DNA of 64,000 bases from Halomonas sp. CH40. GTDB lineage: Bacteria > Pseudomonadota > Gammaproteobacteria > Pseudomonadales > Halomonadaceae. The notes beneath the pieces are model-generated. The model did no database searches. It was not told where the DNA came from and was given only the letters and a program-made list of their open reading frames with translations. The stretch is from positions 186,001-250,000 of the forward strand of contig CP112982.1 in assembly GCA_041875495.1 (NCBI GenBank), read 5' to 3'. This document shows positions 1-64,000 of this stretch, piece after piece (position 1 is the first letter of the stretch; each line of letters begins with the position of its first letter). Made by a program: the position numbers and the translations under genes.

Positions 1-17
1 GTCTCTGCAATAATTTA

Positions 18-49
18 GTGAGTCGTGAGTCGTGAGTCGTGAGTCGTGA
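18..49. repeat. Heptamer tandem repeat (GTGAGTC)
   Basis: Four perfect head-to-tail copies of the 7-mer GTGAGTC occupy 18-45, followed by a partial fifth copy (GTGA). It lies just beyond the stop codon of the minus-strand GGDEF/EAL gene. It looks like a simple slippage-prone repeat. No function can be read from it. Confidence 0.85.
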
Positions 50-58
50 CTTTGTGAT

Positions 59-2725
59 TCAAGGTGAGCCGTGGGTTGTTGTGCCCTCAGTCAGGGTGAA
101 ATGTGTTTTCCATTCCAGCAATTGGCTGGCTGGCATGGGGCGCGCAAACGCATAGCCCTGGCCATACTCGCAGCCCATGGCCAGCAGGGACTGAGCGTGA
201 GCACTGGTTTCCACCCCTTCGGCAATAACGCGGCGCTGAAAGGCTTCTGCAAGGCTCAAGACGCCTTTGAGCATGACCAGATCTTCTTCGTTATCCAGCA
301 TATTGAGCACAAAGCTTCTATCGATCTTGAGTATTCCGGCTGGCAGATAACGCAGGTAGGCAAGGGTGGAGTAACCTGTGCCAAAGTCATCCAGAGCGAA
401 GTTAACGCCGAGGGTCTGACATTGGCGCATAATATCAGCGACGCCTTGCATATCATCCAGGGCACTGCTTTCAAGGGCTTCAATTTCCAGGTCGCCGGGC
501 GCGTAATCAGGAAAGGTATCCAGGGTGTCAGACAGCCACTGGGTAAAATGAGGGTGCTGCAGGTGAATGCCATCAATATTAACGCTGACAGGCCAATGAA
601 TGCCGTTGGCTTTCCAGTCGCTGCACTGTTGCAGCGCGCTATTAACGACCCATTCACCCAGTGCGATGGCAAATGGATGCTGCTGGATTTCAGGCAGGAA
701 CATGGCGGGTGGCAAGAGGCCCTGCTCTGGGTGTTGCCAGCGTATCAGCGCTTCAACACCGATGACATCACCGCTACGCATATTGATTTTGGGCTGATAG
801 AACAGCATGAACTCATTGTTGGCTAATGCCTGCTGCATGCGGGCAATACTCTGATGATGACCGCGCACAGCACGCTCATGAGCCTGATCAAACAGGTGAT
901 AACGGTTCTTGCCCAGCTGTTTGGCCTGATACATGGCATGATCAGCCTGACGAATGAATTGATCCGGGTCGATATCCTCATTGCCATCGTAGACCGCGAC
1001 GCCGACACTGGCGGATACCTGCAGCTCGCAATGAGTGAAGCGGATAGGCTGATTGACGCGCTGGATCAGTTGCTGGATGACCCGCTGCATTTCCAGGTCA
1101 CATGGCTGGTGAGGCAATACCATGACAAATTCATCGCCGCCCAGGCGGGCCACAATCTCATTGTTTTTCAAGGTACTGCGCAGGCGCTCAGCGACGACTC
1201 TCAGCACCTGGTCGCCAAGGCTATGATCGTAGCGGTCATTGATCTCTTTAAATCCATCGAGATCCAGGTAGGCCAGCATCACCGAATGTTGGCTTTCTCG
1301 TGCCTCTTGCATGATCCGGGTAAGCCGCTGGGTGAACCCTTCACGGTTGGGCAGGTCGGTTAAACGATCAAAATAAGCCAGGTGTTGAAGGCGGCTTTCA
1401 TATTCTTTCTGGCGGGAAATATCGGTAAAAACAATCACAAAATGAGTGCTGCGGGTCGCGGCATCCTTGACCAGCGAGAGCGTCAGCTGAATTGGGTAGT
1501 GCTCCCCATTTTTACGTTTTTCCCAGATTTCCCCTTGCCAGACGCCATCATTGGCCAGTGTGGCCTGCAGACTTTCATCACGCTGAATATCGAACAGGCG
1601 ATCCAACAGCGATGAGGGTTGGTTGAGTACTTCAGCGGCCTCATAGCCAGTGGTTCGTGTGAAAGCGGCGTTGACGTCCAGAGTATTGCCCTGCTCATCG
1701 GTCAGCATGATGGCATCGTGGGCGTTACGGAACACGCTGGCGGCCAGGCGAAGCTCGTCTGTTTTGCGGCGCACCAGTTGACGCAGGCGCAGGTTCCACG
1801 CCACCACCCATAGGGCGCCGATGATAATAATCAGGGCGTGAGGCCAGTATTCACGCCATTTGATCGGCGCCGATGGCAGCATTTCGCCCAGCCACTTGGC
1901 GTTAATGCGCTCAATGACTCCCTGTTCACGTGCATGAGCAATACCTTTGTCGAGAATATTCTGCAGCAGGTGCTCGCCTTCCTTGACCGCCATGCTGTTA
2001 AGCCCGGTGTACAGAGGCTCGCCCACCCGCTTCATTTCCACGTTCAAGCCTGAGCGATAAAGCTGGAACAGCACGATCTGTTCATCGCCAATCATGGCAT
2101 CGGCTTCGCCCCCCAGCACGGCCAGCACGGCATCCGAAAAATTGATGGTAGAAACGAGAGTGACATTGATGCCGGCTTCTTCCAGAAACTCCTCAGCATA
2201 GTCACCGCGCTGAGTGGCGACACGCAGGCCGTCGAGATCCTCAAGCCGGGTAATGTCGGGGCGATCAACGGGCACAAAGATAGCCGCAGGGACTTCAAAG
2301 ATCGTCTGGGTAAACTCGAAGCTGGTATCTCGGGTAGGGCTATAAAAAAAGCTGGTCAGTACGTCGGCACGGCCCGCCTGAATCTGCGCTTGTGCCGTGC
2401 TGAAGTCGGTATGGGTAAATCGAGCCTCAAACCCTGCTTCATCGGCAATCCACTGGGCGAGCTCAACCATCATGCCATCGCTTTGGCCCTGATCATCCAT
2501 GAACTCAAAAGGGGGGTAGTTGCTCTGGCTAACAAATACAATGGGCTCGTTTTCTGCCAGGTACGCACGTTCTGACGCGCTAAGCGCTATCCCTTGTGCA
2601 GTGGCCGGTGTGGGTAGCAGGCATACCAGCAGCAGTAACGCGACCAGGCCTGTAGCACGCTTTAACTTGCTGAACAGCCAGTGTTGGGTCTGGCTTTTTT
2701 GTACATGGCTCCCGCTTACTGCCAC
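59..2725 (-). CDS. Periplasmic substrate-binding/PAS/GGDEF/EAL c-di-GMP sensor protein
   Basis: This 888-residue inner-membrane protein combines ligand sensing with cyclic-di-GMP metabolism. An N-terminal signal/TM segment (about 20-44) is followed by a family-3 solute-binding domain (about 50-280), a second TM helix (about 292-312), a PAS domain (about 325-440), GGDEF (about 450-610, motif GGDEF intact) and EAL (about 625-875, EALIRW and DDFGTGYS present). Both catalytic motifs look intact, so it could make or degrade c-di-GMP. The dominant activity cannot be told from sequence. The binding domain resembles amino-acid-type periplasmic receptors, and the ligand is unknown. It is transcribed alone, divergently from the thiamine genes. 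The first ATG was used as start and lies before a basic N-region. Confidence 0.9.
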   Translation of the reverse strand: MAVSGSHVQKSQTQHWLFSKLKRATGLVALLLLVCLLPTPATAQGIALSASERAYLAENEPIVFVSQSNYPPFEFMDDQGQSDGMMVELAQWIADEAGFEARFTHTDFSTAQAQIQAGRADVLTSFFYSPTRDTSFEFTQTIFEVPAAIFVPVDRPDITRLEDLDGLRVATQRGDYAEEFLEEAGINVTLVSTINFSDAVLAVLGGEADAMIGDEQIVLFQLYRSGLNVEMKRVGEPLYTGLNSMAVKEGEHLLQNILDKGIAHAREQGVIERINAKWLGEMLPSAPIKWREYWPHALIIIIGALWVVAWNLRLRQLVRRKTDELRLAASVFRNAHDAIMLTDEQGNTLDVNAAFTRTTGYEAAEVLNQPSSLLDRLFDIQRDESLQATLANDGVWQGEIWEKRKNGEHYPIQLTLSLVKDAATRSTHFVIVFTDISRQKEYESRLQHLAYFDRLTDLPNREGFTQRLTRIMQEARESQHSVMLAYLDLDGFKEINDRYDHSLGDQVLRVVAERLRSTLKNNEIVARLGGDEFVMVLPHQPCDLEMQRVIQQLIQRVNQPIRFTHCELQVSASVGVAVYDGNEDIDPDQFIRQADHAMYQAKQLGKNRYHLFDQAHERAVRGHHQSIARMQQALANNEFMLFYQPKINMRSGDVIGVEALIRWQHPEQGLLPPAMFLPEIQQHPFAIALGEWVVNSALQQCSDWKANGIHWPVSVNIDGIHLQHPHFTQWLSDTLDTFPDYAPGDLEIEALESSALDDMQGVADIMRQCQTLGVNFALDDFGTGYSTLAYLRYLPAGILKIDRSFVLNMLDNEEDLVMLKGVLSLAEAFQRRVIAEGVETSAHAQSLLAMGCEYGQGYAFARPMPASQLLEWKTHFTLTEGTTTHGSP

Positions 2726-2939
2726 TTTTTAGCGCTCCTCTTCTTTGTGCTTTGACGAGTGGTCATCGCTACAGTGGATAGCGTATAGGAATTAATATTT
2801 TACAATTAACAGCCTCGCGTAACTTTCATCGAGCGTCTAGAGGAGAGCTCAATTTTTTCGCTGTGACGTTAGTGCTATAACTTCTGTGTCTTTCTTGCAT
2901 CTCTTGATGATGCCTCCTAGACTGCTTCCTTCAACTGCT

Positions 2940-3050
2940 TGACGGGGTGCCGGTGAATCCGGCTGAGATGGTGCAGGGTGTATCCACTTGATACTGCCAA
3001 AGCGCTGGTCCCGCTGAACCTGATCCGGCTAATGGGCGGTTCCTCATGAA
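2940..3050 (+). promoter_or_regulatory. TPP (thiamine pyrophosphate) riboswitch
   Basis: The conserved thi-box blocks are visible: GGGGTGCC near 2944, GGCTGAGATG near 2960, and CCGCTGAACCTGATCCGGCTAA near 3011. They have the spacing of a THI-element aptamer. It lies about 150 bases upstream of tenA, followed by thiC, on the same strand, which is the expected context. High thiamine pyrophosphate should lower expression of both genes. The expression platform (about 3050-3195) was not resolved. The remaining upstream sequence (2726-2939) shows no gene and probably carries the two divergent promoters. Confidence 0.93.
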
Positions 3051-3199
3051 GAGGGAAGCTCGGGTACCGGCGTAGGGATCAAGCGATGGCCTTGGCTAGC
3101 TCTTCTCACGATCGCACGCCACCTTCTGCGCCATTTCCTCGATCTTCTGCTTAACGCATACCTACGCCGACCCTCCGGATCATTACTGCCGGAGGCTTT

Positions 3200-3868
3200 A
3201 TGGGTTATTGCTTTACTGATCTTACCAACGCCTGCCATAACGACTGGCGCGCCTATATTGAACACGATTTTGTCCGTCAATTGGGCAGTGCCACGCTTCC
3301 TGAACCCGCGTTTCGCCACTATTTAAAACAGGATTACCTGTTTCTGATTCACTTCGCCCGTGCCTACGCGTTGGCGGCCTATAAAAGCCCTACGCTGGCT
3401 GATCTACGCCAGGCCCATGAAGGGTTGAAAGCCATTGTGGATGTGGAGCTGGGCCTGCACGTGGGGTTCTGCCAGGAGTGGGGCATTTCAGAAGACGAGC
3501 TGGCCCAGCTGCCGGAAGCGCGCGCAACGCTAGCCTATACCCGCTACGTGCTGGATACCGGCAACCGCGGTGACCTGCTCGATCTGCACGTGGCGTTGGC
3601 GCCTTGCCTGGTGGGCTACGGTGAAATTGCCAACTGGCTGAACGCTCAAGCGTTTACCCGGCGCGGTGTAGAAAACCCCTTTGATGCCTGGATCGCCATG
3701 TACGCAAGCGAAGAGTTCCAGGCCGCCATGAGGGCCGAGCTGGAATGGCTCAACGCCCGCCTTGCTGACGTTACCCCCGCCCGCTTTGCCGAGCTGAGCC
3801 GGATATTTGGCGATGCTACGCGCCTGGAAATCGACTTCTGGCAGATGGGGCTGGATCTTGCTCATTAA
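3200..3868 (+). CDS. tenA: TenA family aminopyrimidine hydrolase (thiaminase II)
   Basis: TenA proteins salvage thiamine breakdown products by hydrolysing 4-amino-5-aminomethyl-2-methylpyrimidine to the hydroxymethyl form (HMP). This 222-residue protein has the usual length and all-helical pattern. The APC segment before LVGYGEIANW carries the likely catalytic cysteine, and the C-terminal E-IDFWQMGL motif matches the family signature. ATG 3200 has a good GGAGG ribosome-binding site. It follows a TPP riboswitch and precedes thiC by 74 bases, so both HMP salvage and HMP synthesis appear to be under thiamine control. Confidence 0.92.
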   Translation: MGYCFTDLTNACHNDWRAYIEHDFVRQLGSATLPEPAFRHYLKQDYLFLIHFARAYALAAYKSPTLADLRQAHEGLKAIVDVELGLHVGFCQEWGISEDELAQLPEARATLAYTRYVLDTGNRGDLLDLHVALAPCLVGYGEIANWLNAQAFTRRGVENPFDAWIAMYASEEFQAAMRAELEWLNARLADVTPARFAELSRIFGDATRLEIDFWQMGLDLAH

Positions 3869-3915
3869 CCCCGCGAACCCAAACTACACAACCGTCGTAT
3901 CACTTGTCGCTTTAG

Positions 3916-5844
<1,929 letters not shown>

Positions 5845-5848
5845 GCTA

Positions 5849-5936
5849 AAATAAAGGGGGGCAGATCCACATTAATTGTTTCACGCTCTTTCTTGGATGA
5901 TTAGCGGTTATTAATGTGGATCTGACCCCCTTTATT
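5849..5936. repeat. 88-bp palindromic element (RAYT/MITE-like hairpin)
   Basis: Two 27-base arms (5849-5875 and 5910-5936) are inverted copies with one mismatch, separated by a 34-base loop. The outer sequence AATAAAGGGGG(T/G)CAGATCCAC resembles GGGGTCAGA-type ends that I associate with REP/Y1-transposase-linked palindromes. It sits between the convergent thiC and EamA transporter genes and may also act as a bidirectional terminator. No transposase is nearby. Confidence 0.75.
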
Positions 5937-5950
5937 CCCATTTATTCTGG

Positions 5951-6871
5951 TTAGCTCGCGCGGGACAACCCCAGCACGATAATCCCGCCGATGACCACGG
6001 CGCCGCCTACCAGCTGGCCAGGGGTCAACATCTGCCCCAGAAAGAGATAGCCCAGCAGTAGAGACGCCACCGGTTCGAAATTCATGACCGGTGCGTTTCT
6101 GGCCATATCCAGACGCGGGACACTAATAAACAGAATGGAAAACGCGCTGCCGTACAACACTGCCAGCAGCATCAGCCCTGTCCAGCCGGTGGTGTTGTCG
6201 GGCAAGCTCATGCCGCCAGGCATTGCACCCAGCAGCCCACCCAGGATCATGGCAATAAACACCGTCTGCATGGTCAGCCAGCTGCGTAAAGTGCTACCCA
6301 CCTTGGCTAGCCGGTGTTCGGTAATCCACAGGGTGCTGGCCAGGGCAAAGGCGGCGGCCAATCCAAAGCCAATACCTATCAGCCATTCAGGCCCCATGGT
6401 CTCCGCATTGGCCAGCCAGCCGGGAATATCAAGTACCACGAGGAGCCCGATCAGAATGGTGCCCATGATCAGGCAGCTGCGCAGTGAAGGCCGTGGCCCA
6501 CCCAGCGCCCAGCTCAATAGCGCCAGCTGGATGGGAAAAGTGTTCACCAGCAGCAGGGCGATGACCACAGGCAGGCGGGCAACCGCTGAATAAAGGCAGA
6601 CGCTTTGAATCGCAATCAGCACGCCTGCAGCGAGCTGCCAGGGCCAGGTACCGGGTGGCAGCCAGAAACGCTTTTTCTGCATCATCAAGAGCGCCAGCAA
6701 GATCAGGCAGGCCACGCCGGAGCGCATCAATACCGCAAGCAGCAGGCCCGTGCCATTATCAAATGCCAGCCGTGCCGCGACATGGTTGGCGGCAAACAGG
6801 GTAGCAACCGACATCATCAGGGGAATGGCCAGATGGCGGGGCAGAACGTCAGACGATGAGGCTGAGGGCAT
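5951..6871 (-). CDS. EamA/DMT family transporter
   Basis: This 306-residue inner-membrane protein has about ten hydrophobic segments arranged as two five-helix EamA repeats, the layout of the drug/metabolite transporter superfamily. Glycine-rich helix ends (for example GALPGGMSL) and the C-terminal LGYLFLGQMLTPGQLVGGAVVIGG block are typical of EamA exporters. The substrate cannot be inferred. Members of the family export amino acids, purines or other metabolites. It is convergent with thiC and divergent from the tup operon, with no evident functional link to either. Confidence 0.85.
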   Translation of the reverse strand: MPSASSSDVLPRHLAIPLMMSVATLFAANHVAARLAFDNGTGLLLAVLMRSGVACLILLALLMMQKKRFWLPPGTWPWQLAAGVLIAIQSVCLYSAVARLPVVIALLLVNTFPIQLALLSWALGGPRPSLRSCLIMGTILIGLLVVLDIPGWLANAETMGPEWLIGIGFGLAAAFALASTLWITEHRLAKVGSTLRSWLTMQTVFIAMILGGLLGAMPGGMSLPDNTTGWTGLMLLAVLYGSAFSILFISVPRLDMARNAPVMNFEPVASLLLGYLFLGQMLTPGQLVGGAVVIGGIIVLGLSRAS

Positions 6872-6964
6872 AATGTTTGAACCAACATGGGCAGGATAAG
6901 GGTCACAGCAAAGTGAAAGTCAGCCAGATCAAGCATACTATGCAGCCTATGATAGGAGAATTGA

Positions 6965-7669
6965 ATGGCTGCAGATTCCAATGCCCTTAATGTGGCACTA
7001 TCCCTGTTGATCAACCTGGATGCGGCGCTGGTCGACATCGTGCTGCTTTCCCTGCAGGTATCGTTATTGGCGGTATGCCTGGCGGCAGTGATCGGCTTCC
7101 CCCTGGGGGCCGCAGTAGCGCTATGGCGTTTCCCTGGGCGTGGTTTGATGGTGGTGGCATTGAATGCCTTGATGGGTTTGCCGCCAGTGGTGGCCGGGCT
7201 TGTTGTCTACCTGCTGCTTTCCCGCGCGGGGCCACTGGGCGAGTGGGGCTTGCTGTTTACGCCAAGTGCCATGGTGATTGCCCAGGTAGTGCTGGTGCTG
7301 CCGATTCTGGCGGCGCTGTCGCGTCAGAAGGTTGAGGAGCTTTTGGCTGAATATCAGGAACAGTTTGTGTCGCTGGGTATGTCACGCCTGCGCATGATGC
7401 CGACCCTGCTGTGGGATGCGCGCTTTGCGCTGCTCACTGTGCTGCTGGCCGGTTTCGGGCGGGCCAGCGCAGAAGTCGGCGCGGTGATGATGGTCGGCGG
7501 CAATATAGATAGCGTGACCCGGGTGATGACCACCTCCATTGTGCTTGAAACCAGCAAGGGCAATCTTCCGCTGGCGCTGGGGTTGGGGATTGTGCTGTTA
7601 ACCCTGGTGCTGGTGATCAATGCGGCCGCCTATCTCGTCGGCGAGTGGGCGCGGAGGCGTACCGGATGA
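6965..7669 (+). CDS. tupB: Tungstate-type ABC transporter permease
   Basis: The 234-residue integral membrane protein has five to six predicted TM helices. The permease coupling loop around EYQEQFVSLGMSRLRMM lies in the cytoplasmic region before the last helices, and FGRASAEVGAVMMVGGNI is characteristic of the TupB/WtpB-like group. It is the first gene of a three-gene importer (permease, ATPase, binding protein) and overlaps the ATPase gene by 4 bases (ATGA). The specificity call rests mainly on the TupA-like binding protein downstream. Confidence 0.88.
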   Translation: MAADSNALNVALSLLINLDAALVDIVLLSLQVSLLAVCLAAVIGFPLGAAVALWRFPGRGLMVVALNALMGLPPVVAGLVVYLLLSRAGPLGEWGLLFTPSAMVIAQVVLVLPILAALSRQKVEELLAEYQEQFVSLGMSRLRMMPTLLWDARFALLTVLLAGFGRASAEVGAVMMVGGNIDSVTRVMTTSIVLETSKGNLPLALGLGIVLLTLVLVINAAAYLVGEWARRRTG

Positions 7670-8403
7670 CAGTTTTACAGCCGCTGGATACCCATGCTTC
7701 AGTTTGCCCCCGGGCGTCACTGATATTTGATCGGGTTACGTTCAGCTATCAGGGTAAACACCTGTTGGGTCCCTGTTCGTTTACGCTGCAAGGGACTGGC
7801 CCGACGCTGGTGATGGGCCCTAACGGTGCGGGCAAAAGCTTGTTGCTGCGCCTGGCCCACGGCTTGCTGGCGCCTGCGTCCGGCAGTGTTCAATGGCTAC
7901 CGCAGCGCCCGCGTCAGGCGATGGTTTTTCAGCAGCCGGTGATGCTGCGCCGCTCGGCAATGGCCAACCTGATGCATGCGCTGGCGGTTAACAAGACACC
8001 GCGCCGCCAACGGCGTGATATGGCACAAGCGGCGCTAGCACGCTTCGGCCTGGCGGCAAGCGCAGAGACGCCCGCCAGGGTGCTGTCTGGCGGAGAGCAG
8101 CAGCGGTTGGCGCTGGCACGTGCCTGGGTGCTGGCCCCTCAGGTGCTGTTTCTGGATGAGCCGACTTCCGCTCTTGATCCTGCTGCCATCAAGGCCGTGG
8201 AAGAAGCCGTGTTGGCCTTTCAGCGTCAGGGGACGCGCGTCGTGATGACCACCCATGATATTCATCAGGCGCGGCGCCTTGCTGCGGATGTGCTGTTTAT
8301 GGCGGGCGGCCAGGTGCGAGAACATACCGCTGCTCAGCGATTTTTCGAGCAGCCCGACTCACCCAGCGCGCAGGCGTATCTTCGCGGTGACATTATTGAG
8401 TAA
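7666..8403 (+). CDS. tupC: Tungstate-type ABC transporter ATP-binding protein
   Basis: This ABC ATPase (245 residues from ATG 7666) energises the importer. The Walker A motif (GPNGAGKS), signature LSGGEQQRLALARA, Walker B VLFLDEPTSALD and the H-loop TTHD are all intact. The Q-loop lies at VFQQPV. An in-frame ATG 21 bases upstream exists, but 7666 overlaps the tupB stop codon as ATGA, which argues for translational coupling. The stop codon TAA overlaps the tupA start (TAATG), so the three genes form one operon. Confidence 0.92.
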   Translation: MTVLQPLDTHASVCPRASLIFDRVTFSYQGKHLLGPCSFTLQGTGPTLVMGPNGAGKSLLLRLAHGLLAPASGSVQWLPQRPRQAMVFQQPVMLRRSAMANLMHALAVNKTPRRQRRDMAQAALARFGLAASAETPARVLSGGEQQRLALARAWVLAPQVLFLDEPTSALDPAAIKAVEEAVLAFQRQGTRVVMTTHDIHQARRLAADVLFMAGGQVREHTAAQRFFEQPDSPSAQAYLRGDIIE

Positions 8404-9248
8404 TGCCGATGCCCCAGATGTTAAATGTCATGTTCAAGAGACATGCAGTGCATAAAGCCCTGACGCTGGCGACCATGATCAGTGGCGTTTTGATGACCCA
8501 GGCTCACGCGGATGACTTTATTACCCTGGCATCCACCACCTCGACGGAGAACTCGGGGCTGTTTGCAGCCATTGTGCCGCCCTTCGAAGCCGCAACCGGT
8601 ATTGAAGTGCGGGTGGTGGCGGTGGGCACCGGCCAGGCGTTTGAAATTGCCCGGCGTGGCGATGCCGATAGCCTGCTGGTGCATGACACGATCGGTGAAG
8701 AGCAGTTTGTGGCAGACGGTTACGCCAGCGAGCGTGCTGATGTCATGTATAACGATTTTGTGCTGATTGGCCCAGCCGATGACCCCGCAGGCATTGCAGA
8801 TGCCAGCAGTGCGGCCGAAGCGTTAGCCCTGATTGCGGATGCCAAAGCGCCTTTCACCTCCCGTGGGGATGACAGCGGCACCCACCGTGCCGAACAGCGC
8901 TTGTGGGAAAACGCAGGTATAGACCCGCAGGGCGGCTGGTACCGTGAACTGGGCAGCGGCATGGGGCCAACACTGAATATCGCCGCCGCCATGGATGCCT
9001 ATGTGATGTCTGACCGGGCTACCTGGGTAGCGTTTGAAAACCCTCAGAATCTGGCTCTGCTGTTTGCAGGCGACAAGGTGCTTTTCAATCAGTATGGCAG
9101 CCTGGTGCTGTCTGCCGAGCGCCATCCGCACCTGAAGCATGATCTGGCAGCGCAGTGGCACCGTTGGCTACTCTCGGAAGACGGTCAGCAGGCGATTGGC
9201 GCCTTTGAGGTGGAGGGCCAGCCGCTGTTCTTCCCCAATGCGCAATAA
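8403..9248 (+). CDS. tupA: Tungstate-binding periplasmic protein TupA
   Basis: This 281-residue exported protein has a hydrophobic signal segment (about residues 17-37, ending AHA-DD). The mature start contains the TTSTENSGLF motif and later the SRGDDSGTHRAE block, both characteristic of TupA-type oxyanion receptors. It should capture tungstate (possibly molybdate) in the periplasm and deliver it to TupB/TupC. The start overlaps the tupC stop. An internal ATG ten codons later would give a shorter, more typical signal peptide. No tungsten or molybdenum enzyme is encoded in this window. Confidence 0.92.
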   Translation: MPMPQMLNVMFKRHAVHKALTLATMISGVLMTQAHADDFITLASTTSTENSGLFAAIVPPFEAATGIEVRVVAVGTGQAFEIARRGDADSLLVHDTIGEEQFVADGYASERADVMYNDFVLIGPADDPAGIADASSAAEALALIADAKAPFTSRGDDSGTHRAEQRLWENAGIDPQGGWYRELGSGMGPTLNIAAAMDAYVMSDRATWVAFENPQNLALLFAGDKVLFNQYGSLVLSAERHPHLKHDLAAQWHRWLLSEDGQQAIGAFEVEGQPLFFPNAQ

Positions 9249-9383
9249 TGTCGCAGGGTTGGGGGCTGAGGTTGTAATATCGCTGCCGCGTACCCATGGT
9301 ATAGGTTATATAGGTGGCGCATGCTGGCGCCTGTCATTAGTCAGCTTGCGTTTATTCAATTTGCTTGAAACAAGGAGTATCTA

Positions 9384-10037
9384 ATGTCGTTACGCATTAA
9401 TGAAGTTGTGCCGGATTTTGAAGCCGATACCAGCCAGGGGCCGATTCGCTTTCACGACTGGATTGGAGATAGCTGGGCGATTCTTTTTTCACATCCCAAA
9501 GATTTTACGCCGGTCTGCACCACCGAGTTTGGCGCTGTGGCTACGCTGGATGCCGAGTGGAAAAAGCGCGGTACCAAGGTGATTGGTGTTTCCGTTGATG
9601 GTGTTGAAGAGCATAAGCGCTGGATCAACGACATCGAGACTTACTGCGGTAACGATGTTCACTTCCCGATCATTGCTGATGAAGAGCTGAAAGTCTCCAA
9701 GCTGTTCAACATGCTGCCAGCAGAAGCCTATATGCCGGATGGCCGCACCCCGGCAGACAGCGCGACGGTGCGCTCTGTCTTCATCATTGGCCCGGATAAG
9801 CAGCTGAAGCTTTCCATGACCTACCCGATGACGGTTGGCCGTAACTTTGCTGAAGTGCTGCGCGCTCTGGATGCCCTGCAGACCAGCGCCAGCCACGGTG
9901 TTGCCATGCCAGCTGACTGGACGCTGGGCCAGGATGTCATCATTCCGCCGAGCGTTTCGGAAGACGATGCCAAAGCGAAATTTGGTGAATATGAAACCAT
10001 CTTCCCTTACCTGCGCAAAACCAAGCTGCCTGAGTAA
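9384..10037 (+). CDS. 1-Cys peroxiredoxin (Prx6 family)
   Basis: This 217-residue cytosolic thiol peroxidase reduces hydrogen peroxide and organic hydroperoxides. The peroxidatic cysteine lies in PVCTTE (about residue 46) within FTPVCTTEFG. The long C-terminal domain with TVRSVFIIGPDKQLKLSMTYP and NFAEVLRALDALQ is diagnostic for the Prx6 group, in which no resolving cysteine is used. It has its own ribosome-binding site (AAGGAG). A perfect hairpin follows the gene, so it is probably monocistronic. Confidence 0.95.
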   Translation: MSLRINEVVPDFEADTSQGPIRFHDWIGDSWAILFSHPKDFTPVCTTEFGAVATLDAEWKKRGTKVIGVSVDGVEEHKRWINDIETYCGNDVHFPIIADEELKVSKLFNMLPAEAYMPDGRTPADSATVRSVFIIGPDKQLKLSMTYPMTVGRNFAEVLRALDALQTSASHGVAMPADWTLGQDVIIPPSVSEDDAKAKFGEYETIFPYLRKTKLPE

Positions 10038-10068
10038 GTGGCGACGCTAATATTGGCTATAAACCTGA

Positions 10069-10098
10069 ACCACCCTGACGGCTAGCCGTCAGGGTGGT
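10069..10098. terminator. Perfect 30-bp palindrome after the peroxiredoxin gene
   Basis: ACCACCCTGACGG and its exact complement flank a CTAG centre, giving a perfect palindrome 32 bases after the peroxiredoxin stop. The T-run behind it is weak (GTTGT), so it may be a structured 3' end or a bidirectional terminator shared with the convergent small gene. Confidence 0.7.
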
Positions 10099-10129
10099 GT
10101 TGTATATCAGGTTGTGGTGGTGCGGGAAG

Positions 10130-10378
10130 CTATCTCAGCCAGCTGACCGTATCCCAGGCATGCTGCTCTGGCGACGGTATGTTCTCGCGCGCTTTTTCCA
10201 ACTCATCTTCGCTGATATCACCCAACCCATAGGCGTGACCATGGCGTTTGGCATGACCTTCAATCCACCCATTGGTATAGCGAAACCCGGGAATGCCTTT
10301 TTGCGTTTCGTGCGGCTGACCGCGTTCGCCATCAATAAAGCCACGAATCCAGGCACGGCGGTAGGTATAGATGAACAT
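10130..10378 (-). CDS. Small basic hypothetical protein
   Basis: This 82-residue reading frame encodes a soluble, charged protein with a repeated look: RRAWIRGFIDGERG near the N-terminus and RYTNGWIEGHAKRHG in the middle. It has no signal peptide or TM helix. The reading frame was preferred over overlapping frames because of its regular amino-acid composition. I do not recognise the family. It is convergent with the peroxiredoxin gene and divergent from the hydrolase gene. Confidence 0.6.
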   Translation of the reverse strand: MFIYTYRRAWIRGFIDGERGQPHETQKGIPGFRYTNGWIEGHAKRHGHAYGLGDISEDELEKARENIPSPEQHAWDTVSWLR

Positions 10379-10523
10379 GTAGATACCTTGGTTTCCAGGC
10401 TGGATAAACGCGTCATCTAAGCGTTTAGTTTTAAGCTAATAGTATAATATTGTAAACTAGTTTGTGTTGCAATGCAGCGTTAATTCACAGCATCAAGCAG
10501 GCTTGCAGAGGAGATGGAAGGTA

Positions 10524-11414
10524 ATGACAGAATGGTATCTGGCAGGCTTGCTGGCAGGAGTCGTACTGCTGGGCGTGGCATTGCAGCGGCGTTTCCATCG
10601 TCGTCTGCATCGCGAGTTGGCTGCTCCTCGGGAAGCCGTTAACCGCTCATTGGAAGACGTTGGGCTGCAAGGTGACACCGTGCGCTTTACCACGGTGGGA
10701 GAGCGGATGCTGGAAGCCTGGTGGCTGCCCGCAAAGGCGCCGCAAGGGCAGATAGTGATTACTCACGGCTGGGGAGCCAATCGCGCCACCCTGCTGCCAC
10801 TAGCGCCGTTGCTGCTTGAAGCGGGTTGGAGCCTACTGCTGATTGATGTGCGCAACCATGGCAATAGCGATGATGACACCTTCTCCTCCATGCCGCGCTT
10901 TGCCGAAGATATTGACGCCGCCCTGAGCTGGCTGAAGCACCATCAACCCGCTTTACCTACGGCACTGATTGGCCACTCGGTCGGGGCAGCGGCTACCTTG
11001 CTGTGTGCCTCACGGCGCGATGATATTGCCGCTGTGGTCAGCCTGAGCAGCTTTGCCCATCCGGATGGCATGATGCGCCGCTGGCTGGATGCCAAAGGCT
11101 TGCCGTTCTTCCCGCTGGGCTGGTACGTAATCCGCTATGTGGAAAAGGTCATCGGCCATCGCTTTGATGCCATCGCACCGGTCACGACACTCCCTCAGAT
11201 CCGCTGCCCGGTCTTGCTGGTGCACGGCGAGAGCGACGATATCATTCCGTTAAGCGACGCTCAGCGGCTCACCCAGAAACAGACGCCCGGTGTGACCTTG
11301 CGGGTGGTGCCCGGAGGGCATGATCTGAGCGATAGTCTGGCGCGTCACGGTGATGAGCTGTTGGCGTTTCTGAACGCTGCCATTGACAAGCCTACCACCG
11401 AGCACTGCGCATAA
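10524..11414 (+). CDS. Membrane-anchored alpha/beta hydrolase
   Basis: The product (296 residues from ATG 10524) starts with a hydrophobic anchor (about 5-20). An alpha/beta-hydrolase domain follows: oxyanion-hole region HGWGANR, nucleophile elbow GHSVGA (serine), acidic residue in HGESDDIIP and catalytic histidine in GGHDLSD. The substrate is unknown; bacterial relatives are esterases or peptidases. The reading frame is open from 10464, but 10524 has the better ribosome-binding site (GGAGATGGAAGG). The gene ends just before a bidirectional terminator. Confidence 0.85.
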   Translation: MTEWYLAGLLAGVVLLGVALQRRFHRRLHRELAAPREAVNRSLEDVGLQGDTVRFTTVGERMLEAWWLPAKAPQGQIVITHGWGANRATLLPLAPLLLEAGWSLLLIDVRNHGNSDDDTFSSMPRFAEDIDAALSWLKHHQPALPTALIGHSVGAAATLLCASRRDDIAAVVSLSSFAHPDGMMRRWLDAKGLPFFPLGWYVIRYVEKVIGHRFDAIAPVTTLPQIRCPVLLVHGESDDIIPLSDAQRLTQKQTPGVTLRVVPGGHDLSDSLARHGDELLAFLNAAIDKPTTEHCA

Positions 11415-11418
11415 ATGC

Positions 11419-11444
11419 AAAAGCGCCCTTCAGCGAGCGCTTTT
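11419..11444. terminator. Bidirectional terminator hairpin
   Basis: AAAAGCGC and GCGCTTTT are inverted across a 10-base loop, giving A/T tracts on both sides. It lies between the convergent hydrolase and AhpD-like genes, the expected place for a shared terminator. Confidence 0.75.
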
Positions 11445-11466
11445 AATTCCCCAGATAGGAATGCCA

Positions 11467-11814
11467 TCAGTCCTGCTTGGAGAAACTGTCAAAGGCTTCC
11501 AATGCTTGTGCGGCATAGGTGTAGGCCGGGCCGCCGCCCATATACATGCACACGCCCAGCATTTCCATGAACTCTTCACGGGTAGCGCCCAGCTCGGCGG
11601 CTGCCTTGGAATGAAAGGCAATACAGCCATCGCAGCGAATGCTGATGCCAATGGCCAGTGCCATCAGTTCCTTGTGCTTATGTGACAGCGCTCCTTCCTT
11701 GTTGGCCCCTTTGGCCATCTGGGTGAAACCCTTGGCGACATCAGGGATATTCTTGCCGATTTCCTGCATCAGGGCGGAAAGGTCCTGAGTCGTTTTCTGC
11801 CAGTCTTTATGCAT
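11467..11814 (-). CDS. Carboxymuconolactone decarboxylase/AhpD-like protein
   Basis: This 115-residue protein of the CMD/AhpD family has the redox motif CDGCIAFH (C-x2-C-x3-H, near residue 62). This is the alkylhydroperoxidase-type active site, so thiol-dependent peroxide reduction is more likely than lactone decarboxylation. The length is typical for single-domain members. The upstream 200 bases (11815-12028) are AT-rich and hold no gene. They contain a CAATATATT stretch reminiscent of the sequence upstream of the sulfide:quinone oxidoreductase gene, but I cannot show co-regulation. Confidence 0.88.
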   Translation of the reverse strand: MHKDWQKTTQDLSALMQEIGKNIPDVAKGFTQMAKGANKEGALSHKHKELMALAIGISIRCDGCIAFHSKAAAELGATREEFMEMLGVCMYMGGGPAYTYAAQALEAFDSFSKQD

Positions 11815-12028
11815 GTATTTCTGCTCCTTTCAAGAAAGCATTGCGCTTGGAAAAGTCGCATTGTAATCGATGGTTATGCTATTTAATAATCAATATATTC
11901 TAAATTTGACGCAGGTCAGCTAAGTCACCCTCCGGCGACGTAATCAGGCTAGCGGGTGTCGTGCATAACCATGCTCAGTTTGGGCGAATAGCCTACCATC
12001 GCGACACAACGTTTATCAGGGTGGTGGT

Positions 12029-12550
12029 ATGTTTGATACGTCGATAACCAGTAGGCGCATGAAAAAAACTGCTCTTGATGCCGCTGATATCCGTATCCTC
12101 AGCGCCCTGCAGCGCCATGGCCAGCTCAGCAAGACCAAGCTGGCCGAGCTGGTCAATCTTTCCCCTACGCCCTGCTGGGCACGCCTGGATCGCCTGAAAT
12201 CGGCGGGCTACATTCGTGGCTATCATGCCGATATCGCGCTTGAACGCGTGCTTGATATCACCCGCGTCATGGTCAACCTGTCGTTGATGCATCACCGCAA
12301 GCAGGATTTCGAGCGTTTCGAGACCTACATTCGCAATATTGAAGAAATCACCGAATGTTATGTCACCGGGGGCGGGATGGATTATGTGTTCCAGGTCGTG
12401 GTGCCGAGCCTTTCTGCTTTCCAGAACCTGATGGATCGGCTGCTATCCGAAGACCTGAATATTGATCGCTACTATACCTATTTCATCACTCGCCAGGTCA
12501 AGTCGACCCAGCCAAATCTGGCCGCCCTGACGGCACATGCCAGCCCATAA
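12029..12550 (+). CDS. Lrp/AsnC family transcriptional regulator
   Basis: The 173-residue protein has an N-terminal winged HTH (about 15-65: LDAADIRILSALQRHGQLSKTKLAELVNLS in segments) and a C-terminal RAM/AsnC ligand-binding domain with the GGGMDYVFQV glycine-rich turn. Such proteins respond to amino acids or related small molecules. An alternative start at 12059 would remove ten residues. It precedes the DmdA-like/OsmC/CoA-ligase genes on the same strand with a 152-base gap, so it is a good candidate for their regulator. Confidence 0.88.
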   Translation: MFDTSITSRRMKKTALDAADIRILSALQRHGQLSKTKLAELVNLSPTPCWARLDRLKSAGYIRGYHADIALERVLDITRVMVNLSLMHHRKQDFERFETYIRNIEEITECYVTGGGMDYVFQVVVPSLSAFQNLMDRLLSEDLNIDRYYTYFITRQVKSTQPNLAALTAHASP

Positions 12551-12702
12551 CCAATTGGTCTGCAGTCAATCAAAAAGTAGTCTTTTCGGACGCCTAAAGG
12601 GCCTATCTTCAGTCTGCATGATGAATAGTCAGGCGCTATCCTTCTCGAACAATTAAACATCACGGCACACGGTGCCGCTGATTGAAAAAAGGGGCAAACG
12701 TC

Positions 12703-13848
12703 ATGTCATCATCCGTCAATACCGGCTTCGGTACACAGATCCGCAAATCTCCCTATTTTGAGGCTACTCTGCGTTGGGGGGCTCAGGGATTTTCCGTTTA
12801 TAACCACATGTATATTCCGCGCGACTTCGGTAGCCCAGAGCAGAATTTCTGGAACCTGGTGAACACCGCCATCCTGTGTGATGTGGGCGTTGAGCGTCAG
12901 GTTGAAATAACCGGACCCGATGCAGCGGAATTCACCCAGCTGCTGACTCTACGCAACCTGTCGAACATGGCCGTTGGGCAATGCAAGTATGTGCTGATCA
13001 CCAATGCCAGCGGCGGTATTCTCAACGATCCTATTCTGCTGCGCCTGGCTGAAAACCACTTCTGGCTGTCGCTGGCCGATAGCGACATCCTGCTGTGGGC
13101 TCAGGGTGTTGCCGTCAACTCGGGGCTGGATGTCACCATCAGCGAACCGGATGTTTCACCTCTGCAGCTGCAGGGCCCGGTGTCTGGCGAGATCATGAAG
13201 GCTCTGTTTGGCGAGAGCATCATGGATCTGCGCTATTACTGGCTGCGCGAGGTAGAGCTGGACGGTATCCCGCTGATTGTGTCGCGCACCGGCTGGTCAA
13301 GCGAGTTGGGCTATGAGCTTTATCTGCGTGATGGCAGCCGGGGTGATGAGCTGTGGGAAAAAATCATGGCCGCTGGCCAGCCTTTTGGTCTTCAGCCTGG
13401 CCATACCTCGACTATTCGCCGGATTGAAGGCGGCATGCTGTCCTATCATGCCGATGCCGATATTCACACCAACCCCTTTGAGCTGGGTATGGATCGTCTG
13501 GTGGATCTCGACATGGAAGCAGACTTTATCGGCAAGGCGGCGCTCAAGCGCATCCAGCAGGAAGGGATTCGCCGCAAGCAGGTTGGCCTGTGCATCGATG
13601 GTATCGACCCCTTGAGCGGGCCGAATGGCGATTTCTGGCCGATTAACTGTCAGGGTAAGACCGTTGGCAAGGTCACCTCGGCGGTACATTCTCCCAGGCT
13701 GGCGCGCAATATTGCTCTGGCAATGGTGGATATTGACGTCGCTGATATTGGCACCCAGGTTGAAGTGCTGATCGGTGGCGAACAGGTTCAGGCTGTTGTG
13801 GCTGAAAAGCCGTTTTATGATCCTAAAAAGCAACTGGCCGCCGCCTGA
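12703..13848 (+). CDS. dmdA: GcvT-family demethylase, DMSP demethylase (DmdA)-like
   Basis: The product (381 residues from ATG 12703, with ribosome-binding GGGG) belongs to the tetrahydrofolate-dependent aminomethyltransferase fold. The N-terminal RKSPYFEATLRWG and YNHMYIP blocks, then ERQVEITGPDAAEF and ADSDILLWAQG, match my memory of DmdA, which transfers a methyl group from dimethylsulfoniopropionate to THF to give methylmercaptopropionate. It differs from glycine-cleavage GcvT in lacking adjacent gcvH/gcvP. A CoA ligase two genes downstream would be the DmdB equivalent. DmdC and DmdD are not in the window. A demethylase for another onium compound or betaine is the main alternative. Confidence 0.75.
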   Translation: MSSSVNTGFGTQIRKSPYFEATLRWGAQGFSVYNHMYIPRDFGSPEQNFWNLVNTAILCDVGVERQVEITGPDAAEFTQLLTLRNLSNMAVGQCKYVLITNASGGILNDPILLRLAENHFWLSLADSDILLWAQGVAVNSGLDVTISEPDVSPLQLQGPVSGEIMKALFGESIMDLRYYWLREVELDGIPLIVSRTGWSSELGYELYLRDGSRGDELWEKIMAAGQPFGLQPGHTSTIRRIEGGMLSYHADADIHTNPFELGMDRLVDLDMEADFIGKAALKRIQQEGIRRKQVGLCIDGIDPLSGPNGDFWPINCQGKTVGKVTSAVHSPRLARNIALAMVDIDVADIGTQVEVLIGGEQVQAVVAEKPFYDPKKQLAAA

Positions 13849-13874
13849 ATTCATCCATCGGAAAGGATAACTGT

Positions 13875-14330
13875 ATGTCAGCACTCTCTATCGAGCTTGA
13901 ATGGACGCGCAATACCGCTGAACTGAAACCGGGTGCCTACGCCAATGCGCACCGGATTGACTATAACAGTGACACTGCGGTTATGGTGGATGCCGCCCCT
14001 GACTGGGGCGGTAACCCTAACAACACCAACCCGGAGCAGGCGCTGGCAGCGGCACTTTCCAGCTGCCATATGATGACGTTTCTGGCGCTGGCGGCGAAGG
14101 CAGGCTGGCCGGTTGCCAGCTACCATGATCAGGCGACGGCTGAGCTTGGCAAGAACGCCAAAGGGCAGATGTCGGTCACGCGTATCGATTTGCATCCGCA
14201 AGTGCACTTTGACGAGGGTTTTGAGGTAGATGCTGCAGAACTGGACAAGATGCAGCAGCGCGCGCATCGTTATTGCTTTATTGCCAATACCCTGGCCGAC
14301 GATGTTGCCATCGGTATCCAGTCAAGTTAA
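13875..14330 (+). CDS. OsmC family protein
   Basis: This 151-residue protein has the OsmC/Ohr fold signature. The first conserved cysteine is in ALSSCHMMTFLALAAK (about residue 57), and the second region HRYCFIANTL carries another cysteine near the C-terminus, consistent with a two-cysteine thiol peroxidase. The N-terminal substrate loop contains PDWGGNPNNTNPEQALAAA. It sits between the DmdA-like gene (26 bases) and the acyl-CoA ligase gene (14 bases), so it is almost certainly co-transcribed. It may protect against peroxides or reactive thiols made by the pathway; that is inference. Confidence 0.9.
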   Translation: MSALSIELEWTRNTAELKPGAYANAHRIDYNSDTAVMVDAAPDWGGNPNNTNPEQALAAALSSCHMMTFLALAAKAGWPVASYHDQATAELGKNAKGQMSVTRIDLHPQVHFDEGFEVDAAELDKMQQRAHRYCFIANTLADDVAIGIQSS

Positions 14331-14344
14331 GGACAGCCGCGCCT

Positions 14345-16045
14345 ATGAACAATCATTCCAATAATAATGAAAGCCATGCCGCTCATACCGATGAGCATGG
14401 CAGTAATCCCTACAATCAGGGGCTTGATCGCAACCCGGCCAACTTTCAGCCGCTGACGCCGCTGCAGTTTCTGGAACGCGCTGCCAGCGTCTTCCCTGAG
14501 CATATTGCAATCGTGCATGGTCGCCTGCGCCGTAACTATGCAGATTTCTATGCCCGCTCCCGCCAACTGGCATCAGCGCTTACCGAGCGCTATGCCATTG
14601 GCCGCGGCGATACGGTCAGCGTGGTGCTGGCCAATACGCCGGAAATGCTGGAATGCCATTACGGTGTGCCGATGTGCGGTGGCGTATTGCACTCGATCAA
14701 TACGCGCCTGGATGCGGCGACGATTGCCTTTCAGCTTGATCATGCCATGTCAAAAGTGGTGATTGCCGATCGCGCTTTCATGGCGTTGGTAAAAGAGGCG
14801 CTGGCGTTGGCCTCTGTCAGACCTGTACTGATTGAGGTCAATGACCCCGAAGACGATTCGCCCCTTTCCTCTGCTGAGCTGCCGGGCGATATCCCCGACT
14901 ATGAAGACGTGATCGCCACCGGCAGCCCAGACTTTGCCTGGCTGATGCCGGAAGATGAATGGGACGCCATTTCCATCAATTACACCTCGGGCACTACCGG
15001 CAACCCCAAAGGCGTGGTCTCTCATCATCGCGGTGCCTATCTGCTGGCTCAGGGCAATGCGCTGACCACGTCCATGCAGAAGCATGCTGTCTACCTGTGG
15101 ACGCTGCCGATGTTTCACTGCAACGGCTGGTGCTTCCCGTGGACGCTTTCGGCGATTGTCGGCACCCATGTGTGCCTGCGTCAGGTGCGCGCCGAGCCCA
15201 TCTGGGCAGCGCTGGCCGATGAAGGCGTCACGCATCTGTGCGGTGCGCCGATAGTGATGTCGCTGCTGATTGATACCCCTGAGGCTGAACGACCCCTACT
15301 GGACCGCCAGGTGCAGTTCTTTACTGCCGCCGCCCCGCCGCCCGAGCGGGTGCTGGCAAACATGAACACTCTGGGTTTTGATGTCACCCACCTCTACGGC
15401 CTGACAGAAACCTACGGCCCTGCGGTGGTGAATGACTGGCATCTTGACTGGTCAGACTGCTCCCAGGAGGAGCAGGCGCGGCTCAAGGCCCGCCAGGGGG
15501 TTCGCTACCTGCCATTGGAACAGCTGGAGGTGCTTGACCCGGTCAGCGGTGAACCGGTTCCCCATGACGGTGAAACCCTGGGCGAGGTGATGTTTCGCGG
15601 CAACGTGGTGATGAAAGGCTACTTCCGCAACCCGGAAGCCACGGCTGAGGCGTTTGCCAACGGCTGGTTCCATTCCGGTGACCTGGCGGTAGTACACCCG
15701 GACGGCTATCTGCAGCTCAAGGATCGCACCAAGGATGTGATCATTTCCGGCGGCGAAAACATCTCGTCTATCGAGATTGAGGAAGTGCTCTATCGTCATC
15801 CCGCCGTCAGCGTGGCAGCCGTAGTCGCCATGCCCCATGAAAAGTGGGGGGAGACGCCCTGCGCCTTTATTGAGCTTACCCCCAACAGCGAGGCAGATGA
15901 AGACACCTTACGGCAGTGGTGCCGCGACCACCTGGCGCCTTACAAGGTACCGCGTGAATTTGTGTTCGCCACCATTCCGCGTACCTCCACCGGCAAGATC
16001 CGCAAGGTCGCCCTGAGAGATCAGGTACGGGAAACTGTTAAGTAA
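14345..16045 (+). CDS. AMP-forming acyl-CoA ligase, DmdB-like
   Basis: The 566-residue product (ATG 14345) is an ANL-superfamily adenylate-forming enzyme. The P-loop-like YTSGTTGNPKGV (about 218-229), the LYGLTETYGP motif, the hinge GDLAVVHPDGY-KDRTKDVI and the C-terminal catalytic lysine in RTSTGKIRKV are all present. It joins a carboxylate to coenzyme A via an acyl-AMP. Next to a DmdA-like gene, methylmercaptopropionate is a plausible substrate, but medium-chain fatty acids are equally allowed by sequence. The frame is also open upstream into osmC; 14345 was chosen because it starts after the osmC stop. The Asn/His-rich N-terminus is unusual. Confidence 0.88.
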   Translation: MNNHSNNNESHAAHTDEHGSNPYNQGLDRNPANFQPLTPLQFLERAASVFPEHIAIVHGRLRRNYADFYARSRQLASALTERYAIGRGDTVSVVLANTPEMLECHYGVPMCGGVLHSINTRLDAATIAFQLDHAMSKVVIADRAFMALVKEALALASVRPVLIEVNDPEDDSPLSSAELPGDIPDYEDVIATGSPDFAWLMPEDEWDAISINYTSGTTGNPKGVVSHHRGAYLLAQGNALTTSMQKHAVYLWTLPMFHCNGWCFPWTLSAIVGTHVCLRQVRAEPIWAALADEGVTHLCGAPIVMSLLIDTPEAERPLLDRQVQFFTAAAPPPERVLANMNTLGFDVTHLYGLTETYGPAVVNDWHLDWSDCSQEEQARLKARQGVRYLPLEQLEVLDPVSGEPVPHDGETLGEVMFRGNVVMKGYFRNPEATAEAFANGWFHSGDLAVVHPDGYLQLKDRTKDVIISGGENISSIEIEEVLYRHPAVSVAAVVAMPHEKWGETPCAFIELTPNSEADEDTLRQWCRDHLAPYKVPREFVFATIPRTSTGKIRKVALRDQVRETVK

Positions 16046-16132
16046 ATAGTCAGTTAAGTTAAAATCACACAACCAACGAGGCCTACGCTTTCCAATCGTC
16101 ATATTAGCTAGCGTAAGTTTCCTTGGGGAAGG

Positions 16133-17479
16133 CTATTTACAAGTATCAGGCCAACGTACCAGACCCCAGCCGAAAATATCATCTTTGCCGGGTGGGCCAA
16201 GATCAATGGCGTTGGCACGCGTGCCTTCTAAGGTTTCTTGGCCCGATTGTATCTCAGCCAACATAACAGCCAGGGCAAAAGGTGCCGCAAAGGAAGTGCC
16301 GGTATGGTAGGCAGTGCCGTTATCGTTGGCTGACCAAATCTGTACGCCTGGGGCAGCAAAGTCAATCTGATGACCGCGGTTGGCATTCTGATAGATACGG
16401 TTTTGGGCATCAACAGCGGTGACTGCAATGACGCCTTGGTGAGTTGCAGGATAAAGTGGAGTTGTTTCAGGACCTTGATTTCCAGCTGCTGCCACGAGCA
16501 AAATATTACTTTCTAGCAATTTATCAAGCGCTGTTTTGAGCAATAAATTTTCTGGCCCGCCTAATGCCAGATTGATAGCTTGCACATCCTTTCCGAGTAG
16601 CCAATCGAGACCGCTTAGTAAAAGATCGGTAGTTGTATCAGGGCCGCGCTCAGTCTGGCGAAATACAGCTGCCACAGAGAGTCTTGCGTCGGGCATCAAG
16701 GGGAGGAAGCCAGCGCCTGGATTTCCTAGCCATAAAGCGGCAATAGCAGTGCCGTGGCTGGCAGGTGCCAATGGAGGCCTGGCTAGCAGTAGCAGCTCAA
16801 TCGGACGGTTGGTTAGTGCCGGATGCTGAGTATTGACGCTAGTGTCTATCAACCCCAAGTGAGTATCAATCAGGCAAGTAGTGCTGTCAGGGTTAAATTG
16901 GATCAGTCGCTGAGCTGCTTGGTGTCTGGAAGATTGTAGCTGGTAACGATGGTTCAGTGCTAGGTTTGCTTGTGGCAACCGTTCAGCTGCCAGGCGCAGC
17001 TGTTCCTTTGCATTACTTCCTGGTGGGAGCCTAAAAACACTTAGCACTTTATCCAGATGTTTCAGCTGCTGGCGCTGTTTGATCTGAAATGGCAGGCTAT
17101 TGAACGCTTTGACCGCTTCGATAGCCTCCTCCATGTTTTTAGACAGCATAAGTAACTCATCAGGCTCATGATCCTGAGAGGATAATGTGTTACCAGAGGG
17201 TGGTGTTTTTACTATTGGAAATGTAGGCAGCGGAAGGCTGGATGGCCCTTGCCCCATTAGGCTTCCGCGCGGCGGTGGTGGAACCTGTTGAGAAGGAGGG
17301 CTCAGGCCAGGGTGGTCTACGTCGCTATACTCCCTATCAGTTAAAGTGTCTGGCGCTGTCTCACGATCAATGTTTTGCACCTGTTGTGCATTCAATGGTG
17401 CAGTGTGAACCATAAGCCATGCGTATAGCATCAGAAAGCCGAACTTAGTAGCTGAACGGGGAATGCTGCTAGCTTTCAT
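16133..17479 (-). CDS. S8 (subtilisin-like) serine protease, exported
   Basis: This 448-residue protein begins with a signal peptide (about 1-32, cleavage near NAQQ). A proline-rich linker and a propeptide-like segment (about 140-195, LSVFRLPPGSN...LNHRYQL) follow, then the peptidase domain. The catalytic triad is visible: Asp in CLIDTHLGLIDTSVN, His in SHGTAIAAL and Ser in GTSFAAPFA, with oxyanion Asn in VAAAGNQGP. It should act in the periplasm or outside the cell. It is the last gene of an overlapping five-gene operon and starts within the stop of the anti-sigma gene (4-base overlap). That context suggests a role in envelope signalling or surface-protein processing. Confidence 0.92.
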   Translation of the reverse strand: MKASSIPRSATKFGFLMLYAWLMVHTAPLNAQQVQNIDRETAPDTLTDREYSDVDHPGLSPPSQQVPPPPRGSLMGQGPSSLPLPTFPIVKTPPSGNTLSSQDHEPDELLMLSKNMEEAIEAVKAFNSLPFQIKQRQQLKHLDKVLSVFRLPPGSNAKEQLRLAAERLPQANLALNHRYQLQSSRHQAAQRLIQFNPDSTTCLIDTHLGLIDTSVNTQHPALTNRPIELLLLARPPLAPASHGTAIAALWLGNPGAGFLPLMPDARLSVAAVFRQTERGPDTTTDLLLSGLDWLLGKDVQAINLALGGPENLLLKTALDKLLESNILLVAAAGNQGPETTPLYPATHQGVIAVTAVDAQNRIYQNANRGHQIDFAAPGVQIWSANDNGTAYHTGTSFAAPFALAVMLAEIQSGQETLEGTRANAIDLGPPGKDDIFGWGLVRWPDTCK

Positions 17480-18057
17480 GGCCGATTGACCTCTTCGATC
17501 AAATCGCTTTCAGAAAGCTGTTGTTTGACACTATCGATATCACTGTCTTGAGGTAGTTGAAGCATATAGATGCCTAACGCTCCCGGACCGGCAATAATTT
17601 CCGCTCCAAAGGGCCGAAGAAGAGCCTCCAGTTCAACCAAGGTGATGTTGGGTTCCGGTACAATCTGGAGGTGTGATTGTGTTGCCCCTGGAGTTCCTGA
17701 TAACAATGACCACTGACTATTTGTCGTGCTTTGGAAGATAACGACACTAGTCTGCAGGGTGACCACTAAACAAGCGGCTAATGCCAGAGGCTTCCAGAAG
17801 CGCTTTATTGGCTGGCGCTGAGACAGGCTATCTGATGGAGGTGTTGTTTGTGCAATATCCCGCTTGAGTCTGGCTAGCCCCAGCTCCGCTGACGGCATCT
17901 TTTCGTCACGCTGCCATCCTTGTTTTATGGCGCGCATCAGAGAGACTTCGTTAGCCAGATCAATATCTCGAGCGATCTCCTCCTGAATGCATTTTTGTTG
18001 ATCGCTATCCAGTTTACCGTTGAGGTATAGCAGTAAATGCTCGTCATCGTACTTCAC
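17476..18057 (-). CDS. Single-pass anti-sigma factor with subtilisin-propeptide-like C-terminus
   Basis: The 193-residue protein has a cytoplasmic N-terminal domain (about 1-85, starting with DDEHLLLYLNGKLDSD, the acidic 'zinc-finger-less' anti-sigma style), one TM helix (about 90-110) and a periplasmic C-terminal domain. The latter (about 130-193) contains GAEIIAGPGALGIYMLQLP and ends in LIEEVNRP, which resembles an inhibitor-I9/subtilisin propeptide fold. It overlaps the sigma gene upstream and the S8 protease gene downstream by 4 bases each. The assignment as anti-sigma rests on topology and position. The propeptide likeness is my inference. Confidence 0.8.
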   Translation of the reverse strand: MKYDDEHLLLYLNGKLDSDQQKCIQEEIARDIDLANEVSLMRAIKQGWQRDEKMPSAELGLARLKRDIAQTTPPSDSLSQRQPIKRFWKPLALAACLVVTLQTSVVIFQSTTNSQWSLLSGTPGATQSHLQIVPEPNITLVELEALLRPFGAEIIAGPGALGIYMLQLPQDSDIDSVKQQLSESDLIEEVNRP

Positions 18058-18632
18058 TTGTCGCTCCTACCGGCTCGTGCCAGCTGTGACTTTAACGCCT
18101 TTTTAGCGTGAAAAACGCGTGATTTGACCGTTCCAACTGGAATATTGAGTATGCTGCTGATGTCTTTGTAATCGAGTTCTTCAAAAAAAGCCAAGTGAAG
18201 TATCTCGCGATACTCTTGTGCAAGGCATTTAAGGCAAGTATTCAGGTATGCCTGGTTGCTGGCAGCTTCTATGGCTCTCTCAATATCGGCAGCGGGCGCT
18301 TCATCGGGGTGGCTATCATCCAATTCTTGAAATTCTCGTCGGCCCTGTTGGCGCCAGTAATCCTGCATCTTGTGATAAGCAATTCCCAGCAGCCATGTGG
18401 TTGCTTTTGCTTGCCCTCTGAATCCGTGAGCCGCTCGCCAAGCCTCTAGCATGGTGTCATTGAGTAAGTCGTTGGCAACAAAAGTATCGTTCAAACGTGA
18501 TAGTAGAAAACGGTACACACGTTGTTGATGGCGACGATAGAAGCACTCAAGCGCTGAGTTGTCATGGCAAGCCATGGCAGCGAGGAGAGCACTATCATCA
18601 CGACTGTCTTGATAGGTATTGGTCATCGTCAT
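18054..18632 (-). CDS. ECF-family RNA polymerase sigma factor
   Basis: This 192-residue protein has region sigma2 (about 28-95; FYRRHQQRVYRFLLSRL, NDLLNDTMLEAWR, ATTWLLGIAYHKMQDYWR) and region sigma4 (about 130-182; YREILHLAFFEELDYKDISSIL, GTVKSRVFHAKKAL). This is the complete two-domain layout of extracytoplasmic-function sigma factors. It is followed directly by a membrane anti-sigma gene. Its likely targets include its own operon, since barrel, secreted protein, sigma, anti-sigma and protease are arranged with overlapping reading frames. The start ATG 18632 overlaps the upstream stop as ATGA. Confidence 0.95.
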   Translation of the reverse strand: MTMTNTYQDSRDDSALLAAMACHDNSALECFYRRHQQRVYRFLLSRLNDTFVANDLLNDTMLEAWRAAHGFRGQAKATTWLLGIAYHKMQDYWRQQGRREFQELDDSHPDEAPAADIERAIEAASNQAYLNTCLKCLAQEYREILHLAFFEELDYKDISSILNIPVGTVKSRVFHAKKALKSQLARAGRSDK

Positions 18633-19855
18633 GGGCGAATCGACTCAAGTGGACTGGCGGCTATCACTGTGCCATCGCGATCGATAGCAACCAGCCGCCA
18701 AAGATATAACTGGCCTTTTTGCAATTGATTAATCAGGCTAGAACTGGGTGATGCTGATTGGTGTTGCCCATGGAACAACTGGCCAGCACTAGGAGCTTGC
18801 GCAAGTTCTGCCTGTTGCTGACCATTTGATAAACCAGAAACAGACAGCAGTTGGTCAGTAGTGTTAGGGTAAAATTCCAGTTGATACGCATAAGCATTCG
18901 ACACTGGTCGCCAGTAAAAGCGACTATGAAGGCTGAAAGCATCTGTAGATTCGCCAAGCCAGGCATCAAGTGCAGGAATACCATTGTCGCTATCAAGAAC
19001 GCTGTCACTGACACGGTAGCTTAACGTAGGCCAATCGCGCTGATCCTCAATCATTTGACGAGGAGAGATAATCCGCAAACGTAGTCGGTGCAGGCCGTTC
19101 ATGGTGCTGGGAAGGGGGGGAGAGAGCAGCGTAATGTCGCTGCCGCTGATGTAGCGATTAACAATCTCAAGAGGCACATACAGAGGTTGTCCCACTGTAC
19201 TAACGGGTGTTGCTACCTCCCAGATAGCATTCAATCGACCTGCTTGTCGAAAGCGGATTCGTACTCTAGCTTTTAGTGGCATATCTGGGCGAATGACCTC
19301 ACTTAGTGTGCCAGTTTCAAACGTGAGAACCAGGTTCTGAATTTCGACTCCACTCGTTGTATCTATACCGTTAACGGCTTGACTACGACCTGGAACCGGC
19401 TGATGCAGATCAATTATTTGGACTGCCACGGTGGGAGAACTGCCTTCGAATTGAAAATCACGGACATAGTAGATGCGACGAACACCAGCTTGAGCCGCCA
19501 ACGCGCTGATAGAGCCAGGTACGCTCAGGCGTTCGTTGAGGCGAAATTCAAGGCCATTACCCGCGGGTAAAAGACGTTTTGTTAATGTTGTGGAGGCTCT
19601 GCCTAGAATCCGCTCACCAAAGGGGTTTTCTAGCATGAAGCGCCCTTGCGTGGAGGTAAGCATGCCGCCTTGGCGTTCGGGATCAAGGACTTCACCTAGC
19701 CACGTCACCCTCAGGTTGCTATCAATGCCAATGGTTGCTGCACCTTGGCTAGTACAGGTAAACCTGTTTTCACAAATAGAAAGTACCTGGCTATAAGCGA
19801 TGTTGCTGATGGGCAATATCGTTATCATCATCAAGATAGCTACTAAGGTTCTCAT
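18629..19855 (-). CDS. Exported protein of the sigma/S8-protease operon, function unknown
   Basis: The product (408 residues from ATG 19855) has a clear signal peptide (MRTLVAILMMITILPISNIA, cleavage near YSQ). Two cysteines lie in the N-terminal segment CENRFTCTSQG, followed by beta-rich sequence. The C-terminus (about 310-408) resembles a fibronectin/Ig-like module with YAYQLEFYP and LYLWRLVAIDRDG. The reading frame is open 28 codons further upstream, but ATG 19855 overlaps the stop of the upstream barrel gene (ATGA) and gives a proper signal peptide. I do not recognise the family. It is probably periplasmic or surface-exposed and works with the barrel protein. Confidence 0.82.
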   Translation of the reverse strand: MRTLVAILMMITILPISNIAYSQVLSICENRFTCTSQGAATIGIDSNLRVTWLGEVLDPERQGGMLTSTQGRFMLENPFGERILGRASTTLTKRLLPAGNGLEFRLNERLSVPGSISALAAQAGVRRIYYVRDFQFEGSSPTVAVQIIDLHQPVPGRSQAVNGIDTTSGVEIQNLVLTFETGTLSEVIRPDMPLKARVRIRFRQAGRLNAIWEVATPVSTVGQPLYVPLEIVNRYISGSDITLLSPPLPSTMNGLHRLRLRIISPRQMIEDQRDWPTLSYRVSDSVLDSDNGIPALDAWLGESTDAFSLHSRFYWRPVSNAYAYQLEFYPNTTDQLLSVSGLSNGQQQAELAQAPSAGQLFHGQHQSASPSSSLINQLQKGQLYLWRLVAIDRDGTVIAASPLESIRP

Positions 19856-20403
19856 GGCTGCATGCCTGGATATGAGGAAGGAAGGGTCGTCTTCAGATGC
19901 AGCCATAACTGTTGTTCGTTCAGAGTCGGGTTGTTCCATAACCTGTCCTTTAACTGATTGCCAGAATAGCTAAGCGTAAGAGAAACACCGGATCGGTTGG
20001 TTTTGGCTTTACGCAGAGTCCAATCCAGTTGGCCGCTGATATAGCGATTGACCTGATGCTGAGCAAAAAAAGGATCGTCTTCGGCGTTAAAGTGATTAAG
20101 GTTGAGGTCAACGCGGGCAGATAATCGTTCTGGAATCAACTCTGCGGTACCAGCGAGGTTATAGAGCGTTTGGTCAGTGTGCTCTCCGCTACCACGGTAA
20201 TGTGTGCGTGTGTTCTGTAAACCTGCGCTAATATGGTAGTGCTCGCTGAAGTCGAAACCGACCTGTCCACCCAGGTGTTGCAGTTGAGTGTCTGGCTGCA
20301 AACCAGTGTGGTCTGTTAGCTGTTCGATACCGGCGTCTACAGACCAATCCCACTTAGGTTGCTGAAAAGAGGCGTTGAAGTGCACACCCTCAGTAGTCAG
20401 GTT
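19852..20403 (-). pseudogene. 3' part of IS66-split outer-membrane-barrel-like gene
   Basis: This is the C-terminal 180 or so codons of a beta-barrel-like protein, cut from its 5' part (22870-24353) by IS66. Alternating hydrophobic/polar strands are visible, for example HYHISAGLQNTRTHYRG and GVSLTLSYSGNQL. Deleting the element and one copy of the 8-bp duplication restores the frame: PENLT from the 5' part continues directly as TEGVHFNASF. An internal GTG (20385) could restart translation, but without a signal peptide. The stop overlaps the start of the exported protein gene. Confidence 0.88.
20396..20403. repeat. Left 8-bp target-site duplication of IS66
   Basis: GTCAGGTT lies directly outside the left end of the element and recurs directly outside the right end (22870-22877). 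Eight bases is the usual duplication length for IS66-family insertions. Confidence 0.95.
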
Positions 20404-20485
20404 GTAAGCGCCCTTAAACCGGCATCTACCGCTCTCGCTTTTATCCCCTCACACTGATGCCATCAGATCTTTGTGAGGGGGTGTC

Positions 20486-20806
20486 ATGACGCATCAAGAA
20501 CGTGAGCAATATTGGCAGCAACAAGTCACCGAATGGCAAACCTCTGGCTTGTCCGGCATGGCGTTTTGCAAGCAACAAGCGCTAAAGTACCATCAGTTTT
20601 CTTACTGGCGTCAAAAGCTCTTGGCCAGCGCATCGTCAACAAAAGAGCCAGTCGCCGGTTTTGCCACCGTCGCATATCCCAATACCGGCACCGCAAAAGA
20701 AATAGACTCCACGGGGCTTACGGTATCACTGCCCGGCGGTATCACGGTCACGGGCTTGCACGCGGGCAACGTGGCGTTACTGGGCGATATCCTGAGGCAA
20801 CTGTGA
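20486..20806 (+). CDS. tnpA: IS66 accessory protein TnpA
   Basis: This 106-residue protein has the N-terminal helix-turn-helix-like region of IS66 OrfA (YWQQQVTEWQTSGLSGMAFC, then KYHQFSYWRQK). The C-terminus has the family pattern LTVSLPGGITVTGLHAGNVALLGDILRQL in segments. It is the first gene of the IS66 element, preceded by a GTGAGG ribosome-binding region. It overlaps tnpB by 4 bases (GTGA). It is required for transposition in studied IS66 elements, probably as a DNA-binding factor. Confidence 0.93.
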   Translation: MTHQEREQYWQQQVTEWQTSGLSGMAFCKQQALKYHQFSYWRQKLLASASSTKEPVAGFATVAYPNTGTAKEIDSTGLTVSLPGGITVTGLHAGNVALLGDILRQL

Positions 20807-21174
20807 AGCGGCCGCGCTATTTACGCCCCGCGTGGGAAATGCCCGAGATCTACCTGTACCGCGCACCGGTCGATTTTCGCAAGCAAGCCAACGGCCTGGC
20901 GTTACTGGTGGAGCAAGAACTGGGACACAACCCCTTTAGCGGGGCGCTGTATGCCTTTACTAACCGGCAGCGAAATAAAATCAAGTGCCTGATGTGGGAA
21001 GACAATGGCTTCGTGCTCTACTACAAGGCGCTGGCCGAGGAGCGCTTCAAGTGGCCCGGCCCCTCGGATGACGTTATGGCGTTGACTGGCGAGCAGATCA
21101 ACTGGCTGTTGGATGGCTACGATATCACCCTGATGCGCGGCCATAAAACACTGCATTACGACAGCGTCGGATAG
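20803..21174 (+). CDS. tnpB: IS66 accessory protein TnpB
   Basis: The protein (123 residues, GTG start at 20803 overlapping the tnpA stop) carries the IS66 OrfB signature: IYLYRAPVDFRKQANGLALLVEQEL, then ALYAFTNRQRNKIKCLMWEDNGFVLYYKALAEERFKWP in segments. The frame is open far upstream inside tnpA, but only the GTG fits the family length (about 115-125) and the coupled overlap. Its molecular role in transposition is not well defined. Confidence 0.94.
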   Translation: MKRPRYLRPAWEMPEIYLYRAPVDFRKQANGLALLVEQELGHNPFSGALYAFTNRQRNKIKCLMWEDNGFVLYYKALAEERFKWPGPSDDVMALTGEQINWLLDGYDITLMRGHKTLHYDSVG

Positions 21175-21230
21175 GCCATAAAGCTCTTATTTTCAGTGCT
21201 TTAACACACCGAATCTGGTATCATTGGCCC

Positions 21231-22826
21231 ATGAAAAAGCACCCCGAAGTCTCCTCCCAACTGCCTGATCTCAGTGGCCTCTCCGCCGCTGAGGTAGTGG
21301 CTCTTGTGGCGGGGCTTCAGCAACAGGTGACGGCTCAACAGACGGCGTTACAGCAACGTAATCTCTATATTCAATTGCTCGAAGAGAAGCTGCGCTTGCA
21401 GCGCATTCAGCAGTTCGCCGCGCGCAGTGAAAAGTCTGCGAACCAGGCTCATCTGTTCGATGAGACGGAGTTGGAAGCTGACATCGAGGCGCTACGCGAT
21501 CAGTTACCCGACGATGTCGAAGAGCAAGACGCGCCGCGTCCCTCACGTCAACGTCGCCAACGTGGCTTCTCCGACACTCTGGTCCGTGAGCGTATTGAGC
21601 TTACGCTCAGCGAAGAAGAAAAAGTCGGGGCGACCAAGACCTTCTTCGCCAAGGTAAAAGAAGAGCTTCAGTTCATCCCCGCGCAGCTGAAAGTCCTCGA
21701 ATACTGGCAGGAAAAAGCGGTGTTCCCGCTTGAGGGCAACGACCATCTCCTTACTGCGGAGCGTCCGGTTCATCCGCTAGGCAAGTGCACGGCGTCGACG
21801 TCACTGCTAGCGTACGTGATCACCTCCAAGTACGCAGACGGTTTGCCGCTGTACCGCTTGGAAGGCATGTTCAAGCGGTTAGGCCACGCTGTTAGCCGCA
21901 CGCAGATGGCCAACTGGATCATCCGCCTGAATGACGTCTTCACGCCCTTGATCACGCTGATGCGCGAAGTGCAAAACAGCAGCGCGTATCTGCAAGCCGA
22001 TGAAACGCGGCTGCAAGTGCTCAAGGAAGACGGCAAGACCGCTCAGTCAGATAAATGGATGTGGGTCACCCGAGGTGGCCCACCGGATCAACCGTCGGTG
22101 CTCTTTGCCTACGACCCGTCCCGCGGCGGCAGCGTGCCGGTGCGCCTACTCGACGACTTCTCAGGGATCCTGCAGGCCGATGGCTACGCCGGTTACGGCC
22201 AGGTATGCCGTGCCAACGGCATTACCCGCATTGGCTGTTGGGACCATGCGCGACGCAAGTTCGTGGAAGCGTCTAAGGCAGCCAAGGTCAACGCGAAAGG
22301 CAAGGGCGCCACGCCGGCCAAGGCCGAGGTAGGGCTTAGCCATATCAACAAACTCTACGCCATCGAACGGCAGATCAAGGATCTCAGCGAAGTGGAACGC
22401 TACCGTGTCCGCCAGGAGCTGAGCCTTCCGCGTCTTGAGGCCTTCAAGGCTTGGCTAGAGGCTAATGTTACCCGCGTCATGAAAGGCAGCCTGACGCGTC
22501 AGGCGATGGAATATACGCTGAACCAATGGGACTTCCTCATCGGCTATTGTGCGCGCGGCGACCTGCATATCAGTAATGTTCTGGCAGAAAACGCCATTCG
22601 CCCGTTTGCCGTTGGTCGAAGAGCCTGGCTGTTCGCGGATACCTCCCGCGGCGCTCACGCCAGTGCCACCTGTTATTCACTCATCGAAACGGCAAAAGCC
22701 AATGGCTTGGAGCCTGCTGCCTATATCCATTATGTGCTGGAGCACATCGCCACCGCTGATACGTTAGAGGCACTGGAAACGCTGCTGCCCTGGAACGTGA
22801 ACTTGGCGCCCGCCGAAAAAAAGTGA
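21231..22826 (+). CDS. tnpC: IS66 transposase TnpC
   Basis: The 531-residue transposase has an N-terminal leucine-zipper-like coiled coil (about 20-65), a basic/zinc-binding-like region, and the IS66 DDE catalytic core. The likely acidic residues lie in LQADETRLQVL, QADGYAGYG and LAENAIRPFAVGRR, and WDHARRKFVEA is also diagnostic. The C-terminal IS66_C extension (LAPAEKK end) is complete. Full length and uninterrupted, so the element may be active. Confidence 0.96.
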   Translation: MKKHPEVSSQLPDLSGLSAAEVVALVAGLQQQVTAQQTALQQRNLYIQLLEEKLRLQRIQQFAARSEKSANQAHLFDETELEADIEALRDQLPDDVEEQDAPRPSRQRRQRGFSDTLVRERIELTLSEEEKVGATKTFFAKVKEELQFIPAQLKVLEYWQEKAVFPLEGNDHLLTAERPVHPLGKCTASTSLLAYVITSKYADGLPLYRLEGMFKRLGHAVSRTQMANWIIRLNDVFTPLITLMREVQNSSAYLQADETRLQVLKEDGKTAQSDKWMWVTRGGPPDQPSVLFAYDPSRGGSVPVRLLDDFSGILQADGYAGYGQVCRANGITRIGCWDHARRKFVEASKAAKVNAKGKGATPAKAEVGLSHINKLYAIERQIKDLSEVERYRVRQELSLPRLEAFKAWLEANVTRVMKGSLTRQAMEYTLNQWDFLIGYCARGDLHISNVLAENAIRPFAVGRRAWLFADTSRGAHASATCYSLIETAKANGLEPAAYIHYVLEHIATADTLEALETLLPWNVNLAPAEKK

Positions 22827-22869
22827 AAGAACACGGCTAGGTCAAGTGTGTCGATTTAAGGGCGCTTAC

Positions 22870-22877
22870 GTCAGGTT
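22870..22877. repeat. Right 8-bp target-site duplication of IS66
   Basis: GTCAGGTT directly outside the right inverted repeat matches the left copy at 20396-20403 exactly. Confidence 0.95.
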
Positions 22878-24353
22878 TTCAGGAAAGTATCCTGATGGTG
22901 TCGATAGGTTACGTCGTCGAGTGCGATCTATTGAGAGCGTATAACTAGGCTGCCCTAGAGTCGCCCACAAACTGCCGGGCGTTGCTGTGTCATAATCACT
23001 GTAGCCTAGCTGGGCCAGCCAGCGCTGAGTTTCTGTGGTTGGGTAGAGCGGATTGCTATCAAGGTTATCTTCTTCAAGGGTAAAACTGGTGTCTAAAAAC
23101 CATTTATCACGTTCCGCCGCCAGGAAGATGCGACGCATGTCAACATCATTGGGCAAGTTGGCATGGCCCAGACTACGGTAGAAGGCGCCTACCTGTTGTG
23201 TTTCTGCTCCAACACGCCAGTGTAACGGCATATCTCCAGCTGCTGGCTCAGGTGCGAAAGTAACCAGCCCTGACCAAGCCGTATCCTTGGTAACAGCAAA
23301 ACCGAAATTGCGTCCGTCAAAATCAAAGCTGCTGGTGGCGTGCTCCAGTCGCATGCGCAGTGTCTTATCGATGAAAAAGCCATCCATAACGGCATTCCAG
23401 GCGTGACCATCGTGCACCCTGGTAGACGAACTTGGCGGCCAGCTGCCAGCGCTACTGCCCTGAACTCTTCCATTGAGATAGGTCGTACTAAACTGGATCT
23501 GAGTATGTTCGCCAGGACTCCAGTAGGTTTGCCAGCGGCCGCCTGTAATGCGATTGTCAGCCTCCTCAAGACCGATGCCGTCGCGCCAACCCAACGCCCG
23601 GGTGCCGCGCATGCCGAAGAGCCTCAGGTCACTGTTGATAGAATCCAAACTTAGGTCTCCGGCCATGCCTCGCTGTTGATAGCCTTCCATAAGCAGACTA
23701 CTAGTACCCATTTGCTGGTCGCCAGCAGTTACCCGAGTGGTGTCTGTTTCTGCTAGCAGAGTCAGGCGTGTCATATCCAGATGTTGGCCGGTAGCACTTT
23801 GGCTGGCGCGATGAGCATATTCCTGGTTTGTGTGGCCTTGAATTTTCAGGTCGTCTGTCACTAGCTCGCCATACCATTGGCTGGACCCTGTTGCATTGAA
23901 GTCATCACCAGTATTCATATTGTGTTCTAACAGACGTTGCTGAGCACTCAGTTCGGTATTGCCTTCCAAAGTCAGTTGTTTCACGTGTTGACTATAGCGA
24001 ACCTCGAATGACCAGTCTCCTAACTCTGCGACGCTGCCATCCTGCCCGTAGTACATCAGGCGCAATTGATGCTGGCCTGGTTTCAGAGTGCGTACAGGCT
24101 TGTATGCCAACTCTTCTGGGCGCCATTCCACCATATCGCTGACATCAATATTATTGAGTTCCAGGTGCAATTGCGCTTGCTGATCAGGGGTTAATGGCGC
24201 AGAAAAGATCAAGGTCAGAGGGTCGCCCGATATTAGAAAATTGCCGGGTTTAGCACCACTGAATTCAGCGTGCCACCCGGGTGTTGGCGGTGATGCAACC
24301 GTTAACGCGGGTACCAGGCACACCAATAATACACCGCAAGCCAATCCTTTCAC
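22870..24353 (-). pseudogene. 5' part of IS66-split outer-membrane-barrel-like gene
   Basis: This part encodes about 494 residues: a signal peptide (MKGLACGVLLVCLVPALTVA), an N-terminal beta-sandwich-like region with FLISGDPLTLIFSAPLT, then long barrel-like stretches (residues about 150-494). Translation runs three bases into the IS66 end and stops at TAA 22866-22868. The intact ancestor would be about 675-678 residues. GTG 24353 was preferred over GTG 24362 because AAGGGAG is then correctly spaced. It is the first gene of the sigma/S8-protease operon; I cannot name the family. The truncated product lacks its last strands and should not fold normally in the outer membrane. Confidence 0.85.
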
Positions 24354-24362
24354 GTCTATCAC

Positions 24363-24843
24363 TCCCTTGATGCCTTTTCATATAAGGTCTTGTACAGAAT
24401 TTTTTTATAATAAGAGCTAGGTTATTGAATTTGTTGAGATATAGCCTAGCCCTAATGCGCTGTGCAGCTATGAGTCGTTGGCAGTGTTTGTGAGGTTCAT
24501 TGTTTTCTACATTTTGTGCAATTTACGCACCTCTTTGCGCTGTGCACCTCACCAGATCAGTGTTTTTCACCAACCCCAGTGAACAGCATTAATAGAAGCT
24601 TATGTAATGGTAGTACCTCTAGTACGTTTTGCCAAAATGTACTGAATTTTCGGTTGCCGAGCCTGGGCGTGGCCGTAGATGCTTAAAAAATTAAAAAACA
24701 CGTGAACCTTCTACAGATATATTGCGACTTAGTTAATGCGCTCTTTGATAATTAGGCACTGTGTATAGAAAATTTTCTATATCTTTTTCTTAAGTTGAGA
24801 GCTAATTAATGGTGTAATTTTTGATTTAAGATAGGAGAAAGTC
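24363..24843. other. AT-rich intergenic region with divergent promoters
   Basis: This 480-base stretch shows no convincing gene. It is clearly more AT-rich than the flanking operon. It should carry the promoter of the minus-strand barrel operon on its left side and that of the small exported protein on its right side (ATAGGAG ribosome-binding site just before 24844). No clear sigma-70 or ECF promoter could be assigned by eye. Confidence 0.6.
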
Positions 24844-25179
24844 ATGAAAAACTTAATTATATGCACGTCTATACCAATTTTTATTTTGTATGGATCCAAT
24901 TCGTTTGCTGCACAACCCTGTAGTGAGGGAGACAGAGAGCACTTTCAAAAGGTTTGTACAGATATTCGAGAAGAAGGTAACTTGAAGAGTTGCAAAATTA
25001 ATAATGATGGAAATTACTCGATTCGATGCGAAGATACAGTAACTCCTTTTGTAGATAATGGTATGAGAAGCTTTAGAAGCATTGAGAGATTTAATTTGGG
25101 TGGTAGCGAAAACGTAGATGGCAATCTTTCTGGGAGCGGAAGTAAACAGGTTAAGCGAGTTGAAGAATTTTCCAGATAA
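24844..25179 (+). CDS. Small exported cysteine-containing protein, unknown
   Basis: The 111-residue product has a signal peptide (about 1-22; hydrophobic IICTSIPIFILYG, cleavage near FAA-QP). The mature part has four cysteines (in AQPCSEG, VCTDI, KSCKI and IRCED), which could form two disulfides in the periplasm. The C-terminal third is glycine/serine-rich. ATG 24844 is preceded by AGGAGAAAGTC. Codon use is visibly AT-richer than in neighbouring genes, suggesting acquisition by transfer. I do not recognise the family. Confidence 0.7.
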   Translation: MKNLIICTSIPIFILYGSNSFAAQPCSEGDREHFQKVCTDIREEGNLKSCKINNDGNYSIRCEDTVTPFVDNGMRSFRSIERFNLGGSENVDGNLSGSGSKQVKRVEEFSR

Positions 25180-25437
25180 GGCTAATAAGGTTATGCCCGT
25201 AGGAATTTTAGACTTGGGAGGATCCACACTCTATGCCGAAGAGCCAATAATATGAACCGCTGGATGACATTGTGCGACTTATTGCGTGCGCATACCGAAA
25301 AACTTAGTTATGGAATGATTGCTTAGAGCTTTCTAGATTTTAATAGTATGGCGCATTGGGAAATGCTGGTTTGACAAGTGTGATTTGTCAGCCTTTATGG
25401 AAAATTAATTGATATTGAAATGACCCGGAGATTAAAA

Positions 25438-25839
25438 ATGAAAAAATTAACGACTTTTATCGCAGCTTCTTTGCTTGTTGCTATGGGTGCAACATCTGCT
25501 GTGCAAGCACAAGAAAGGACTGACTTGACGATGTCTGCTGCAGGAGCAGAGCAAAGATCTAAAGTTTCTTTTAGCGTCGACACTCGAGGCATTCAGCAGG
25601 AAGCACGAAAGCTTGAATCTTCATTGAAACGTAGCCCAGAGTTGCGAGAAAAATTGGCTATGGCAATGGCTGAAAAGAACACTCGCCAAGTTCAAGCTGT
25701 TTTAGCTGAAGCGGGTGTTTCTCGCGGCCTTTTAAATTCTGATAACATAGTTATGGCTGCAGATTTTACTCTGTGTATTGGAAAGTGGAATAATGGAGAG
25801 TGTAAAGGTGTTTTTATAACTACTGAAAGTTTGCAATAG
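25438..25839 (+). CDS. Small exported protein with leader-like helical segment, unknown
   Basis: The product (133 residues from ATG 25438, ribosome-binding site CGGAG) has a typical signal peptide (MKKLTTFIAASLLVAMGATS, cleavage AQA-QE). The middle is helical and charged (ELREKLAMAMAEKNTRQVQA, VLAEAGV). The C-terminus has two cysteines, FTLCIGKWNNGECKG. The helical block loosely recalls NHLP/Nif11 peptide leaders, but these are not normally exported with a Sec signal, so that likeness may be fortuitous. The frame is open 18 bases earlier, where the ATG lacks a ribosome-binding site. It is followed by a hairpin terminator. AT-rich like the preceding gene. Confidence 0.72.
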   Translation: MKKLTTFIAASLLVAMGATSAVQAQERTDLTMSAAGAEQRSKVSFSVDTRGIQQEARKLESSLKRSPELREKLAMAMAEKNTRQVQAVLAEAGVSRGLLNSDNIVMAADFTLCIGKWNNGECKGVFITTESLQ

Positions 25840-25894
25840 TATATTTATATAAGCGCTAATAAAGCTAGTGTGTGGTTTTTTAATTTAACTTAAG

Positions 25895-25923
25895 CAGGCT
25901 CTTGAATATTCAGGGCCTGTTTT
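25895..25923 (+). terminator. Rho-independent terminator after the small exported gene
   Basis: CAGGC and GCCTG flank a TGAATATTCA-containing loop, followed by four Ts, 55 bases after the stop. The rest of 25840-26159 is AT-rich and shows no gene. Confidence 0.65.
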
Positions 25924-26159
25924 ATATGTGTGCGTAATTTCGTTTTTGGTTAATTTTATTTATTAAATTATGCTGTTACCATCCACCGATGTAATAACTC
26001 TAAACCCGTGCAACCTGCAGGATTATATCATCGATATACAGCTTTTAAGGTGTAGTCTCCTTATTCTTGGGCTGGTTGCGTGGTTAGAAAAGTAGTGTCT
26101 TTATCAAGCAGCAATGCATTACCATGGTGTTTTTACACTGGCTAATACAGGAAGGCAGA

Positions 26160-26879
26160 ATGAAAAAATGGTTAGCACTGGCGGGCGTGATGGTGATTAC
26201 CAGCGGTTGTCAGAATATGGATGCGACGGCGCCCTTGATGGATGCCGGATCACAAATGGGCGGTACTTCAAGCCAGCGTGAGACGTCTCCTCTGGCCAGT
26301 GGTATCAAGCAGGCGCTGGCGCTGAGTTCAGAGCGGGCCAGCGCCAATCTTTCCAAGCCTGGGGCCTTCGATATACCCCTGCCGGGTGCTGGCCAGCAGA
26401 TTGCCGATACCTTGCGTCAATTTGGTATGGGGCAGTATGTTGACCCTGTGCAGGATGCCATGAACCGCGGAGCCGAGCAGGCCGTGGCGGAAGCCGCACC
26501 GGTGTTCAAAAATGCGGTGCGTGAAATGAGTGTGGATGATGCCATGGGCATTATTCGCGGTGGCGATACCGCGGCTACCCAGTATTTCCGTACCAATACT
26601 GAAAACGCTCTGCGTTCACGCTTCGCGCCTATTGTGCAAAGTAATCTTGAGCAGACGGGTTTTTATGATCAGTACCAGTCCATGTTGCAGGTCTACGACC
26701 AGCTACCCATGACCAATCTGCCGGAGATGGATCTGGAGAGCTATGTCGTTGATAACAGTATGGAAGCTTTGTTTAGTGAGATTGGCAGACAGGAAAGCCT
26801 GATTCGTCAGGACCCAGCAGGGCAGGGAAGTGCTCTGATCGGTCAGGCGTTCGGGTTGCTGGGTAGTCAGTCCGAATAG
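26160..26879 (+). CDS. DUF4197-type lipoprotein
   Basis: The product (239 residues from ATG 26160, preceded by AGGAAGG) has a lipoprotein signal with lipobox ITSGC (Cys about residue 17). The mature region is helical and contains blocks typical of DUF4197: SPLASGIKQALALSSERASANLSKPGAF, MNRGAEQAVAEAAPVF, and GDTAATQYFR in the family's conserved order. No enzymatic function is known for this family. It is presumably anchored in the inner leaflet of the outer membrane. The upstream in-frame ATG (26124) lacks a ribosome-binding site. Confidence 0.87.
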   Translation: MKKWLALAGVMVITSGCQNMDATAPLMDAGSQMGGTSSQRETSPLASGIKQALALSSERASANLSKPGAFDIPLPGAGQQIADTLRQFGMGQYVDPVQDAMNRGAEQAVAEAAPVFKNAVREMSVDDAMGIIRGGDTAATQYFRTNTENALRSRFAPIVQSNLEQTGFYDQYQSMLQVYDQLPMTNLPEMDLESYVVDNSMEALFSEIGRQESLIRQDPAGQGSALIGQAFGLLGSQSE

Positions 26880-26925
26880 ATCGCATAGAGGTAAGCTATT
26901 TCGCTGAAGGTTGTCGGGGCTTTGT

Positions 26926-27495
26926 TCAAGCCTCGCCAGCCAGCAGCTTCACCATGGCGTCATGGCCATCCTGGTCGGCCAGCAAAGGGTTGGCACCGTG
27001 CTCAAGCAAGGCATTGGCCAGGTCAAGGTTGTTTTGCTTGGCGGCCCATATCAGCGCTGTCCAGCCCAGATCGTCCTGATGATTGGGGTTGGCACCTTCT
27101 TTCAACAGGAAGCTGGCGATGGCTGGCTGCTCGCTGACAACTGCAATCATCAAAGGCGTATGTTGGCTGTCATCCTGATGCTCCAGGCTGGCGCCTGCTT
27201 GATAAAGTGCTTTTACCATGGCCATATTGCCCAGCGAGGCGGCTTTCGTCAGCGGGGAAAACCCACAGTTATCGGCCACATCAAGAGCGGCGCCGCGTTT
27301 TATCAAACCGTCTACGTCATCCTGCTGCTGGTTTTCCACGGCTAGAAAAAGCGCCGTGCGGCCGTAGTGGTCGCGCTGGTTGATATCGTGGGTGGCCAGT
27401 TGATAAAGGCCTATAAGCATGGCGCCAACCAGTAAGGTTGACGCCATACCGCTGAGCATGGGGAAGCGCATGAATAGCGCCTTGAATGCAGACAA
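26926..27495 (-). CDS. Membrane-anchored ankyrin-repeat protein
   Basis: About 189 residues from the proposed TTG 27495, which is preceded by GCGGAG. One TM helix (about 18-38) is followed by at least four ankyrin repeats (DHYGRTALFLAVENQQ, NCGFSPLTKAASLGN, DSQHTPLMIAVVS, DLGWTALIWAAKQN), probably on the periplasmic side. Ankyrin repeats bind partner proteins. It is the last of three genes (flavoprotein, small membrane protein, ankyrin protein), so it may bind one of them. The frame is open to 27627, but that overlaps the upstream gene; an ATG 24 bases downstream is another possible start. Confidence 0.78.
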   Translation of the reverse strand: MSAFKALFMRFPMLSGMASTLLVGAMLIGLYQLATHDINQRDHYGRTALFLAVENQQQDDVDGLIKRGAALDVADNCGFSPLTKAASLGNMAMVKALYQAGASLEHQDDSQHTPLMIAVVSEQPAIASFLLKEGANPNHQDDLGWTALIWAAKQNNLDLANALLEHGANPLLADQDGHDAMVKLLAGEA

Positions 27496-27530
27496 GACTT
27501 TCTCCGCCGCTGAAGGGGATGACAGGCTGC

Positions 27531-27869
27531 TTATGCGTCCTGACCTCTGACCAGATAGCTCAACGGATGAAGTAGCAGGAATGCCACAACAAAAGCGCCA
27601 ATAATGCTGCCAATGGCGGCTATCCAATCAAACACAGTGCTGATGTAGGTGAACTCTGAGTTGGTTAACCAGGGCACCCAGAAAAAGGCCGAAAGACCAA
27701 TCAGGGCAGCTACGCCGGTCGCCAGCAGGCAACGGTACTGGGTGATCTGATAGCCGCGCATATAGGCAAGCAGATGAACAGCCAATAGAATCACCACGCC
27801 CGCTACAATCAGCCAGGCGAAGGGCTCAAGGGCATACATCAGGACGGTAAGAATACTCGATATTGACAT
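27531..27869 (-). CDS. Small membrane protein of the SQR operon
   Basis: This 112-residue protein has three to four hydrophobic helices (about 15-37, 47-66, 80-103) and ends VRGQDA. It may correspond to the DUF5368 group, but I cannot confirm that. It lies 12 bases after the sulfide:quinone oxidoreductase-like gene and just before the ankyrin gene. A membrane partner or anchor for the peripheral flavoprotein is possible; that is inference from position. Confidence 0.75.
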   Translation of the reverse strand: MSISSILTVLMYALEPFAWLIVAGVVILLAVHLLAYMRGYQITQYRCLLATGVAALIGLSAFFWVPWLTNSEFTYISTVFDWIAAIGSIIGAFVVAFLLLHPLSYLVRGQDA

Positions 27870-27881
27870 TATGGCCTCCTG

Positions 27882-29267
27882 TTATGCCTGGCCTTCAAGC
27901 ACGGCGTAGTAAGCGGGTTGCAGCATGTAGTCTTTCATTACCCAGACGGCCCAGGATTCTTCCTTGGGGTCGATAAAGGGGAAAGACGGCATAAAGGCAA
28001 AGTTGTCGTCGTAGCCAAATTCCACCAGCATGGCCTTGCCGATACCGGTGATCATCGGGCAGGAAGTGTAGCCATCGTGGCGCGCCGTCAGGCTTTTGCC
28101 CTGAATGGCTGCGAGCAGGTTGGCTTCCACTACTGGGGCTTGAGCCTTGACGCTGGCGGCGGTCTTGTTGATCGGTGCACCGATAACATCACCAATGCCA
28201 AAAACTTCCGGATAACGCTTGTGCTGCAGGGTGTGGATATCCACATCCAGCCATTCCCCCAGATGCGGACCATCCTTGGCAACCAGGTCGCTTTGCTTGA
28301 CGAAGTCAGGCGCGCTCATGGGGGGCACAACGTGGATAAAGTCGTAATCAGCAATAATAGTGGGCTTGCCTTGCGCATTAGCTGTGCCTGAACGCAGGTC
28401 GTCGGGTACAACCAGGCTGCCTGGCTCGCCTTCAAAGGTAAACTCTGCCTGTTTGGCCTGTGGGTCAATGGCCGAAAGGCGGTAATGATGGCGGCGGTTG
28501 ACGCCCTGCTCATCAAAGCGCTGCTTGACGAAGTCGTTGACCCATGGCTGTGAGAAAAGGCCTCCTGTCGCTGACATGAAGTCGACATCAAACGCATCCC
28601 GACGACCACTTTCTTCTAGATGAGTCAGCGTGGTGAAGGTCATTTTCAGCGGCGCGCCCGCGCATTTCACCGCAGTCGGAGCGGCGGTAAAAATGCCCTT
28701 GCCTTCACCGCTGTCGATCCAGCCTTTAATGGCCTGGCGGGTGCGGGCAGCTCCTTCGATACTGGCATAGACGCTGCCGATACCGTGCTGGCCTACCAGG
28801 TCGGGCGACATGCCGTCTATCAGGTTGTAGTTAAGCTGCAGGCCGGTCGCGACCACCAGATAGTCATATTCCAGGCTTTCACCATTGGCCAGATCAACGC
28901 GACGGTTTTCTGCATCAATACCGGCGGCATACTGGCGTACCCAGTTGATACCCTGTGGTACGAAGTCTGAATTGGGGCGCATGGTTTTCTCTGGATGCCA
29001 TACGCCGGAGGCGACAAGCGTCCAGCCGGGCTGGTAGTGATGGGTATCGCGCGGCTCAATCAGGGTAATGGTGCCACCACGCAGGCGGGTAGCAAGGCGG
29101 TTGGCCATGGCCATGCCTGACGCACCACCACCGACCACCACGATTCTTGCCTGAGTATCGATGGTATTGGCCTGCAGTGCGCTGGTGTAGAGCAAACCGC
29201 TGGCGCTAAGACCAGCCCCGGCCTTGAGCAGCTGGCGACGACTGAGAGTGAAAGGGGATTTTTTCAT
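27882..29267 (-). CDS. Sulfide:quinone oxidoreductase-like FAD protein (Tat-exported)
   Basis: The 461-residue flavoprotein starts with a twin-arginine signal (SRRQLLKAGAGLSASG), followed by a dinucleotide-binding motif VVVGGGASGM (about 43-52). Two cysteines at the positions expected for a sulfide:quinone oxidoreductase are visible (AVKCAGAP and TSCPMITG), and GIGDVIGAPINKTAASV is the second FAD-binding block. It should oxidise sulfide and pass electrons to quinone on the periplasmic face. The related flavocytochrome c sulfide dehydrogenase flavoprotein is an alternative, but no cytochrome subunit is adjacent. Nearby persulfide genes support sulfide oxidation. Confidence 0.87.
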   Translation of the reverse strand: MKKSPFTLSRRQLLKAGAGLSASGLLYTSALQANTIDTQARIVVVGGGASGMAMANRLATRLRGGTITLIEPRDTHHYQPGWTLVASGVWHPEKTMRPNSDFVPQGINWVRQYAAGIDAENRRVDLANGESLEYDYLVVATGLQLNYNLIDGMSPDLVGQHGIGSVYASIEGAARTRQAIKGWIDSGEGKGIFTAAPTAVKCAGAPLKMTFTTLTHLEESGRRDAFDVDFMSATGGLFSQPWVNDFVKQRFDEQGVNRRHHYRLSAIDPQAKQAEFTFEGEPGSLVVPDDLRSGTANAQGKPTIIADYDFIHVVPPMSAPDFVKQSDLVAKDGPHLGEWLDVDIHTLQHKRYPEVFGIGDVIGAPINKTAASVKAQAPVVEANLLAAIQGKSLTARHDGYTSCPMITGIGKAMLVEFGYDDNFAFMPSFPFIDPKEESWAVWVMKDYMLQPAYYAVLEGQA

Positions 29268-29304
29268 AACGAGCTCCGAGATGTGTGCCTCGATGAAATT
29301 TAGT

Positions 29305-29325
29305 TATATTGTTATAATCAATATA
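29305..29325. promoter_or_regulatory. Candidate operator upstream of the SQR-like gene
   Basis: TATATTG and CAATATA are exact inverted copies across a 7-base spacer, 38 bases upstream of the start codon. AT-rich dyads of this size are typical of ArsR-type sulfide sensors (BigR/SqrR), but no such regulator gene was seen in the window. Confidence 0.45.
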
Positions 29326-29410
29326 GTCTTCATCCTGTCAGATTGTCATCGTCATTTAGTCCAATGGGTTGCGATTCGGCACTCAACAGGCGCTGACTGC
29401 TTGGGGTAAA

Positions 29411-29432
29411 TGCCCGGCGTAAGTGCCGGGCA
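29411..29432 (-). terminator. Hairpin after the DsrE-like gene
   Basis: TGCCCGGC and GCCGGGCA flank a 6-base loop. It lies 47 bases beyond the stop of the minus-strand DsrE-like gene and is followed on that strand by a short T-run (ATTTACC), so it is a moderate intrinsic terminator. Confidence 0.6.
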
Positions 29433-29478
29433 ATCATTAAGCATGCTTGGTGCTATTTTCGATATTCGAAAGTGGCAA

Positions 29479-29952
29479 TCAGAATTCGAAAACCGGAATG
29501 GCAGGGTCGCGCATCATTTCGGCCATTGGGCCAGGCGCGGCAACGCCAACCCCTTCAAGCAGATCATCTTCGGCATAATCGGTATTGGGCAGATAGATGG
29601 CGCAGACATCCACTGAAACGCCTTCGCCCATCATCATTTTAAGCAGGCCTTCCGGGGCGAGCTTTTCCATGGGGTTGCCGGGCGGTGTGTTGATGGGCGC
29701 TTCGCTGGCGTAACCATCAACGGCCAGATCACCGGCCGCATCGCAAAGCAGGATGTGCAGGTCAGTGCCCTGCTGGCGCATGGCGTTACCCAGAATCATA
29801 GCCATGCTCTGGGTTTCAATCGCATCACTGGTGACGATCATCAAAGCCTGATCATTTGTCTCAGCGTGGTCACCATGGTTTTCGGCCAGGGCGTGAGTAG
29901 AAAGGGCAGCGGTGGCTGCCAGTGTGGCGGTTGCAATCAGTGTCAGGCGCAT
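29479..29952 (-). CDS. Exported DsrE-like protein
   Basis: The 157-residue protein has a signal peptide (cleavage near ALA-EN). The mature domain has the pattern of DsrE/DsrF-like folds (QALMIVTSDAIETQSMAMIL, LHILLCDAAGDLAV). Two cysteines are seen, in LLCDAAG and VDVCAIY; the second is where DsrE-type proteins carry the sulfur-accepting residue. A role in periplasmic sulfur trafficking is plausible between the SQR-like and rhodanese genes, but the exact partner is unknown. Confidence 0.78.
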   Translation of the reverse strand: MRLTLIATATLAATAALSTHALAENHGDHAETNDQALMIVTSDAIETQSMAMILGNAMRQQGTDLHILLCDAAGDLAVDGYASEAPINTPPGNPMEKLAPEGLLKMMMGEGVSVDVCAIYLPNTDYAEDDLLEGVGVAAPGPMAEMMRDPAIPVFEF

Positions 29953-30021
29953 AATTTCTCCAATAGCTTAAGTAGTGGTTAACAAACAATCCAACTAACA
30001 GGGTGTAGCAGATTAAAGCGG

Positions 30022-30639
30022 TTATTCGTCTGCGTGCCAGGCAACGTCAGGATCGACTGAATAGCTCCAGGGTAGGCCAGAGTTGCGCCAACCATTACGG
30101 GCACGTACACCCGCGGAGTCGCCTTCGGCCAGCTTGCCGCCTTCAAAGCCATCGCTGACGGAATAAACCTGTGAAAAGCCCATCTCGGTAATCACATCAG
30201 CGGCGGGTGCACTACGTGTAGCACCCGAGCGGCACATGACAATAATGGGCGTGTCTTCCTGAGCGTCATGTTCTTCAAGCGCGCTGCGTATCTGGGCTTC
30301 GAAATCGGTATTACGGCTGATGGGCCAGGTCTGAGCGTCAGCATCAAATTGGGTGCGGTCAGCCAGTACCCAGGGCACATGGATATCCGTTGGCTCGGCA
30401 AAGCCGGTGAACTTGATCTCAATCGGGTCGCGCACATCAATCAAGAGTGCGCCGTCGTCCTGCTGAATCATGTCGTAGGCTTCTGCGGCGGTGACATAGA
30501 GACCCAACTGGGTTTCACGGTAGGCGGAAGCGTTTTCTTCTGCTTGAGCAGTGGTGCTCACTGCCATGGCGAAGACCAGCGCCAGTGGAATGGCATAGCG
30601 GAAAATGGAATTTGTCGTTGCTTGATGGCTATTTTTCAT
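30022..30639 (-). CDS. Exported rhodanese-domain protein
   Basis: This 205-residue protein has a signal peptide (about 1-33, AQA-EE) and one rhodanese domain (about 50-190). The active-site loop CRSGATR contains the catalytic cysteine, followed by VYSVSDGFEGG, a typical end block. It would transfer sulfane sulfur in the periplasm. It sits beside the DsrE-like gene (70-base gap, same strand), probably co-transcribed. Its likely donors are persulfides or polysulfide made by the SQR-like enzyme; this is inferred from context. Confidence 0.9.
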   Translation of the reverse strand: MKNSHQATTNSIFRYAIPLALVFAMAVSTTAQAEENASAYRETQLGLYVTAAEAYDMIQQDDGALLIDVRDPIEIKFTGFAEPTDIHVPWVLADRTQFDADAQTWPISRNTDFEAQIRSALEEHDAQEDTPIIVMCRSGATRSAPAADVITEMGFSQVYSVSDGFEGGKLAEGDSAGVRARNGWRNSGLPWSYSVDPDVAWHADE

Positions 30640-30753
30640 AGCTAATCCTTATAAGTAAATAACTATAACTTCAGGATAGCTGAGAATGACGTCTAACAAA
30701 TGTGGTTTTTTGCCGCATGGACAAACGTCTTACAGCTTGTCTGTGGGTCGTGA

Positions 30754-30774
30754 ATGAAACGTCAACAGACCCTA
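30754..30774. repeat. Solitary MITE end
   Basis: Twenty-one bases (from ATGAAACGTCAAC to ACCCTA) are identical to the right end of the 262-bp element at 55037-55298. No matching left end was found upstream, so this is a remnant or an internally deleted copy. It is flanked by CTAA, which fits the YTAR target of IS5-type elements. Confidence 0.65.
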
Positions 30775-30784
30775 ATGGAAGTCT

Positions 30785-31528
30785 TTAATGAATAGCATGC
30801 TGAAACGCATACATGGCAAAAAACGCCAGCACGACGGTGGTCGCGACTGAGCTGGAAGACGCGTTTTCGAGAGCATCAGGGAGGATCTCCGAGAACACCA
30901 TCCACATCATGGCGCCTGCTGCAATACCTAGCCCTATGGGCAAGAAGGGGGCAAACCAGGTGACGAACAGAAAAGCCGGAATGGCCATCAAGGGTTGCGG
31001 CAAGCTGGTGAAGATACTCCAGCCGGCGGCTCTCAGTACAGACATGCCACGGGGGATCAGAATCAGGCTGATCGCCAGCCCTTCAGGAATATTGTGAATG
31101 GCAATGGCGGCGCTGATAAACATGCCCAAGGATTCACCGCCGCCGTAAGAAACGCCGACGCCAACCCCTTCAGCAAAGGAGTGCATGGTCATGATGCCCA
31201 GAATCAGCAAGGCTTTGCGCGCATTGGCACCGCTGAGTTCACTCACACTGGGCGAACCACGCCGCTGAATACTCCAATCCGAAACGATCACCAGTGCAAG
31301 GCCTATCGCCATGCCGACAAGGGTTAACCAGGGGCCATCGCGGCTGCCTTCGCTGACCAGGCTGTGGCTGGCAGCCAGCATCAGGCCGGCAGCTAGGGCA
31401 TTGAACAGGCTCAGCCAGCGGGCACTGAAGGTTTTTACAAACAGAAAGGGCAATGCCCCAAGGCCGGTCGCCAAAGCGGTAATCAAGGCGGCAATAAACA
31501 CAACCCATAAGGTGACATCGACTGACAT
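30785..31528 (-). CDS. ZIP family metal transporter
   Basis: The 247-residue membrane protein has about eight TM helices. The metal-site motifs HSFAEGVGVG and HNIPEGLAI are in the fourth and fifth helices, as in zinc/iron ZIP permeases. It should import divalent metal, probably zinc. It lies between sulfur genes but on its own, with a separate ribosome-binding site (GGAGGG) and a MITE remnant downstream. A role in supplying metal to the adjacent metallo-hydrolase would be speculation. Confidence 0.92.
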   Translation of the reverse strand: MSVDVTLWVVFIAALITALATGLGALPFLFVKTFSARWLSLFNALAAGLMLAASHSLVSEGSRDGPWLTLVGMAIGLALVIVSDWSIQRRGSPSVSELSGANARKALLILGIMTMHSFAEGVGVGVSYGGGESLGMFISAAIAIHNIPEGLAISLILIPRGMSVLRAAGWSIFTSLPQPLMAIPAFLFVTWFAPFLPIGLGIAAGAMMWMVFSEILPDALENASSSSVATTVVLAFFAMYAFQHAIH

Positions 31529-31637
31529 AAAAGCCCTCCTGTTGGCTTAGTGGCTGCTGACCTCCCAGTGCAGCGTCCAGCGCTGATGGCCGAGTCTACA
31601 CCGCGCAATCACGAGTGATAGTCAACCGCCTGTGGTT

Positions 31638-32075
31638 TCAGTGCTGATTGGCGGCCGCCTGTTCGAGTAAAGCGCGCCGCTCTTCGAGGTCGTGCCCGGC
31701 TTCACGCGCTGCGGCCAGCAAGGCTGGAATATCACAGCTGGCGGCTTGGCTTTTCGAATGTGCCCAAAGATGAACGGCACGCTTGCCACTCCGGCAGAAG
31801 GCCAGAATGGGCGTTGGCAGGTCATCAAGCGCCTTGCCGAAAGCAGCGATATCAGCGTCGCTGTAGTCACCCGGCGTCACCGGGATGCAACGCCATTCAA
31901 TGCCCAGCGCCTTGGCCCTGGCGCTCAGGGCAGCATCATCCGGATGATCGTCAGCTTCACCGGGGCGGCGATTGCAGATCACTGATTTGAAGCCGCGTTT
32001 GGCCACTTCATCCAGGTCACTGGGGGTTATGGCTTCGCTGATAGCAAAGCCGGGTTCGAGTTCGTGAATATTCAA
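31638..32075 (-). CDS. DUF442/TIGR01244 phosphatase-like protein (Blh N-domain type)
   Basis: This protein (145 residues from TTG 32075) has the dual-specificity phosphatase-like loop CRSGKRA near residue 97 in ILAFCRSGKRAVHLW. The DUF442 domain is often fused to, or adjacent to, persulfide dioxygenases (Blh) and acts with them in sulfide detoxification. TTG 32075 was chosen because AAGGAG is correctly placed upstream and because the product then starts NIHELEPGF as in relatives; ATG 32102 lies inside a hairpin. The metallo-hydrolase gene precedes it on the same strand. Confidence 0.85.
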   Translation of the reverse strand: MNIHELEPGFAISEAITPSDLDEVAKRGFKSVICNRRPGEADDHPDDAALSARAKALGIEWRCIPVTPGDYSDADIAAFGKALDDLPTPILAFCRSGKRAVHLWAHSKSQAASCDIPALLAAAREAGHDLEERRALLEQAAANQH

Positions 32076-32096
32076 GAGCATCTCCTTAGCATCAAA

Positions 32097-32121
32097 CGCC
32101 ATCGCGGTTTCTGCGATGGCG
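32097..32121 (-). terminator. Hairpin between the metallo-hydrolase and DUF442 genes
   Basis: CGCCATCGC and GCGATGGCG are exact inverted 9-base arms around a 7-base loop. On the minus strand it follows the metallo-hydrolase stop by 28 bases and is followed by TTTG. It could reduce read-through into the DUF442 gene, or protect the upstream mRNA. Confidence 0.55.
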
Positions 32122-32149
32122 TTATTGAGTATAGCGCAGCGCTGCTGCG

Positions 32150-33058
32150 TTATTCCCAGGCGGCGCCTTCCAGGGCGTCGAGAGGAATTTTCAGGTAGCG
32201 CTTACCGTTGGCTTCCGGTTCGGGTAGGCGCCCACCCCGGGTGTTGACCTGCAGGGCATGCAGAATCAGCTTGGGCATCGGCAGTTCGCTGTCGCGCTGG
32301 TTGCGCAGGTCAATAAAGCCTTCTTCACTGACATTGACCAGGTGAGGATTGACCGCCTTCTGCTCTTTTACCGTGCTTTCCCACTGGGGCTCGCGGCCAT
32401 CAGGCATGTAATCATGGCCGGTAAACAGGCGGGTGTCGTCCGGCAGAGCGAGAATCGCCTGAATGGAATCCCATAGCGTCTTGGCGCTGCCGCCGGGGAA
32501 GTCTGCCCGGGCGGTGCCAAAATCCGGCTGGAAAATCGTGTCATGGATAAAGGCCGCATCGCCAATCACGTAGGTGATTGAAGCCAGCGTATGACCAGGA
32601 GAGAACATGACGCGCGCATCCATGTCACCCAGTTTGAAGGTATCGCCTTCGCTGAACAGGTGGTCCCACTGGCGGCCATCGGCTGGGAAGTCCGGCCAGT
32701 GATAGATACCTTTCCAGAGCTCCTGAACATCTTTGACATAGCTGCCGATGGCCGTGGGTGCTCCGGTTTTTTCCTTCAGATAATGGGCAGCGGAAAAATG
32801 ATCGGCGTGAGGGTGGGTATCAAGAATCCACTCGACTTCAAACCCCTGTTCTGCCACATACGCCAGCAATTCGTCAGCGTGATGGGTCGCGGTAGCGCCT
32901 GATTTTTCATCGTAATCAAGCACCGGGTCAATGATCGCGCATTTTTTCGTTGCCGGGTCGCTGACGATGTACTGGACGCTGAAGGTGCGTGGCTCAAAAA
33001 AGCCTGCAACATCCGGAGTATGGGCGCCGGTGCTTTGAGAGAGAGAAAACCTTTGCAT
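32150..33058 (-). CDS. Metallo-beta-lactamase-fold persulfide dioxygenase-like (ETHE1/Blh type)
   Basis: This 302-residue protein has the metal motif THPHADHF (H-x-H-x-D-H, about residue 80), GHTLASITYV, the DTIFQPDFGTARADFPGG loop and TGHDY, the order found in ETHE1-like sulfur dioxygenases. It would oxidise glutathione persulfide to sulfite and glutathione using oxygen and mononuclear iron. Gene partners are the DUF442 protein downstream and the SQR-like enzyme nearby. It has a good ribosome-binding site (TAGGAGG). The upstream AT-rich region (33059-33240) holds no gene. Confidence 0.9.
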   Translation of the reverse strand: MQRFSLSQSTGAHTPDVAGFFEPRTFSVQYIVSDPATKKCAIIDPVLDYDEKSGATATHHADELLAYVAEQGFEVEWILDTHPHADHFSAAHYLKEKTGAPTAIGSYVKDVQELWKGIYHWPDFPADGRQWDHLFSEGDTFKLGDMDARVMFSPGHTLASITYVIGDAAFIHDTIFQPDFGTARADFPGGSAKTLWDSIQAILALPDDTRLFTGHDYMPDGREPQWESTVKEQKAVNPHLVNVSEEGFIDLRNQRDSELPMPKLILHALQVNTRGGRLPEPEANGKRYLKIPLDALEGAAWE

Positions 33059-33248
33059 GTCGGCCTCCTAAGCTATTTTCTGAAAAGCTTTTAATATCCA
33101 AAAGTAATTAATATATTCTTTTATGTCTTTAAGTATATGCTATCGACAAGGGGCAGTTACAAGGCCTTTTAACGATTTTTATGTGAATTTTCAGGTTCAG
33201 TGGCTTTAAGCTGCCTTAATATGTTGCGCCAGTAAGCTACCAGATGCA

Positions 33249-33275
33249 TAAAAAAAGGCGCCACTAGGGGCGCCT
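33249..33275 (-). terminator. Intrinsic terminator of the cydAB operon
   Basis: AGGCGCC and GGCGCCT flank a 6-base loop, and on the minus strand a run of seven Ts follows. It lies 44 bases after the cydB stop codon. Confidence 0.85.
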
Positions 33276-33318
33276 GAAGTCCGGCCACTTGGCCAGAGGA
33301 GAAAATATCTATTGCGTA

Positions 33319-34320
33319 TTAATGGTAGCCTTCGCCCACCTTAACCTTGCCGCGGAAGACCCAGTAGGACCAGGCGGTATAAGCCAGCACAATGGGGATG
33401 ACAAACAGCACGCCAATCAACAGGAACAGCTGTGATTCCGGCGCTGATGAGGCGTCCCAGATGGTGTAGTTGGGCGGTACAATCACCGGCCACTTACTGG
33501 CAATCAGGCCCAGGTAAGTGAAGATGAACAGGCCCAGCGCCATGACAAAGGGCAAGCCTTCTTTCTGGCGTTTAACTGCGCGATACAGCACTGCCGCACA
33601 CACCAGGGCAAGAATCGGGAATATCCAGATCAGATGTAACTGGCTGAGCCAACGCTCACGCACTTCAAGGCTGACCAAGGGCGTCCAAATGCTGACAATG
33701 GCGAAGACTGCCAGAACCGCAAGCAGCAGCTTGGGAGCAATCCGGTAGGCCCACTGCTGAACGTGTCCTTCAGATTTCAGGATCAGCCAGGTGGCACCTA
33801 GCAGCGAATAACCTGCCATCATGCCGAGGCCAGTCAGTACGGTAAAGGGCGTTAGCCAGTCCAGCGCGCCGCCGACGTAGACAAAGTCCTCGACTGCGAA
33901 GCCCTGGATATAGGCACCCACCACTGCCCCTTGAGCAAAAGTGGCGACGGCAGAACCCCAGCAGAACGCACGATTCCACCAGTGGCGGTTTTTCTTCGAT
34001 TTAAAGCGGAACTCAAAGGAAATACCGCGAAAGATAAGCCCCGCCAGCATCAGGAAAACCCCGATATAAAGCGCTGGCAAGAATACCGAGTAGACCAGCG
34101 GGAAGGCGCCGAGCAGCCCGGCGCCCCCCAGTACCAGCCAGGTTTCATTGCCATCCCAGACGGGAGCAACCGAGTTCATCATCACATCACGGGCTTCTTC
34201 GTCTGGGGCAAAGGGATAGAGAATCCCCAGCCCCAGATCAAAGCCATCCATGATGACATACATGATAATGCCGAAGCCGATGATGCCGGCCCAGATAATA
34301 GCCAGGTCAAAGGTAATCAT
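33319..34320 (-). CDS. cydB: Cytochrome bd ubiquinol oxidase subunit II (CioB type)
   Basis: The 333-residue subunit II has eight to nine TM helices and the family block MDGFDLGLGILYPF near residue 25, with DEEARDVMMNSVAPVWDGNETWLV following. It stabilises the haem-bearing subunit I in the inner membrane. It is shorter than the E. coli CydB (about 379), in line with the CioB branch. Its start overlaps the cydA stop by 4 bases. The cydAB genes are transcribed downstream of cydDC. Confidence 0.94.
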   Translation of the reverse strand: MITFDLAIIWAGIIGFGIIMYVIMDGFDLGLGILYPFAPDEEARDVMMNSVAPVWDGNETWLVLGGAGLLGAFPLVYSVFLPALYIGVFLMLAGLIFRGISFEFRFKSKKNRHWWNRAFCWGSAVATFAQGAVVGAYIQGFAVEDFVYVGGALDWLTPFTVLTGLGMMAGYSLLGATWLILKSEGHVQQWAYRIAPKLLLAVLAVFAIVSIWTPLVSLEVRERWLSQLHLIWIFPILALVCAAVLYRAVKRQKEGLPFVMALGLFIFTYLGLIASKWPVIVPPNYTIWDASSAPESQLFLLIGVLFVIPIVLAYTAWSYWVFRGKVKVGEGYH

Positions 34321-35738
34321 GCGTTTGCTCCTTCAATGCGATTGTCCGTGTCGTCATCAAAAGGCGTGTGGGCGGCTGAGAACGGGCGCTTGGCGCGCTC
34401 GATTTCACCCTGCACCTCTTGCGGCTCATCCAGCATTCCCTGGCGTACAACCCGGGACAGGTAGTAGACACCGACCAGGAAGACCACGCTGTAGACACCG
34501 ATATAGCCGATCAGGGTGAACAGTGCCATGCCGCCGGTCAGCGAGGGCGTTAACCCTTGGGCATGGGACATCACGCCATACACCAGCCAGGGCGCGCGGC
34601 CTGCTTCGGTCACGATCCAGCCTGCCAGCACGGCCACAAAGGGTGAGGCAATCATGCCGACCAGCACCTTATGGTAGAGCGGGCTTTCAAAGACGCGGCC
34701 TTTGCGACGCAGGAAGAGCCCCGCCAGAGCTACCCCTATCATCAGAAAGCCCAGACCCACCATGATACGGAACGACCAGAACACAATCGCCACCGGGGGT
34801 TGCTCGTCTACCGGCACGGCACTAATGCCAGGCACTTCACCCTCAGCGCTGTGAGTCAGAACGATGCTTGCCAGATTGGGGATGCCGATCTCGAACAGGT
34901 TGCTCTGGGAATCCTTGTCAGGAATGGCAAACAGCAACAGCGGTACATTACTGCTGGTTTCCCAGTTACCTTCCATGGCCGCGACCTTGGTTGGCTGGTG
35001 TTCCAGGGTGTTAAGGCCATGGAAATCGCCAACCACTGCCTGGGCAGGCGTCAGGATCAGCAGCAGCCACAGGCACATGGACAGCGCTTTCTTGTTGGCT
35101 TCCACATCGCGCTTGCGCAATAGGAACCAGGCGCTGACACCTGCCACCACAAAACCACCGGTCAGGAAGGAGGCCAGTCCCATGTGAGTGAAGCGGTACC
35201 AGAACGACGGGTTGAAGATTGCTTCTGTCCAGGAAACGATATGGAAACGCCCGTCGATCATTTCAAAGCCTGCGGGTGTCTGCATCCAGCTGTTGGCAGA
35301 CAGAATCCAGAACGATGAAATAAAGGTACCAATGGCCACCATGATGGCCGCAAACAGGTGGACACCTTCCGGCACCTTGTTACGTCCAAACAGCAGCACC
35401 CCGAGGAAGGCGGCTTCCAGGAAGAAGGCCGTCACCACTTCATAGCTGAGTACTGGCCCCAGGAAGTTGGCGGTGGCATACGAGAAGTTGCTCCAGTTCG
35501 TACCAAACTGGAACGACATCACGATGCCCGATACCACCCCCATGCCGAAGACCACGGCAAACACCTTGGTCCAGAACAGCGCCAGGCGATCCCAGGCGGG
35601 GTTTTCTGTCTTGTAGAACAGGCCGTGAAGCACGGCAATATAGGATGCCAGGCCGATGGTGAACACCGGAAAAATAGCGTGGAAAGACACCACAAAGGCG
35701 AACTGCAGCCTGGATAACAATAGCGGATCTAGGTCCAT
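34317..35738 (-). CDS. cydA: Cytochrome bd ubiquinol oxidase subunit I (CioA type)
   Basis: The 473-residue subunit I oxidises quinol and reduces oxygen to water. Candidate haem-ligand histidines lie in VVSFHAIFPVFT and RFTHMGLASF, and GRAPW corresponds to the GRxPW signature. It is about 50 residues shorter than E. coli CydA, as in the short Q-loop group that includes Pseudomonas CioA (cyanide-insensitive oxidase). Such oxidases are generally resistant to sulfide, which matters because sulfide-oxidation genes lie next to it. There is a strong ribosome-binding site (GGAGG). Confidence 0.94.
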   Translation of the reverse strand: MDLDPLLLSRLQFAFVVSFHAIFPVFTIGLASYIAVLHGLFYKTENPAWDRLALFWTKVFAVVFGMGVVSGIVMSFQFGTNWSNFSYATANFLGPVLSYEVVTAFFLEAAFLGVLLFGRNKVPEGVHLFAAIMVAIGTFISSFWILSANSWMQTPAGFEMIDGRFHIVSWTEAIFNPSFWYRFTHMGLASFLTGGFVVAGVSAWFLLRKRDVEANKKALSMCLWLLLILTPAQAVVGDFHGLNTLEHQPTKVAAMEGNWETSSNVPLLLFAIPDKDSQSNLFEIGIPNLASIVLTHSAEGEVPGISAVPVDEQPPVAIVFWSFRIMVGLGFLMIGVALAGLFLRRKGRVFESPLYHKVLVGMIASPFVAVLAGWIVTEAGRAPWLVYGVMSHAQGLTPSLTGGMALFTLIGYIGVYSVVFLVGVYYLSRVVRQGMLDEPQEVQGEIERAKRPFSAAHTPFDDDTDNRIEGANA

Positions 35739-35908
35739 GTTGACCTCCAGCTTGTTTCAGGGAAAATCGATGCAATTATTCTTTTTAAGAATAAGTTTAT
35801 TGCATAATGCTCATCTTAAAGTAAACCAAGCCCCCTATCAGCTTTTAAAGCGCGTTTTGGCACGGCGTATTGTCGCAGTACGCCTTTGCGCGTGTGGCGC
35901 TGGATCCG

Positions 35909-37618
35909 TCAGCGCGTTGCAAGTGCCCGCTGTCGGCTAACACCGGGTAAATCGCTCTCACTCTGTTGAGACGGAGAGTGCCGACGCTGATGCACCAGAT
36001 AAACCACACTGCGTTGTTGCAGCCAGATGTCCAGCCTGGCGGCCAGCCGCTGTGCCGTTGCGCTATCGACGCCGGCAAATGGCTCATCCAGCAGCACCAG
36101 ATCCGGGTCGCGCAGGTAAAGGCGTGCCAGTGCCACTCGGCGCGCCTGGCCGCCGGAAAGCTGACGCCCCCCTTCGCCAACCCGAGTGCGCAACCCCTTG
36201 GGCAGGCTTTTTGCCCAGTCGGCAAGGTCGACGTTTTCCAGTGCCTGCCAGAGCAAGTCATCATCTGCTTCAGGGTAGGCCACGCGCAGGTTGGCAGCCA
36301 GACTGTCGTCAAACAGTTCACTGTGCTGGGTGAGTACGGCGACCCGCTGGCGCAGCTCATGTTCAGGCCAGTCGGCAAGGTTGATGCCGCCCAGCATGAT
36401 GTGCCCCTGAGAGGGCGCCAGCTGGCGGCTGATCAGCGCCGCCAGGGTGGATTTGCCTGACCCCGAGTTGCCGGTAATCGCCAGGCGCTCACCGGGTGCC
36501 AGAGTGAATGACAATGTATCAAGCGCGGGCTGCAAGGCGCCTGGATAGACGACGCTGACCGCGTCGAGCGAAAGCGTTTTAGCGTCCTGCGGTGGCGCCG
36601 TGGTGCCTGCTGAATACGTCACCCGCTTGGCGTCTAGCTGATTCAGCCGAGCCGCTGCCCCCTTGGTTGCTCCCAGCCAGGTGAAGGCCGCCGGCAGCGC
36701 ACCGAGGGCTTCATTCATGGCCAGCACTGCCATGGGCAGCATGACCATGACCGCCCCGCTGATACTGCCTGCCTGCCAGGCCAGGGCCGCGAGCCACAGG
36801 GTCATCAGGGTTGCGGCGCTGACCAGCCAGGCCTGCAGGGCATTGCCCATAGCGGCGAAGCGGCCGAGCTGGCGCTGATCCTGCTGCAGCTGCTGTTCGA
36901 TAGCGTCCAGTTTGCGGCGATGATCATCAAGACCTGAGTAGGCCTCCAGTTCTGCCAGCCCCTGGAGCTGCTCGATAATACGACTGCGCAGCGCTTCCAG
37001 CTGGTGAACATGACGCTCGCTGGCGGCCATACCCAGCCGTGCCTGGCCAAGCGTTAGCCACAGCCAGCCGAGTAACAGCACAACGCCAAGCAGCAGCCCT
37101 GCCTGCGGGACGAAAATCGCCACGCCACCGCTGAGCAGTAGGATCGCCAGCAGAGCGACCGCCGGCGGCGCCATCAGGCGCAGATAAAGGCTGTCCAGGG
37201 TATCAATGTCAGCGGTCAGGCGGTTGAGCCAGTCACTGGCGCGACGCTTGGCCAGACTGTGGCCATCCAGTTGCGACAGGACACCGAACATCTGGGTACG
37301 TAAGTCGGCCAGCAGACGCAGCACCGTATCGTGGTTGTAGATGCGTTCGATATAGCGGGTAACGGTTCGGCTGACAGCGAAAAAACGAATCGCGCCGCCC
37401 GGCACATAGACCTCCAAGCTGGCGGCGATACCGGCAGCAAGCAGCAAGCCGGTAATCCCGGTGGCGGTTATAAACCAGCCTGACACCGCCAGCAGGCCAA
37501 GCGCCGAGAGCAGCGTCAGCAGCATGATCAGGGCGCCCAGCCATAAGCGCTTGCGCCGTCTGTTCAGCGCGGCCAGCCAGGGGCGCAGGGTGACAATCAA
37601 GCTATCATGTGTCGTCAT
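35909..37618 (-). CDS. cydC: ABC exporter CydC (cytochrome bd assembly)
   Basis: This half-transporter (569 residues from ATG 37618) has an N-terminal six-helix membrane domain and a C-terminal ATPase with Walker A GNSGSGKS, signature LSGGQARRVALARLYL and Walker B LVLLDEPFAGVD. CydDC exports cysteine/glutathione or haem-related reductant needed for bd oxidase assembly. The frame is open from 37642, but GCGGAGGCTCACC before 37618 supports the later start. It overlaps the cydD end by 14 bases. Confidence 0.92.
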   Translation of the reverse strand: MTTHDSLIVTLRPWLAALNRRRKRLWLGALIMLLTLLSALGLLAVSGWFITATGITGLLLAAGIAASLEVYVPGGAIRFFAVSRTVTRYIERIYNHDTVLRLLADLRTQMFGVLSQLDGHSLAKRRASDWLNRLTADIDTLDSLYLRLMAPPAVALLAILLLSGGVAIFVPQAGLLLGVVLLLGWLWLTLGQARLGMAASERHVHQLEALRSRIIEQLQGLAELEAYSGLDDHRRKLDAIEQQLQQDQRQLGRFAAMGNALQAWLVSAATLMTLWLAALAWQAGSISGAVMVMLPMAVLAMNEALGALPAAFTWLGATKGAAARLNQLDAKRVTYSAGTTAPPQDAKTLSLDAVSVVYPGALQPALDTLSFTLAPGERLAITGNSGSGKSTLAALISRQLAPSQGHIMLGGINLADWPEHELRQRVAVLTQHSELFDDSLAANLRVAYPEADDDLLWQALENVDLADWAKSLPKGLRTRVGEGGRQLSGGQARRVALARLYLRDPDLVLLDEPFAGVDSATAQRLAARLDIWLQQRSVVYLVHQRRHSPSQQSESDLPGVSRQRALATR

Positions 37619-39302
37619 GGTGAGCCTCCGCTGCGCTGTCACGCTCGCTGAACTGGCCCTGTTCGATATGCCAGTGGCGATCCGCCAGGGCCATCAAGGC
37701 CGGGTGGTGGGTGGCAATTACCAGGCTGCGACCTTCCTGCTGAAGCGCTTTTAGTGCGCTCATGACGGCTTGTTCGGTGGTTTCATCCAGGCTGGCGGTG
37801 GGCTCATCGAGCAGCACCAGCGGTGCCTGGGAAAGGAAAATGCGCGCCAGGGCCAGGCGCTGGGCCTGACCGCCGGAAAGCCCGACGCCTCGCTCGCTGA
37901 TAGCTGTGTTGATGCCGTCGGGTAACTGGCGTACCAGGGCTCCCAGATGAGCTTTTTCCAGCGCTTCAAGCAGATGGGCATCGCTGGCATCTGGCGCGGC
38001 AAGGCGCAGGTTATCCGCCAGGGTGCCCTGAATCAGCAGCGGGCGCTGATCCATCCAGGCAAAACGCAGGTTGGCGGCACAGTGGCGCTGGCCTTCCCCT
38101 GCGTCAATAAAGCCAGCCAGCAGTTGCAGTAAGGTTGATTTGCCGCTGCCCGACGGGCCTGTCAGTACAACGGTTTCCCCAGCCTGGAGTTGTAGTGTCA
38201 GCGGCCCAAGTACGCGCCCGCGCCCAGGGTGGGTCACCGTAGCGTTTTCCAGGCTCAGCAAACCCTCAGAGGGTAATACGGCAGGGGTTGCCTGCTCTCC
38301 GCCCTGACGGTTGGGCGGCGGTGTCTCATCCAGCAGCTTGACCAGGCTATCGGCAGCGCCCAGTGCCGCAGCACGATCATGATAGTGCTGCGCCAGGCTG
38401 CGCAACGGCTGGAAGAACTCAGGGGCCAGCAACAGAATCAGCAAGCCGCTGAACAGGGTGAGCTGATCGGAAGGGCCGTAGTCAATATAGCCCAGCAGCC
38501 CGAAGCCGATGTAGATAGCCACCACGGCAATCGCGACTGAGGCGAAAAATTCCAGTACGGCCGAGGACAGAAACGCCAGGCGCAGGGTGCGCATGCTGCG
38601 AATACGGTAGCCATCGGAGGCCAGGTGGACGCTTTCCCGGGCGCTGGCGGTCTGGCCAAACAGCTGCAGTGTGGTCAGGCTGCGCACCCGATCGATAAAG
38701 TGCCCGGAAAGGCGCGCCACGGCGGCAAACTGGTCACGGTTTAGGCGCTCGGCCCCCATGCCGACCAGCGACATGAACAGCGGAATCATCGGCGCGGACA
38801 GAAACAGAAACAGCGCTGCCAGCCAATCAAGGCTCAAGGTTATGATCAGCACGCCCAGGGGCAGTAAGACCGAGAGCCACATCTGCACCCGAAAGCGCGC
38901 AAAATAACCGTCTAGGGCTTCCACCTGCTCAACCAGCTGATGCGCCAATGAGGCTGAATGGTAGCTGGCCAGGCGCACAGGCCCAAGCGCCGCCAGGTGA
39001 GACAGCAGCTCACCGCGCAGGCGCTGGCGAATGGCCAGCGACGCCTGCTGGCTAGCGCTTTCCTGAGCGTAGGTGAGCAGGCCGCGTAGCGGCAGAATCA
39101 GCAGCCACAGCACAAACAGCGCCGTCAGGCTTTCCAGTGATTGTGAATTCACTACCAGGACACTGACCAACCAGGCGAACAGCAGCATCTGCCCCCAGGT
39201 CAGTGCGCCTGCCAGGGTGCCGCACACAACCGCTATCGCCAAGCGCCGCCGCTCAGTCGCTGCCAGCCGGGTCAATAATTGTTGTGCGCCAGGCGCCGCC
39301 AT
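37605..39302 (-). CDS. cydD: ABC exporter CydD (cytochrome bd assembly)
   Basis: This half-transporter (565 residues from ATG 39302) is the partner of CydC: membrane domain about 20-310, ATPase about 340-560 with Walker A GPSGSGKS, signature LSGGQAQRLALARIFL and Walker B LVLLDEPTASLD. ATG 39308 is six bases earlier, but the ribosome-binding AAGGA fits 39302. The order cydD-cydC-cydA-cydB gives a complete bd oxidase assembly and structure set, although a 170-base AT-rich gap (35739-35908) before cydA could carry a separate promoter. Confidence 0.92.
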   Translation of the reverse strand: MAAPGAQQLLTRLAATERRRLAIAVVCGTLAGALTWGQMLLFAWLVSVLVVNSQSLESLTALFVLWLLILPLRGLLTYAQESASQQASLAIRQRLRGELLSHLAALGPVRLASYHSASLAHQLVEQVEALDGYFARFRVQMWLSVLLPLGVLIITLSLDWLAALFLFLSAPMIPLFMSLVGMGAERLNRDQFAAVARLSGHFIDRVRSLTTLQLFGQTASARESVHLASDGYRIRSMRTLRLAFLSSAVLEFFASVAIAVVAIYIGFGLLGYIDYGPSDQLTLFSGLLILLLAPEFFQPLRSLAQHYHDRAAALGAADSLVKLLDETPPPNRQGGEQATPAVLPSEGLLSLENATVTHPGRGRVLGPLTLQLQAGETVVLTGPSGSGKSTLLQLLAGFIDAGEGQRHCAANLRFAWMDQRPLLIQGTLADNLRLAAPDASDAHLLEALEKAHLGALVRQLPDGINTAISERGVGLSGGQAQRLALARIFLSQAPLVLLDEPTASLDETTEQAVMSALKALQQEGRSLVIATHHPALMALADRHWHIEQGQFSERDSAAEAHHDDT

Positions 39303-39462
39303 AACCATTCCTTAATTGCGTGTACAGATTGTGTACTGGAATTAGAGACTACGACGAAAGATGAGTTTCACCAAGGGGAGTGCGTCAAAGCGACTCGTAC
39401 GCCTAGAATGAACACTTTTACTGAGCTGGGTCATTACCCGAACAGGACACATTTGCTAACGG

Positions 39463-40773
39463 CTAGTTATCCATCACCGGCTGGGCTTCAACCACTTGGT
39501 TACGGCCTGCAAATTTGGCTTTGTAGAGGGCGTCGTCGAGGCGTTTCATGCAGCTGCGCGGGTCATCGGTGGGCTGCAGGGTGGTGACGCCCAGGCTGGC
39601 GGTGAGATGGCCGATCACCGCGAAAGAGTGTTCTGCAATCAGGCGGCGCAGGCGTTCGGCCAGATGGCGGGCTTCGAGCAGGTCAGTGTCAGGCAGAATG
39701 ATCACAAATTCTTCGCCGCCCCAGCGGGCCAGCAGGTCGGGCACACGCAGGTTGGCACTGAGCAGCCGGGTGAGAGCCACCAGAACATCATCGCCTACGT
39801 CATGGCCGTGGGTATCGTTGATCGGCTTGAAATGGTCAATATCCAGCATAATAAGGGCGCTGATCACGCCGTTACGCCGCCGCCGTGCCAGGGTCTTTTC
39901 AATTTCTTCATCAAAGCGTTTGCGGTTGTAGGCACCGGTCAGGTGGTCAGTAATGGCATTGCGTGCCAGCTCATCTTCCAGGCGTTGCTGTTCGGTGATG
40001 TCCTGCACCGTGCCGATCATGCGCAGAGCCCAGCCTGACGGGCTGAATTCAACCTGGCCCCGCTCATGTAGTGTATGGATGCTACCGTCCGGGCGCACGA
40101 CGCGGTGAATGACATCATAGGGTGCCCCTTTCAAGGCTGCATCAAAGGCGGCCTGCACGGCGTGGCGGTCTTCTGGGTGGATGGCCTGCATGAAGATGTC
40201 GTGGCTGATCCGCTCGTCGAAAGGGCGGCCAAACATCTGGTAAATCTGTTCACACCAGCGAATTTCACCGCTGTTAAAGTCTGAAATCCAATTGCCCAGA
40301 CGCGCAATGCGTTGGGCTTCCAGCAGATCTTTTTCGCGCTGCAGCAGGGCTATACGCTGGGCTTTTGGTTCACTGATATCGCGCACCGTGGCCTGTAACA
40401 GGGTACCCTCATCAGGAAGATCGAGGCGGTAAAGCATGACCTCAGCGCTGAATTGGCGGCCGTGCAGATCCTTAAGGCACCATTCAAAAAAGCATCGGCC
40501 GCTTTCTAACGCCTGTGCGATCAGGTTAGCACCCTGTACCTTGCTGAGCTTGCCATCAGGTTGGGTGGCGGGGGAAAGACGCTCAATATCCAGTGTGGCC
40601 AGGTCCTCGTCTTGAGGAATGGCGAAAAGTGCCAAGGTGGCAGGGTTGCAGTCAATGATGCGCCCGTGTTTGAAAAACACGATAGCTTCACGAGACTGCA
40701 GAAAAGCAGCGCGATAGCGATAGAGTAAAGGGCTATCTGACGCGGTGCAGATAGCGTCGTGTTGATGCTCCAT
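39463..40773 (-). CDS. PAS-PAS-GGDEF diguanylate cyclase
   Basis: This product (436 residues from ATG 40773, with CAGGACC upstream) has two PAS domains (about 20-130, 145-260; the second with a PAC-like FNSGEIRWCEQIYQMFGRP segment) and a C-terminal GGDEF domain with the motif GGEEF intact in RWGGEEFVIIL. It should synthesise c-di-GMP in response to a cytosolic signal sensed by PAS. No EAL domain and no TM helix. It is monocistronic, facing the cydDC operon. The frame is open from 40803. Confidence 0.9.
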   Translation of the reverse strand: MEHQHDAICTASDSPLLYRYRAAFLQSREAIVFFKHGRIIDCNPATLALFAIPQDEDLATLDIERLSPATQPDGKLSKVQGANLIAQALESGRCFFEWCLKDLHGRQFSAEVMLYRLDLPDEGTLLQATVRDISEPKAQRIALLQREKDLLEAQRIARLGNWISDFNSGEIRWCEQIYQMFGRPFDERISHDIFMQAIHPEDRHAVQAAFDAALKGAPYDVIHRVVRPDGSIHTLHERGQVEFSPSGWALRMIGTVQDITEQQRLEDELARNAITDHLTGAYNRKRFDEEIEKTLARRRRNGVISALIMLDIDHFKPINDTHGHDVGDDVLVALTRLLSANLRVPDLLARWGGEEFVIILPDTDLLEARHLAERLRRLIAEHSFAVIGHLTASLGVTTLQPTDDPRSCMKRLDDALYKAKFAGRNQVVEAQPVMDN

Positions 40774-40987
40774 GAAAAGGGTCCTGTTACGGAGTTCGAA
40801 CACAGCAAGGTCGCCGACGAGCGTCAGCCTGTAATGGCATCACTAACCTAGAATTAAGTTACATTAATTGTAGCTGAAAACCACGTTAACCGCTTTAAAA
40901 CGTGCCTGAGTAATGATCTGTCGCATGCCGCTTGCATAAAAATGTTGAATTCATTGGGGCTGGCTACTTTAAGGAGATTTAACAATC

Positions 40988-41557
40988 ATGTGGGAAACAT
41001 ACGGTGCCAGCCTGCTGGCAGGGCAGTTTTTTGGCCTGGTGGCCCTGGCAATCTGCATAGCCGCCTTTGCCAGCAAGCAGGATGATCGCTTGATGGTGCT
41101 GCTGATCTCCGCCAATGTGGCTTTTGCGCTGCAGTTCATGTTTTTTGCTAGCTGGACGGCTGCGGTGCTGACCCTGTTGGTGATTGTGCGGATCATGCTG
41201 GCGCGACGTTATGTGGGCAGCCGCAAGGTGCTGGTGGGGGTACTGCTCGCCAACCTGCTGGCGGCAGCGCTCACCTGGCAGCACTGGGTTGATGTGTTTC
41301 CGCTGATCGCCGCGACTCTGGGGTCATTGAGCATGTTCCTGCTACGCGGCATTGCCATGCGGGTCGGGCTGGGGCTGGCTGCGCTGGCGTGGATGCTTAA
41401 CAACATCCTGATTGGCTCGATTGGCGGCACCCTGGCAGAAGGCCTGGTGGTGGTGACCAATGCCATTACCATCTGGCGTCTGCTGAGGGTGCGGCGCAAG
41501 TACCCGGAAGTATTTGATGCCAGCCTGGAGGAAGCCGCCCAAGAGCCCCGTGATTAA
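40988..41557 (+). CDS. YgjV family inner-membrane protein
   Basis: This 189-residue integral membrane protein has five to six TM helices. The first helix block GQFFGLVALAICIAAFASKQDDRLM and the repeated LMLA/NILIG segments match the YgjV (Imp-YgjV) family. No transport or enzymatic role is established for it. The start has a strong GGAG ribosome-binding site. The upstream region (40804-40987) is divergent with the diguanylate cyclase gene and shows no other gene. Confidence 0.82.
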   Translation: MWETYGASLLAGQFFGLVALAICIAAFASKQDDRLMVLLISANVAFALQFMFFASWTAAVLTLLVIVRIMLARRYVGSRKVLVGVLLANLLAAALTWQHWVDVFPLIAATLGSLSMFLLRGIAMRVGLGLAALAWMLNNILIGSIGGTLAEGLVVVTNAITIWRLLRVRRKYPEVFDASLEEAAQEPRD

Positions 41558-41562
41558 ATCCT

Positions 41563-41618
41563 AGTGGCGCGTATCTGCACGAAGAGCGGGAATTTTCGAA
41601 CGAGTCAGGCGCGCCACT
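41563..41618. repeat. Inverted repeat, 9-base arms
   Basis: AGTGGCGCG (41563-41571) and CGCGCCACT (41610-41618) are exact inverted copies across a 38-base loop, between the YgjV-type gene and the dioxygenase gene. It could be a weak terminator or a small element remnant. Confidence 0.5.
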
Positions 41619-41663
41619 GGTTTATGGTAACTCTTGGATACTTACCATCTTCTGGAGTGCATC

Positions 41664-43028
41664 ATGACTGAGTGGGTTAGCCCCGATCATATACGCGACC
41701 GTTTTTCCAAGGCGATGTCGGCCATGTATCAGAGCGAAGTGCCTCAATACGGCACCTTGCTGGAACTGGTGGCGAGCGTCAATCAGCAGGTGCTGTCCCA
41801 GTCGCCTGAACTGCACACCCGCATGCAGCAAGGTGGCGAGCTGCCGCGCCTGGGGGTGGAGCGTCACGGCGCCATTCGGGTGGGCACGCCTGCTGAGCTT
41901 GCCATGTTGCGTCGCCTGTTTGCGGTGATGGGCATGTTCCCGGTGGGGTATTACGACCTTTCTGAAGCCGGTGTGCCGGTTCACTCAACGGCCTTCCGGC
42001 CGATTGACGAGGCGTCACTAGGTTACAACCCCTTCAGGGTGTTTACCTCGCTCTTACGCCTGGAACTGATTGATGACCCGGCACTGCGCGAGCAGGCCAG
42101 TGCCATTCTGGCCGAGCGGGATATTTTCACGCCGCAGGCCAAGGCGCTGATCGCACGCTACGAACAACAGGGCGGCCTGAACGAGCAGGATGCTGAGCAG
42201 TTTGTTGAGCAGGCGCTGGAGACCTTCCGCTGGCATGAAGAGGCAACGGTAGAGGTGGCCACCTATCAGGCGCTTAGCCAGGAACATCGCCTGATTGCTG
42301 ACGTGGTATGTTTCCGCGGCCCGCATATCAATCACCTCACCCCGCGCACCCTGGATATTGATGCTGTTCAACGGCAGATGCCGGAATACGGCATCGACCC
42401 CAAGGCGGTGATTGAAGGGCCACCCCGCCGCCAGTGTCCGATCCTGCTGCGCCAGACCAGCTTCAAGGCGCTGGATGAGCCGATCCGTTTTGCGGATGCC
42501 GCTGAAGGCTACCACAGCGCCCGTTTTGGTGAGATTGAGCAGCGCGGTGTGGCCCTGACGCATAAAGGCCGGGCCCTGTATGACCGTTTGCTGGCCAAGG
42601 CGCGTCAAACGCCTGCTGCTGATAACGCTGCCCATCAAGCGGTGCTGCAGGACGCATTCAGTGACTTTCCGGATGATGAAACCACCTTACGCCGTGAAAA
42701 GCTGGCGTTCTTCCACTATCGGGCAGATCCAGGTGTGAGCGTCACCCACTCGCAGGATATCGAGTCGCTGATTGCCGCAGGCGCTCTGGTCGCCACACCG
42801 ATGATCTACGAAGATTTTCTGCCCATCAGTGCTGCCGGTATCTTTCAATCCAATCTGGGCGATGCCAACCGTGATGAATACCAAAGCCGCTCTAACCAGG
42901 CGCAGTTTGAACAGGCGCTGGGCACCCAGGTAACCGACGAAATCAGCCTGTATGCCGAGCGTGAAAAAGCTTCGCTGGCCCAGGCGTTGGCGGCGTTAGG
43001 CATGAGTGAACAGTCAGCGACGGAATGA
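41664..43028 (+). CDS. 2-oxoadipate dioxygenase/decarboxylase-like (YdcJ/HglS, DUF1338)
   Basis: The 454-residue product (ATG 41664, TGGAG upstream) belongs to the VOC-related DUF1338 family. Characterised members (HglS) convert 2-oxoadipate to 2-hydroxyglutarate in D-lysine catabolism with iron. Metal-ligand histidines probably include those in PVHSTAFRP and GPHINHLTPR. Family blocks such as FMVFTSLLRL-like FRVFTSLLRLEL and FAEVEQRGVALT-like IEQRGVALTHKGR are seen. No other lysine-degradation gene is adjacent. It is probably transcribed alone. Confidence 0.82.
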   Translation: MTEWVSPDHIRDRFSKAMSAMYQSEVPQYGTLLELVASVNQQVLSQSPELHTRMQQGGELPRLGVERHGAIRVGTPAELAMLRRLFAVMGMFPVGYYDLSEAGVPVHSTAFRPIDEASLGYNPFRVFTSLLRLELIDDPALREQASAILAERDIFTPQAKALIARYEQQGGLNEQDAEQFVEQALETFRWHEEATVEVATYQALSQEHRLIADVVCFRGPHINHLTPRTLDIDAVQRQMPEYGIDPKAVIEGPPRRQCPILLRQTSFKALDEPIRFADAAEGYHSARFGEIEQRGVALTHKGRALYDRLLAKARQTPAADNAAHQAVLQDAFSDFPDDETTLRREKLAFFHYRADPGVSVTHSQDIESLIAAGALVATPMIYEDFLPISAAGIFQSNLGDANRDEYQSRSNQAQFEQALGTQVTDEISLYAEREKASLAQALAALGMSEQSATE

Positions 43029-43099
43029 TGAGGATTGCAGCCCGTGCCTTGCCGTGGTGTAGTTCTCCGCCTTGATGAATGCAAAAGGCAGGCAAGCGG

Positions 43100-43396
43100 A
43101 TGATACACACAAATGGATTTTTTGAAGGCGTAGGAGAAACCATTGGCGAGGCGATCAGCGCCCTGGTAACCGGGCTTTTGTCCTTGTCGGATGGTTCTCT
43201 GGGTGCCTTTGAAGATTTTATCAGAGGGCTGGCCGGGTCGCTGGGCATCAGCCCGTCATTTTTCAGCATACTGGTGCTGGTGATCGGGCTGTGGGTGCTG
43301 TGGCGGGGCATCAGCGCTCTGCTGCGCGGTGCTCTGCTGGGTGCCATTGTGCGCATTGTGCTGGGGCTGATGATTCTATCCTGGCTGTTGACCTAG
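43100..43396 (+). CDS. Small membrane protein, unknown
   Basis: This 98-residue protein has an amphipathic N-terminal half and two hydrophobic helices near the C-terminus (FFSILVLVIGLWVLWRG and GAIVRIVLGLMILSWLL). ATG 43100 is preceded by AGGCAGG; ATG 43079 is an in-frame alternative. I do not recognise the family. It lies between convergent or unrelated genes, 71 bases after the dioxygenase gene, and might be co-transcribed with it. Confidence 0.65.
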   Translation: MIHTNGFFEGVGETIGEAISALVTGLLSLSDGSLGAFEDFIRGLAGSLGISPSFFSILVLVIGLWVLWRGISALLRGALLGAIVRIVLGLMILSWLLT

Positions 43397-43412
43397 CCGC
43401 TTCGTGGCGACC

Positions 43413-43976
43413 CTAGCGCAGGGCCAGCAGGTGCCTTTCCAGCGCCATGATATGGTCATCCTCAACGGCCATCTCGCGTAGCGCCTGAGCCAGATTAAGC
43501 AGGTAATCACGGTTCGGGCCGCTTGGGCCGTGGGCGCGGTCAATCTGCTCGGCGATAGCCGCGAGAGGCGATTCCCCGAGGAAGGCCGGGTTATCCTGAG
43601 TGGCCATGTAAACCAGGCCACTCGCGGTACTGTTATCGCTGAAGTGCAGGCTAACGGTTTCCCGCAGGTAGCCGTTTTTTTCACGGATATCCAGCGGTTT
43701 GAGCGTCTCGCCGCTGATCCGGTAGGCCATGCCATGGCAGGGCGTGCCCGGCGAGGCAATCAGGGTTGCCACCCGGCCCGGTGATTCGAGGGTGCCGCGG
43801 TGGTCGTGGGAGCCCTGCCAGAAGCGCCGCTCCCAGCCATAAATCGTGGCTCGGCGGCGCTCCAGGTAAGGGAAGTCCGCTTTCCAGATAAGCGAGCCAT
43901 AGCCAAACAGCCAGACCGATTCGTCATCCGCAATCTGGTGGCGCTGCTGGTTGAATGCGCTGGTATCCTGCATCAT
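43413..43976 (-). CDS. ChaC-like gamma-glutamylcyclotransferase
   Basis: The product (187 residues from ATG 43976, with GGGAG upstream) has the ChaC/GGCT signature WLFGYGSLIWKADFPY, and RRATIYGWERRFWQGSHDHRGT follows, in which ChaC proteins bind the gamma-glutamyl substrate. The catalytic glutamate lies probably in ISGETLKPLDIREKNGY. It would release 5-oxoproline from glutathione. The frame is open to 44069, but this would overlap the divergent HDAC-like gene start. Confidence 0.88.
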   Translation of the reverse strand: MMQDTSAFNQQRHQIADDESVWLFGYGSLIWKADFPYLERRRATIYGWERRFWQGSHDHRGTLESPGRVATLIASPGTPCHGMAYRISGETLKPLDIREKNGYLRETVSLHFSDNSTASGLVYMATQDNPAFLGESPLAAIAEQIDRAHGPSGPNRDYLLNLAQALREMAVEDDHIMALERHLLALR

Positions 43977-44012
43977 GGGCGTTTGCTCCCGTGTGAAATC
44001 GAGTGTCTGACA

Positions 44013-44924
44013 ATGCCGCTGACCGTTATTCATCACCCTGGCTATACCATTGAACTGCCTGATAACCATCCTTTCCCGATGATGAAGTTTCGCGTGCTGC
44101 GCGAACAGTTGGCGAAGGCGCAGCTGGCGATGCCAATTCGCTGGGAAAAGCCACAGCCGGTTAGCTTGCAGGCATTACATCGCGTACACCACAAAGAGTA
44201 TATCAGTGCACTGATCAGCGGGCAGCTTGACCGTGCCGCCCAAAGGCGCAGCGGCTTTGGCTGGTCGCCTGCTCTGGTTGAGCGGGTGCGGCTTGAGACC
44301 GGCGGCACCCTGCTGACGGTGGAAGCCGCGTTGGCCACCGGGCTGGCGTGCAATTCCGCCGGCGGCACTCACCATGCGCACGCGGATGCGGCCAGCGGCT
44401 ACTGCCTGATCAATGACCTGGCGGTGGCCGCCGCCGATGCCTTGGCCAGGGGCTGGGTCTCCCGGGTGCTGATTGTGGATCTCGATGTGCATCAGGGCGA
44501 CGGCACGGCGCGGCTGTTTACCCATGAGGCGGGCGTGTTTACATTTTCTATCCATGCCGGCCGCAATTTTCCAGCGCGTAAGGCACGTAGCGATCTGGAT
44601 ATCGCTCTGGAGAACGGCCTGGAAGACGCTGACTATCTCAGTGCGCTAGAGGCGCGCTTGCCGGGGCTGCTCGCCGCCTATCAGCCGGATCTGGTGCTGT
44701 ATGATGCCGGAGTAGACGTACACCGCGATGACCGGCTGGGCTATCTGGCGCTGAGCGATGCTGGCCTTTATCAGCGTGACTATTACGTGCTGGCAGCCTG
44801 CCGTGAGCGTAATATTCCGGTCGCGGCAGTCATTGGCGGTGGCTATGATCGTGATATTGCCGCTCTGGCCGCGCGCCATGCCCAGCTGCATCGTGCCGCC
44901 GCCGATGTGTTAGCCAGTGGCTGA
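44013..44924 (+). CDS. Histone deacetylase-like amidohydrolase
   Basis: The 303-residue product (ATG 44013) has the arginase-deacetylase fold. The active-site motifs are THHAHADAASGYC (paired histidines), DLDVHQGDG (zinc ligands Asp, His), YDAGVDVHRDD (Asp) and GGGYDRD (catalytic tyrosine). It hydrolyses acetyl-amide bonds of an unknown small substrate or protein lysine. It diverges from the ChaC-like gene, with the two start codons only 36 bases apart. It is 32 bases upstream of the CbiX-like gene on the same strand. Confidence 0.92.
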   Translation: MPLTVIHHPGYTIELPDNHPFPMMKFRVLREQLAKAQLAMPIRWEKPQPVSLQALHRVHHKEYISALISGQLDRAAQRRSGFGWSPALVERVRLETGGTLLTVEAALATGLACNSAGGTHHAHADAASGYCLINDLAVAAADALARGWVSRVLIVDLDVHQGDGTARLFTHEAGVFTFSIHAGRNFPARKARSDLDIALENGLEDADYLSALEARLPGLLAAYQPDLVLYDAGVDVHRDDRLGYLALSDAGLYQRDYYVLAACRERNIPVAAVIGGGYDRDIAALAARHAQLHRAAADVLASG

Positions 44925-44956
44925 ATCAGATGATCCATACATAGTCAGGAGACAGC

Positions 44957-45796
44957 ATGCAGGCAATTTTTCTGGTCGATAACGGTTCCTTGCGGCCCGA
45001 GGCAACGCTTAATCTGCGCCGCGTGGCGGCCCTGTTGAGCGAACGTAGCGGCCACTTTGTGCAGGCAGCCTCACTGTTGCATTCCAACAAGGTGCCTGCC
45101 GAGGCGCTGGGCGGCGAGTCGGCCGTCACTCTGGGGCCTGCCGTTGAGAAAGCGGCTCAGGCAGGGGCTGAGGAAATCATTGTGTTGCCGTTCTTTTTCG
45201 GCCCCAGCCGCGCCCTGACCGACTACCTGCCGGAACGTATGGCGGCAGCACAGGCACGTTTTCCCGGTCTGCGCGTGCGGGTGGCCATGCCGCTGGTGGA
45301 TGAGCTGGGCGAGGTGGATACGCGCCTGGCGCAATTGCTGGCTGACAATGTACGTGAGCAACTGACGCCGGAGAGTCAATCCAGCGTGGTGCTGGTGGAC
45401 CACGGCAGCCCTATCCCGGAAGTGGCGGCCATTCGTCAGCGTCTGAGCGGGCAGTTGAGCATGCTGCTGGCAGACGAGGTTCGCTGCGTTACCTCGGCCT
45501 CCATGGAACGGCGCGAAGGCGATGCCTATCGCTTTAACGAGCCACTGCTGGAAACCCTGCTGGCTAATCCGGCGCTGCCAGAAGGCGAAGTCATTCTTGC
45601 CATGCTGTTTTTATCGCCAGGCCGACATGCCGGTGAAGGTGGGGATATTGCCACCATCAACGCTGCAGCCATGCAGGCTCGCCCGGGATTGAAAATTGTG
45701 CCTACCCAACTGGTGGGAGAGCATGTCGGCATTGTAGAGATTCTGCAGTCACGCCTTGCTGCCGTGCTGGAAGGTCAATGCCTGCTGGAATGCTGA
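44957..45796 (+). CDS. CbiX/SirB-like chelatase with one degenerate half
   Basis: This 279-residue protein consists of two CbiX-type half domains (about 1-130 and 140-270). In the N-half the first metal-site motif reads VDNGS (Asn for His) and the second PFFFGPSRALTDY (no His). In the C-half both histidines remain: LVDHGS and LFLSPGRHAGE. Active members insert cobalt or iron into sirohydrochlorin. No other cobalamin or siroheme gene is adjacent. It may be an active single-site chelatase or a metal-binding relative. Confidence 0.8.
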   Translation: MQAIFLVDNGSLRPEATLNLRRVAALLSERSGHFVQAASLLHSNKVPAEALGGESAVTLGPAVEKAAQAGAEEIIVLPFFFGPSRALTDYLPERMAAAQARFPGLRVRVAMPLVDELGEVDTRLAQLLADNVREQLTPESQSSVVLVDHGSPIPEVAAIRQRLSGQLSMLLADEVRCVTSASMERREGDAYRFNEPLLETLLANPALPEGEVILAMLFLSPGRHAGEGGDIATINAAAMQARPGLKIVPTQLVGEHVGIVEILQSRLAAVLEGQCLLEC

Positions 45797-45826
45797 GCCT
45801 TTGGATGTTCAATCGACGTACGCCTT

Positions 45827-46402
45827 TCAGCCAATGATTTTGGTATAGGTCTCATCGGAGGCAGGTTTTCGGTTGGCGTCCAGCATGTCGCCGTCGAACA
45901 GTTCACCAATTTCCTTGGCGATATCGACATAGGCAATCATCTGCTTGTTGCGCCTTTTGTGCAGCGGCGGCTTGACCAGCAGACTGATCCCGCGGATAGG
46001 CTGATGCACCTCGCCGCGTAACAGATCAGGCATTTCCCCCGGCGGGAAGGCATTGGCAATGGTGATCGGGTTGGAGGGCTGCACGCCGTCGATATGAAAG
46101 ACCTTCTTGATCGGATCAAAGCGGGCCTGTTTGTCTTCCAGCCATTCGGTCAGGCGTTGGTCGGTAGCTTCATCGGGATGTGCAAAAATCACAAAGAGTG
46201 AGTGCTGCTTACCCTTGGCCCGCGTTTTATTGCTGCCACCCGTCTCTGTTTCTGGCGGGCTGTCAATCGCGCCAGATTTAGTTGTTTGGGTGTCCAGAGC
46301 GTCTTTTGAATGCTGCTCATCTTCGCCGCCGCTACCCCGAGTTGCCATGACGATCAGCACGGCCACTGCAGCCAGCCCCAGCAACACCGAGAAATTATCC
46401 AT
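45827..46402 (-). CDS. Membrane-anchored protein with ZipA-C-like domain
   Basis: The 191-residue protein has an N-terminal TM helix (about 5-22), a charged linker (about 23-70) and a globular domain with the ZipA-like order: SLFVIFAHPDE, FDPIKKVFHIDG, NPITIANAFPPGEMPDLL, ISLLVKPPL and a final helix with IAKEIGELFDGDMLD. This topology (TM, linker, FtsZ-binding-like domain) is that of ZipA. It is short and not next to ligA, so it is likely a paralogue or a divergent relative, not the main ZipA. This assignment is by eye and uncertain. Confidence 0.55.
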   Translation of the reverse strand: MDNFSVLLGLAAVAVLIVMATRGSGGEDEQHSKDALDTQTTKSGAIDSPPETETGGSNKTRAKGKQHSLFVIFAHPDEATDQRLTEWLEDKQARFDPIKKVFHIDGVQPSNPITIANAFPPGEMPDLLRGEVHQPIRGISLLVKPPLHKRRNKQMIAYVDIAKEIGELFDGDMLDANRKPASDETYTKIIG

Positions 46403-46722
46403 TGACGTCTCCTCGAAGCTTATAGCGTAGGTTTGATAATCAATCTAACAGCCTGCTGCTGCCTGCAGCGCGCCAAAAAAGCCCCTAATCGCCTAGGGTT
46501 TTTGAACCTTGATTCGCCTTGCATTGGTGTACCCCCCCAGCCATTGAAATAAAAGTCATGCCTTGTTGATGTACATCAAATGGCGGACTGACACTTTACG
46601 CCAAGAATATGTATTATTGTTAAATATAGCTATCAAGACAGAAGATGCTGGCTATCGCTAACCACGTTCTCTATCAGAAGCGGTTCTTTACCTGATCCCT
46701 TATCCTGCCGGAAGGAGTACAA
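46403..46722. other. Divergent intergenic region
   Basis: About 320 bases separate the ZipA-like gene (minus) from the chemoreceptor gene (plus). No gene is visible. GGAAGGAG before 46723 is a strong ribosome-binding site. I could not find a confident sigma-28 promoter, which chemoreceptor genes often use. Confidence 0.6.
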
Positions 46723-48441
46723 ATGCGCGTAACAATAAAGGCACGCCTGATTACGGTGATCAGCGTGATGTTGATATTGATGCTGGTGGTAGGTGCCATG
46801 GGCTTTAGTGGAATGCTGTCATCCAACCGGGCGGTGGATACCATTTACCAGGATAACCTGCGTAATACACAGCGTATTGCAGCGTTGAATGAGTATGCCA
46901 AGGATATGATCATGGAGCTTTCGCTGTCGGGCCAGCACAACCCGATATTGCCAGTCAGTAGCTTGCATGATCACCCGGTGCAGCTGCATATGGACAACAT
47001 TGTCCAGAATCTTTCCAATATTGATTCAACCTGGGAAGCTTTGATGGCCCGCGACCTTCCGGCTGACGTCGCTGCGCTGGCAGAACAGTTCCGTGAAGAC
47101 TATCGAGCGCTGCTGTCTATCGTTGCGCCGATCATGCCGATGTATAGCATGGGCAATTTCGAACAGGCAGACGAGCAGGCGTTTACCGAAGCATTGCCCG
47201 CCTATCGTCAGATGAGCGAAACTCTGACAGAGCTGATTGAACTTGAAGAGCGGGCGGCACAGGATGAATACCAGGCAGCGCTGTCGCGCGCTGATTTTAT
47301 GCGCAACCTGATGATTGGTGCCCTGGCGATTGCCGTACTGCTTGGCGGCATCATGGGCTGGCTGCTGATTCAACGTATTACTCAGCCTTTGGCGATGGCG
47401 CGCAAGCATTTCCATGCCATGGCAGAAGGGGATCTGACCCATAAAGTCACGTCCAGCCACCGTGATGAAATCGGCGATATGCTGATTGAGCTGGATGACA
47501 TGCAGAGCAAGCTGCAATCGCTGATTGGTGAAATCCAGACGTCGGCTGACGCGATTTCGACCGCTTCCTCGCAGATTTCCAGCGGTAATATTGACCTTTC
47601 CCAACGCACCGAACAACAGGCCTCCAGCCTGCAGGAAACAGCGGCAAGCATGGAGCAGGTAGCGTCTACGGTGAAAAACAATACCCAGCATACCGGTGAA
47701 GCCAACCAGCTCGCCCATACCGCCAGCCGGTCGGCCAGCTATGGGGGCGACAAGGTCTCTGAAGCGGTGGGCAAAATGCACGAGTTGACCGAAAGCTCGG
47801 AGAAAATCAGCGGTATTGTCAGCCTGATCGACGGCATTGCTTTCCAGACCAACATCCTGGCCTTGAATGCCTCTGTAGAAGCGGCACGTGCCGGTGAACA
47901 GGGGCGCGGCTTTGCCGTAGTAGCCCAGGAAGTGCGCAGCCTGGCCCAGCGCTCCGCCGATGCCGCCAAGCAGATTCAGGGGCTGATTGTAGAAAACGAT
48001 GAGGTGGTCAAGCAGGGCAGTTCGCTGGTGGAAGCCGTGGGTGATTCCATGCAGCAGATTGTGACCAATATCGGTAAGGTGTCGGACCTGATGGAAGAGG
48101 TCAGCCGGGCATCTGATGAGCAGACCTCGGCGATTGACCAGATGAGCACGGCGATCAACCAGATGGATGACGTGACTCAGCAGAATGCGGCGCTGGTGGA
48201 AGAAACCGCCAATGCGTCTGCCTCCATGGAAGAACAGGCGCGCGACCTGGCTAAAGCAGTCGCCTTCTTCAGAATCCGTCAGGGCGAAGCGCGCCCAGCG
48301 TTGATGACGCCGCCTGCCGAAGCAGCGCGTCCTGCGTTGCAAGCCAATGGCTCAAGCCGCCCCACGGCGCCCAAGACGTTGCATCAGCGCAAGCCTGTTG
48401 AGAAACCGTCACAGGATGAGGACGATTGGGAAACCTTCTGA
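46723..48441 (+). CDS. Methyl-accepting chemotaxis protein (Tar-like)
   Basis: The 572-residue receptor has TM1 (about 10-30), a four-helix-bundle periplasmic sensor (about 35-190), TM2 (about 192-212), HAMP (about 215-267) and a signalling domain with the conserved hairpin tip GIAFQTNILALNASVEAARAGEQGRGFAVVA (in segments). The methylation regions flank it. The C-terminal DDWETF resembles the NWETF tether for CheR/CheB, so it should be a high-abundance-type receptor. The ligand is unknown. Monocistronic, followed by a strong terminator. Confidence 0.96.
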   Translation: MRVTIKARLITVISVMLILMLVVGAMGFSGMLSSNRAVDTIYQDNLRNTQRIAALNEYAKDMIMELSLSGQHNPILPVSSLHDHPVQLHMDNIVQNLSNIDSTWEALMARDLPADVAALAEQFREDYRALLSIVAPIMPMYSMGNFEQADEQAFTEALPAYRQMSETLTELIELEERAAQDEYQAALSRADFMRNLMIGALAIAVLLGGIMGWLLIQRITQPLAMARKHFHAMAEGDLTHKVTSSHRDEIGDMLIELDDMQSKLQSLIGEIQTSADAISTASSQISSGNIDLSQRTEQQASSLQETAASMEQVASTVKNNTQHTGEANQLAHTASRSASYGGDKVSEAVGKMHELTESSEKISGIVSLIDGIAFQTNILALNASVEAARAGEQGRGFAVVAQEVRSLAQRSADAAKQIQGLIVENDEVVKQGSSLVEAVGDSMQQIVTNIGKVSDLMEEVSRASDEQTSAIDQMSTAINQMDDVTQQNAALVEETANASASMEEQARDLAKAVAFFRIRQGEARPALMTPPAEAARPALQANGSSRPTAPKTLHQRKPVEKPSQDEDDWETF

Positions 48442-48499
48442 CCATTACGATGATTGACGCCAGTGGTTGAGCAATCAATAGCAACCAGCAATCTCTGAA

Positions 48500-48868
48500 T
48501 TAACGCCGCTGCCAGGGCCAGCGGCGTTTTTTTGTCTCTCCAAGCTGAATAATGGCTGCGTCAAGCGGTTCCAGAATGGCGCTGAGCTGGCGGTAGCAGA
48601 CAGCGCTGCTAAGCACGCCGGGGCACTGTTTAAGTAGCAGGTCGCTGCCCTGGGAGGCCACCAGCAACTGCTTGGCGAGCAAAGGGTCGCCGAAAGCTGC
48701 CTGTTGATAGCAGCGTTTCAGCTCACGGCTCAGCAGGGCGAGCAGGCTGGCATCCAGCCAGCAGGGCAGCGGATCATCCAGGCGCCCCGCCATGGAGCCT
48801 TGAATAGCCTCGAAGGACGTGCGAATAAAGATCAGCGTTTGACGCAGTTGACGTGTTTCAGAGTTCAT
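48500..48868 (-). CDS. Hypothetical protein
   Basis: A 122-residue soluble, mainly helical protein with three cysteines and a basic end KKRRWPWQRR. No signal peptide or recognised domain. The final codons overlap the terminator hairpin of the chemoreceptor gene, which may explain the odd arginine/tryptophan tail. It is divergent from nothing obvious; upstream sequence (48869-48977) holds no gene. Coding status is moderately supported by its regular composition. Confidence 0.62.
   Translation of the reverse strand: MNSETRQLRQTLIFIRTSFEAIQGSMAGRLDDPLPCWLDASLLALLSRELKRCYQQAAFGDPLLAKQLLVASQGSDLLLKQCPGVLSSAVCYRQLSAILEPLDAAIIQLGETKKRRWPWQRR
48502..48534 (+). terminator. Strong intrinsic terminator after the chemoreceptor gene
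   Basis: AACGCCGCTG and CAGCGGCGTT-type arms around CCAGGGC are followed by a run of seven Ts. It ends the chemoreceptor transcript and overlaps the end of the convergent hypothetical gene. Confidence 0.85.
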
Positions 48869-48977
48869 CGTGCCAAACCTTTGAAGACCCCGGCGATTTA
48901 AGGATAACGACTCAGGCCGAAGGAGGGTTGCAAATAATATTTATTCTCATTTAATCTAGCGGCATCCTCGGGTTCTG

Positions 48978-49625
48978 TCAATCCGCACGGCAAAATGGCC
49001 ATATCTGATAAAAGCTGTCGCACTGGAACTCACTTTCACAGCTGGCCAGTTGCGCGCTGTAACGACTGGCGCGCTGAGCGACCTGACGCGCTGCCCGCTG
49101 AACAGCCGATTTTTGGCGATAGCTGCCGCGTTGATAACCGCCCGCACCTTCATGATAGGCCAGATACAGGTGTTCGGGGTTGTTCAGGGAGATGCCCGTC
49201 TGTGCCTGGGTGCGGGTGTTATACCAGCCGATAAAATCGGTGGCATGTTTCATATGGGTACGCCGGGCAAAAGTGCTGCCCGCCTGGTCGCGGTATTCTC
49301 CCCAGACCGGATCCTGAGCCTGGGCGTAGCCTTTCGCTGACGACGGCCTGGGGCCGGGAATGAAGCCTAGAATCTTACTGCGCGGCGGTTTGGCATGGCT
49401 TCTGAATGACGATTCCTGCTGGATGAACGCCAGTTGGGTGGCAATCGGGGTGCCCCACTTTTCCTGGGAATCGTGGGCGTAATCGTACCAGTCCGGCTGT
49501 TCACGAAAGATCTCGCAGATATTGCTTTGTTCCTGCGGTGGGCTGGGGGCCAGCATGGCGCAGCCGGTCATGATAGAGGCCAGGCCTAGCAGGCTGAATA
49601 ACCGTAGCAGTGATTTTCGGTGCAT
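48978..49625 (-). CDS. Lytic transglycosylase-like lipoprotein (SLT fold)
   Basis: The 215-residue protein starts with a lipoprotein signal with lipobox MTGC (Cys about residue 22). The mature domain has the SLT transglycosylase pattern: catalytic glutamate in FIQQESSFRSHAKPPR, GYAQAQDPVWGEY, and YLAYHEGAGGY near the end. It would cleave peptidoglycan glycan strands with formation of anhydro-MurNAc, attached to the outer membrane. Two cysteine-rich C-terminal segments (CESEFQC, FCRAD) may form a disulfide. Monocistronic. Confidence 0.88.
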   Translation of the reverse strand: MHRKSLLRLFSLLGLASIMTGCAMLAPSPPQEQSNICEIFREQPDWYDYAHDSQEKWGTPIATQLAFIQQESSFRSHAKPPRSKILGFIPGPRPSSAKGYAQAQDPVWGEYRDQAGSTFARRTHMKHATDFIGWYNTRTQAQTGISLNNPEHLYLAYHEGAGGYQRGSYRQKSAVQRAARQVAQRASRYSAQLASCESEFQCDSFYQIWPFCRAD

Positions 49626-49721
49626 TATCGTTAACCGTTTTGTTCTGGCATGGTGTGTTGCGGAGCGCGCTTCTGAACTTGGTTCAAGTCTACTACTTGC
49701 TGCAGAAAGGTGCCCATGCTT

Positions 49722-51296
49722 CTAGTTGTCCTCAGCGGGCTTGCCGTCAACGAAAAGTGTTAGCTGGCGACTGGATACTGTGCGGCGTTTCGAGCGTTTG
49801 CGCCCTGAAACAGAACTTTGGCTGGCAAGTTTACCCAGCAGTGCCTGGCTTTGCTGGCGTGCCTGCGGTGTACGTCTCAGCTGGTAAAGGCAATCTTTCC
49901 AGTGGCGCGCTTCGCGTTCGAAATCATATGGCAAAGGGTAGTCACTTCCCGGCTGAAACCCGAAGTGCTGGCGTAAAGATGTTGGCAATGCCCAGGGCTT
50001 TCTGCGCCACTCAAGCGGTAAGGCCGCCAGTTCCGGCACCCAATGGGCAATGAAACCCCCTTTTGGGTCGTTGTCTTCCGCCTGTTTGAGCGGGTTATAG
50101 ACACGTAGGGCATTGGTGCCGGTTGCGCCGGACTGCATCTGGATCTGAGGGTAGTGAATGCCAGGTTCGTAATCGGTAAACAGCCGGGCCAGATGCAGTG
50201 CGGGTTCCCGCCAATGCAGTCCCAGCCCAAAGGTGGCGAAGGAAATCAGCATGGCGCGCATGCGAAAATTCAGCCAGCCAGTGGCGATCAGGCTGCGCAT
50301 GCAGGCATCTACCAGTGGCACGCCGGTCTGCCCCTGCTGCCAGGCCAGCAGGTGCGGATGCTTCGGGTCGCGTTCGCGCAGGCCACGCAGCGCAGGGTGA
50401 AGCGTGCGGTATTCCATATCCGGCTGGCTTTCCAGCTTCTGGATGAAGTGGCAGTGCCAGTAAAGCCGTGATGTAAATGCTCTTAGGGATGCCGACCAGC
50501 GTGGGTCACACTGATGCTTTTGGCGTTGGCGGCGCAGGGACTGGACGACTTCGCGTAGGGAAAGAGTGCCCCAGGCCAGATGTGGCGATAAGCGTGAGCC
50601 AAATTCCCAGGCCAGCAAGGGGTTGGAAAGCGACCCGCGATAGCGCAGCCCGCGGTGTTGCACGAAACTGCGCCACAGGGCCCGGCCAGCCTGACGGCCG
50701 CCAGACTGGCGCTGAGGGCAGGGCGTCTGGTCATACCCCAGGGTGAGTGCGTTGAGCGAGGCGATGCTGACGTGATGAAAGGCTTCCCAGCCATTGGCCG
50801 GTTCAGCGTTGGCAGGGGCGGGGACAGTCGCTGATGCCATCAAGGTTTCCCATTGGGTTTCCCACTGCTGGCGCTGCGCTAGCCCGCGAACAACTCCATG
50901 CTGACGAGCCTGATGCCAGCTGACAGCGCTTGTCTGGCACCAGGCGGCGACGGCATCGTCACGGGCATGGCTCCAGGCGTTACCGGTTTCCTGGTGCGAA
51001 TGGAGGGCAAAGTCGCCATAGCGAGCTTTCAGCGCATCAAGCAACGCCAGTATGCTGCCCTGCCAGCAGCACAGCGGCAGATTGAGGTTCGCCAATGCAT
51101 GGGCAAGATCAACCAGGCAGTCAGCCGCAAACTGCCAGTGGCGTAACGCGCTGTCCGGCGTTTGCCACTGTTCAGGCTCAATGGCAAAAACAGCCAGCAC
51201 CGGGCCCTGGGCAGCTGCCTGTTGCAAGGGCTGATGGTCATGAATGCGCAGGTCGCGCTTGAACCACACGACCTGAACGATACGGTCTTCTGCCAT
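49722..51296 (-). CDS. Cryptochrome/DNA photolyase family protein
   Basis: The 524-residue flavoprotein has an N-terminal photolyase alpha/beta domain (WFKRDLRIHDHQPL) and a helical FAD-binding domain (about 215-500) with LAWGTLSLREV, TGWLNFRMRAMLISFA and DYEPGIHYPQIQMQSGATGTNALRVYNPLKQ. Such proteins repair UV-induced pyrimidine dimers with blue light or act as light sensors. The exact subclass cannot be assigned. The C-terminus is basic (RKRSKRRT). It is preceded by the PCu(A)C gene with a 48-base gap, on the same strand. Confidence 0.92.
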   Translation of the reverse strand: MAEDRIVQVVWFKRDLRIHDHQPLQQAAAQGPVLAVFAIEPEQWQTPDSALRHWQFAADCLVDLAHALANLNLPLCCWQGSILALLDALKARYGDFALHSHQETGNAWSHARDDAVAAWCQTSAVSWHQARQHGVVRGLAQRQQWETQWETLMASATVPAPANAEPANGWEAFHHVSIASLNALTLGYDQTPCPQRQSGGRQAGRALWRSFVQHRGLRYRGSLSNPLLAWEFGSRLSPHLAWGTLSLREVVQSLRRQRQKHQCDPRWSASLRAFTSRLYWHCHFIQKLESQPDMEYRTLHPALRGLRERDPKHPHLLAWQQGQTGVPLVDACMRSLIATGWLNFRMRAMLISFATFGLGLHWREPALHLARLFTDYEPGIHYPQIQMQSGATGTNALRVYNPLKQAEDNDPKGGFIAHWVPELAALPLEWRRKPWALPTSLRQHFGFQPGSDYPLPYDFEREARHWKDCLYQLRRTPQARQQSQALLGKLASQSSVSGRKRSKRRTVSSRQLTLFVDGKPAEDN

Positions 51297-51344
51297 GGGT
51301 CACCTATGGGAGGTCACCTTGCCGGGCTGATGGCGCTTGAGACG

Positions 51345-51797
51345 TTATTCCTGGTGATGACGCATTGGCATGACCGGTCGCACGGGGGCATCAAGTTCCA
51401 GCGTTTCACCGTTATCAAAGTTCAGGCTTACCCCTACCTGATCGCCTTCACTCACTGGGTTTTGCAGGCCAATCAGCATCAAGTGCAGGCCGCCGGGTGC
51501 CAGTGTGGCAGAGCCACCTGCGGGTACCTCTATGGCCTCAATCTGACGCATTTGCATCACGCCGTCTACATCCACGTGGTTATGCAGCTCGGTATGCTCG
51601 GCAATGCTATTGTCGGCACTGATCAGGCGAACCGCGCTATCACTGCTATTGTGCAAGGTCATGAAAGCGGCGGTGGCAGGTGAGCCGGGCGGTACCTCAC
51701 GCACGTAAGGATCATCGACGCTCAAGGTAGTGGCACTGGCTGTCGCGGCAAATAACAGGCTGCCCAAGGCGAGCGTAGCAAAGCGTAATGTTGGCAT
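51345..51797 (-). CDS. PCu(A)C-type periplasmic copper chaperone
   Basis: This 150-residue exported protein has a signal peptide (ASA-TT) and the PCu(A)C fold. Copper-ligand pattern H-M-x(n)-H-x-M is visible: HTELHNHVDVDGVMQMRQ and GGLHLMLIGL. It delivers Cu(I) to the CuA or CuB site of cytochrome oxidases in studied systems. The C-terminus MPMRHHQE may add metal ligands. It is likely co-transcribed with the photolyase gene, a link without obvious meaning. Confidence 0.92.
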   Translation of the reverse strand: MPTLRFATLALGSLLFAATASATTLSVDDPYVREVPPGSPATAAFMTLHNSSDSAVRLISADNSIAEHTELHNHVDVDGVMQMRQIEAIEVPAGGSATLAPGGLHLMLIGLQNPVSEGDQVGVSLNFDNGETLELDAPVRPVMPMRHHQE

Positions 51798-52030
51798 AAG
51801 CGTTCTCTGGCGTGGTGGTAGAAAAAGCAGGGGTCGCTAATATTGATGGTCTGTAGTTTTCATTATAAGCATTTTACCGGCGCGCCTTCCCTGCTGTGCG
51901 ACACTTCGCTCCAGGCAGCAGGTGATAGGCATCAAGTATCGTTGCGGTAGATGGCGGTTTTCAAGCGCGCTGGAACAGGGTAGCGTTAACTTTCTACAGC
52001 ATCAGATGGTTATGTTAAGGAGGCCGCAGC

Positions 52031-52333
52031 ATGTATATCGCTATGAACCGTTTTCGTATTGCGCCGGGGCGGGAAGAGGATTTCCTGAATATCTGGCGTA
52101 ATCGCGACAGTTACCTGGATGAAGTGCCGGGCTTCAAGTCGTTTCATATGCTCCAGGGTGAGAGCAAAGAAGACTGTACGGTATTTATTTCTCACAGCGA
52201 ATGGACGTCACAAGCCGCGTTTCGCGCCTGGACCAAATCCGAGGCATTCCGCAAGGCGCATGCCAACGCCAAGGCGCCCGAAGGGATCTATCTTGGCCCG
52301 CCGCAGTTCGAGGGCTATGACGTCGTGCTTTGA
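52031..52333 (+). CDS. Antibiotic biosynthesis monooxygenase (ABM) domain protein
   Basis: This 100-residue protein has the dimeric ferredoxin-like ABM fold. Its pattern MNRFRIAPGREEDFLNIWRNR, FKSFHMLQG, FISHSEWTSQAAFRAWTKSEAF is that of heme-oxygenase-like or quinol-monooxygenase members. A haem-binding histidine may be that in FRKAHANAK. The specific substrate is unknown. It has a good AAGGAGG ribosome-binding site. The upstream gap (51798-52030) shows no other gene. It is convergent with the LysR gene. Confidence 0.88.
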   Translation: MYIAMNRFRIAPGREEDFLNIWRNRDSYLDEVPGFKSFHMLQGESKEDCTVFISHSEWTSQAAFRAWTKSEAFRKAHANAKAPEGIYLGPPQFEGYDVVL

Positions 52334-52351
52334 GGGCTGCCATGTTTGAGG

Positions 52352-53290
52352 TTACGCCTGGCCCTTATCAGCGCGCTGGTCACGCCGGGCTTCCTCGACC
52401 AGCCAGTCATGCACGGCGGCTACCCGACGGTCATCCAGTGCTCCCGGCGCATGCACAATGCCGTACTGTTTGCCGGTGGCCACGCGCTGGCCAAACAAAG
52501 TGGTCAGCGCGCCACTCTCCAGTTCATCGGTGATCAGGGTGCGGCGCGCAATCGCCACGCCCATCCCTGCAATGGCAGCCTCCATGGTCAGCTGATTACG
52601 ATTGAAGGTATAACCGCGACGCACGTTGATATGCGGGGCCGCGATGGCTTTCAGATAATGCTCCCACTCGGCGTAGTCATGGCTGCCGCGCCAGGCGGTC
52701 ACATCATGCAGCAGTGGAAAATAGGCCAGATCTTCTGGGCGTTCCAGCGGTGGCTTGCCTGCCAACAGGGCGGGCGCACATACCGGAAAAATCAGCTCAT
52801 CCATCAAAGGGGTAATGCTGAAGCCCGGGTAATAGCCATCGTTGAGGTCAATCGCCAGGTCGAAATCCCCGTCGCGCAGCGAGATATTGCTGTCCTCAGC
52901 GATAATCTGCAGTTCAATATCCGGAAAGCGCGCCTGAAGCGTTGGCAGGCGCGGCATCACCCACTTGTTCAGAAACGACGGCACGCTGCGCAGGCGCAGA
53001 ATGCCGCTCATCACCCCAGAGCGCAGGCGGTGCACTTCCTGTTCGACGGCCTGATAAGCCTCTTCGGTCACTGCCGCCAGGCGTTGCCCTTCATCGGTTA
53101 ATTCCAGGCGCCGGGTCAAACGCCGGAACAGGCGAAATCCCAGGCGCGCTTCAAGCTGCTTGATCTGCTGGCTGATGGCGCCGGTGGTGACATGCAGTTC
53201 CTCCGCCGCGCGGGTGAAAGAAAGGTGCCGGGCGCTAACGCTGAATACCTTGAGCCAGGCATGGGTCTGGGCATTGAGATGTCGGTTCAT
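52352..53290 (-). CDS. LysR-type transcriptional regulator (GcvA-like), divergent from sdaA
   Basis: The 312-residue regulator has an N-terminal winged HTH (about 12-70; LSFTRAAEELHVTTGAISQQIKQLEARLG in segments) and a periplasmic-binding-fold effector domain. The HTH is in the GcvA subgroup. It is divergent from sdaA with a 180-base gap, so it likely controls serine deaminase with serine or glycine as effector; this is inferred. A perfect TTTAGT-N3-ACTAAA dyad lies immediately upstream of its start. Confidence 0.92.
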   Translation of the reverse strand: MNRHLNAQTHAWLKVFSVSARHLSFTRAAEELHVTTGAISQQIKQLEARLGFRLFRRLTRRLELTDEGQRLAAVTEEAYQAVEQEVHRLRSGVMSGILRLRSVPSFLNKWVMPRLPTLQARFPDIELQIIAEDSNISLRDGDFDLAIDLNDGYYPGFSITPLMDELIFPVCAPALLAGKPPLERPEDLAYFPLLHDVTAWRGSHDYAEWEHYLKAIAAPHINVRRGYTFNRNQLTMEAAIAGMGVAIARRTLITDELESGALTTLFGQRVATGKQYGIVHAPGALDDRRVAAVHDWLVEEARRDQRADKGQA

Positions 53291-53292
53291 GG

Positions 53293-53307
53293 TTTAGTTT
53301 TACTAAA
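53293..53307. promoter_or_regulatory. Candidate LysR operator
   Basis: TTTAGT and ACTAAA are exact inverted arms over 3 bases, directly upstream of the lysR start. A related half site TTTAGT-AAA-ATTAAC occurs at 53399-53413, 57 bases before sdaA. Two such sites in the divergent region fit LysR-type regulation. Confidence 0.5.
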
Positions 53308-53470
53308 TCAAGGAAGAGATATTTTCGATTGTACTGACCTGCGTATCCCACCAACAATAGCGCATAAGCCTGAGTAAGGCCGATAAAATAACAGATGCTT
53401 TAGTAAAATTAACCTATAACGATAATGTTGTCTTAATGGCGATGCTTGATGTCGCCTGGGGGTAAGCAGA

Positions 53471-54853
53471 ATGTCAATCAGTGTGTTCGATCTGTTCAAG
53501 ATTGGGGTAGGGCCATCAAGCTCGCATACCGTTGGGCCAATGCGGGCGGCCTTTGATTTTCTGGCTGAACTGCGCGTTCAGCAGGTGTTGCCCCAGGTGG
53601 CAAGGGTCGAAGTGCAGCTATACGGCTCGCTATCTGCCACTGGCATCGGGCATGGCACCGACCGGGCGGTGATCATGGGGTTGATGGGGGAGCGCCCTGA
53701 CGAGATTGATCCAAACGTCATCAGCCCACGTATCGAAACCCTGCTGGAAACCCAGACACTGCTGCTCGACAACCGGTTGGCCATCGCCTTTGATTGGCTC
53801 AGGGATATGCAGTTGCATGATGAGTGTCTGCCTCATCATCCCAATGCCATGCGCCTGATTGCCCACGGTGCCAAGGGGGAGCTGCATCGCAATACCTATT
53901 ACTCCGTGGGAGGGGGCTTTGTGGTGGATGAAGCCCAGGCTCGCGAAGGCGTGCTGGATAGCGATACCACCGTGCTGCCCTATGATTTCAACTCCGCCGC
54001 TGAGCTTATGGCACTGTGCCAGCAGCATGGCCTGAGCATCAGTGAGCTAATGCTCGAAAACGAAAAGGCCTGGCGTGGCGAAGCGCAGGTGCGAGCCGGG
54101 CTATGGGATATCTGGCGAGCCATGCAGAACTGCGTTGAGGCCGGGTTGCAAAGCACTGAAAGTATCCTGCCGGGAGGCTTGAACGTCAGGCGCCGGGCCG
54201 CCAGCCTGCATCGGCGGCTGGAGATTTTTGAGGATAACCCCAGCCTGATTACCTCAACGTTTTCGGCCATGGATTGGGTCAACGTCTTTGCCCTGGCGGT
54301 TAACGAAGAGAATGCCGCGGGTGGGCGCATGGTCACTGCTCCCACCAATGGGGCCGCAGGCATCATCCCTGCGGTGCTGCATTACTATATGAAATTCCAG
54401 CCGGATGCCTGTGAACGCAATGTGGTGGATTTTCTGCTGGCGGCCGGGGCCGTGGGGATCCTGTGCAAGAAAAACGCGTCGATTTCCGGTGCCGAGGTGG
54501 GCTGTCAGGGAGAAGTAGGCTCGGCCTGTGCCATGGCCGCTGCTGGGCTGGCCGAGGTTATGGGTGGCAGCGTGGGACAAGTGGAAAACGCCGCTGAAAT
54601 TGGTCTTGAGCATAACCTGGGGCTGACTTGCGACCCGGTAGGGGGGCTGGTGCAGGTGCCGTGTATTGAGCGTAATGCGATCGCTTCCGTCAAGGCCATC
54701 AATGCTGCCCAGATGGCGCTACGCGGCGACGGTGAGCACTTTATTTCCCTGGATAAGGCGATTCGCACCATGCGCGATACCGGCCGCGATATGCAGGACA
54801 AATACAAGGAAACCTCCAAAGGAGGTCTGGCGGTCAATGCCATTGAATGCTGA
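53471..54853 (+). CDS. sdaA: L-serine ammonia-lyase (iron-sulfur type)
   Basis: The 460-residue enzyme deaminates L-serine to pyruvate and ammonia. Both domains are present: beta domain (about 1-160; [21 protein letters not shown]) and alpha domain (about 190-455). Likely cluster cysteines are in [31 protein letters not shown] and [14 protein letters not shown]. It would channel serine formed from glycine into central metabolism, which matters because the dimethylglycine operon is just downstream. Start ATG 53471 has GGGGGTAAG upstream. A terminator follows. Confidence 0.97.
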
Positions 54854-54872
54854 TTAGGGGCTGCTGACAGCG

Positions 54873-54911
54873 CGCCGGGCAGAGAAAAATCTCGTCCGGC
54901 GTTTCTTTTTT
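54873..54911 (+). terminator. Intrinsic terminator after sdaA
   Basis: CGCCGG...GAGA-AAAA-TCTC...CCGGCG forms a long hairpin followed by TTTCTTTTTT, 20 bases after the sdaA stop. Confidence 0.88.
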
Positions 54912-55036
54912 AGCTAAGTTTGAGAGCGACGCTCGTATATTCAAAAACGACACTTGCCGGGCTGTGAAGGGCTGAAAGATTAATTAGTGGAAAATGCGTA
55001 TGTCAAAATACGACATAAGCGTTACATTCGAGCTAG

Positions 55037-55298
55037 GGTCTGTTGACGTTTACTCACGGCCGCGACAGAGACCCTTTTGGTGCAGAGCAAGGCGTGAGGA
55101 GCGTGGTTGGGTGGTTCCCAATTAGCGACGAACAACGCAGGGCTGTGCCAAAAGGGCCCTGTCCCTTCGGGTTGCGCGCCAAAGAACGCCATGCGGCGTT
55201 GCGCCACTCGGTAAGGGCACCACCATTGCCGTCGTGTCGCGCCTTGCCTGACGCCCTTTGGCGCAGCAACGCGGTTCGCGATGAAACGTCAACAGACC
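55037..55298. mobile_element. 262-bp MITE with 15-bp inverted repeats
   Basis: GGTCTGTTGACGTTT at 55037-55051 and its exact complement at 55284-55298 bound the element, and CTAG flanks both ends (55033-55036, 55299-55302). A four-base YTAR duplication is characteristic of IS5-group transposition. It encodes no transposase and lies between sdaA and gbdR. A matching right end remains at 30754-30774. Most of the 54912-55411 gap is this element; the rest shows no gene. Confidence 0.85.
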
Positions 55299-55411
55299 CT
55301 AGGGCTTGCCTTTCAGCGACAGACCACCCTCAGGCCAGGTCGCAGAAAGACAGATAACAGATACAAAAAGAAAATCGCTAAAGCGATGGGTGGCTGAGAG
55401 GAGATTCAACC

Positions 55412-56533
55412 ATGACAACAAACAAAGAGAGGGCTTGCGCGCCTGCGGTACAGACCATTGGTTTTTTACTGTTGGATAATTTTACCCTGATTTCACTGGC
55501 ATCAGCCATTGAGCCACTGCGCATGGCGAATCAGTTGGCGGGGCGCGAGCTTTATCGCTGGTTCACAATCAGCCTGGATGGCACCACGGTGAGCGCCAGC
55601 GATGGCTTGAAAACCGTGCCGGATGCCAGTACCTCAACGCCGCTGGCGCTGGATATGGTCATCGTCTGCGGAGGCGTAGGGCCTAGTCGTAGTGTGCAGC
55701 GTGAGCATCTCAACTGGCTGCAGTCCCAGGCGCGGGCATCGCGGCGTTTGGGCGCTGTGTGTACTGGTAGCTGGGCGCTGGCCAAGGCCGGGTTGCTGGA
55801 TGGCTACGAAACCAGCGTCCACTGGGAATGCCTGGCGGCCATGCAGGAGGCCTTCCCACGGGTGGCGCTGTCCACTCGCCTGTTTACCATCGACCGCGAC
55901 CGGGCAACGGCGTCTGGCGGCGCTGCGCCGCTGGATATGATGCTTAACCTGATCGGGCGTGACCATGGCCGTGAACTGTCGGCCGGTATTTCCGAGATGT
56001 TTATCTGCGAACGGGTACGCGGCGAGCAGGATCTGCAGCGGGTGCCGCTCAAGCATGTGCTGGGTACGACCCAGCCCAAACTGCTGGAAATTGTCGCCCT
56101 GATGGAAGCCAATCTTGAGGAGCCGATTGGCCTGGACGAGCTGGCGCAATACGTCAGCGTTTCGCGCCGCCAGCTGGAGCGCCTTTTCCAGAAATACCTG
56201 CACTGTTCGCCCTCGCGTTACTACCTCAAGTTACGCCTGACCCGTGCCCGCCAGCTGCTCAAGCAGACCTCCATGCCGATTATCGAAGTGGCCACGGCCT
56301 GCGGTTTTGTTTCCACGCCGCACTTTTCCAAGTGCTACCGCGAGTTCTTTGGCATCCCACCGCGGGATGAGCGCCTGGGGATCAATGGCCGAGCACCGGC
56401 GAAGTCGGTGATGGAAATGGCAGCTCTCGATTCTGCCCGTCATGATGAGCCTACATCACCGGTTTCCAGCGCTGTGTTGGCATTGGCCCAGGCTCAGGGA
56501 GAGCCGACCTATGCCAGCGTCCGGCTGTTATAG
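55412..56533 (+). CDS. gbdR: GlxA/AraC-family regulator, GbdR-like
   Basis: The 373-residue protein has an N-terminal DJ-1/PfpI-like domain (about 15-190; [25 protein letters not shown]) and a C-terminal AraC double HTH (about 225-325; LDELAQYVSVSRRQLERLFQKYL, IIEVATACGFVSTPHFSKCYREFFG). In Pseudomonas, GbdR activates betaine and dimethylglycine catabolism in response to these compounds. Its position just upstream of the dimethylglycine demethylase operon fits that role. Start ATG 55412 follows GAGAGGAG. It is followed by a terminator. Confidence 0.9.
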   Translation: MTTNKERACAPAVQTIGFLLLDNFTLISLASAIEPLRMANQLAGRELYRWFTISLDGTTVSASDGLKTVPDASTSTPLALDMVIVCGGVGPSRSVQREHLNWLQSQARASRRLGAVCTGSWALAKAGLLDGYETSVHWECLAAMQEAFPRVALSTRLFTIDRDRATASGGAAPLDMMLNLIGRDHGRELSAGISEMFICERVRGEQDLQRVPLKHVLGTTQPKLLEIVALMEANLEEPIGLDELAQYVSVSRRQLERLFQKYLHCSPSRYYLKLRLTRARQLLKQTSMPIIEVATACGFVSTPHFSKCYREFFGIPPRDERLGINGRAPAKSVMEMAALDSARHDEPTSPVSSAVLALAQAQGEPTYASVRLL

Positions 56534-56564
56534 CCAAGAGCAGGCCTGCTGTTCTGGCGGTCCG

Positions 56565-56603
56565 TTAGCCGCGCCTTATGCAAATAGGGCGCGGTTAATT
56601 TTT
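56565..56603 (+). terminator. Intrinsic terminator after gbdR
   Basis: TTAGCCGCGCC and GGCGCGGTTAA (one mismatch) flank a 12-base loop, followed by TTTTT, about 30 bases after the gbdR stop. Confidence 0.75.
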
Positions 56604-56632
56604 AGTGCAATTTAAATAATTTCCCAGGCGTA

Positions 56633-56644
56633 TCGCAATTGCGA
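56633..56644. promoter_or_regulatory. Candidate operator upstream of the dgc operon
   Basis: TCGCAATTGCGA is a perfect 12-base palindrome, 121 bases before the first gene of the operon and just after the gbdR terminator. An activator site is possible; whether it is a GbdR site is not known. Confidence 0.35.
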
Positions 56645-56765
56645 CACCGCTGACGTTTTTGGAATTCCACCTGTCGTTTTCAAACGCCGTCGTAAAGGTG
56701 GGGGGCGCTATGCTGCCGACACATTAATTTCATAGATCTTTTTATAGACGTGTTGGAGTATCGCC

Positions 56766-57743
56766 ATGACCTCGCGTGAATTACACGATGACAGCATCAT
56801 TATTGATGGCCTGGTAATTGCCAAATGGAACCGTGAACTGCTTGAAGATATGCGCCGTGGTGGCCTGACGGCGGCCAACTGCACGGTGTCTGTGTGGGAA
56901 GGCTTTCAGGCCACGGTGGATAACATCGTCAGCACCCGCCAGCTGATGGCAGAGAGCAGTGATCTGGTGCGGCCTGTCCACACCACGGCCGATATTCTGC
57001 GCGCCAAGGAAGAAGGCAAGACGGGCATTATCTTTGGCTTCCAGAATGCCCATGCCTTTGAAGACCAGATCGGCTATGTGGATATCTTCAAGCAGCTTGG
57101 CGTTGGCATCGTGCAGATGTGCTACAACACCCAGAACCTGGTTGGCACTGGTTGCTATGAGCGCGACGGCGGGCTTTCCGGCTTTGGGCGCGAGATTGTC
57201 GCTGAAATGAACCGCGTCGGCATGATGTGTGATCTTTCCCACGTGGGAAGCAAGACATCCGAAGAAGTGATTCTCGAATCGCAAAAGCCGGTGTGCTATT
57301 CCCACTGCCTGCCCTCCGGCCTCAAGGAGCACCCACGCAACAAGTCTGACGAAGAGCTCAGGTTCATTGCTGACCACGGCGGCTTTGTCGGTGTCACCAT
57401 GTTCACGCCCTTCCTGCGCGCGGGTGTCAACGCCACTGTGGATGACTACGTAGAAGCGATTGATTACGTCATGAATATTGTCGGTGAGGATGCCATCGGT
57501 ATCGGCACGGACTTTACCCAGGGGCATGATCAGGCGTTCTTTGAATGGCTGACCCATGACAAGGGCTATGCCCGCCGTCTGACCAGCTTCGGTGAAATCA
57601 TCAATCCCAAGGGTATCCGCACCATTGGCGAGTTCCCCAACCTGACGGAAGCACTGCTGAAGCACGGTTTCAGCGAATCCCAGGTGCGCAAGATCATGGG
57701 CGATAACTGGGTGCGTATTCTCAAGGACGTATGGGGCGAGTAA
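56766..57743 (+). CDS. Membrane-dipeptidase (M19) family protein of the dgc operon
   Basis: The 325-residue protein belongs to the renal-dipeptidase (M19) amidohydrolase family: SHVGSKTSEEVI and YSHCLPSG provide metal histidines, and GTDFTQGHD the C-terminal motif. In Pseudomonas an equivalent gene begins the same cluster before dgcA (as I recall, PA5396). The substrate there is not settled. It is followed by a small DUF protein and dgcAB with short gaps, so it should be the first gene of the operon. Confidence 0.9.
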   Translation: MTSRELHDDSIIIDGLVIAKWNRELLEDMRRGGLTAANCTVSVWEGFQATVDNIVSTRQLMAESSDLVRPVHTTADILRAKEEGKTGIIFGFQNAHAFEDQIGYVDIFKQLGVGIVQMCYNTQNLVGTGCYERDGGLSGFGREIVAEMNRVGMMCDLSHVGSKTSEEVILESQKPVCYSHCLPSGLKEHPRNKSDEELRFIADHGGFVGVTMFTPFLRAGVNATVDDYVEAIDYVMNIVGEDAIGIGTDFTQGHDQAFFEWLTHDKGYARRLTSFGEIINPKGIRTIGEFPNLTEALLKHGFSESQVRKIMGDNWVRILKDVWGE

Positions 57744-57793
57744 GCCATCTGACGTTCTAGCAAACCAATAATAACGCTACAAGGAACACCACC

Positions 57794-58339
57794 GTGACCA
57801 AGACCGCCCCCGAACTGCCCATTGAAGTGGATAGCGAAACCGGTGTCTGGACAACCGATGCGCTGCCCATGCTGTACGTACCACGTCATTTTTTTATCAA
57901 CAACCATATGGCGGTAGAGGACGCCCTGGGCGCTGAAAAGTATGCCGAGATTCTCTACCACGCCGGTTACAAAAGCGCCTGGCACTGGTGCGAAAAAGAA
58001 GCCGAACTGCATGGGTTAAGCGGCATCGAGGTGTTTGAACATTACATGCTGAGGCTTTCCCAGCGTGGCTGGGGCCGGTTTATTACCGAACAGATCGACC
58101 TGTCGGCAGGCACTGCCAAGGTGCGCCTGGAGCACAGCGCCTTTGTCTATCAGCTGGGCAAAACCGGCCGCAAGGTGGAATACATGTTCACCGGCTGGTT
58201 TGCCGGTGCCATGGACCAGATTCTGGAAGCGTCCGGCAGTGATCTGCGCACCGTCGCCGAGCAGACCCAGAGTGGCGCCGAACCAGGCTGCGACGTGGGT
58301 TACTTTGAAGTCACTCCGCGTTCGCAATCCACGCTTTAA
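57794..58339 (+). CDS. DUF5943-type (V4R-like) protein of the dgc operon
   Basis: This 181-residue protein (GTG start at 57794, with AAGGA upstream) corresponds in position and length to the second gene of the Pseudomonas dgc cluster, annotated as DUF5943 with a 4-vinyl-reductase-like fold. The segment LYHAGYKSAWHWCEKEAEL and the HYMLRLSQRGWGRF segment suggest a ligand-binding role, but no function is known. It lies 14 bases before dgcA. Confidence 0.85.
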   Translation: MTKTAPELPIEVDSETGVWTTDALPMLYVPRHFFINNHMAVEDALGAEKYAEILYHAGYKSAWHWCEKEAELHGLSGIEVFEHYMLRLSQRGWGRFITEQIDLSAGTAKVRLEHSAFVYQLGKTGRKVEYMFTGWFAGAMDQILEASGSDLRTVAEQTQSGAEPGCDVGYFEVTPRSQSTL

Positions 58340-58353
58340 AGGAGACAATAACG

Positions 58354-60426
58354 ATGGCATTCGAGGCAATCTTCCAGCCGATCGAGATTGGCAAACTCAC
58401 TATCCGTAACCGGGTTGTCAGCACAGCTCATGCAGAAGTGCATGCCACGGATGGCGGCATGACCACCGAGCGTTACGTCAGGTACTACGAGGAAAAGGCC
58501 AAGGGTGGGTGTGGTCTGTGTATCTGCGGCGGTTCATCGGTTGTCTCGATTGATAGCCCTCAGGGCTGGTGGAGTTCGGTCAACCTGTCGACTGACCGGA
58601 TCATTCCCCATTTTCAGAATCTGGCCGATGCCGTACACAAGCATGGCGGCAAGATCATGATCCAGATTACCCATATGGGTCGGCGTTCGCGCTGGGACGG
58701 TTTCGACTGGCCGACCCTGGTGTCGCCCTCCGGCATTCGTGAGCCGGTTCACCGCTCCACCTGCAAGACTATTGAAGAAGAAGAAATCTGGCGGATTGTC
58801 GGTGACTTCGCCCAGGCCGCCCGGCGGGCCAAGGAAGGCGGCCTGGATGGCGTTGAGCTGTCTGCCGTGCATCAGCATCTGATCGACCAGTTCTGGAGCC
58901 CACGGGTCAACAAGCGCACCGACCAGTGGGGCGGCAGCTTTGAGAACCGCATGCGCTTTGGCATGGAGGTGCTCAAGGCCGTACGTGCGGAAGTCGGTGA
59001 CGACTTTGTGGTGGGCATGCGTATCTGTGGCGATGAATTCCATCCGGACGGCCTGAACCAGGATGACATGAAGCAGATCGCTGCCTATTACGATGCCACC
59101 GGCAAAGTGGATTTCTTTGGTGTTGTGGGCTCCGGCTGCGATACCCATAACACCCTGGCCAACGTCATTCCCAATATGAGCTACCCGCCGGAGCCTTTCC
59201 TGCATCTGGCGGCGGGCATCAAGGAAGTGGTCAGCGTACCGGTGATTCACGCCCAGAATATCAAGGACCCCAACCAGGCCCAGCGCATTCTCGAAGGTGG
59301 CTATGTGGATCTGGTCGGTATGACTCGGGCGCATATTGCCGACCCGCACCTGATCGCCAAGATCAAGATGAACCAGGTTGATCAAATCAAGCAGTGTGTG
59401 GGGGCCAACTACTGCATCGACCGCCAGTACCAGGGGCTGGATGTGCTGTGTATCCAGAACGCGGCGACGTCGCGGGAATATATGGGCCTGCCGCATATCA
59501 TCGAAAAATCCACAGGGCCAAAGCGCAAGGTTGTGGTGGTCGGCGGGGGGCCGGGCGGGATGGAAGCGGCTCGCGTGGCCGCCGAGCGTGGCCACGATGT
59601 GGTGCTGTATGAAGCTGGGGCAGAGCTTGGCGGGCAGATCACCATTGCCGCCCAGGCACCTCAGCGCGACCAGATTGCCGGTATTACCCGCTGGTACCAG
59701 CTGGAGCTGGCGCGTCTGAAAGTCGATGTGCGCCTTAATACCCGCGCTGACGCTGCGGAACTTAGCGCCATGCAGGCGGATGTTGTGGTGCTCGCCACCG
59801 GTGGCCAGCCGTTTCTGGAGCAGACCCTGGAGTGGGGCTACTCACCAGTGGCGGAAGACAGCCTGGTGGTCAGCAGCTGGGATATTCTCAGCGGCAAGGT
59901 CGCGCCCGGCAATAACGTGCTGATCTACGACACCATCTGTGAGTTTGCCGGCGTTTCGGCGGCTGATTTTCTGGCTGACAAGGGCGCTAAGGTGGAAATC
60001 GTCACCGACGATATCAAGCCCGGCGCAGCGGTAGGAGGCACCACTTTCCCGACCTATTACCGTAGCCTGTATGAAAAGGAGGTCATCATGACCTCAGACA
60101 TGATGCTGCATAAGGTCTACCGCGAAGGCGATCAGCTGGTGGCGGTGCTGGAGAACGAGTACACCGGTCAGCAGGAAGAGCGGGTCGTCGATCAGGTGGT
60201 GGTCGAAAACGGCGTTCGTCCGGATGAAGCGCTGTATTACGCGCTCAAAGAGCAGGCGCGCAATCATGGCCAGCTTGATCTTGAAGCCCTGTATGCCGCT
60301 CAGGCGCAACCCTGTCTGAGCAGTGAGAGTGAAGGTTTCCTGCTGTTCCGGCTGGGGGACTGCACCGCACCGCGTAATATCCATGCGGCCATCTATGATG
60401 CCCTGCGGATCTGCAAGGATTTCTGA
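58354..60426 (+). CDS. dgcA: Dimethylglycine demethylase subunit DgcA
   Basis: DgcA (690 residues) is the flavoprotein subunit that oxidatively removes a methyl group from dimethylglycine to give sarcosine. It is built like trimethylamine dehydrogenase: a TIM barrel of the old-yellow-enzyme type (about 1-345), an iron-sulfur-like segment (about 348-367) and a C-terminal nucleotide-binding region (VVVVGGGPGGMEAARVAAERGHDV). The cysteine segment reads CVGANYC plus a later C in VLCIQN, so one of four cluster cysteines of TMADH is absent (Ala). It is translated with dgcB and etfAB. There is a strong AAGGAG upstream. Confidence 0.93.
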   Translation: MAFEAIFQPIEIGKLTIRNRVVSTAHAEVHATDGGMTTERYVRYYEEKAKGGCGLCICGGSSVVSIDSPQGWWSSVNLSTDRIIPHFQNLADAVHKHGGKIMIQITHMGRRSRWDGFDWPTLVSPSGIREPVHRSTCKTIEEEEIWRIVGDFAQAARRAKEGGLDGVELSAVHQHLIDQFWSPRVNKRTDQWGGSFENRMRFGMEVLKAVRAEVGDDFVVGMRICGDEFHPDGLNQDDMKQIAAYYDATGKVDFFGVVGSGCDTHNTLANVIPNMSYPPEPFLHLAAGIKEVVSVPVIHAQNIKDPNQAQRILEGGYVDLVGMTRAHIADPHLIAKIKMNQVDQIKQCVGANYCIDRQYQGLDVLCIQNAATSREYMGLPHIIEKSTGPKRKVVVVGGGPGGMEAARVAAERGHDVVLYEAGAELGGQITIAAQAPQRDQIAGITRWYQLELARLKVDVRLNTRADAAELSAMQADVVVLATGGQPFLEQTLEWGYSPVAEDSLVVSSWDILSGKVAPGNNVLIYDTICEFAGVSAADFLADKGAKVEIVTDDIKPGAAVGGTTFPTYYRSLYEKEVIMTSDMMLHKVYREGDQLVAVLENEYTGQQEERVVDQVVVENGVRPDEALYYALKEQARNHGQLDLEALYAAQAQPCLSSESEGFLLFRLGDCTAPRNIHAAIYDALRICKDF

Positions 60427-60483
60427 GCGCCCAGTGTTTGCGATGTGCTGGAAAAATGTTCTGGAAATATCTTCTGGAAATAG

Positions 60484-62445
60484 GTGATTGCCATGCTTGA
60501 AACGCTGCTGCCCATTGTCATTTTTGCGTCGCTGGCGCTGGCCGGTGTAGGCGCCTGGCGTCGCATCAGCCTGTGGCGCCAAGGGCGCGCGGCCCGTGTT
60601 GATCTGCTCAAGGGGCTGATGGCTCTGCCCCGCCGCTATCTGGTGGATCTGCATCATATTGTGGAGCGCGACCGCTATATCTCGCATACCCACGTGGCGA
60701 CCGCGGGGGGCTTTGTGGCCGCCGCCGTGCTGACGCTGATAGTGCATGGCCTGGGGCTGGCGGGCGGTGTGCTGGGCTGGCTGCTACTGCTGGCCAGTGC
60801 GACCATGTTTGTGGGCAGCATCCTGGTGGCAAAACGCCGGATCAACCCGCCCACGCGTCTCTCCAAAGGCTCCTGGATGCGCCTGCCTAAGAGCCTGATG
60901 GCGTTTTCAGCCGGTGTCTTTCTGGTGACCTTGCCAACCGTCGGCGTGCTGCCGCCGGATGCAGGCTACTGGCTGCTTGGGCTGGTGCTTCTGGTCGTCG
61001 TCAGCGGCGGCCTGGCCGAAATGTTTTTCGGTATGACCTGGGGCGGGCCGATGAAACACGCCTTTGCTGGCGCGCTTCATCTGGCCTTTCATCGTCGCCC
61101 AGAGCGCTTTTCCACACCCGAGGGTGCTGGGCGTTCCACTGGCCTTAAAGCCTTGAATCTGGACGATGACAAAGCGCCGCTAGGGGTTGAAAAACCAACT
61201 GACTTTACCTGGAACCAACGGCTTGGTTTTGATGCCTGCGTACAGTGCGGGCGCTGTGAAGCGGTGTGCCCTGCTTTTGCTGCCGGGCAGCCGCTCAACC
61301 CCAAAAAGCTGATCCAGGATATGGTGGTTGGCATGGTGGGCGGCTCCGATGCGGCCTACACGGGCAGCCCCTATCCGGGCAGGGACGTGGGTGAGCACCA
61401 CGGCGATCCCCACGGCCCCATCGTTGCCCGCGAAGGCCAGGCGCTGCTGGATGCCGAGACGCTATGGTCCTGCACGACCTGCCGCGCCTGCGTGGAAGAG
61501 TGCCCGATGATGATCGAGCATGTTGACGCCATTGTGGATATGCGCCGCCACTTAACCCTGGAGCGCGGCCAGACCCCCAACAAGGGCGCCGAGGTGCTGG
61601 AAAATCTGATTGCCACGGATAACCCTGGCGGCTTTGACCCCGACTCGCGCCTGCACTGGGCGGCGGATCTGAATCTGCCCAATATTGCCGATCTTGGCCA
61701 GGTGGATGTGCTGCTGTGGCTGGGTGACGGTGTGTTTGATATGCGCAACCAGCGGACCCTGAGAGCCTTCGTCAAGGTGCTGAGAGCCGCCGGTGTCGAC
61801 TTTGCGGTGCTGGGTAATGCCGAGCGCGATAGCGGTGATGTAGCGCGGCGCCTGGGCGATGAAGCGACGTTTCAGGCCTTGGCAAAACGCAATATCGCCA
61901 CTCTTAACCAGTATCAGTTCTTGAGAATTGTCACCTGTGATCCGCACAGCTTCCATGTGCTCAAAAATGAGTACGGCGAGCTGGGGGGTAATTACCATGT
62001 CAATCATCATTCCACCTATATTGCCGAGCTTTACCGTGAGGGGCGGCTAGCCTTCAGCCCCTGGAAAGGCGGTAGTGTGACCTATCACGACCCCTGCTAT
62101 CTGGGCCGCTATAACGGTGAATATGACGCCCCGCGTGATGTGTTGAAAGCACTGGGTATCGAGGTCAAGGAAATGCAGCGTTCCGGCTACCGTTCGCGCT
62201 GCTGTGGCGGCGGCGGTGGGGCGCCGATCACCGATATTCCCGGCAAGCAGCGGATTCCTGACATGCGCATGCAGGATGTCGGCGAAACCGGGGCTGACCT
62301 GGTGGCGGTGGGCTGCCCGCAATGTACGGCCATGCTGGAAGGCGTGGTGGATGCTACCGCCGAGGTGCGTGATATAGCCGAACTGGTGGCCGATGCCCTG
62401 GTGGCGTCTCCTGCCAGTATTCAGGCTGAGGAGGTAACCCCATGA
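60484..62445 (+). CDS. dgcB: Dimethylglycine demethylase subunit DgcB (membrane Fe-S protein)
   Basis: The 653-residue protein has several N-terminal TM helices (about 5-25, 75-105, 145-185), two 4Fe-4S motifs (CVQCGRCEAVCP near residue 250 and CTTCRACVEECP near residue 335) and two CCG domains (HDPCYLGRYNGEYD and SRCCGGGGGAP). It resembles heterodisulfide-reductase-like electron carriers. It presumably passes electrons from DgcA or ETF to the quinone pool. The stop overlaps the etfA start by 4 bases (ATGA). Confidence 0.94.
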   Translation: MIAMLETLLPIVIFASLALAGVGAWRRISLWRQGRAARVDLLKGLMALPRRYLVDLHHIVERDRYISHTHVATAGGFVAAAVLTLIVHGLGLAGGVLGWLLLLASATMFVGSILVAKRRINPPTRLSKGSWMRLPKSLMAFSAGVFLVTLPTVGVLPPDAGYWLLGLVLLVVVSGGLAEMFFGMTWGGPMKHAFAGALHLAFHRRPERFSTPEGAGRSTGLKALNLDDDKAPLGVEKPTDFTWNQRLGFDACVQCGRCEAVCPAFAAGQPLNPKKLIQDMVVGMVGGSDAAYTGSPYPGRDVGEHHGDPHGPIVAREGQALLDAETLWSCTTCRACVEECPMMIEHVDAIVDMRRHLTLERGQTPNKGAEVLENLIATDNPGGFDPDSRLHWAADLNLPNIADLGQVDVLLWLGDGVFDMRNQRTLRAFVKVLRAAGVDFAVLGNAERDSGDVARRLGDEATFQALAKRNIATLNQYQFLRIVTCDPHSFHVLKNEYGELGGNYHVNHHSTYIAELYREGRLAFSPWKGGSVTYHDPCYLGRYNGEYDAPRDVLKALGIEVKEMQRSGYRSRCCGGGGGAPITDIPGKQRIPDMRMQDVGETGADLVAVGCPQCTAMLEGVVDATAEVRDIAELVADALVASPASIQAEEVTP

Positions 62446-63710
62446 GTGAACTCAAACGCCGTAACCCACGCCTTGAGTGGATTGCCCGCAACCGTCTGCA
62501 TCCAGAGCATGCCAGCGTGTTGGCCACACTGGGCCAGGGGCAAGCCAGCGAATGGCAGGGCCCCAATGGCCTGAGGCGCAAGAATCCCCATGCCATCGGC
62601 TTTATTGGCCCTAACGGCATCAAGCGGATTGACCGCAGCGGTGCCCAGCAGGGAGGTGCCCGCCAGGCCGGTGGGGCGGCCCAGGTGCAGGAAAGCCGCC
62701 GCGCGGTGGTGATTGAGTCTCCTGCCTTTTATATCGCTGTGGTGCCGGATATGACGGGCGGCCGCCTGTCATCCCACGATAAAGACCTGCTTGGCCTGGC
62801 CCGCCAGCTGGCGGACGCCAAGGAAGATGCTCCAGGAGCCGTGCTCGCCATTCTCCCGGCGGAACACAGGGAGCAGCAGCTGGGGGACGCAGGCATTGAC
62901 AGGGTGATTATTCTGCCCGAAGCCCCGGCAGGCCAATTTGGCCCTGATCATCAGCTGCCTCTGCTGGAAAGCGTTGAGCGCACCTTTGGCCCGTGCCACT
63001 GGCTGGTGCCGGATTCTGCCCTGGGCGGTGGAGACCTTGGCCGCCGCCTGGCCATGCGTTTGCAGGAAAGGCCCGCCACCGGCGTGTGGCGGATCGAGCC
63101 GGACGACTCAGCACCGCTGGGTTGGGGTTGCACGGCTCGGGGAGCGGCGGACAGCCTGGACATCCAGCGCCCGCTGCCCAGGGTGGTGCTGGCGCTGGCG
63201 GAATGCGCTGAGCCGGTTGACCAAAGCCGTCATGCTGCCGAGGCGCTGACGCTGGAAGGCACGCCGTCGGCGTTTGCCACGCGTATCAATGATCAGGGGG
63301 CGGTGGCCGTCGACCCGGCCAGCATTGCCCTGGCTGAGGCGGAATTTATCCTTTCCGGCGGTAACGGCGTCAAAGATTGGGAGGGCTTTCATCAGGCAGC
63401 CAAAGCCTTGGGCGCCACCGAAGGCGCATCACGGGTGGCCGTCGACGATGGCTTTATGGCGCGTGACCGCCAGGTGGGCGCCAGTGGCACCTGGGTGACG
63501 GCAAGGGTTTATCTGGCAGTCGGTATTTCCGGCGCCATTCAACACCTGCAGGGTATTCAGAGCTGTGACAAGGTGATTGCCATCAACATGGATGCCGGCT
63601 GTGACATGATCAAACGTGCCGATCTGGCCGTGATTGGCGACAGTACGCAGATTCTGGCCGCGCTGGTGGCCAAGGTTCAGCAACAAGGAGGGGCGCGCGA
63701 TGCAGCCTGA
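62442..63710 (+). CDS. etfA: Electron transfer flavoprotein alpha subunit (dgc-associated)
   Basis: The 422-residue alpha subunit accepts electrons from the dehydrogenase and binds FAD in its C-terminal domain, where VGASGTWVTARVYLAVGISGAIQHLQGIQ (in segments) and AINMDAGCDMIKRADLAVIGD are diagnostic. It is longer than general EtfA (about 310), with an N-terminal extension of about 80 residues (RNPRLEWIARNRLHPEH...), as in the Pseudomonas dgc cluster version. The start overlaps the dgcB stop. The end overlaps etfB by 11 bases. Confidence 0.93.
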   Translation: MSELKRRNPRLEWIARNRLHPEHASVLATLGQGQASEWQGPNGLRRKNPHAIGFIGPNGIKRIDRSGAQQGGARQAGGAAQVQESRRAVVIESPAFYIAVVPDMTGGRLSSHDKDLLGLARQLADAKEDAPGAVLAILPAEHREQQLGDAGIDRVIILPEAPAGQFGPDHQLPLLESVERTFGPCHWLVPDSALGGGDLGRRLAMRLQERPATGVWRIEPDDSAPLGWGCTARGAADSLDIQRPLPRVVLALAECAEPVDQSRHAAEALTLEGTPSAFATRINDQGAVAVDPASIALAEAEFILSGGNGVKDWEGFHQAAKALGATEGASRVAVDDGFMARDRQVGASGTWVTARVYLAVGISGAIQHLQGIQSCDKVIAINMDAGCDMIKRADLAVIGDSTQILAALVAKVQQQGGARDAA

Positions 63711-64000
63711 TAAAGCGCTGGATATTGCCGTGCTGGTATCCCTGGGCCGCCACCCGCTAACCGGGCGCCCACGGCGCGCCGATCACGATGCCCGCGGCGT
63801 TGAGCTGGCGCTAGGGGTGGAATCCCAATACGCCAACGCCCAGCTGGAGCTGGTTCACGCCGGTAGCTGTAGTACCGACAGTGAAACCGCACTGCGAAGC
63901 TATCCGGGTATGGCCGGCCTGCCGTCAATGACTCTGCTGGAGCAGGAGGAGGGCGCTGACGTCATTCCGGTGCTGGGTGACCACCTTGCCCAGCGTGAGC
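63700..64000 (+). CDS. etfB: Electron transfer flavoprotein beta subunit (partial, runs off the window)
   Basis: The first 100 codons are visible from ATG 63700, which has GGAGG upstream and overlaps the etfA end by 11 bases. The product starts MQPDKALDIAVLVSLGRHP and continues GVELALGVESQYANAQLELVHAG, the AMP-binding fold of EtfB. It is cut at the right edge of the window, so the C-terminus is not seen. It should form the heterodimer with the adjacent EtfA. Confidence 0.85.
   Translation, partial: MQPDKALDIAVLVSLGRHPLTGRPRRADHDARGVELALGVESQYANAQLELVHAGSCSTDSETALRSYPGMAGLPSMTLLEQEEGADVIPVLGDHLAQRE

Follow-up and report, generated by a model that had tools for sequence, protein, structure and literature searches.

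According to the available part of a 2020 review, the site-1 proteases named for regulated intramembrane proteolysis in bacteria are DegS, DegP, SipS, SipT, and Prc (PMC7593790). A subtilase gene does accompany that of the sigma factor in the ECF group ECF54, which is described, in the portion of the source available, as working without an anti-sigma factor (PMC8999054). In the PopC/PopD pair of Myxococcus xanthus, a subtilisin-like protease is held by its partner and freed by the partner's degradation, as stated in the accessible part of that report (PMC6434023). Among the literature matches listed, represented by titles and the beginnings of abstracts, none described an anti-sigma factor that has a subtilase prodomain; a group description may exist in the large ECF re-classification paper.

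Here, we analyzed a 64,000-nucleotide stretch of DNA from Halomonas sp. CH40 (the window), in which an outer-membrane barrel, an exported 408-aa protein (P408), an ECF sigma factor, an anti-sigma factor (AS), and an S8 subtilase are encoded together. Our main reading, to which we give a probability of roughly 55%, is that the five genes form a switch in which S8 cuts the membrane lock AS and so turns on genes for exported proteins.

Organization of the operon

The initial annotation had placed a barrel-like gene, an exported 408-aa protein, an ECF sigma factor, an anti-sigma factor, and an S8 protease on one strand. The coordinates (Table 1) bear this out, with all five genes on the minus strand, and the operon is real. 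It had also reported 4-base ATGA overlaps; each of the four neighboring pairs does overlap by 4 bases, and three of the overlaps are ATGA, but that of ECF and AS is GTGA, which contains the GTG start of AS.

Table 1. Coordinates of the features in the window
Feature	Position	Strand	Remarks
S8 subtilase	16133..17479	-	Signal peptide (by eye); D212, H242, N334, S396; Pfam 6e-24
AS anti-sigma factor	17476..18057	-	GTG start
AS periplasmic subtilisin-prodomain-like domain, residues 127-193	17479..17679	-	Predicted
AS transmembrane segment, residues 90-108	17734..17790	-	
AS cytoplasmic anti-sigma domain, residues 1-71	17845..18057	-	
ECF sigma factor	18054..18632	-	Pfam region 2, 4.8e-16; region 4, 1e-14
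P408, exported 408-aa protein	18629..19855	-	Ig/fn3-like matches in relatives, none for the window's P408
Outer-membrane barrel gene, last part	19852..20403	-	
IS66 element	20404..22869	.	Transposase genes on +
Outer-membrane barrel gene, first part, cut by IS66	22870..24362	-	Start GTG 24362 or 24353
Predicted ECF promoter facing the barrel operon	24471..24499	-	TGAACC-N16-CGACTCA
Predicted ECF promoter facing the 111-aa exported gene	24703..24731	+	
111-aa exported protein gene	24844..25179	+	Predicted regulon member
Predicted ECF promoter facing the 139-aa exported gene	25253..25281	+	
139-aa exported protein gene	25420..25839	+	Predicted regulon member

The barrel gene is split by an IS66 element (DDE transposase, 6.9e-89; TnpB, 2.5e-35), whose ends are 15-bp perfect terminal inverted repeats and which is flanked by an 8-bp duplication, AACCTGAC, at 20396-20403 and 22870-22877. 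The 498-aa barrel piece gave no Pfam match up to an E value of 1, and the 177-aa piece gave weak outer-membrane matches only. For a relative (L013) whose barrel is intact, the model predicts a folded N-terminal domain followed by 26 strands. We claim no barrel family, because many porins and receptors match the fold at similar Z. TonB plug, TonB-receptor, and STN domains had no match at E up to 0.1 in the 23 barrel rows searched (two of which are the window's own barrel halves), and no FecR domain was among the 24 families matched by 38 AS proteins; given the lack of any such match in these two sets, a TonB-type receptor system was set aside.

The window's P408 likewise had no Pfam match up to an E value of 1, whilst its relatives matched PF25788 in 13 of 29 cases and fn3 in five of 29 (E up to 0.1). 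Large protein searches returned nine matches with P408 and four with AS; two of the six P408 matches of one search (G199 and G126) were marginal, had an internal stop, and were left out as members.

The sigma factor gene adjoins the anti-sigma gene, a feature of systems that pair an ECF sigma factor with a membrane anti-sigma factor and release it by regulated intramembrane proteolysis, and AS has the architecture of an anti-sigma domain, one transmembrane segment, and a periplasmic domain. Matches to zf-HC2 were found in 27 of the 38 aligned AS proteins, the window's own not among them; its N-terminal domain is assigned from the alignment and the model, together with a weak anti-sigma hit in NCBIfam that scored 23.9 bits where the cut-off is 100. 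When AS was used in a profile search of solved structures, the DdvA anti-sigma domain was matched (E 0.015) and no prodomain was returned.

The active-site Asp, His, Asn, and Ser of S8 are intact in 20 of 20 aligned sequences, an alignment that leaves out L017, L063, and L066, which are cut by contig ends, and L076. The window genome has a single PF00082 match, which is the S8 of the operon, and one PF02163 match (248.1 bits), corresponding to an RseP-type site-2 protease of the M50 family. The operon's own protease is S8, for which no PDZ match was listed, and not a DegS-type S1 protease with PDZ.

Conservation in other genomes

The initial annotation had named a search for the same gene order elsewhere as a test that could overturn it. 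The order recurs, with all five genes in sequence at 13 of the 16 named loci; distantly related bacteria share it, and a chance arrangement was set aside on the strength of this recurrence. Strain records exist for bacteria with the system in Halomonas, Billgrantia, Gilvimarinus, and Nitrincola. In nine regions, ECF, AS, and S8 occur together and neither a barrel nor a P408 match is in view. S8 adjoins AS in 15 of 19 assessable regions; the four AS regions without S8 include one with a C14 protease. H. llamarensis keeps the barrel, P408, and the gene for a small exported protein, and neither AS nor S8 was found there.

Predicted promoters and exported proteins

The pattern common to the predicted promoters is TGAACC-N16-CGAC, and the genes behind it mostly encode signal-peptide proteins by a crude rule; in genomes without the system, the looser form of this rule scored two of five sites and the stricter form one of five. 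Of 14 wider regions, of which 10 have S8 and four do not, only L068 and L077 showed the pattern within 1.5 kb upstream of ECF; this set leaves out L023 (a near copy of L022), L059 (on the contig of L018), and L017, L060, and L067 (where a contig end cuts the barrel side). The 111-aa and 139-aa exported proteins had no Pfam match over the cut-off, and BLAST against 16 exported proteins from relatives gave no match for them; a search of the window genome, run without a positive control, found no homologue of a small exported protein of Halomonas. By this pattern, a set of exported proteins can be named as the candidate regulon, and many of them are without a Pfam match. The initial annotation did not include the promoters, the divergent genes for exported proteins, or the prodomain-like domain described below.

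A predicted prodomain-like end on the anti-sigma factor

The sole Pfam match of the window's AS is the subtilase prodomain PF22148, at a sub-threshold 16.2 bits against a curated cut-off of 21. The same prodomain is matched, at E up to 0.1, in 11 of the 38 AS proteins, and no other Pfam family recurs for this end; in hhalign, the AS end and the prodomain regions of S8 proteins matched only weakly. In the model and in its best structural match, the end is predicted to fold as strand-helix-strand-strand-helix-strand, with unrelated chains close behind in Z. Among the folds matched by the modeled residues 127-193 is POIA1, a trans-acting subtilisin inhibitor.

The C-terminal tail of the subtilisin propeptide reaches the active site of the protease. 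In the alignment with 1spb, the last paired positions are AS residue 193 and propeptide residue 71; the propeptide has 77 residues by the 1spb title, and about six residues of its C-terminal tail are without a counterpart in AS. Because the AS domain ends without the tail that reaches the active site in subtilisin, the modeled periplasmic domain is favored to be a docking handle, rather than a tight inhibitor.

Proposed mechanism and alternatives

The initial annotation had offered two roles for S8, cutting of AS or maturation of the barrel or secreted protein, and is partly supported. The first role, a predicted cleavage, gains support from the prodomain-like periplasmic domain predicted on AS, from the adjacency of S8 and AS, and from the search of the genome for PF00082, in which S8 was the single match. 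In the proposed switch, S8 would dock on the prodomain-like domain and make the site-1 cut in AS; RseP, presumably the product of the one M50 gene found, would complete the proteolysis; the ECF sigma factor would be the user of TGAACC-N16-CGAC; and the barrel and P408 may be a port or scaffold for the exported proteins. A fuller version, which we hold tentatively and at a little under even odds, is that the anti-sigma factor took over a subtilase prodomain, so that free mature periplasmic subtilase is the signal, read by docking and cutting. The answer would be a dedicated exported-protein regulon with its own wide outer-membrane barrel and Ig-like partner, i.e., self-timed export or surface display.

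The alternative that survives best, although we consider it unlikely at about one chance in four, is that the AS end mainly holds or inhibits S8, whose true function would be the maturation of the barrel, of P408, or of the exported proteins, with sigma release a side effect reporting free protease. That S8 closes an operon of envelope proteins and has a signal peptide by eye, that a trans-acting inhibitor is among the folds matched by AS, and that the predicted regulon consists of exported proteins, which are possible substrates, are all consistent with it. However, AS in the five-gene group ends soon after the fold (34-45 residues past the GP motif, compared with 40-52 in the wider group, a split by degree only), and H. 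llamarensis, a single genome and so a weak argument, has the putative substrates where AS and S8 were not found.

Slightly more doubtful is a FecA-like arrangement, in which the barrel and P408 are the sensor, P408 or the N-terminal domain of the barrel contacts AS and protects it against a housekeeping protease, and S8 is merely a regulon member. The barrel and P408 genes stand before ECF in the five-gene loci, the barrel model has its folded domain ahead of the strands, and the FoxA receptor is described, in the available part of the source, as shielding the anti-sigma factor FoxR (PMC11637429). Yet the nine regions without a barrel or P408 match in view make S8 the more constant partner, and the missing TonB plug, STN, and FecR matches in the 23 barrel rows and 38 AS proteins also speak against such a sensor. 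We regard as least probable a reading in which AS ends in a generic ferredoxin-like sensor domain that binds something else, its subtilase neighborhood being inherited linkage only, for although competing structural matches are close in Z and some AS regions are without S8, the only recurring Pfam family for this end is the subtilase prodomain and the genome's single S8 match sits in this operon.

Comparison with known systems

The protease-partner lock of PopC/PopD resembles the one proposed here, and an ECF sigma/anti-sigma pair goes unmentioned for it in the part of the report available (PMC6434023). A subtilase near an ECF sigma factor is shared with ECF54, but the anti-sigma factor present here is absent there, going by the available portion of that source (PMC8999054), and membership in ECF54 was set aside because AS is present. 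Compared with MtrB, the barrel has an extra N-terminal domain, 9% identity, and many other barrels at similar Z, and no cytochrome match was found in Pfam for the five genes. Subtilisin propeptides and POIA1-like inhibitors have the fold predicted for AS residues 127-193, whereas the AS domain is fused to a transmembrane anti-sigma factor and is without the six or so tail residues.

In FecIR/FoxIR cell-surface signaling, an outer-membrane barrel, an ECF sigma factor, and an anti-sigma factor are likewise encoded together; what differs here is the lack of TonB plug, STN, and FecR matches, the dedicated protease, and a barrel model in which a separate N-terminal domain accompanies the 26 strands. 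With Sigma-E/RseA/DegS and AlgU/MucA/AlgW, the locus shares a membrane anti-sigma factor whose cytoplasmic part binds the sigma factor, a serine protease in the periplasm as the (here predicted) site-1 cutter, and the presence of an RseP-type protease. In contrast to both, the protease is an S8 subtilase with no PDZ match rather than the S1 protease DegS, its gene lies inside the operon, the anti-sigma factor has a prodomain-like end, and the predicted regulon is one of exported proteins. If this is true, a subtilase and a matching prodomain-like handle on the anti-sigma factor would be a new way of triggering a sigma factor.

Conservation of the five-gene order

The initial annotation had described five genes on one strand, with each neighbouring pair sharing a four-base ATGA overlap. 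All five are real and lie on the minus strand of the window: a barrel, an exported 408-aa protein (P408), an ECF sigma factor, an anti-sigma factor (AS) and an S8 subtilase. Every neighbouring pair does overlap by four bases; these read ATGA in three cases and GTGA between ECF and AS. A profile built from nine P408 sequences was used to find homologous loci in named genomes and returned 16, from Halomonas, Billgrantia, Gilvimarinus and Nitrincola, as well as from MAGs of Chromatiales, other Gammaproteobacteria, Pseudomonas, Cellvibrionales and Piscirickettsiaceae. Two (L024 and L028) are from MAGs of Alphaproteobacteria, L028 being a Micavibrio, which we take to belong to that class.

The order barrel-P408-ECF-AS-S8, which it had been proposed to seek in other genomes, was recovered in 13 of the 16 loci (phmmer, with the window's proteins as queries). 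These include L017, whose S8 is cut by the contig end, and L020, with P408 split over two ORFs; L022 and L023 are nearly identical, and L017 and L021 come from one MAG. The contig ends ahead of the expected S8 position in L014 and L019, and in H. llamarensis barrel and P408 are followed by other genes. This last locus (L015, genome G188) keeps the barrel, P408 and the gene for a small exported protein; AS, S8 and a match to the N16 promoter pattern described below were sought there and none was found. The two consecutive P408 ORFs of Gilvimarinus (L020) are either separate proteins or the result of a break in the reading frame. With the window's own genome counted, P408 occurs in six of 250 genomes of the family (two of the six marginal) and in two of 398 of the phylum. 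The distribution of the five-gene system is patchy.

The barrel was modelled from the intact H. lysinitropha protein (675 aa; L013; 23 rows used), giving a mean pLDDT of 88.2 and a pTM of 0.72. The model has an N-terminal domain of short strands at residues 29-118, which we read as Ig-like (weak Big_13 matches in 2/23 rows), followed by 26 strands by our count. Pfam gave weak outer-membrane matches (OMP_b-brl in 3/23 rows), and the fold matches were to outer-membrane barrels in general, the largest aligned span being 466 residues, with chain B of the Mtr complex. P408 relatives gave Ig-like matches (PF25788 in 13/29, fn3 in 5/29; E up to 0.1), and the window's own P408 gave none (Pfam, E up to 0.1).

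The wider ECF-AS-S8 module

Of 369 genomes in the class, 77 gave a match to a profile built from 17 AS proteins, in many cases through the anti-sigma domain alone. Among 20 regions around strong matches, S8 adjoins AS in 15 and was not found in four (L069-L072); in L067 the contig ends before the S8 position. Ten further regions had S8 beside AS in five (L079, L081, L082, L084, L088); L080 ends too early to show it, L083 has an AS with a subtilisin-prodomain-like end and S8 absent from the region, and in L085-L087 S8 is absent and no such AS end was seen by eye. In L068, L073, L074, L075, L077, L078, L081, L082 and L088, ECF-AS-S8 was present and the visible region showed neither a barrel nor a P408 match. 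A small outer-membrane protein lies near the module in L073, L077 and L082 (Gcw_chp), L075 (weak OMP_b-brl match) and L088 (no match). In L071, the gene behind ECF and a prodomain-like AS encodes, instead of S8, a C14 protein that has a caspase domain and a Sel1 repeat and may be a different protease in an equivalent arrangement. By eye, ECF and a prodomain-like AS adjoin a dapB-like gene in L069, L070 and L072, with S8 absent beside AS, and dnaJ/dnaK-like genes are also nearby in L070 and L072.

A predicted ECF promoter

The motif was first read by eye, as TGAAC, about 16 bases and CG, ahead of the barrels of the window, L020, L063 and L065, and a scan of all loci found TGAACC-N16-CGAC in many. 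TGAACC-N16-CGACNNA was observed three times in the window against 0.01 expected; the chance figures given here are optimistic because CGACNNA was fixed only after that scan. The whole window genome (3.67 Mb, one contig) has five matches at N16-17, the three local ones included, versus four for the reversed pattern.

Coordinates of features in the window and in two homologous loci
Feature	Sequence	Position	Remark
Predicted promoter	window	24471-24499	facing barrel operon
Predicted promoter	window	24703-24731	facing divergent gene, 111-aa exported protein
Predicted promoter	window	25253-25281	facing divergent gene, 139-aa exported protein
IS66 with target duplication	window	20396-22877	inside barrel gene
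P408 ORFs	L020	8929-10465	
ECF, AS, C14 protein	L071	7961-9975	

In 18 test loci outside the motif reading, the 2.5 kb upstream of the barrel held 12 matches to TGAAC[CG]-N16-17-CGAC, spread over ten loci, versus a mean of 0.25 and a maximum of 2 in 300 shuffles. With TGAACC only, nine of the 18 matched, the L022 site being on the opposite strand. The stretch of these loci that begins with the barrel gene contains 24 matches, of which, by reading, 16 sit in barrel or ECF codons and are coding coincidence, five lie in the ECF-AS gap and three ahead of exported genes beyond S8. When the training loci are added, the pattern occurs in the ECF-AS gap of seven loci and at genes beyond S8 in four. 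A pattern arising within conserved barrel or ECF codons of relatives is a trap for motif counts.

A 2466-bp IS66 element interrupts the barrel gene of the window. Its ends are 15-bp inverted repeats, an 8-bp target duplication flanks it, and its genes lie on the strand opposite to the operon. It separates the operon's predicted promoter from P408, ECF, AS and S8; a polar effect on these four genes is probable, and the proposed switch is therefore probably impaired in this strain.

Exported proteins behind the predicted promoter

The N16 pattern was searched for in twelve genomes: eight with the system and four without all of it, namely H. llamarensis (barrel and P408 kept) and three with no P408 match. 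The eight held 37 sites versus 8 for the reversed pattern; the four held 5 versus 15, with no N16 site in H. llamarensis. With eight sites that fell within or next to core genes set aside, and one that was not retrieved, 28 of the 37 were examined. An ORF of at least 80 aa with a signal peptide (crude rule) lay within 330 nt of 23 of the 28, one of which (L131, a permease-like protein) looks false; minus three sites from motif-reading loci, 20 of 25 passed. Random positions passed the same test in 399/3000 and 393/3000 cases, and sites in genomes without the system in 1/5 (2/5 by a looser rule). Of the five sites in the window's own genome, the three that lie in the window passed, and the two located elsewhere failed. 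Genome G263, with 14 sites versus 0 reversed, perhaps has a larger regulon of exported proteins.

The predicted regulon comprises several kinds of protein: an exported family of about 450 aa (L020, L022, L024, L025, L026, L028 and L065, by BLAST), small cysteine-containing exported proteins in the Halomonas loci, CARDB proteins (L018, L079, L134, L140) and, by eye, lipoproteins. On another H. lysinitropha contig (L142) a look-alike of the small cysteine-containing protein, seen by eye, lies behind its own site, and had no BLAST match to exported proteins of relatives.

Proposed mechanism and comparison with known systems

We infer the following order of steps. The ECF sigma would be held by AS; exported S8, once it had shed its own prodomain, would dock on the AS end and cleave AS near the membrane, and RseP and cytoplasmic proteases would complete its breakdown. 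Once free, the sigma could transcribe the genes for the exported proteins as well as the operon and AS-S8, and the barrel and P408 may serve the exported proteins at the outer membrane.

No description of such a system was among the literature matches listed. The site-1 proteases named as identified in the available part of a 2020 review (PMC7593790) are DegS, DegP, SipS, SipT and Prc, and the terms subtilisin and subtilase are absent from that part. We rate the five-gene system as a new form of ECF/anti-sigma signalling.
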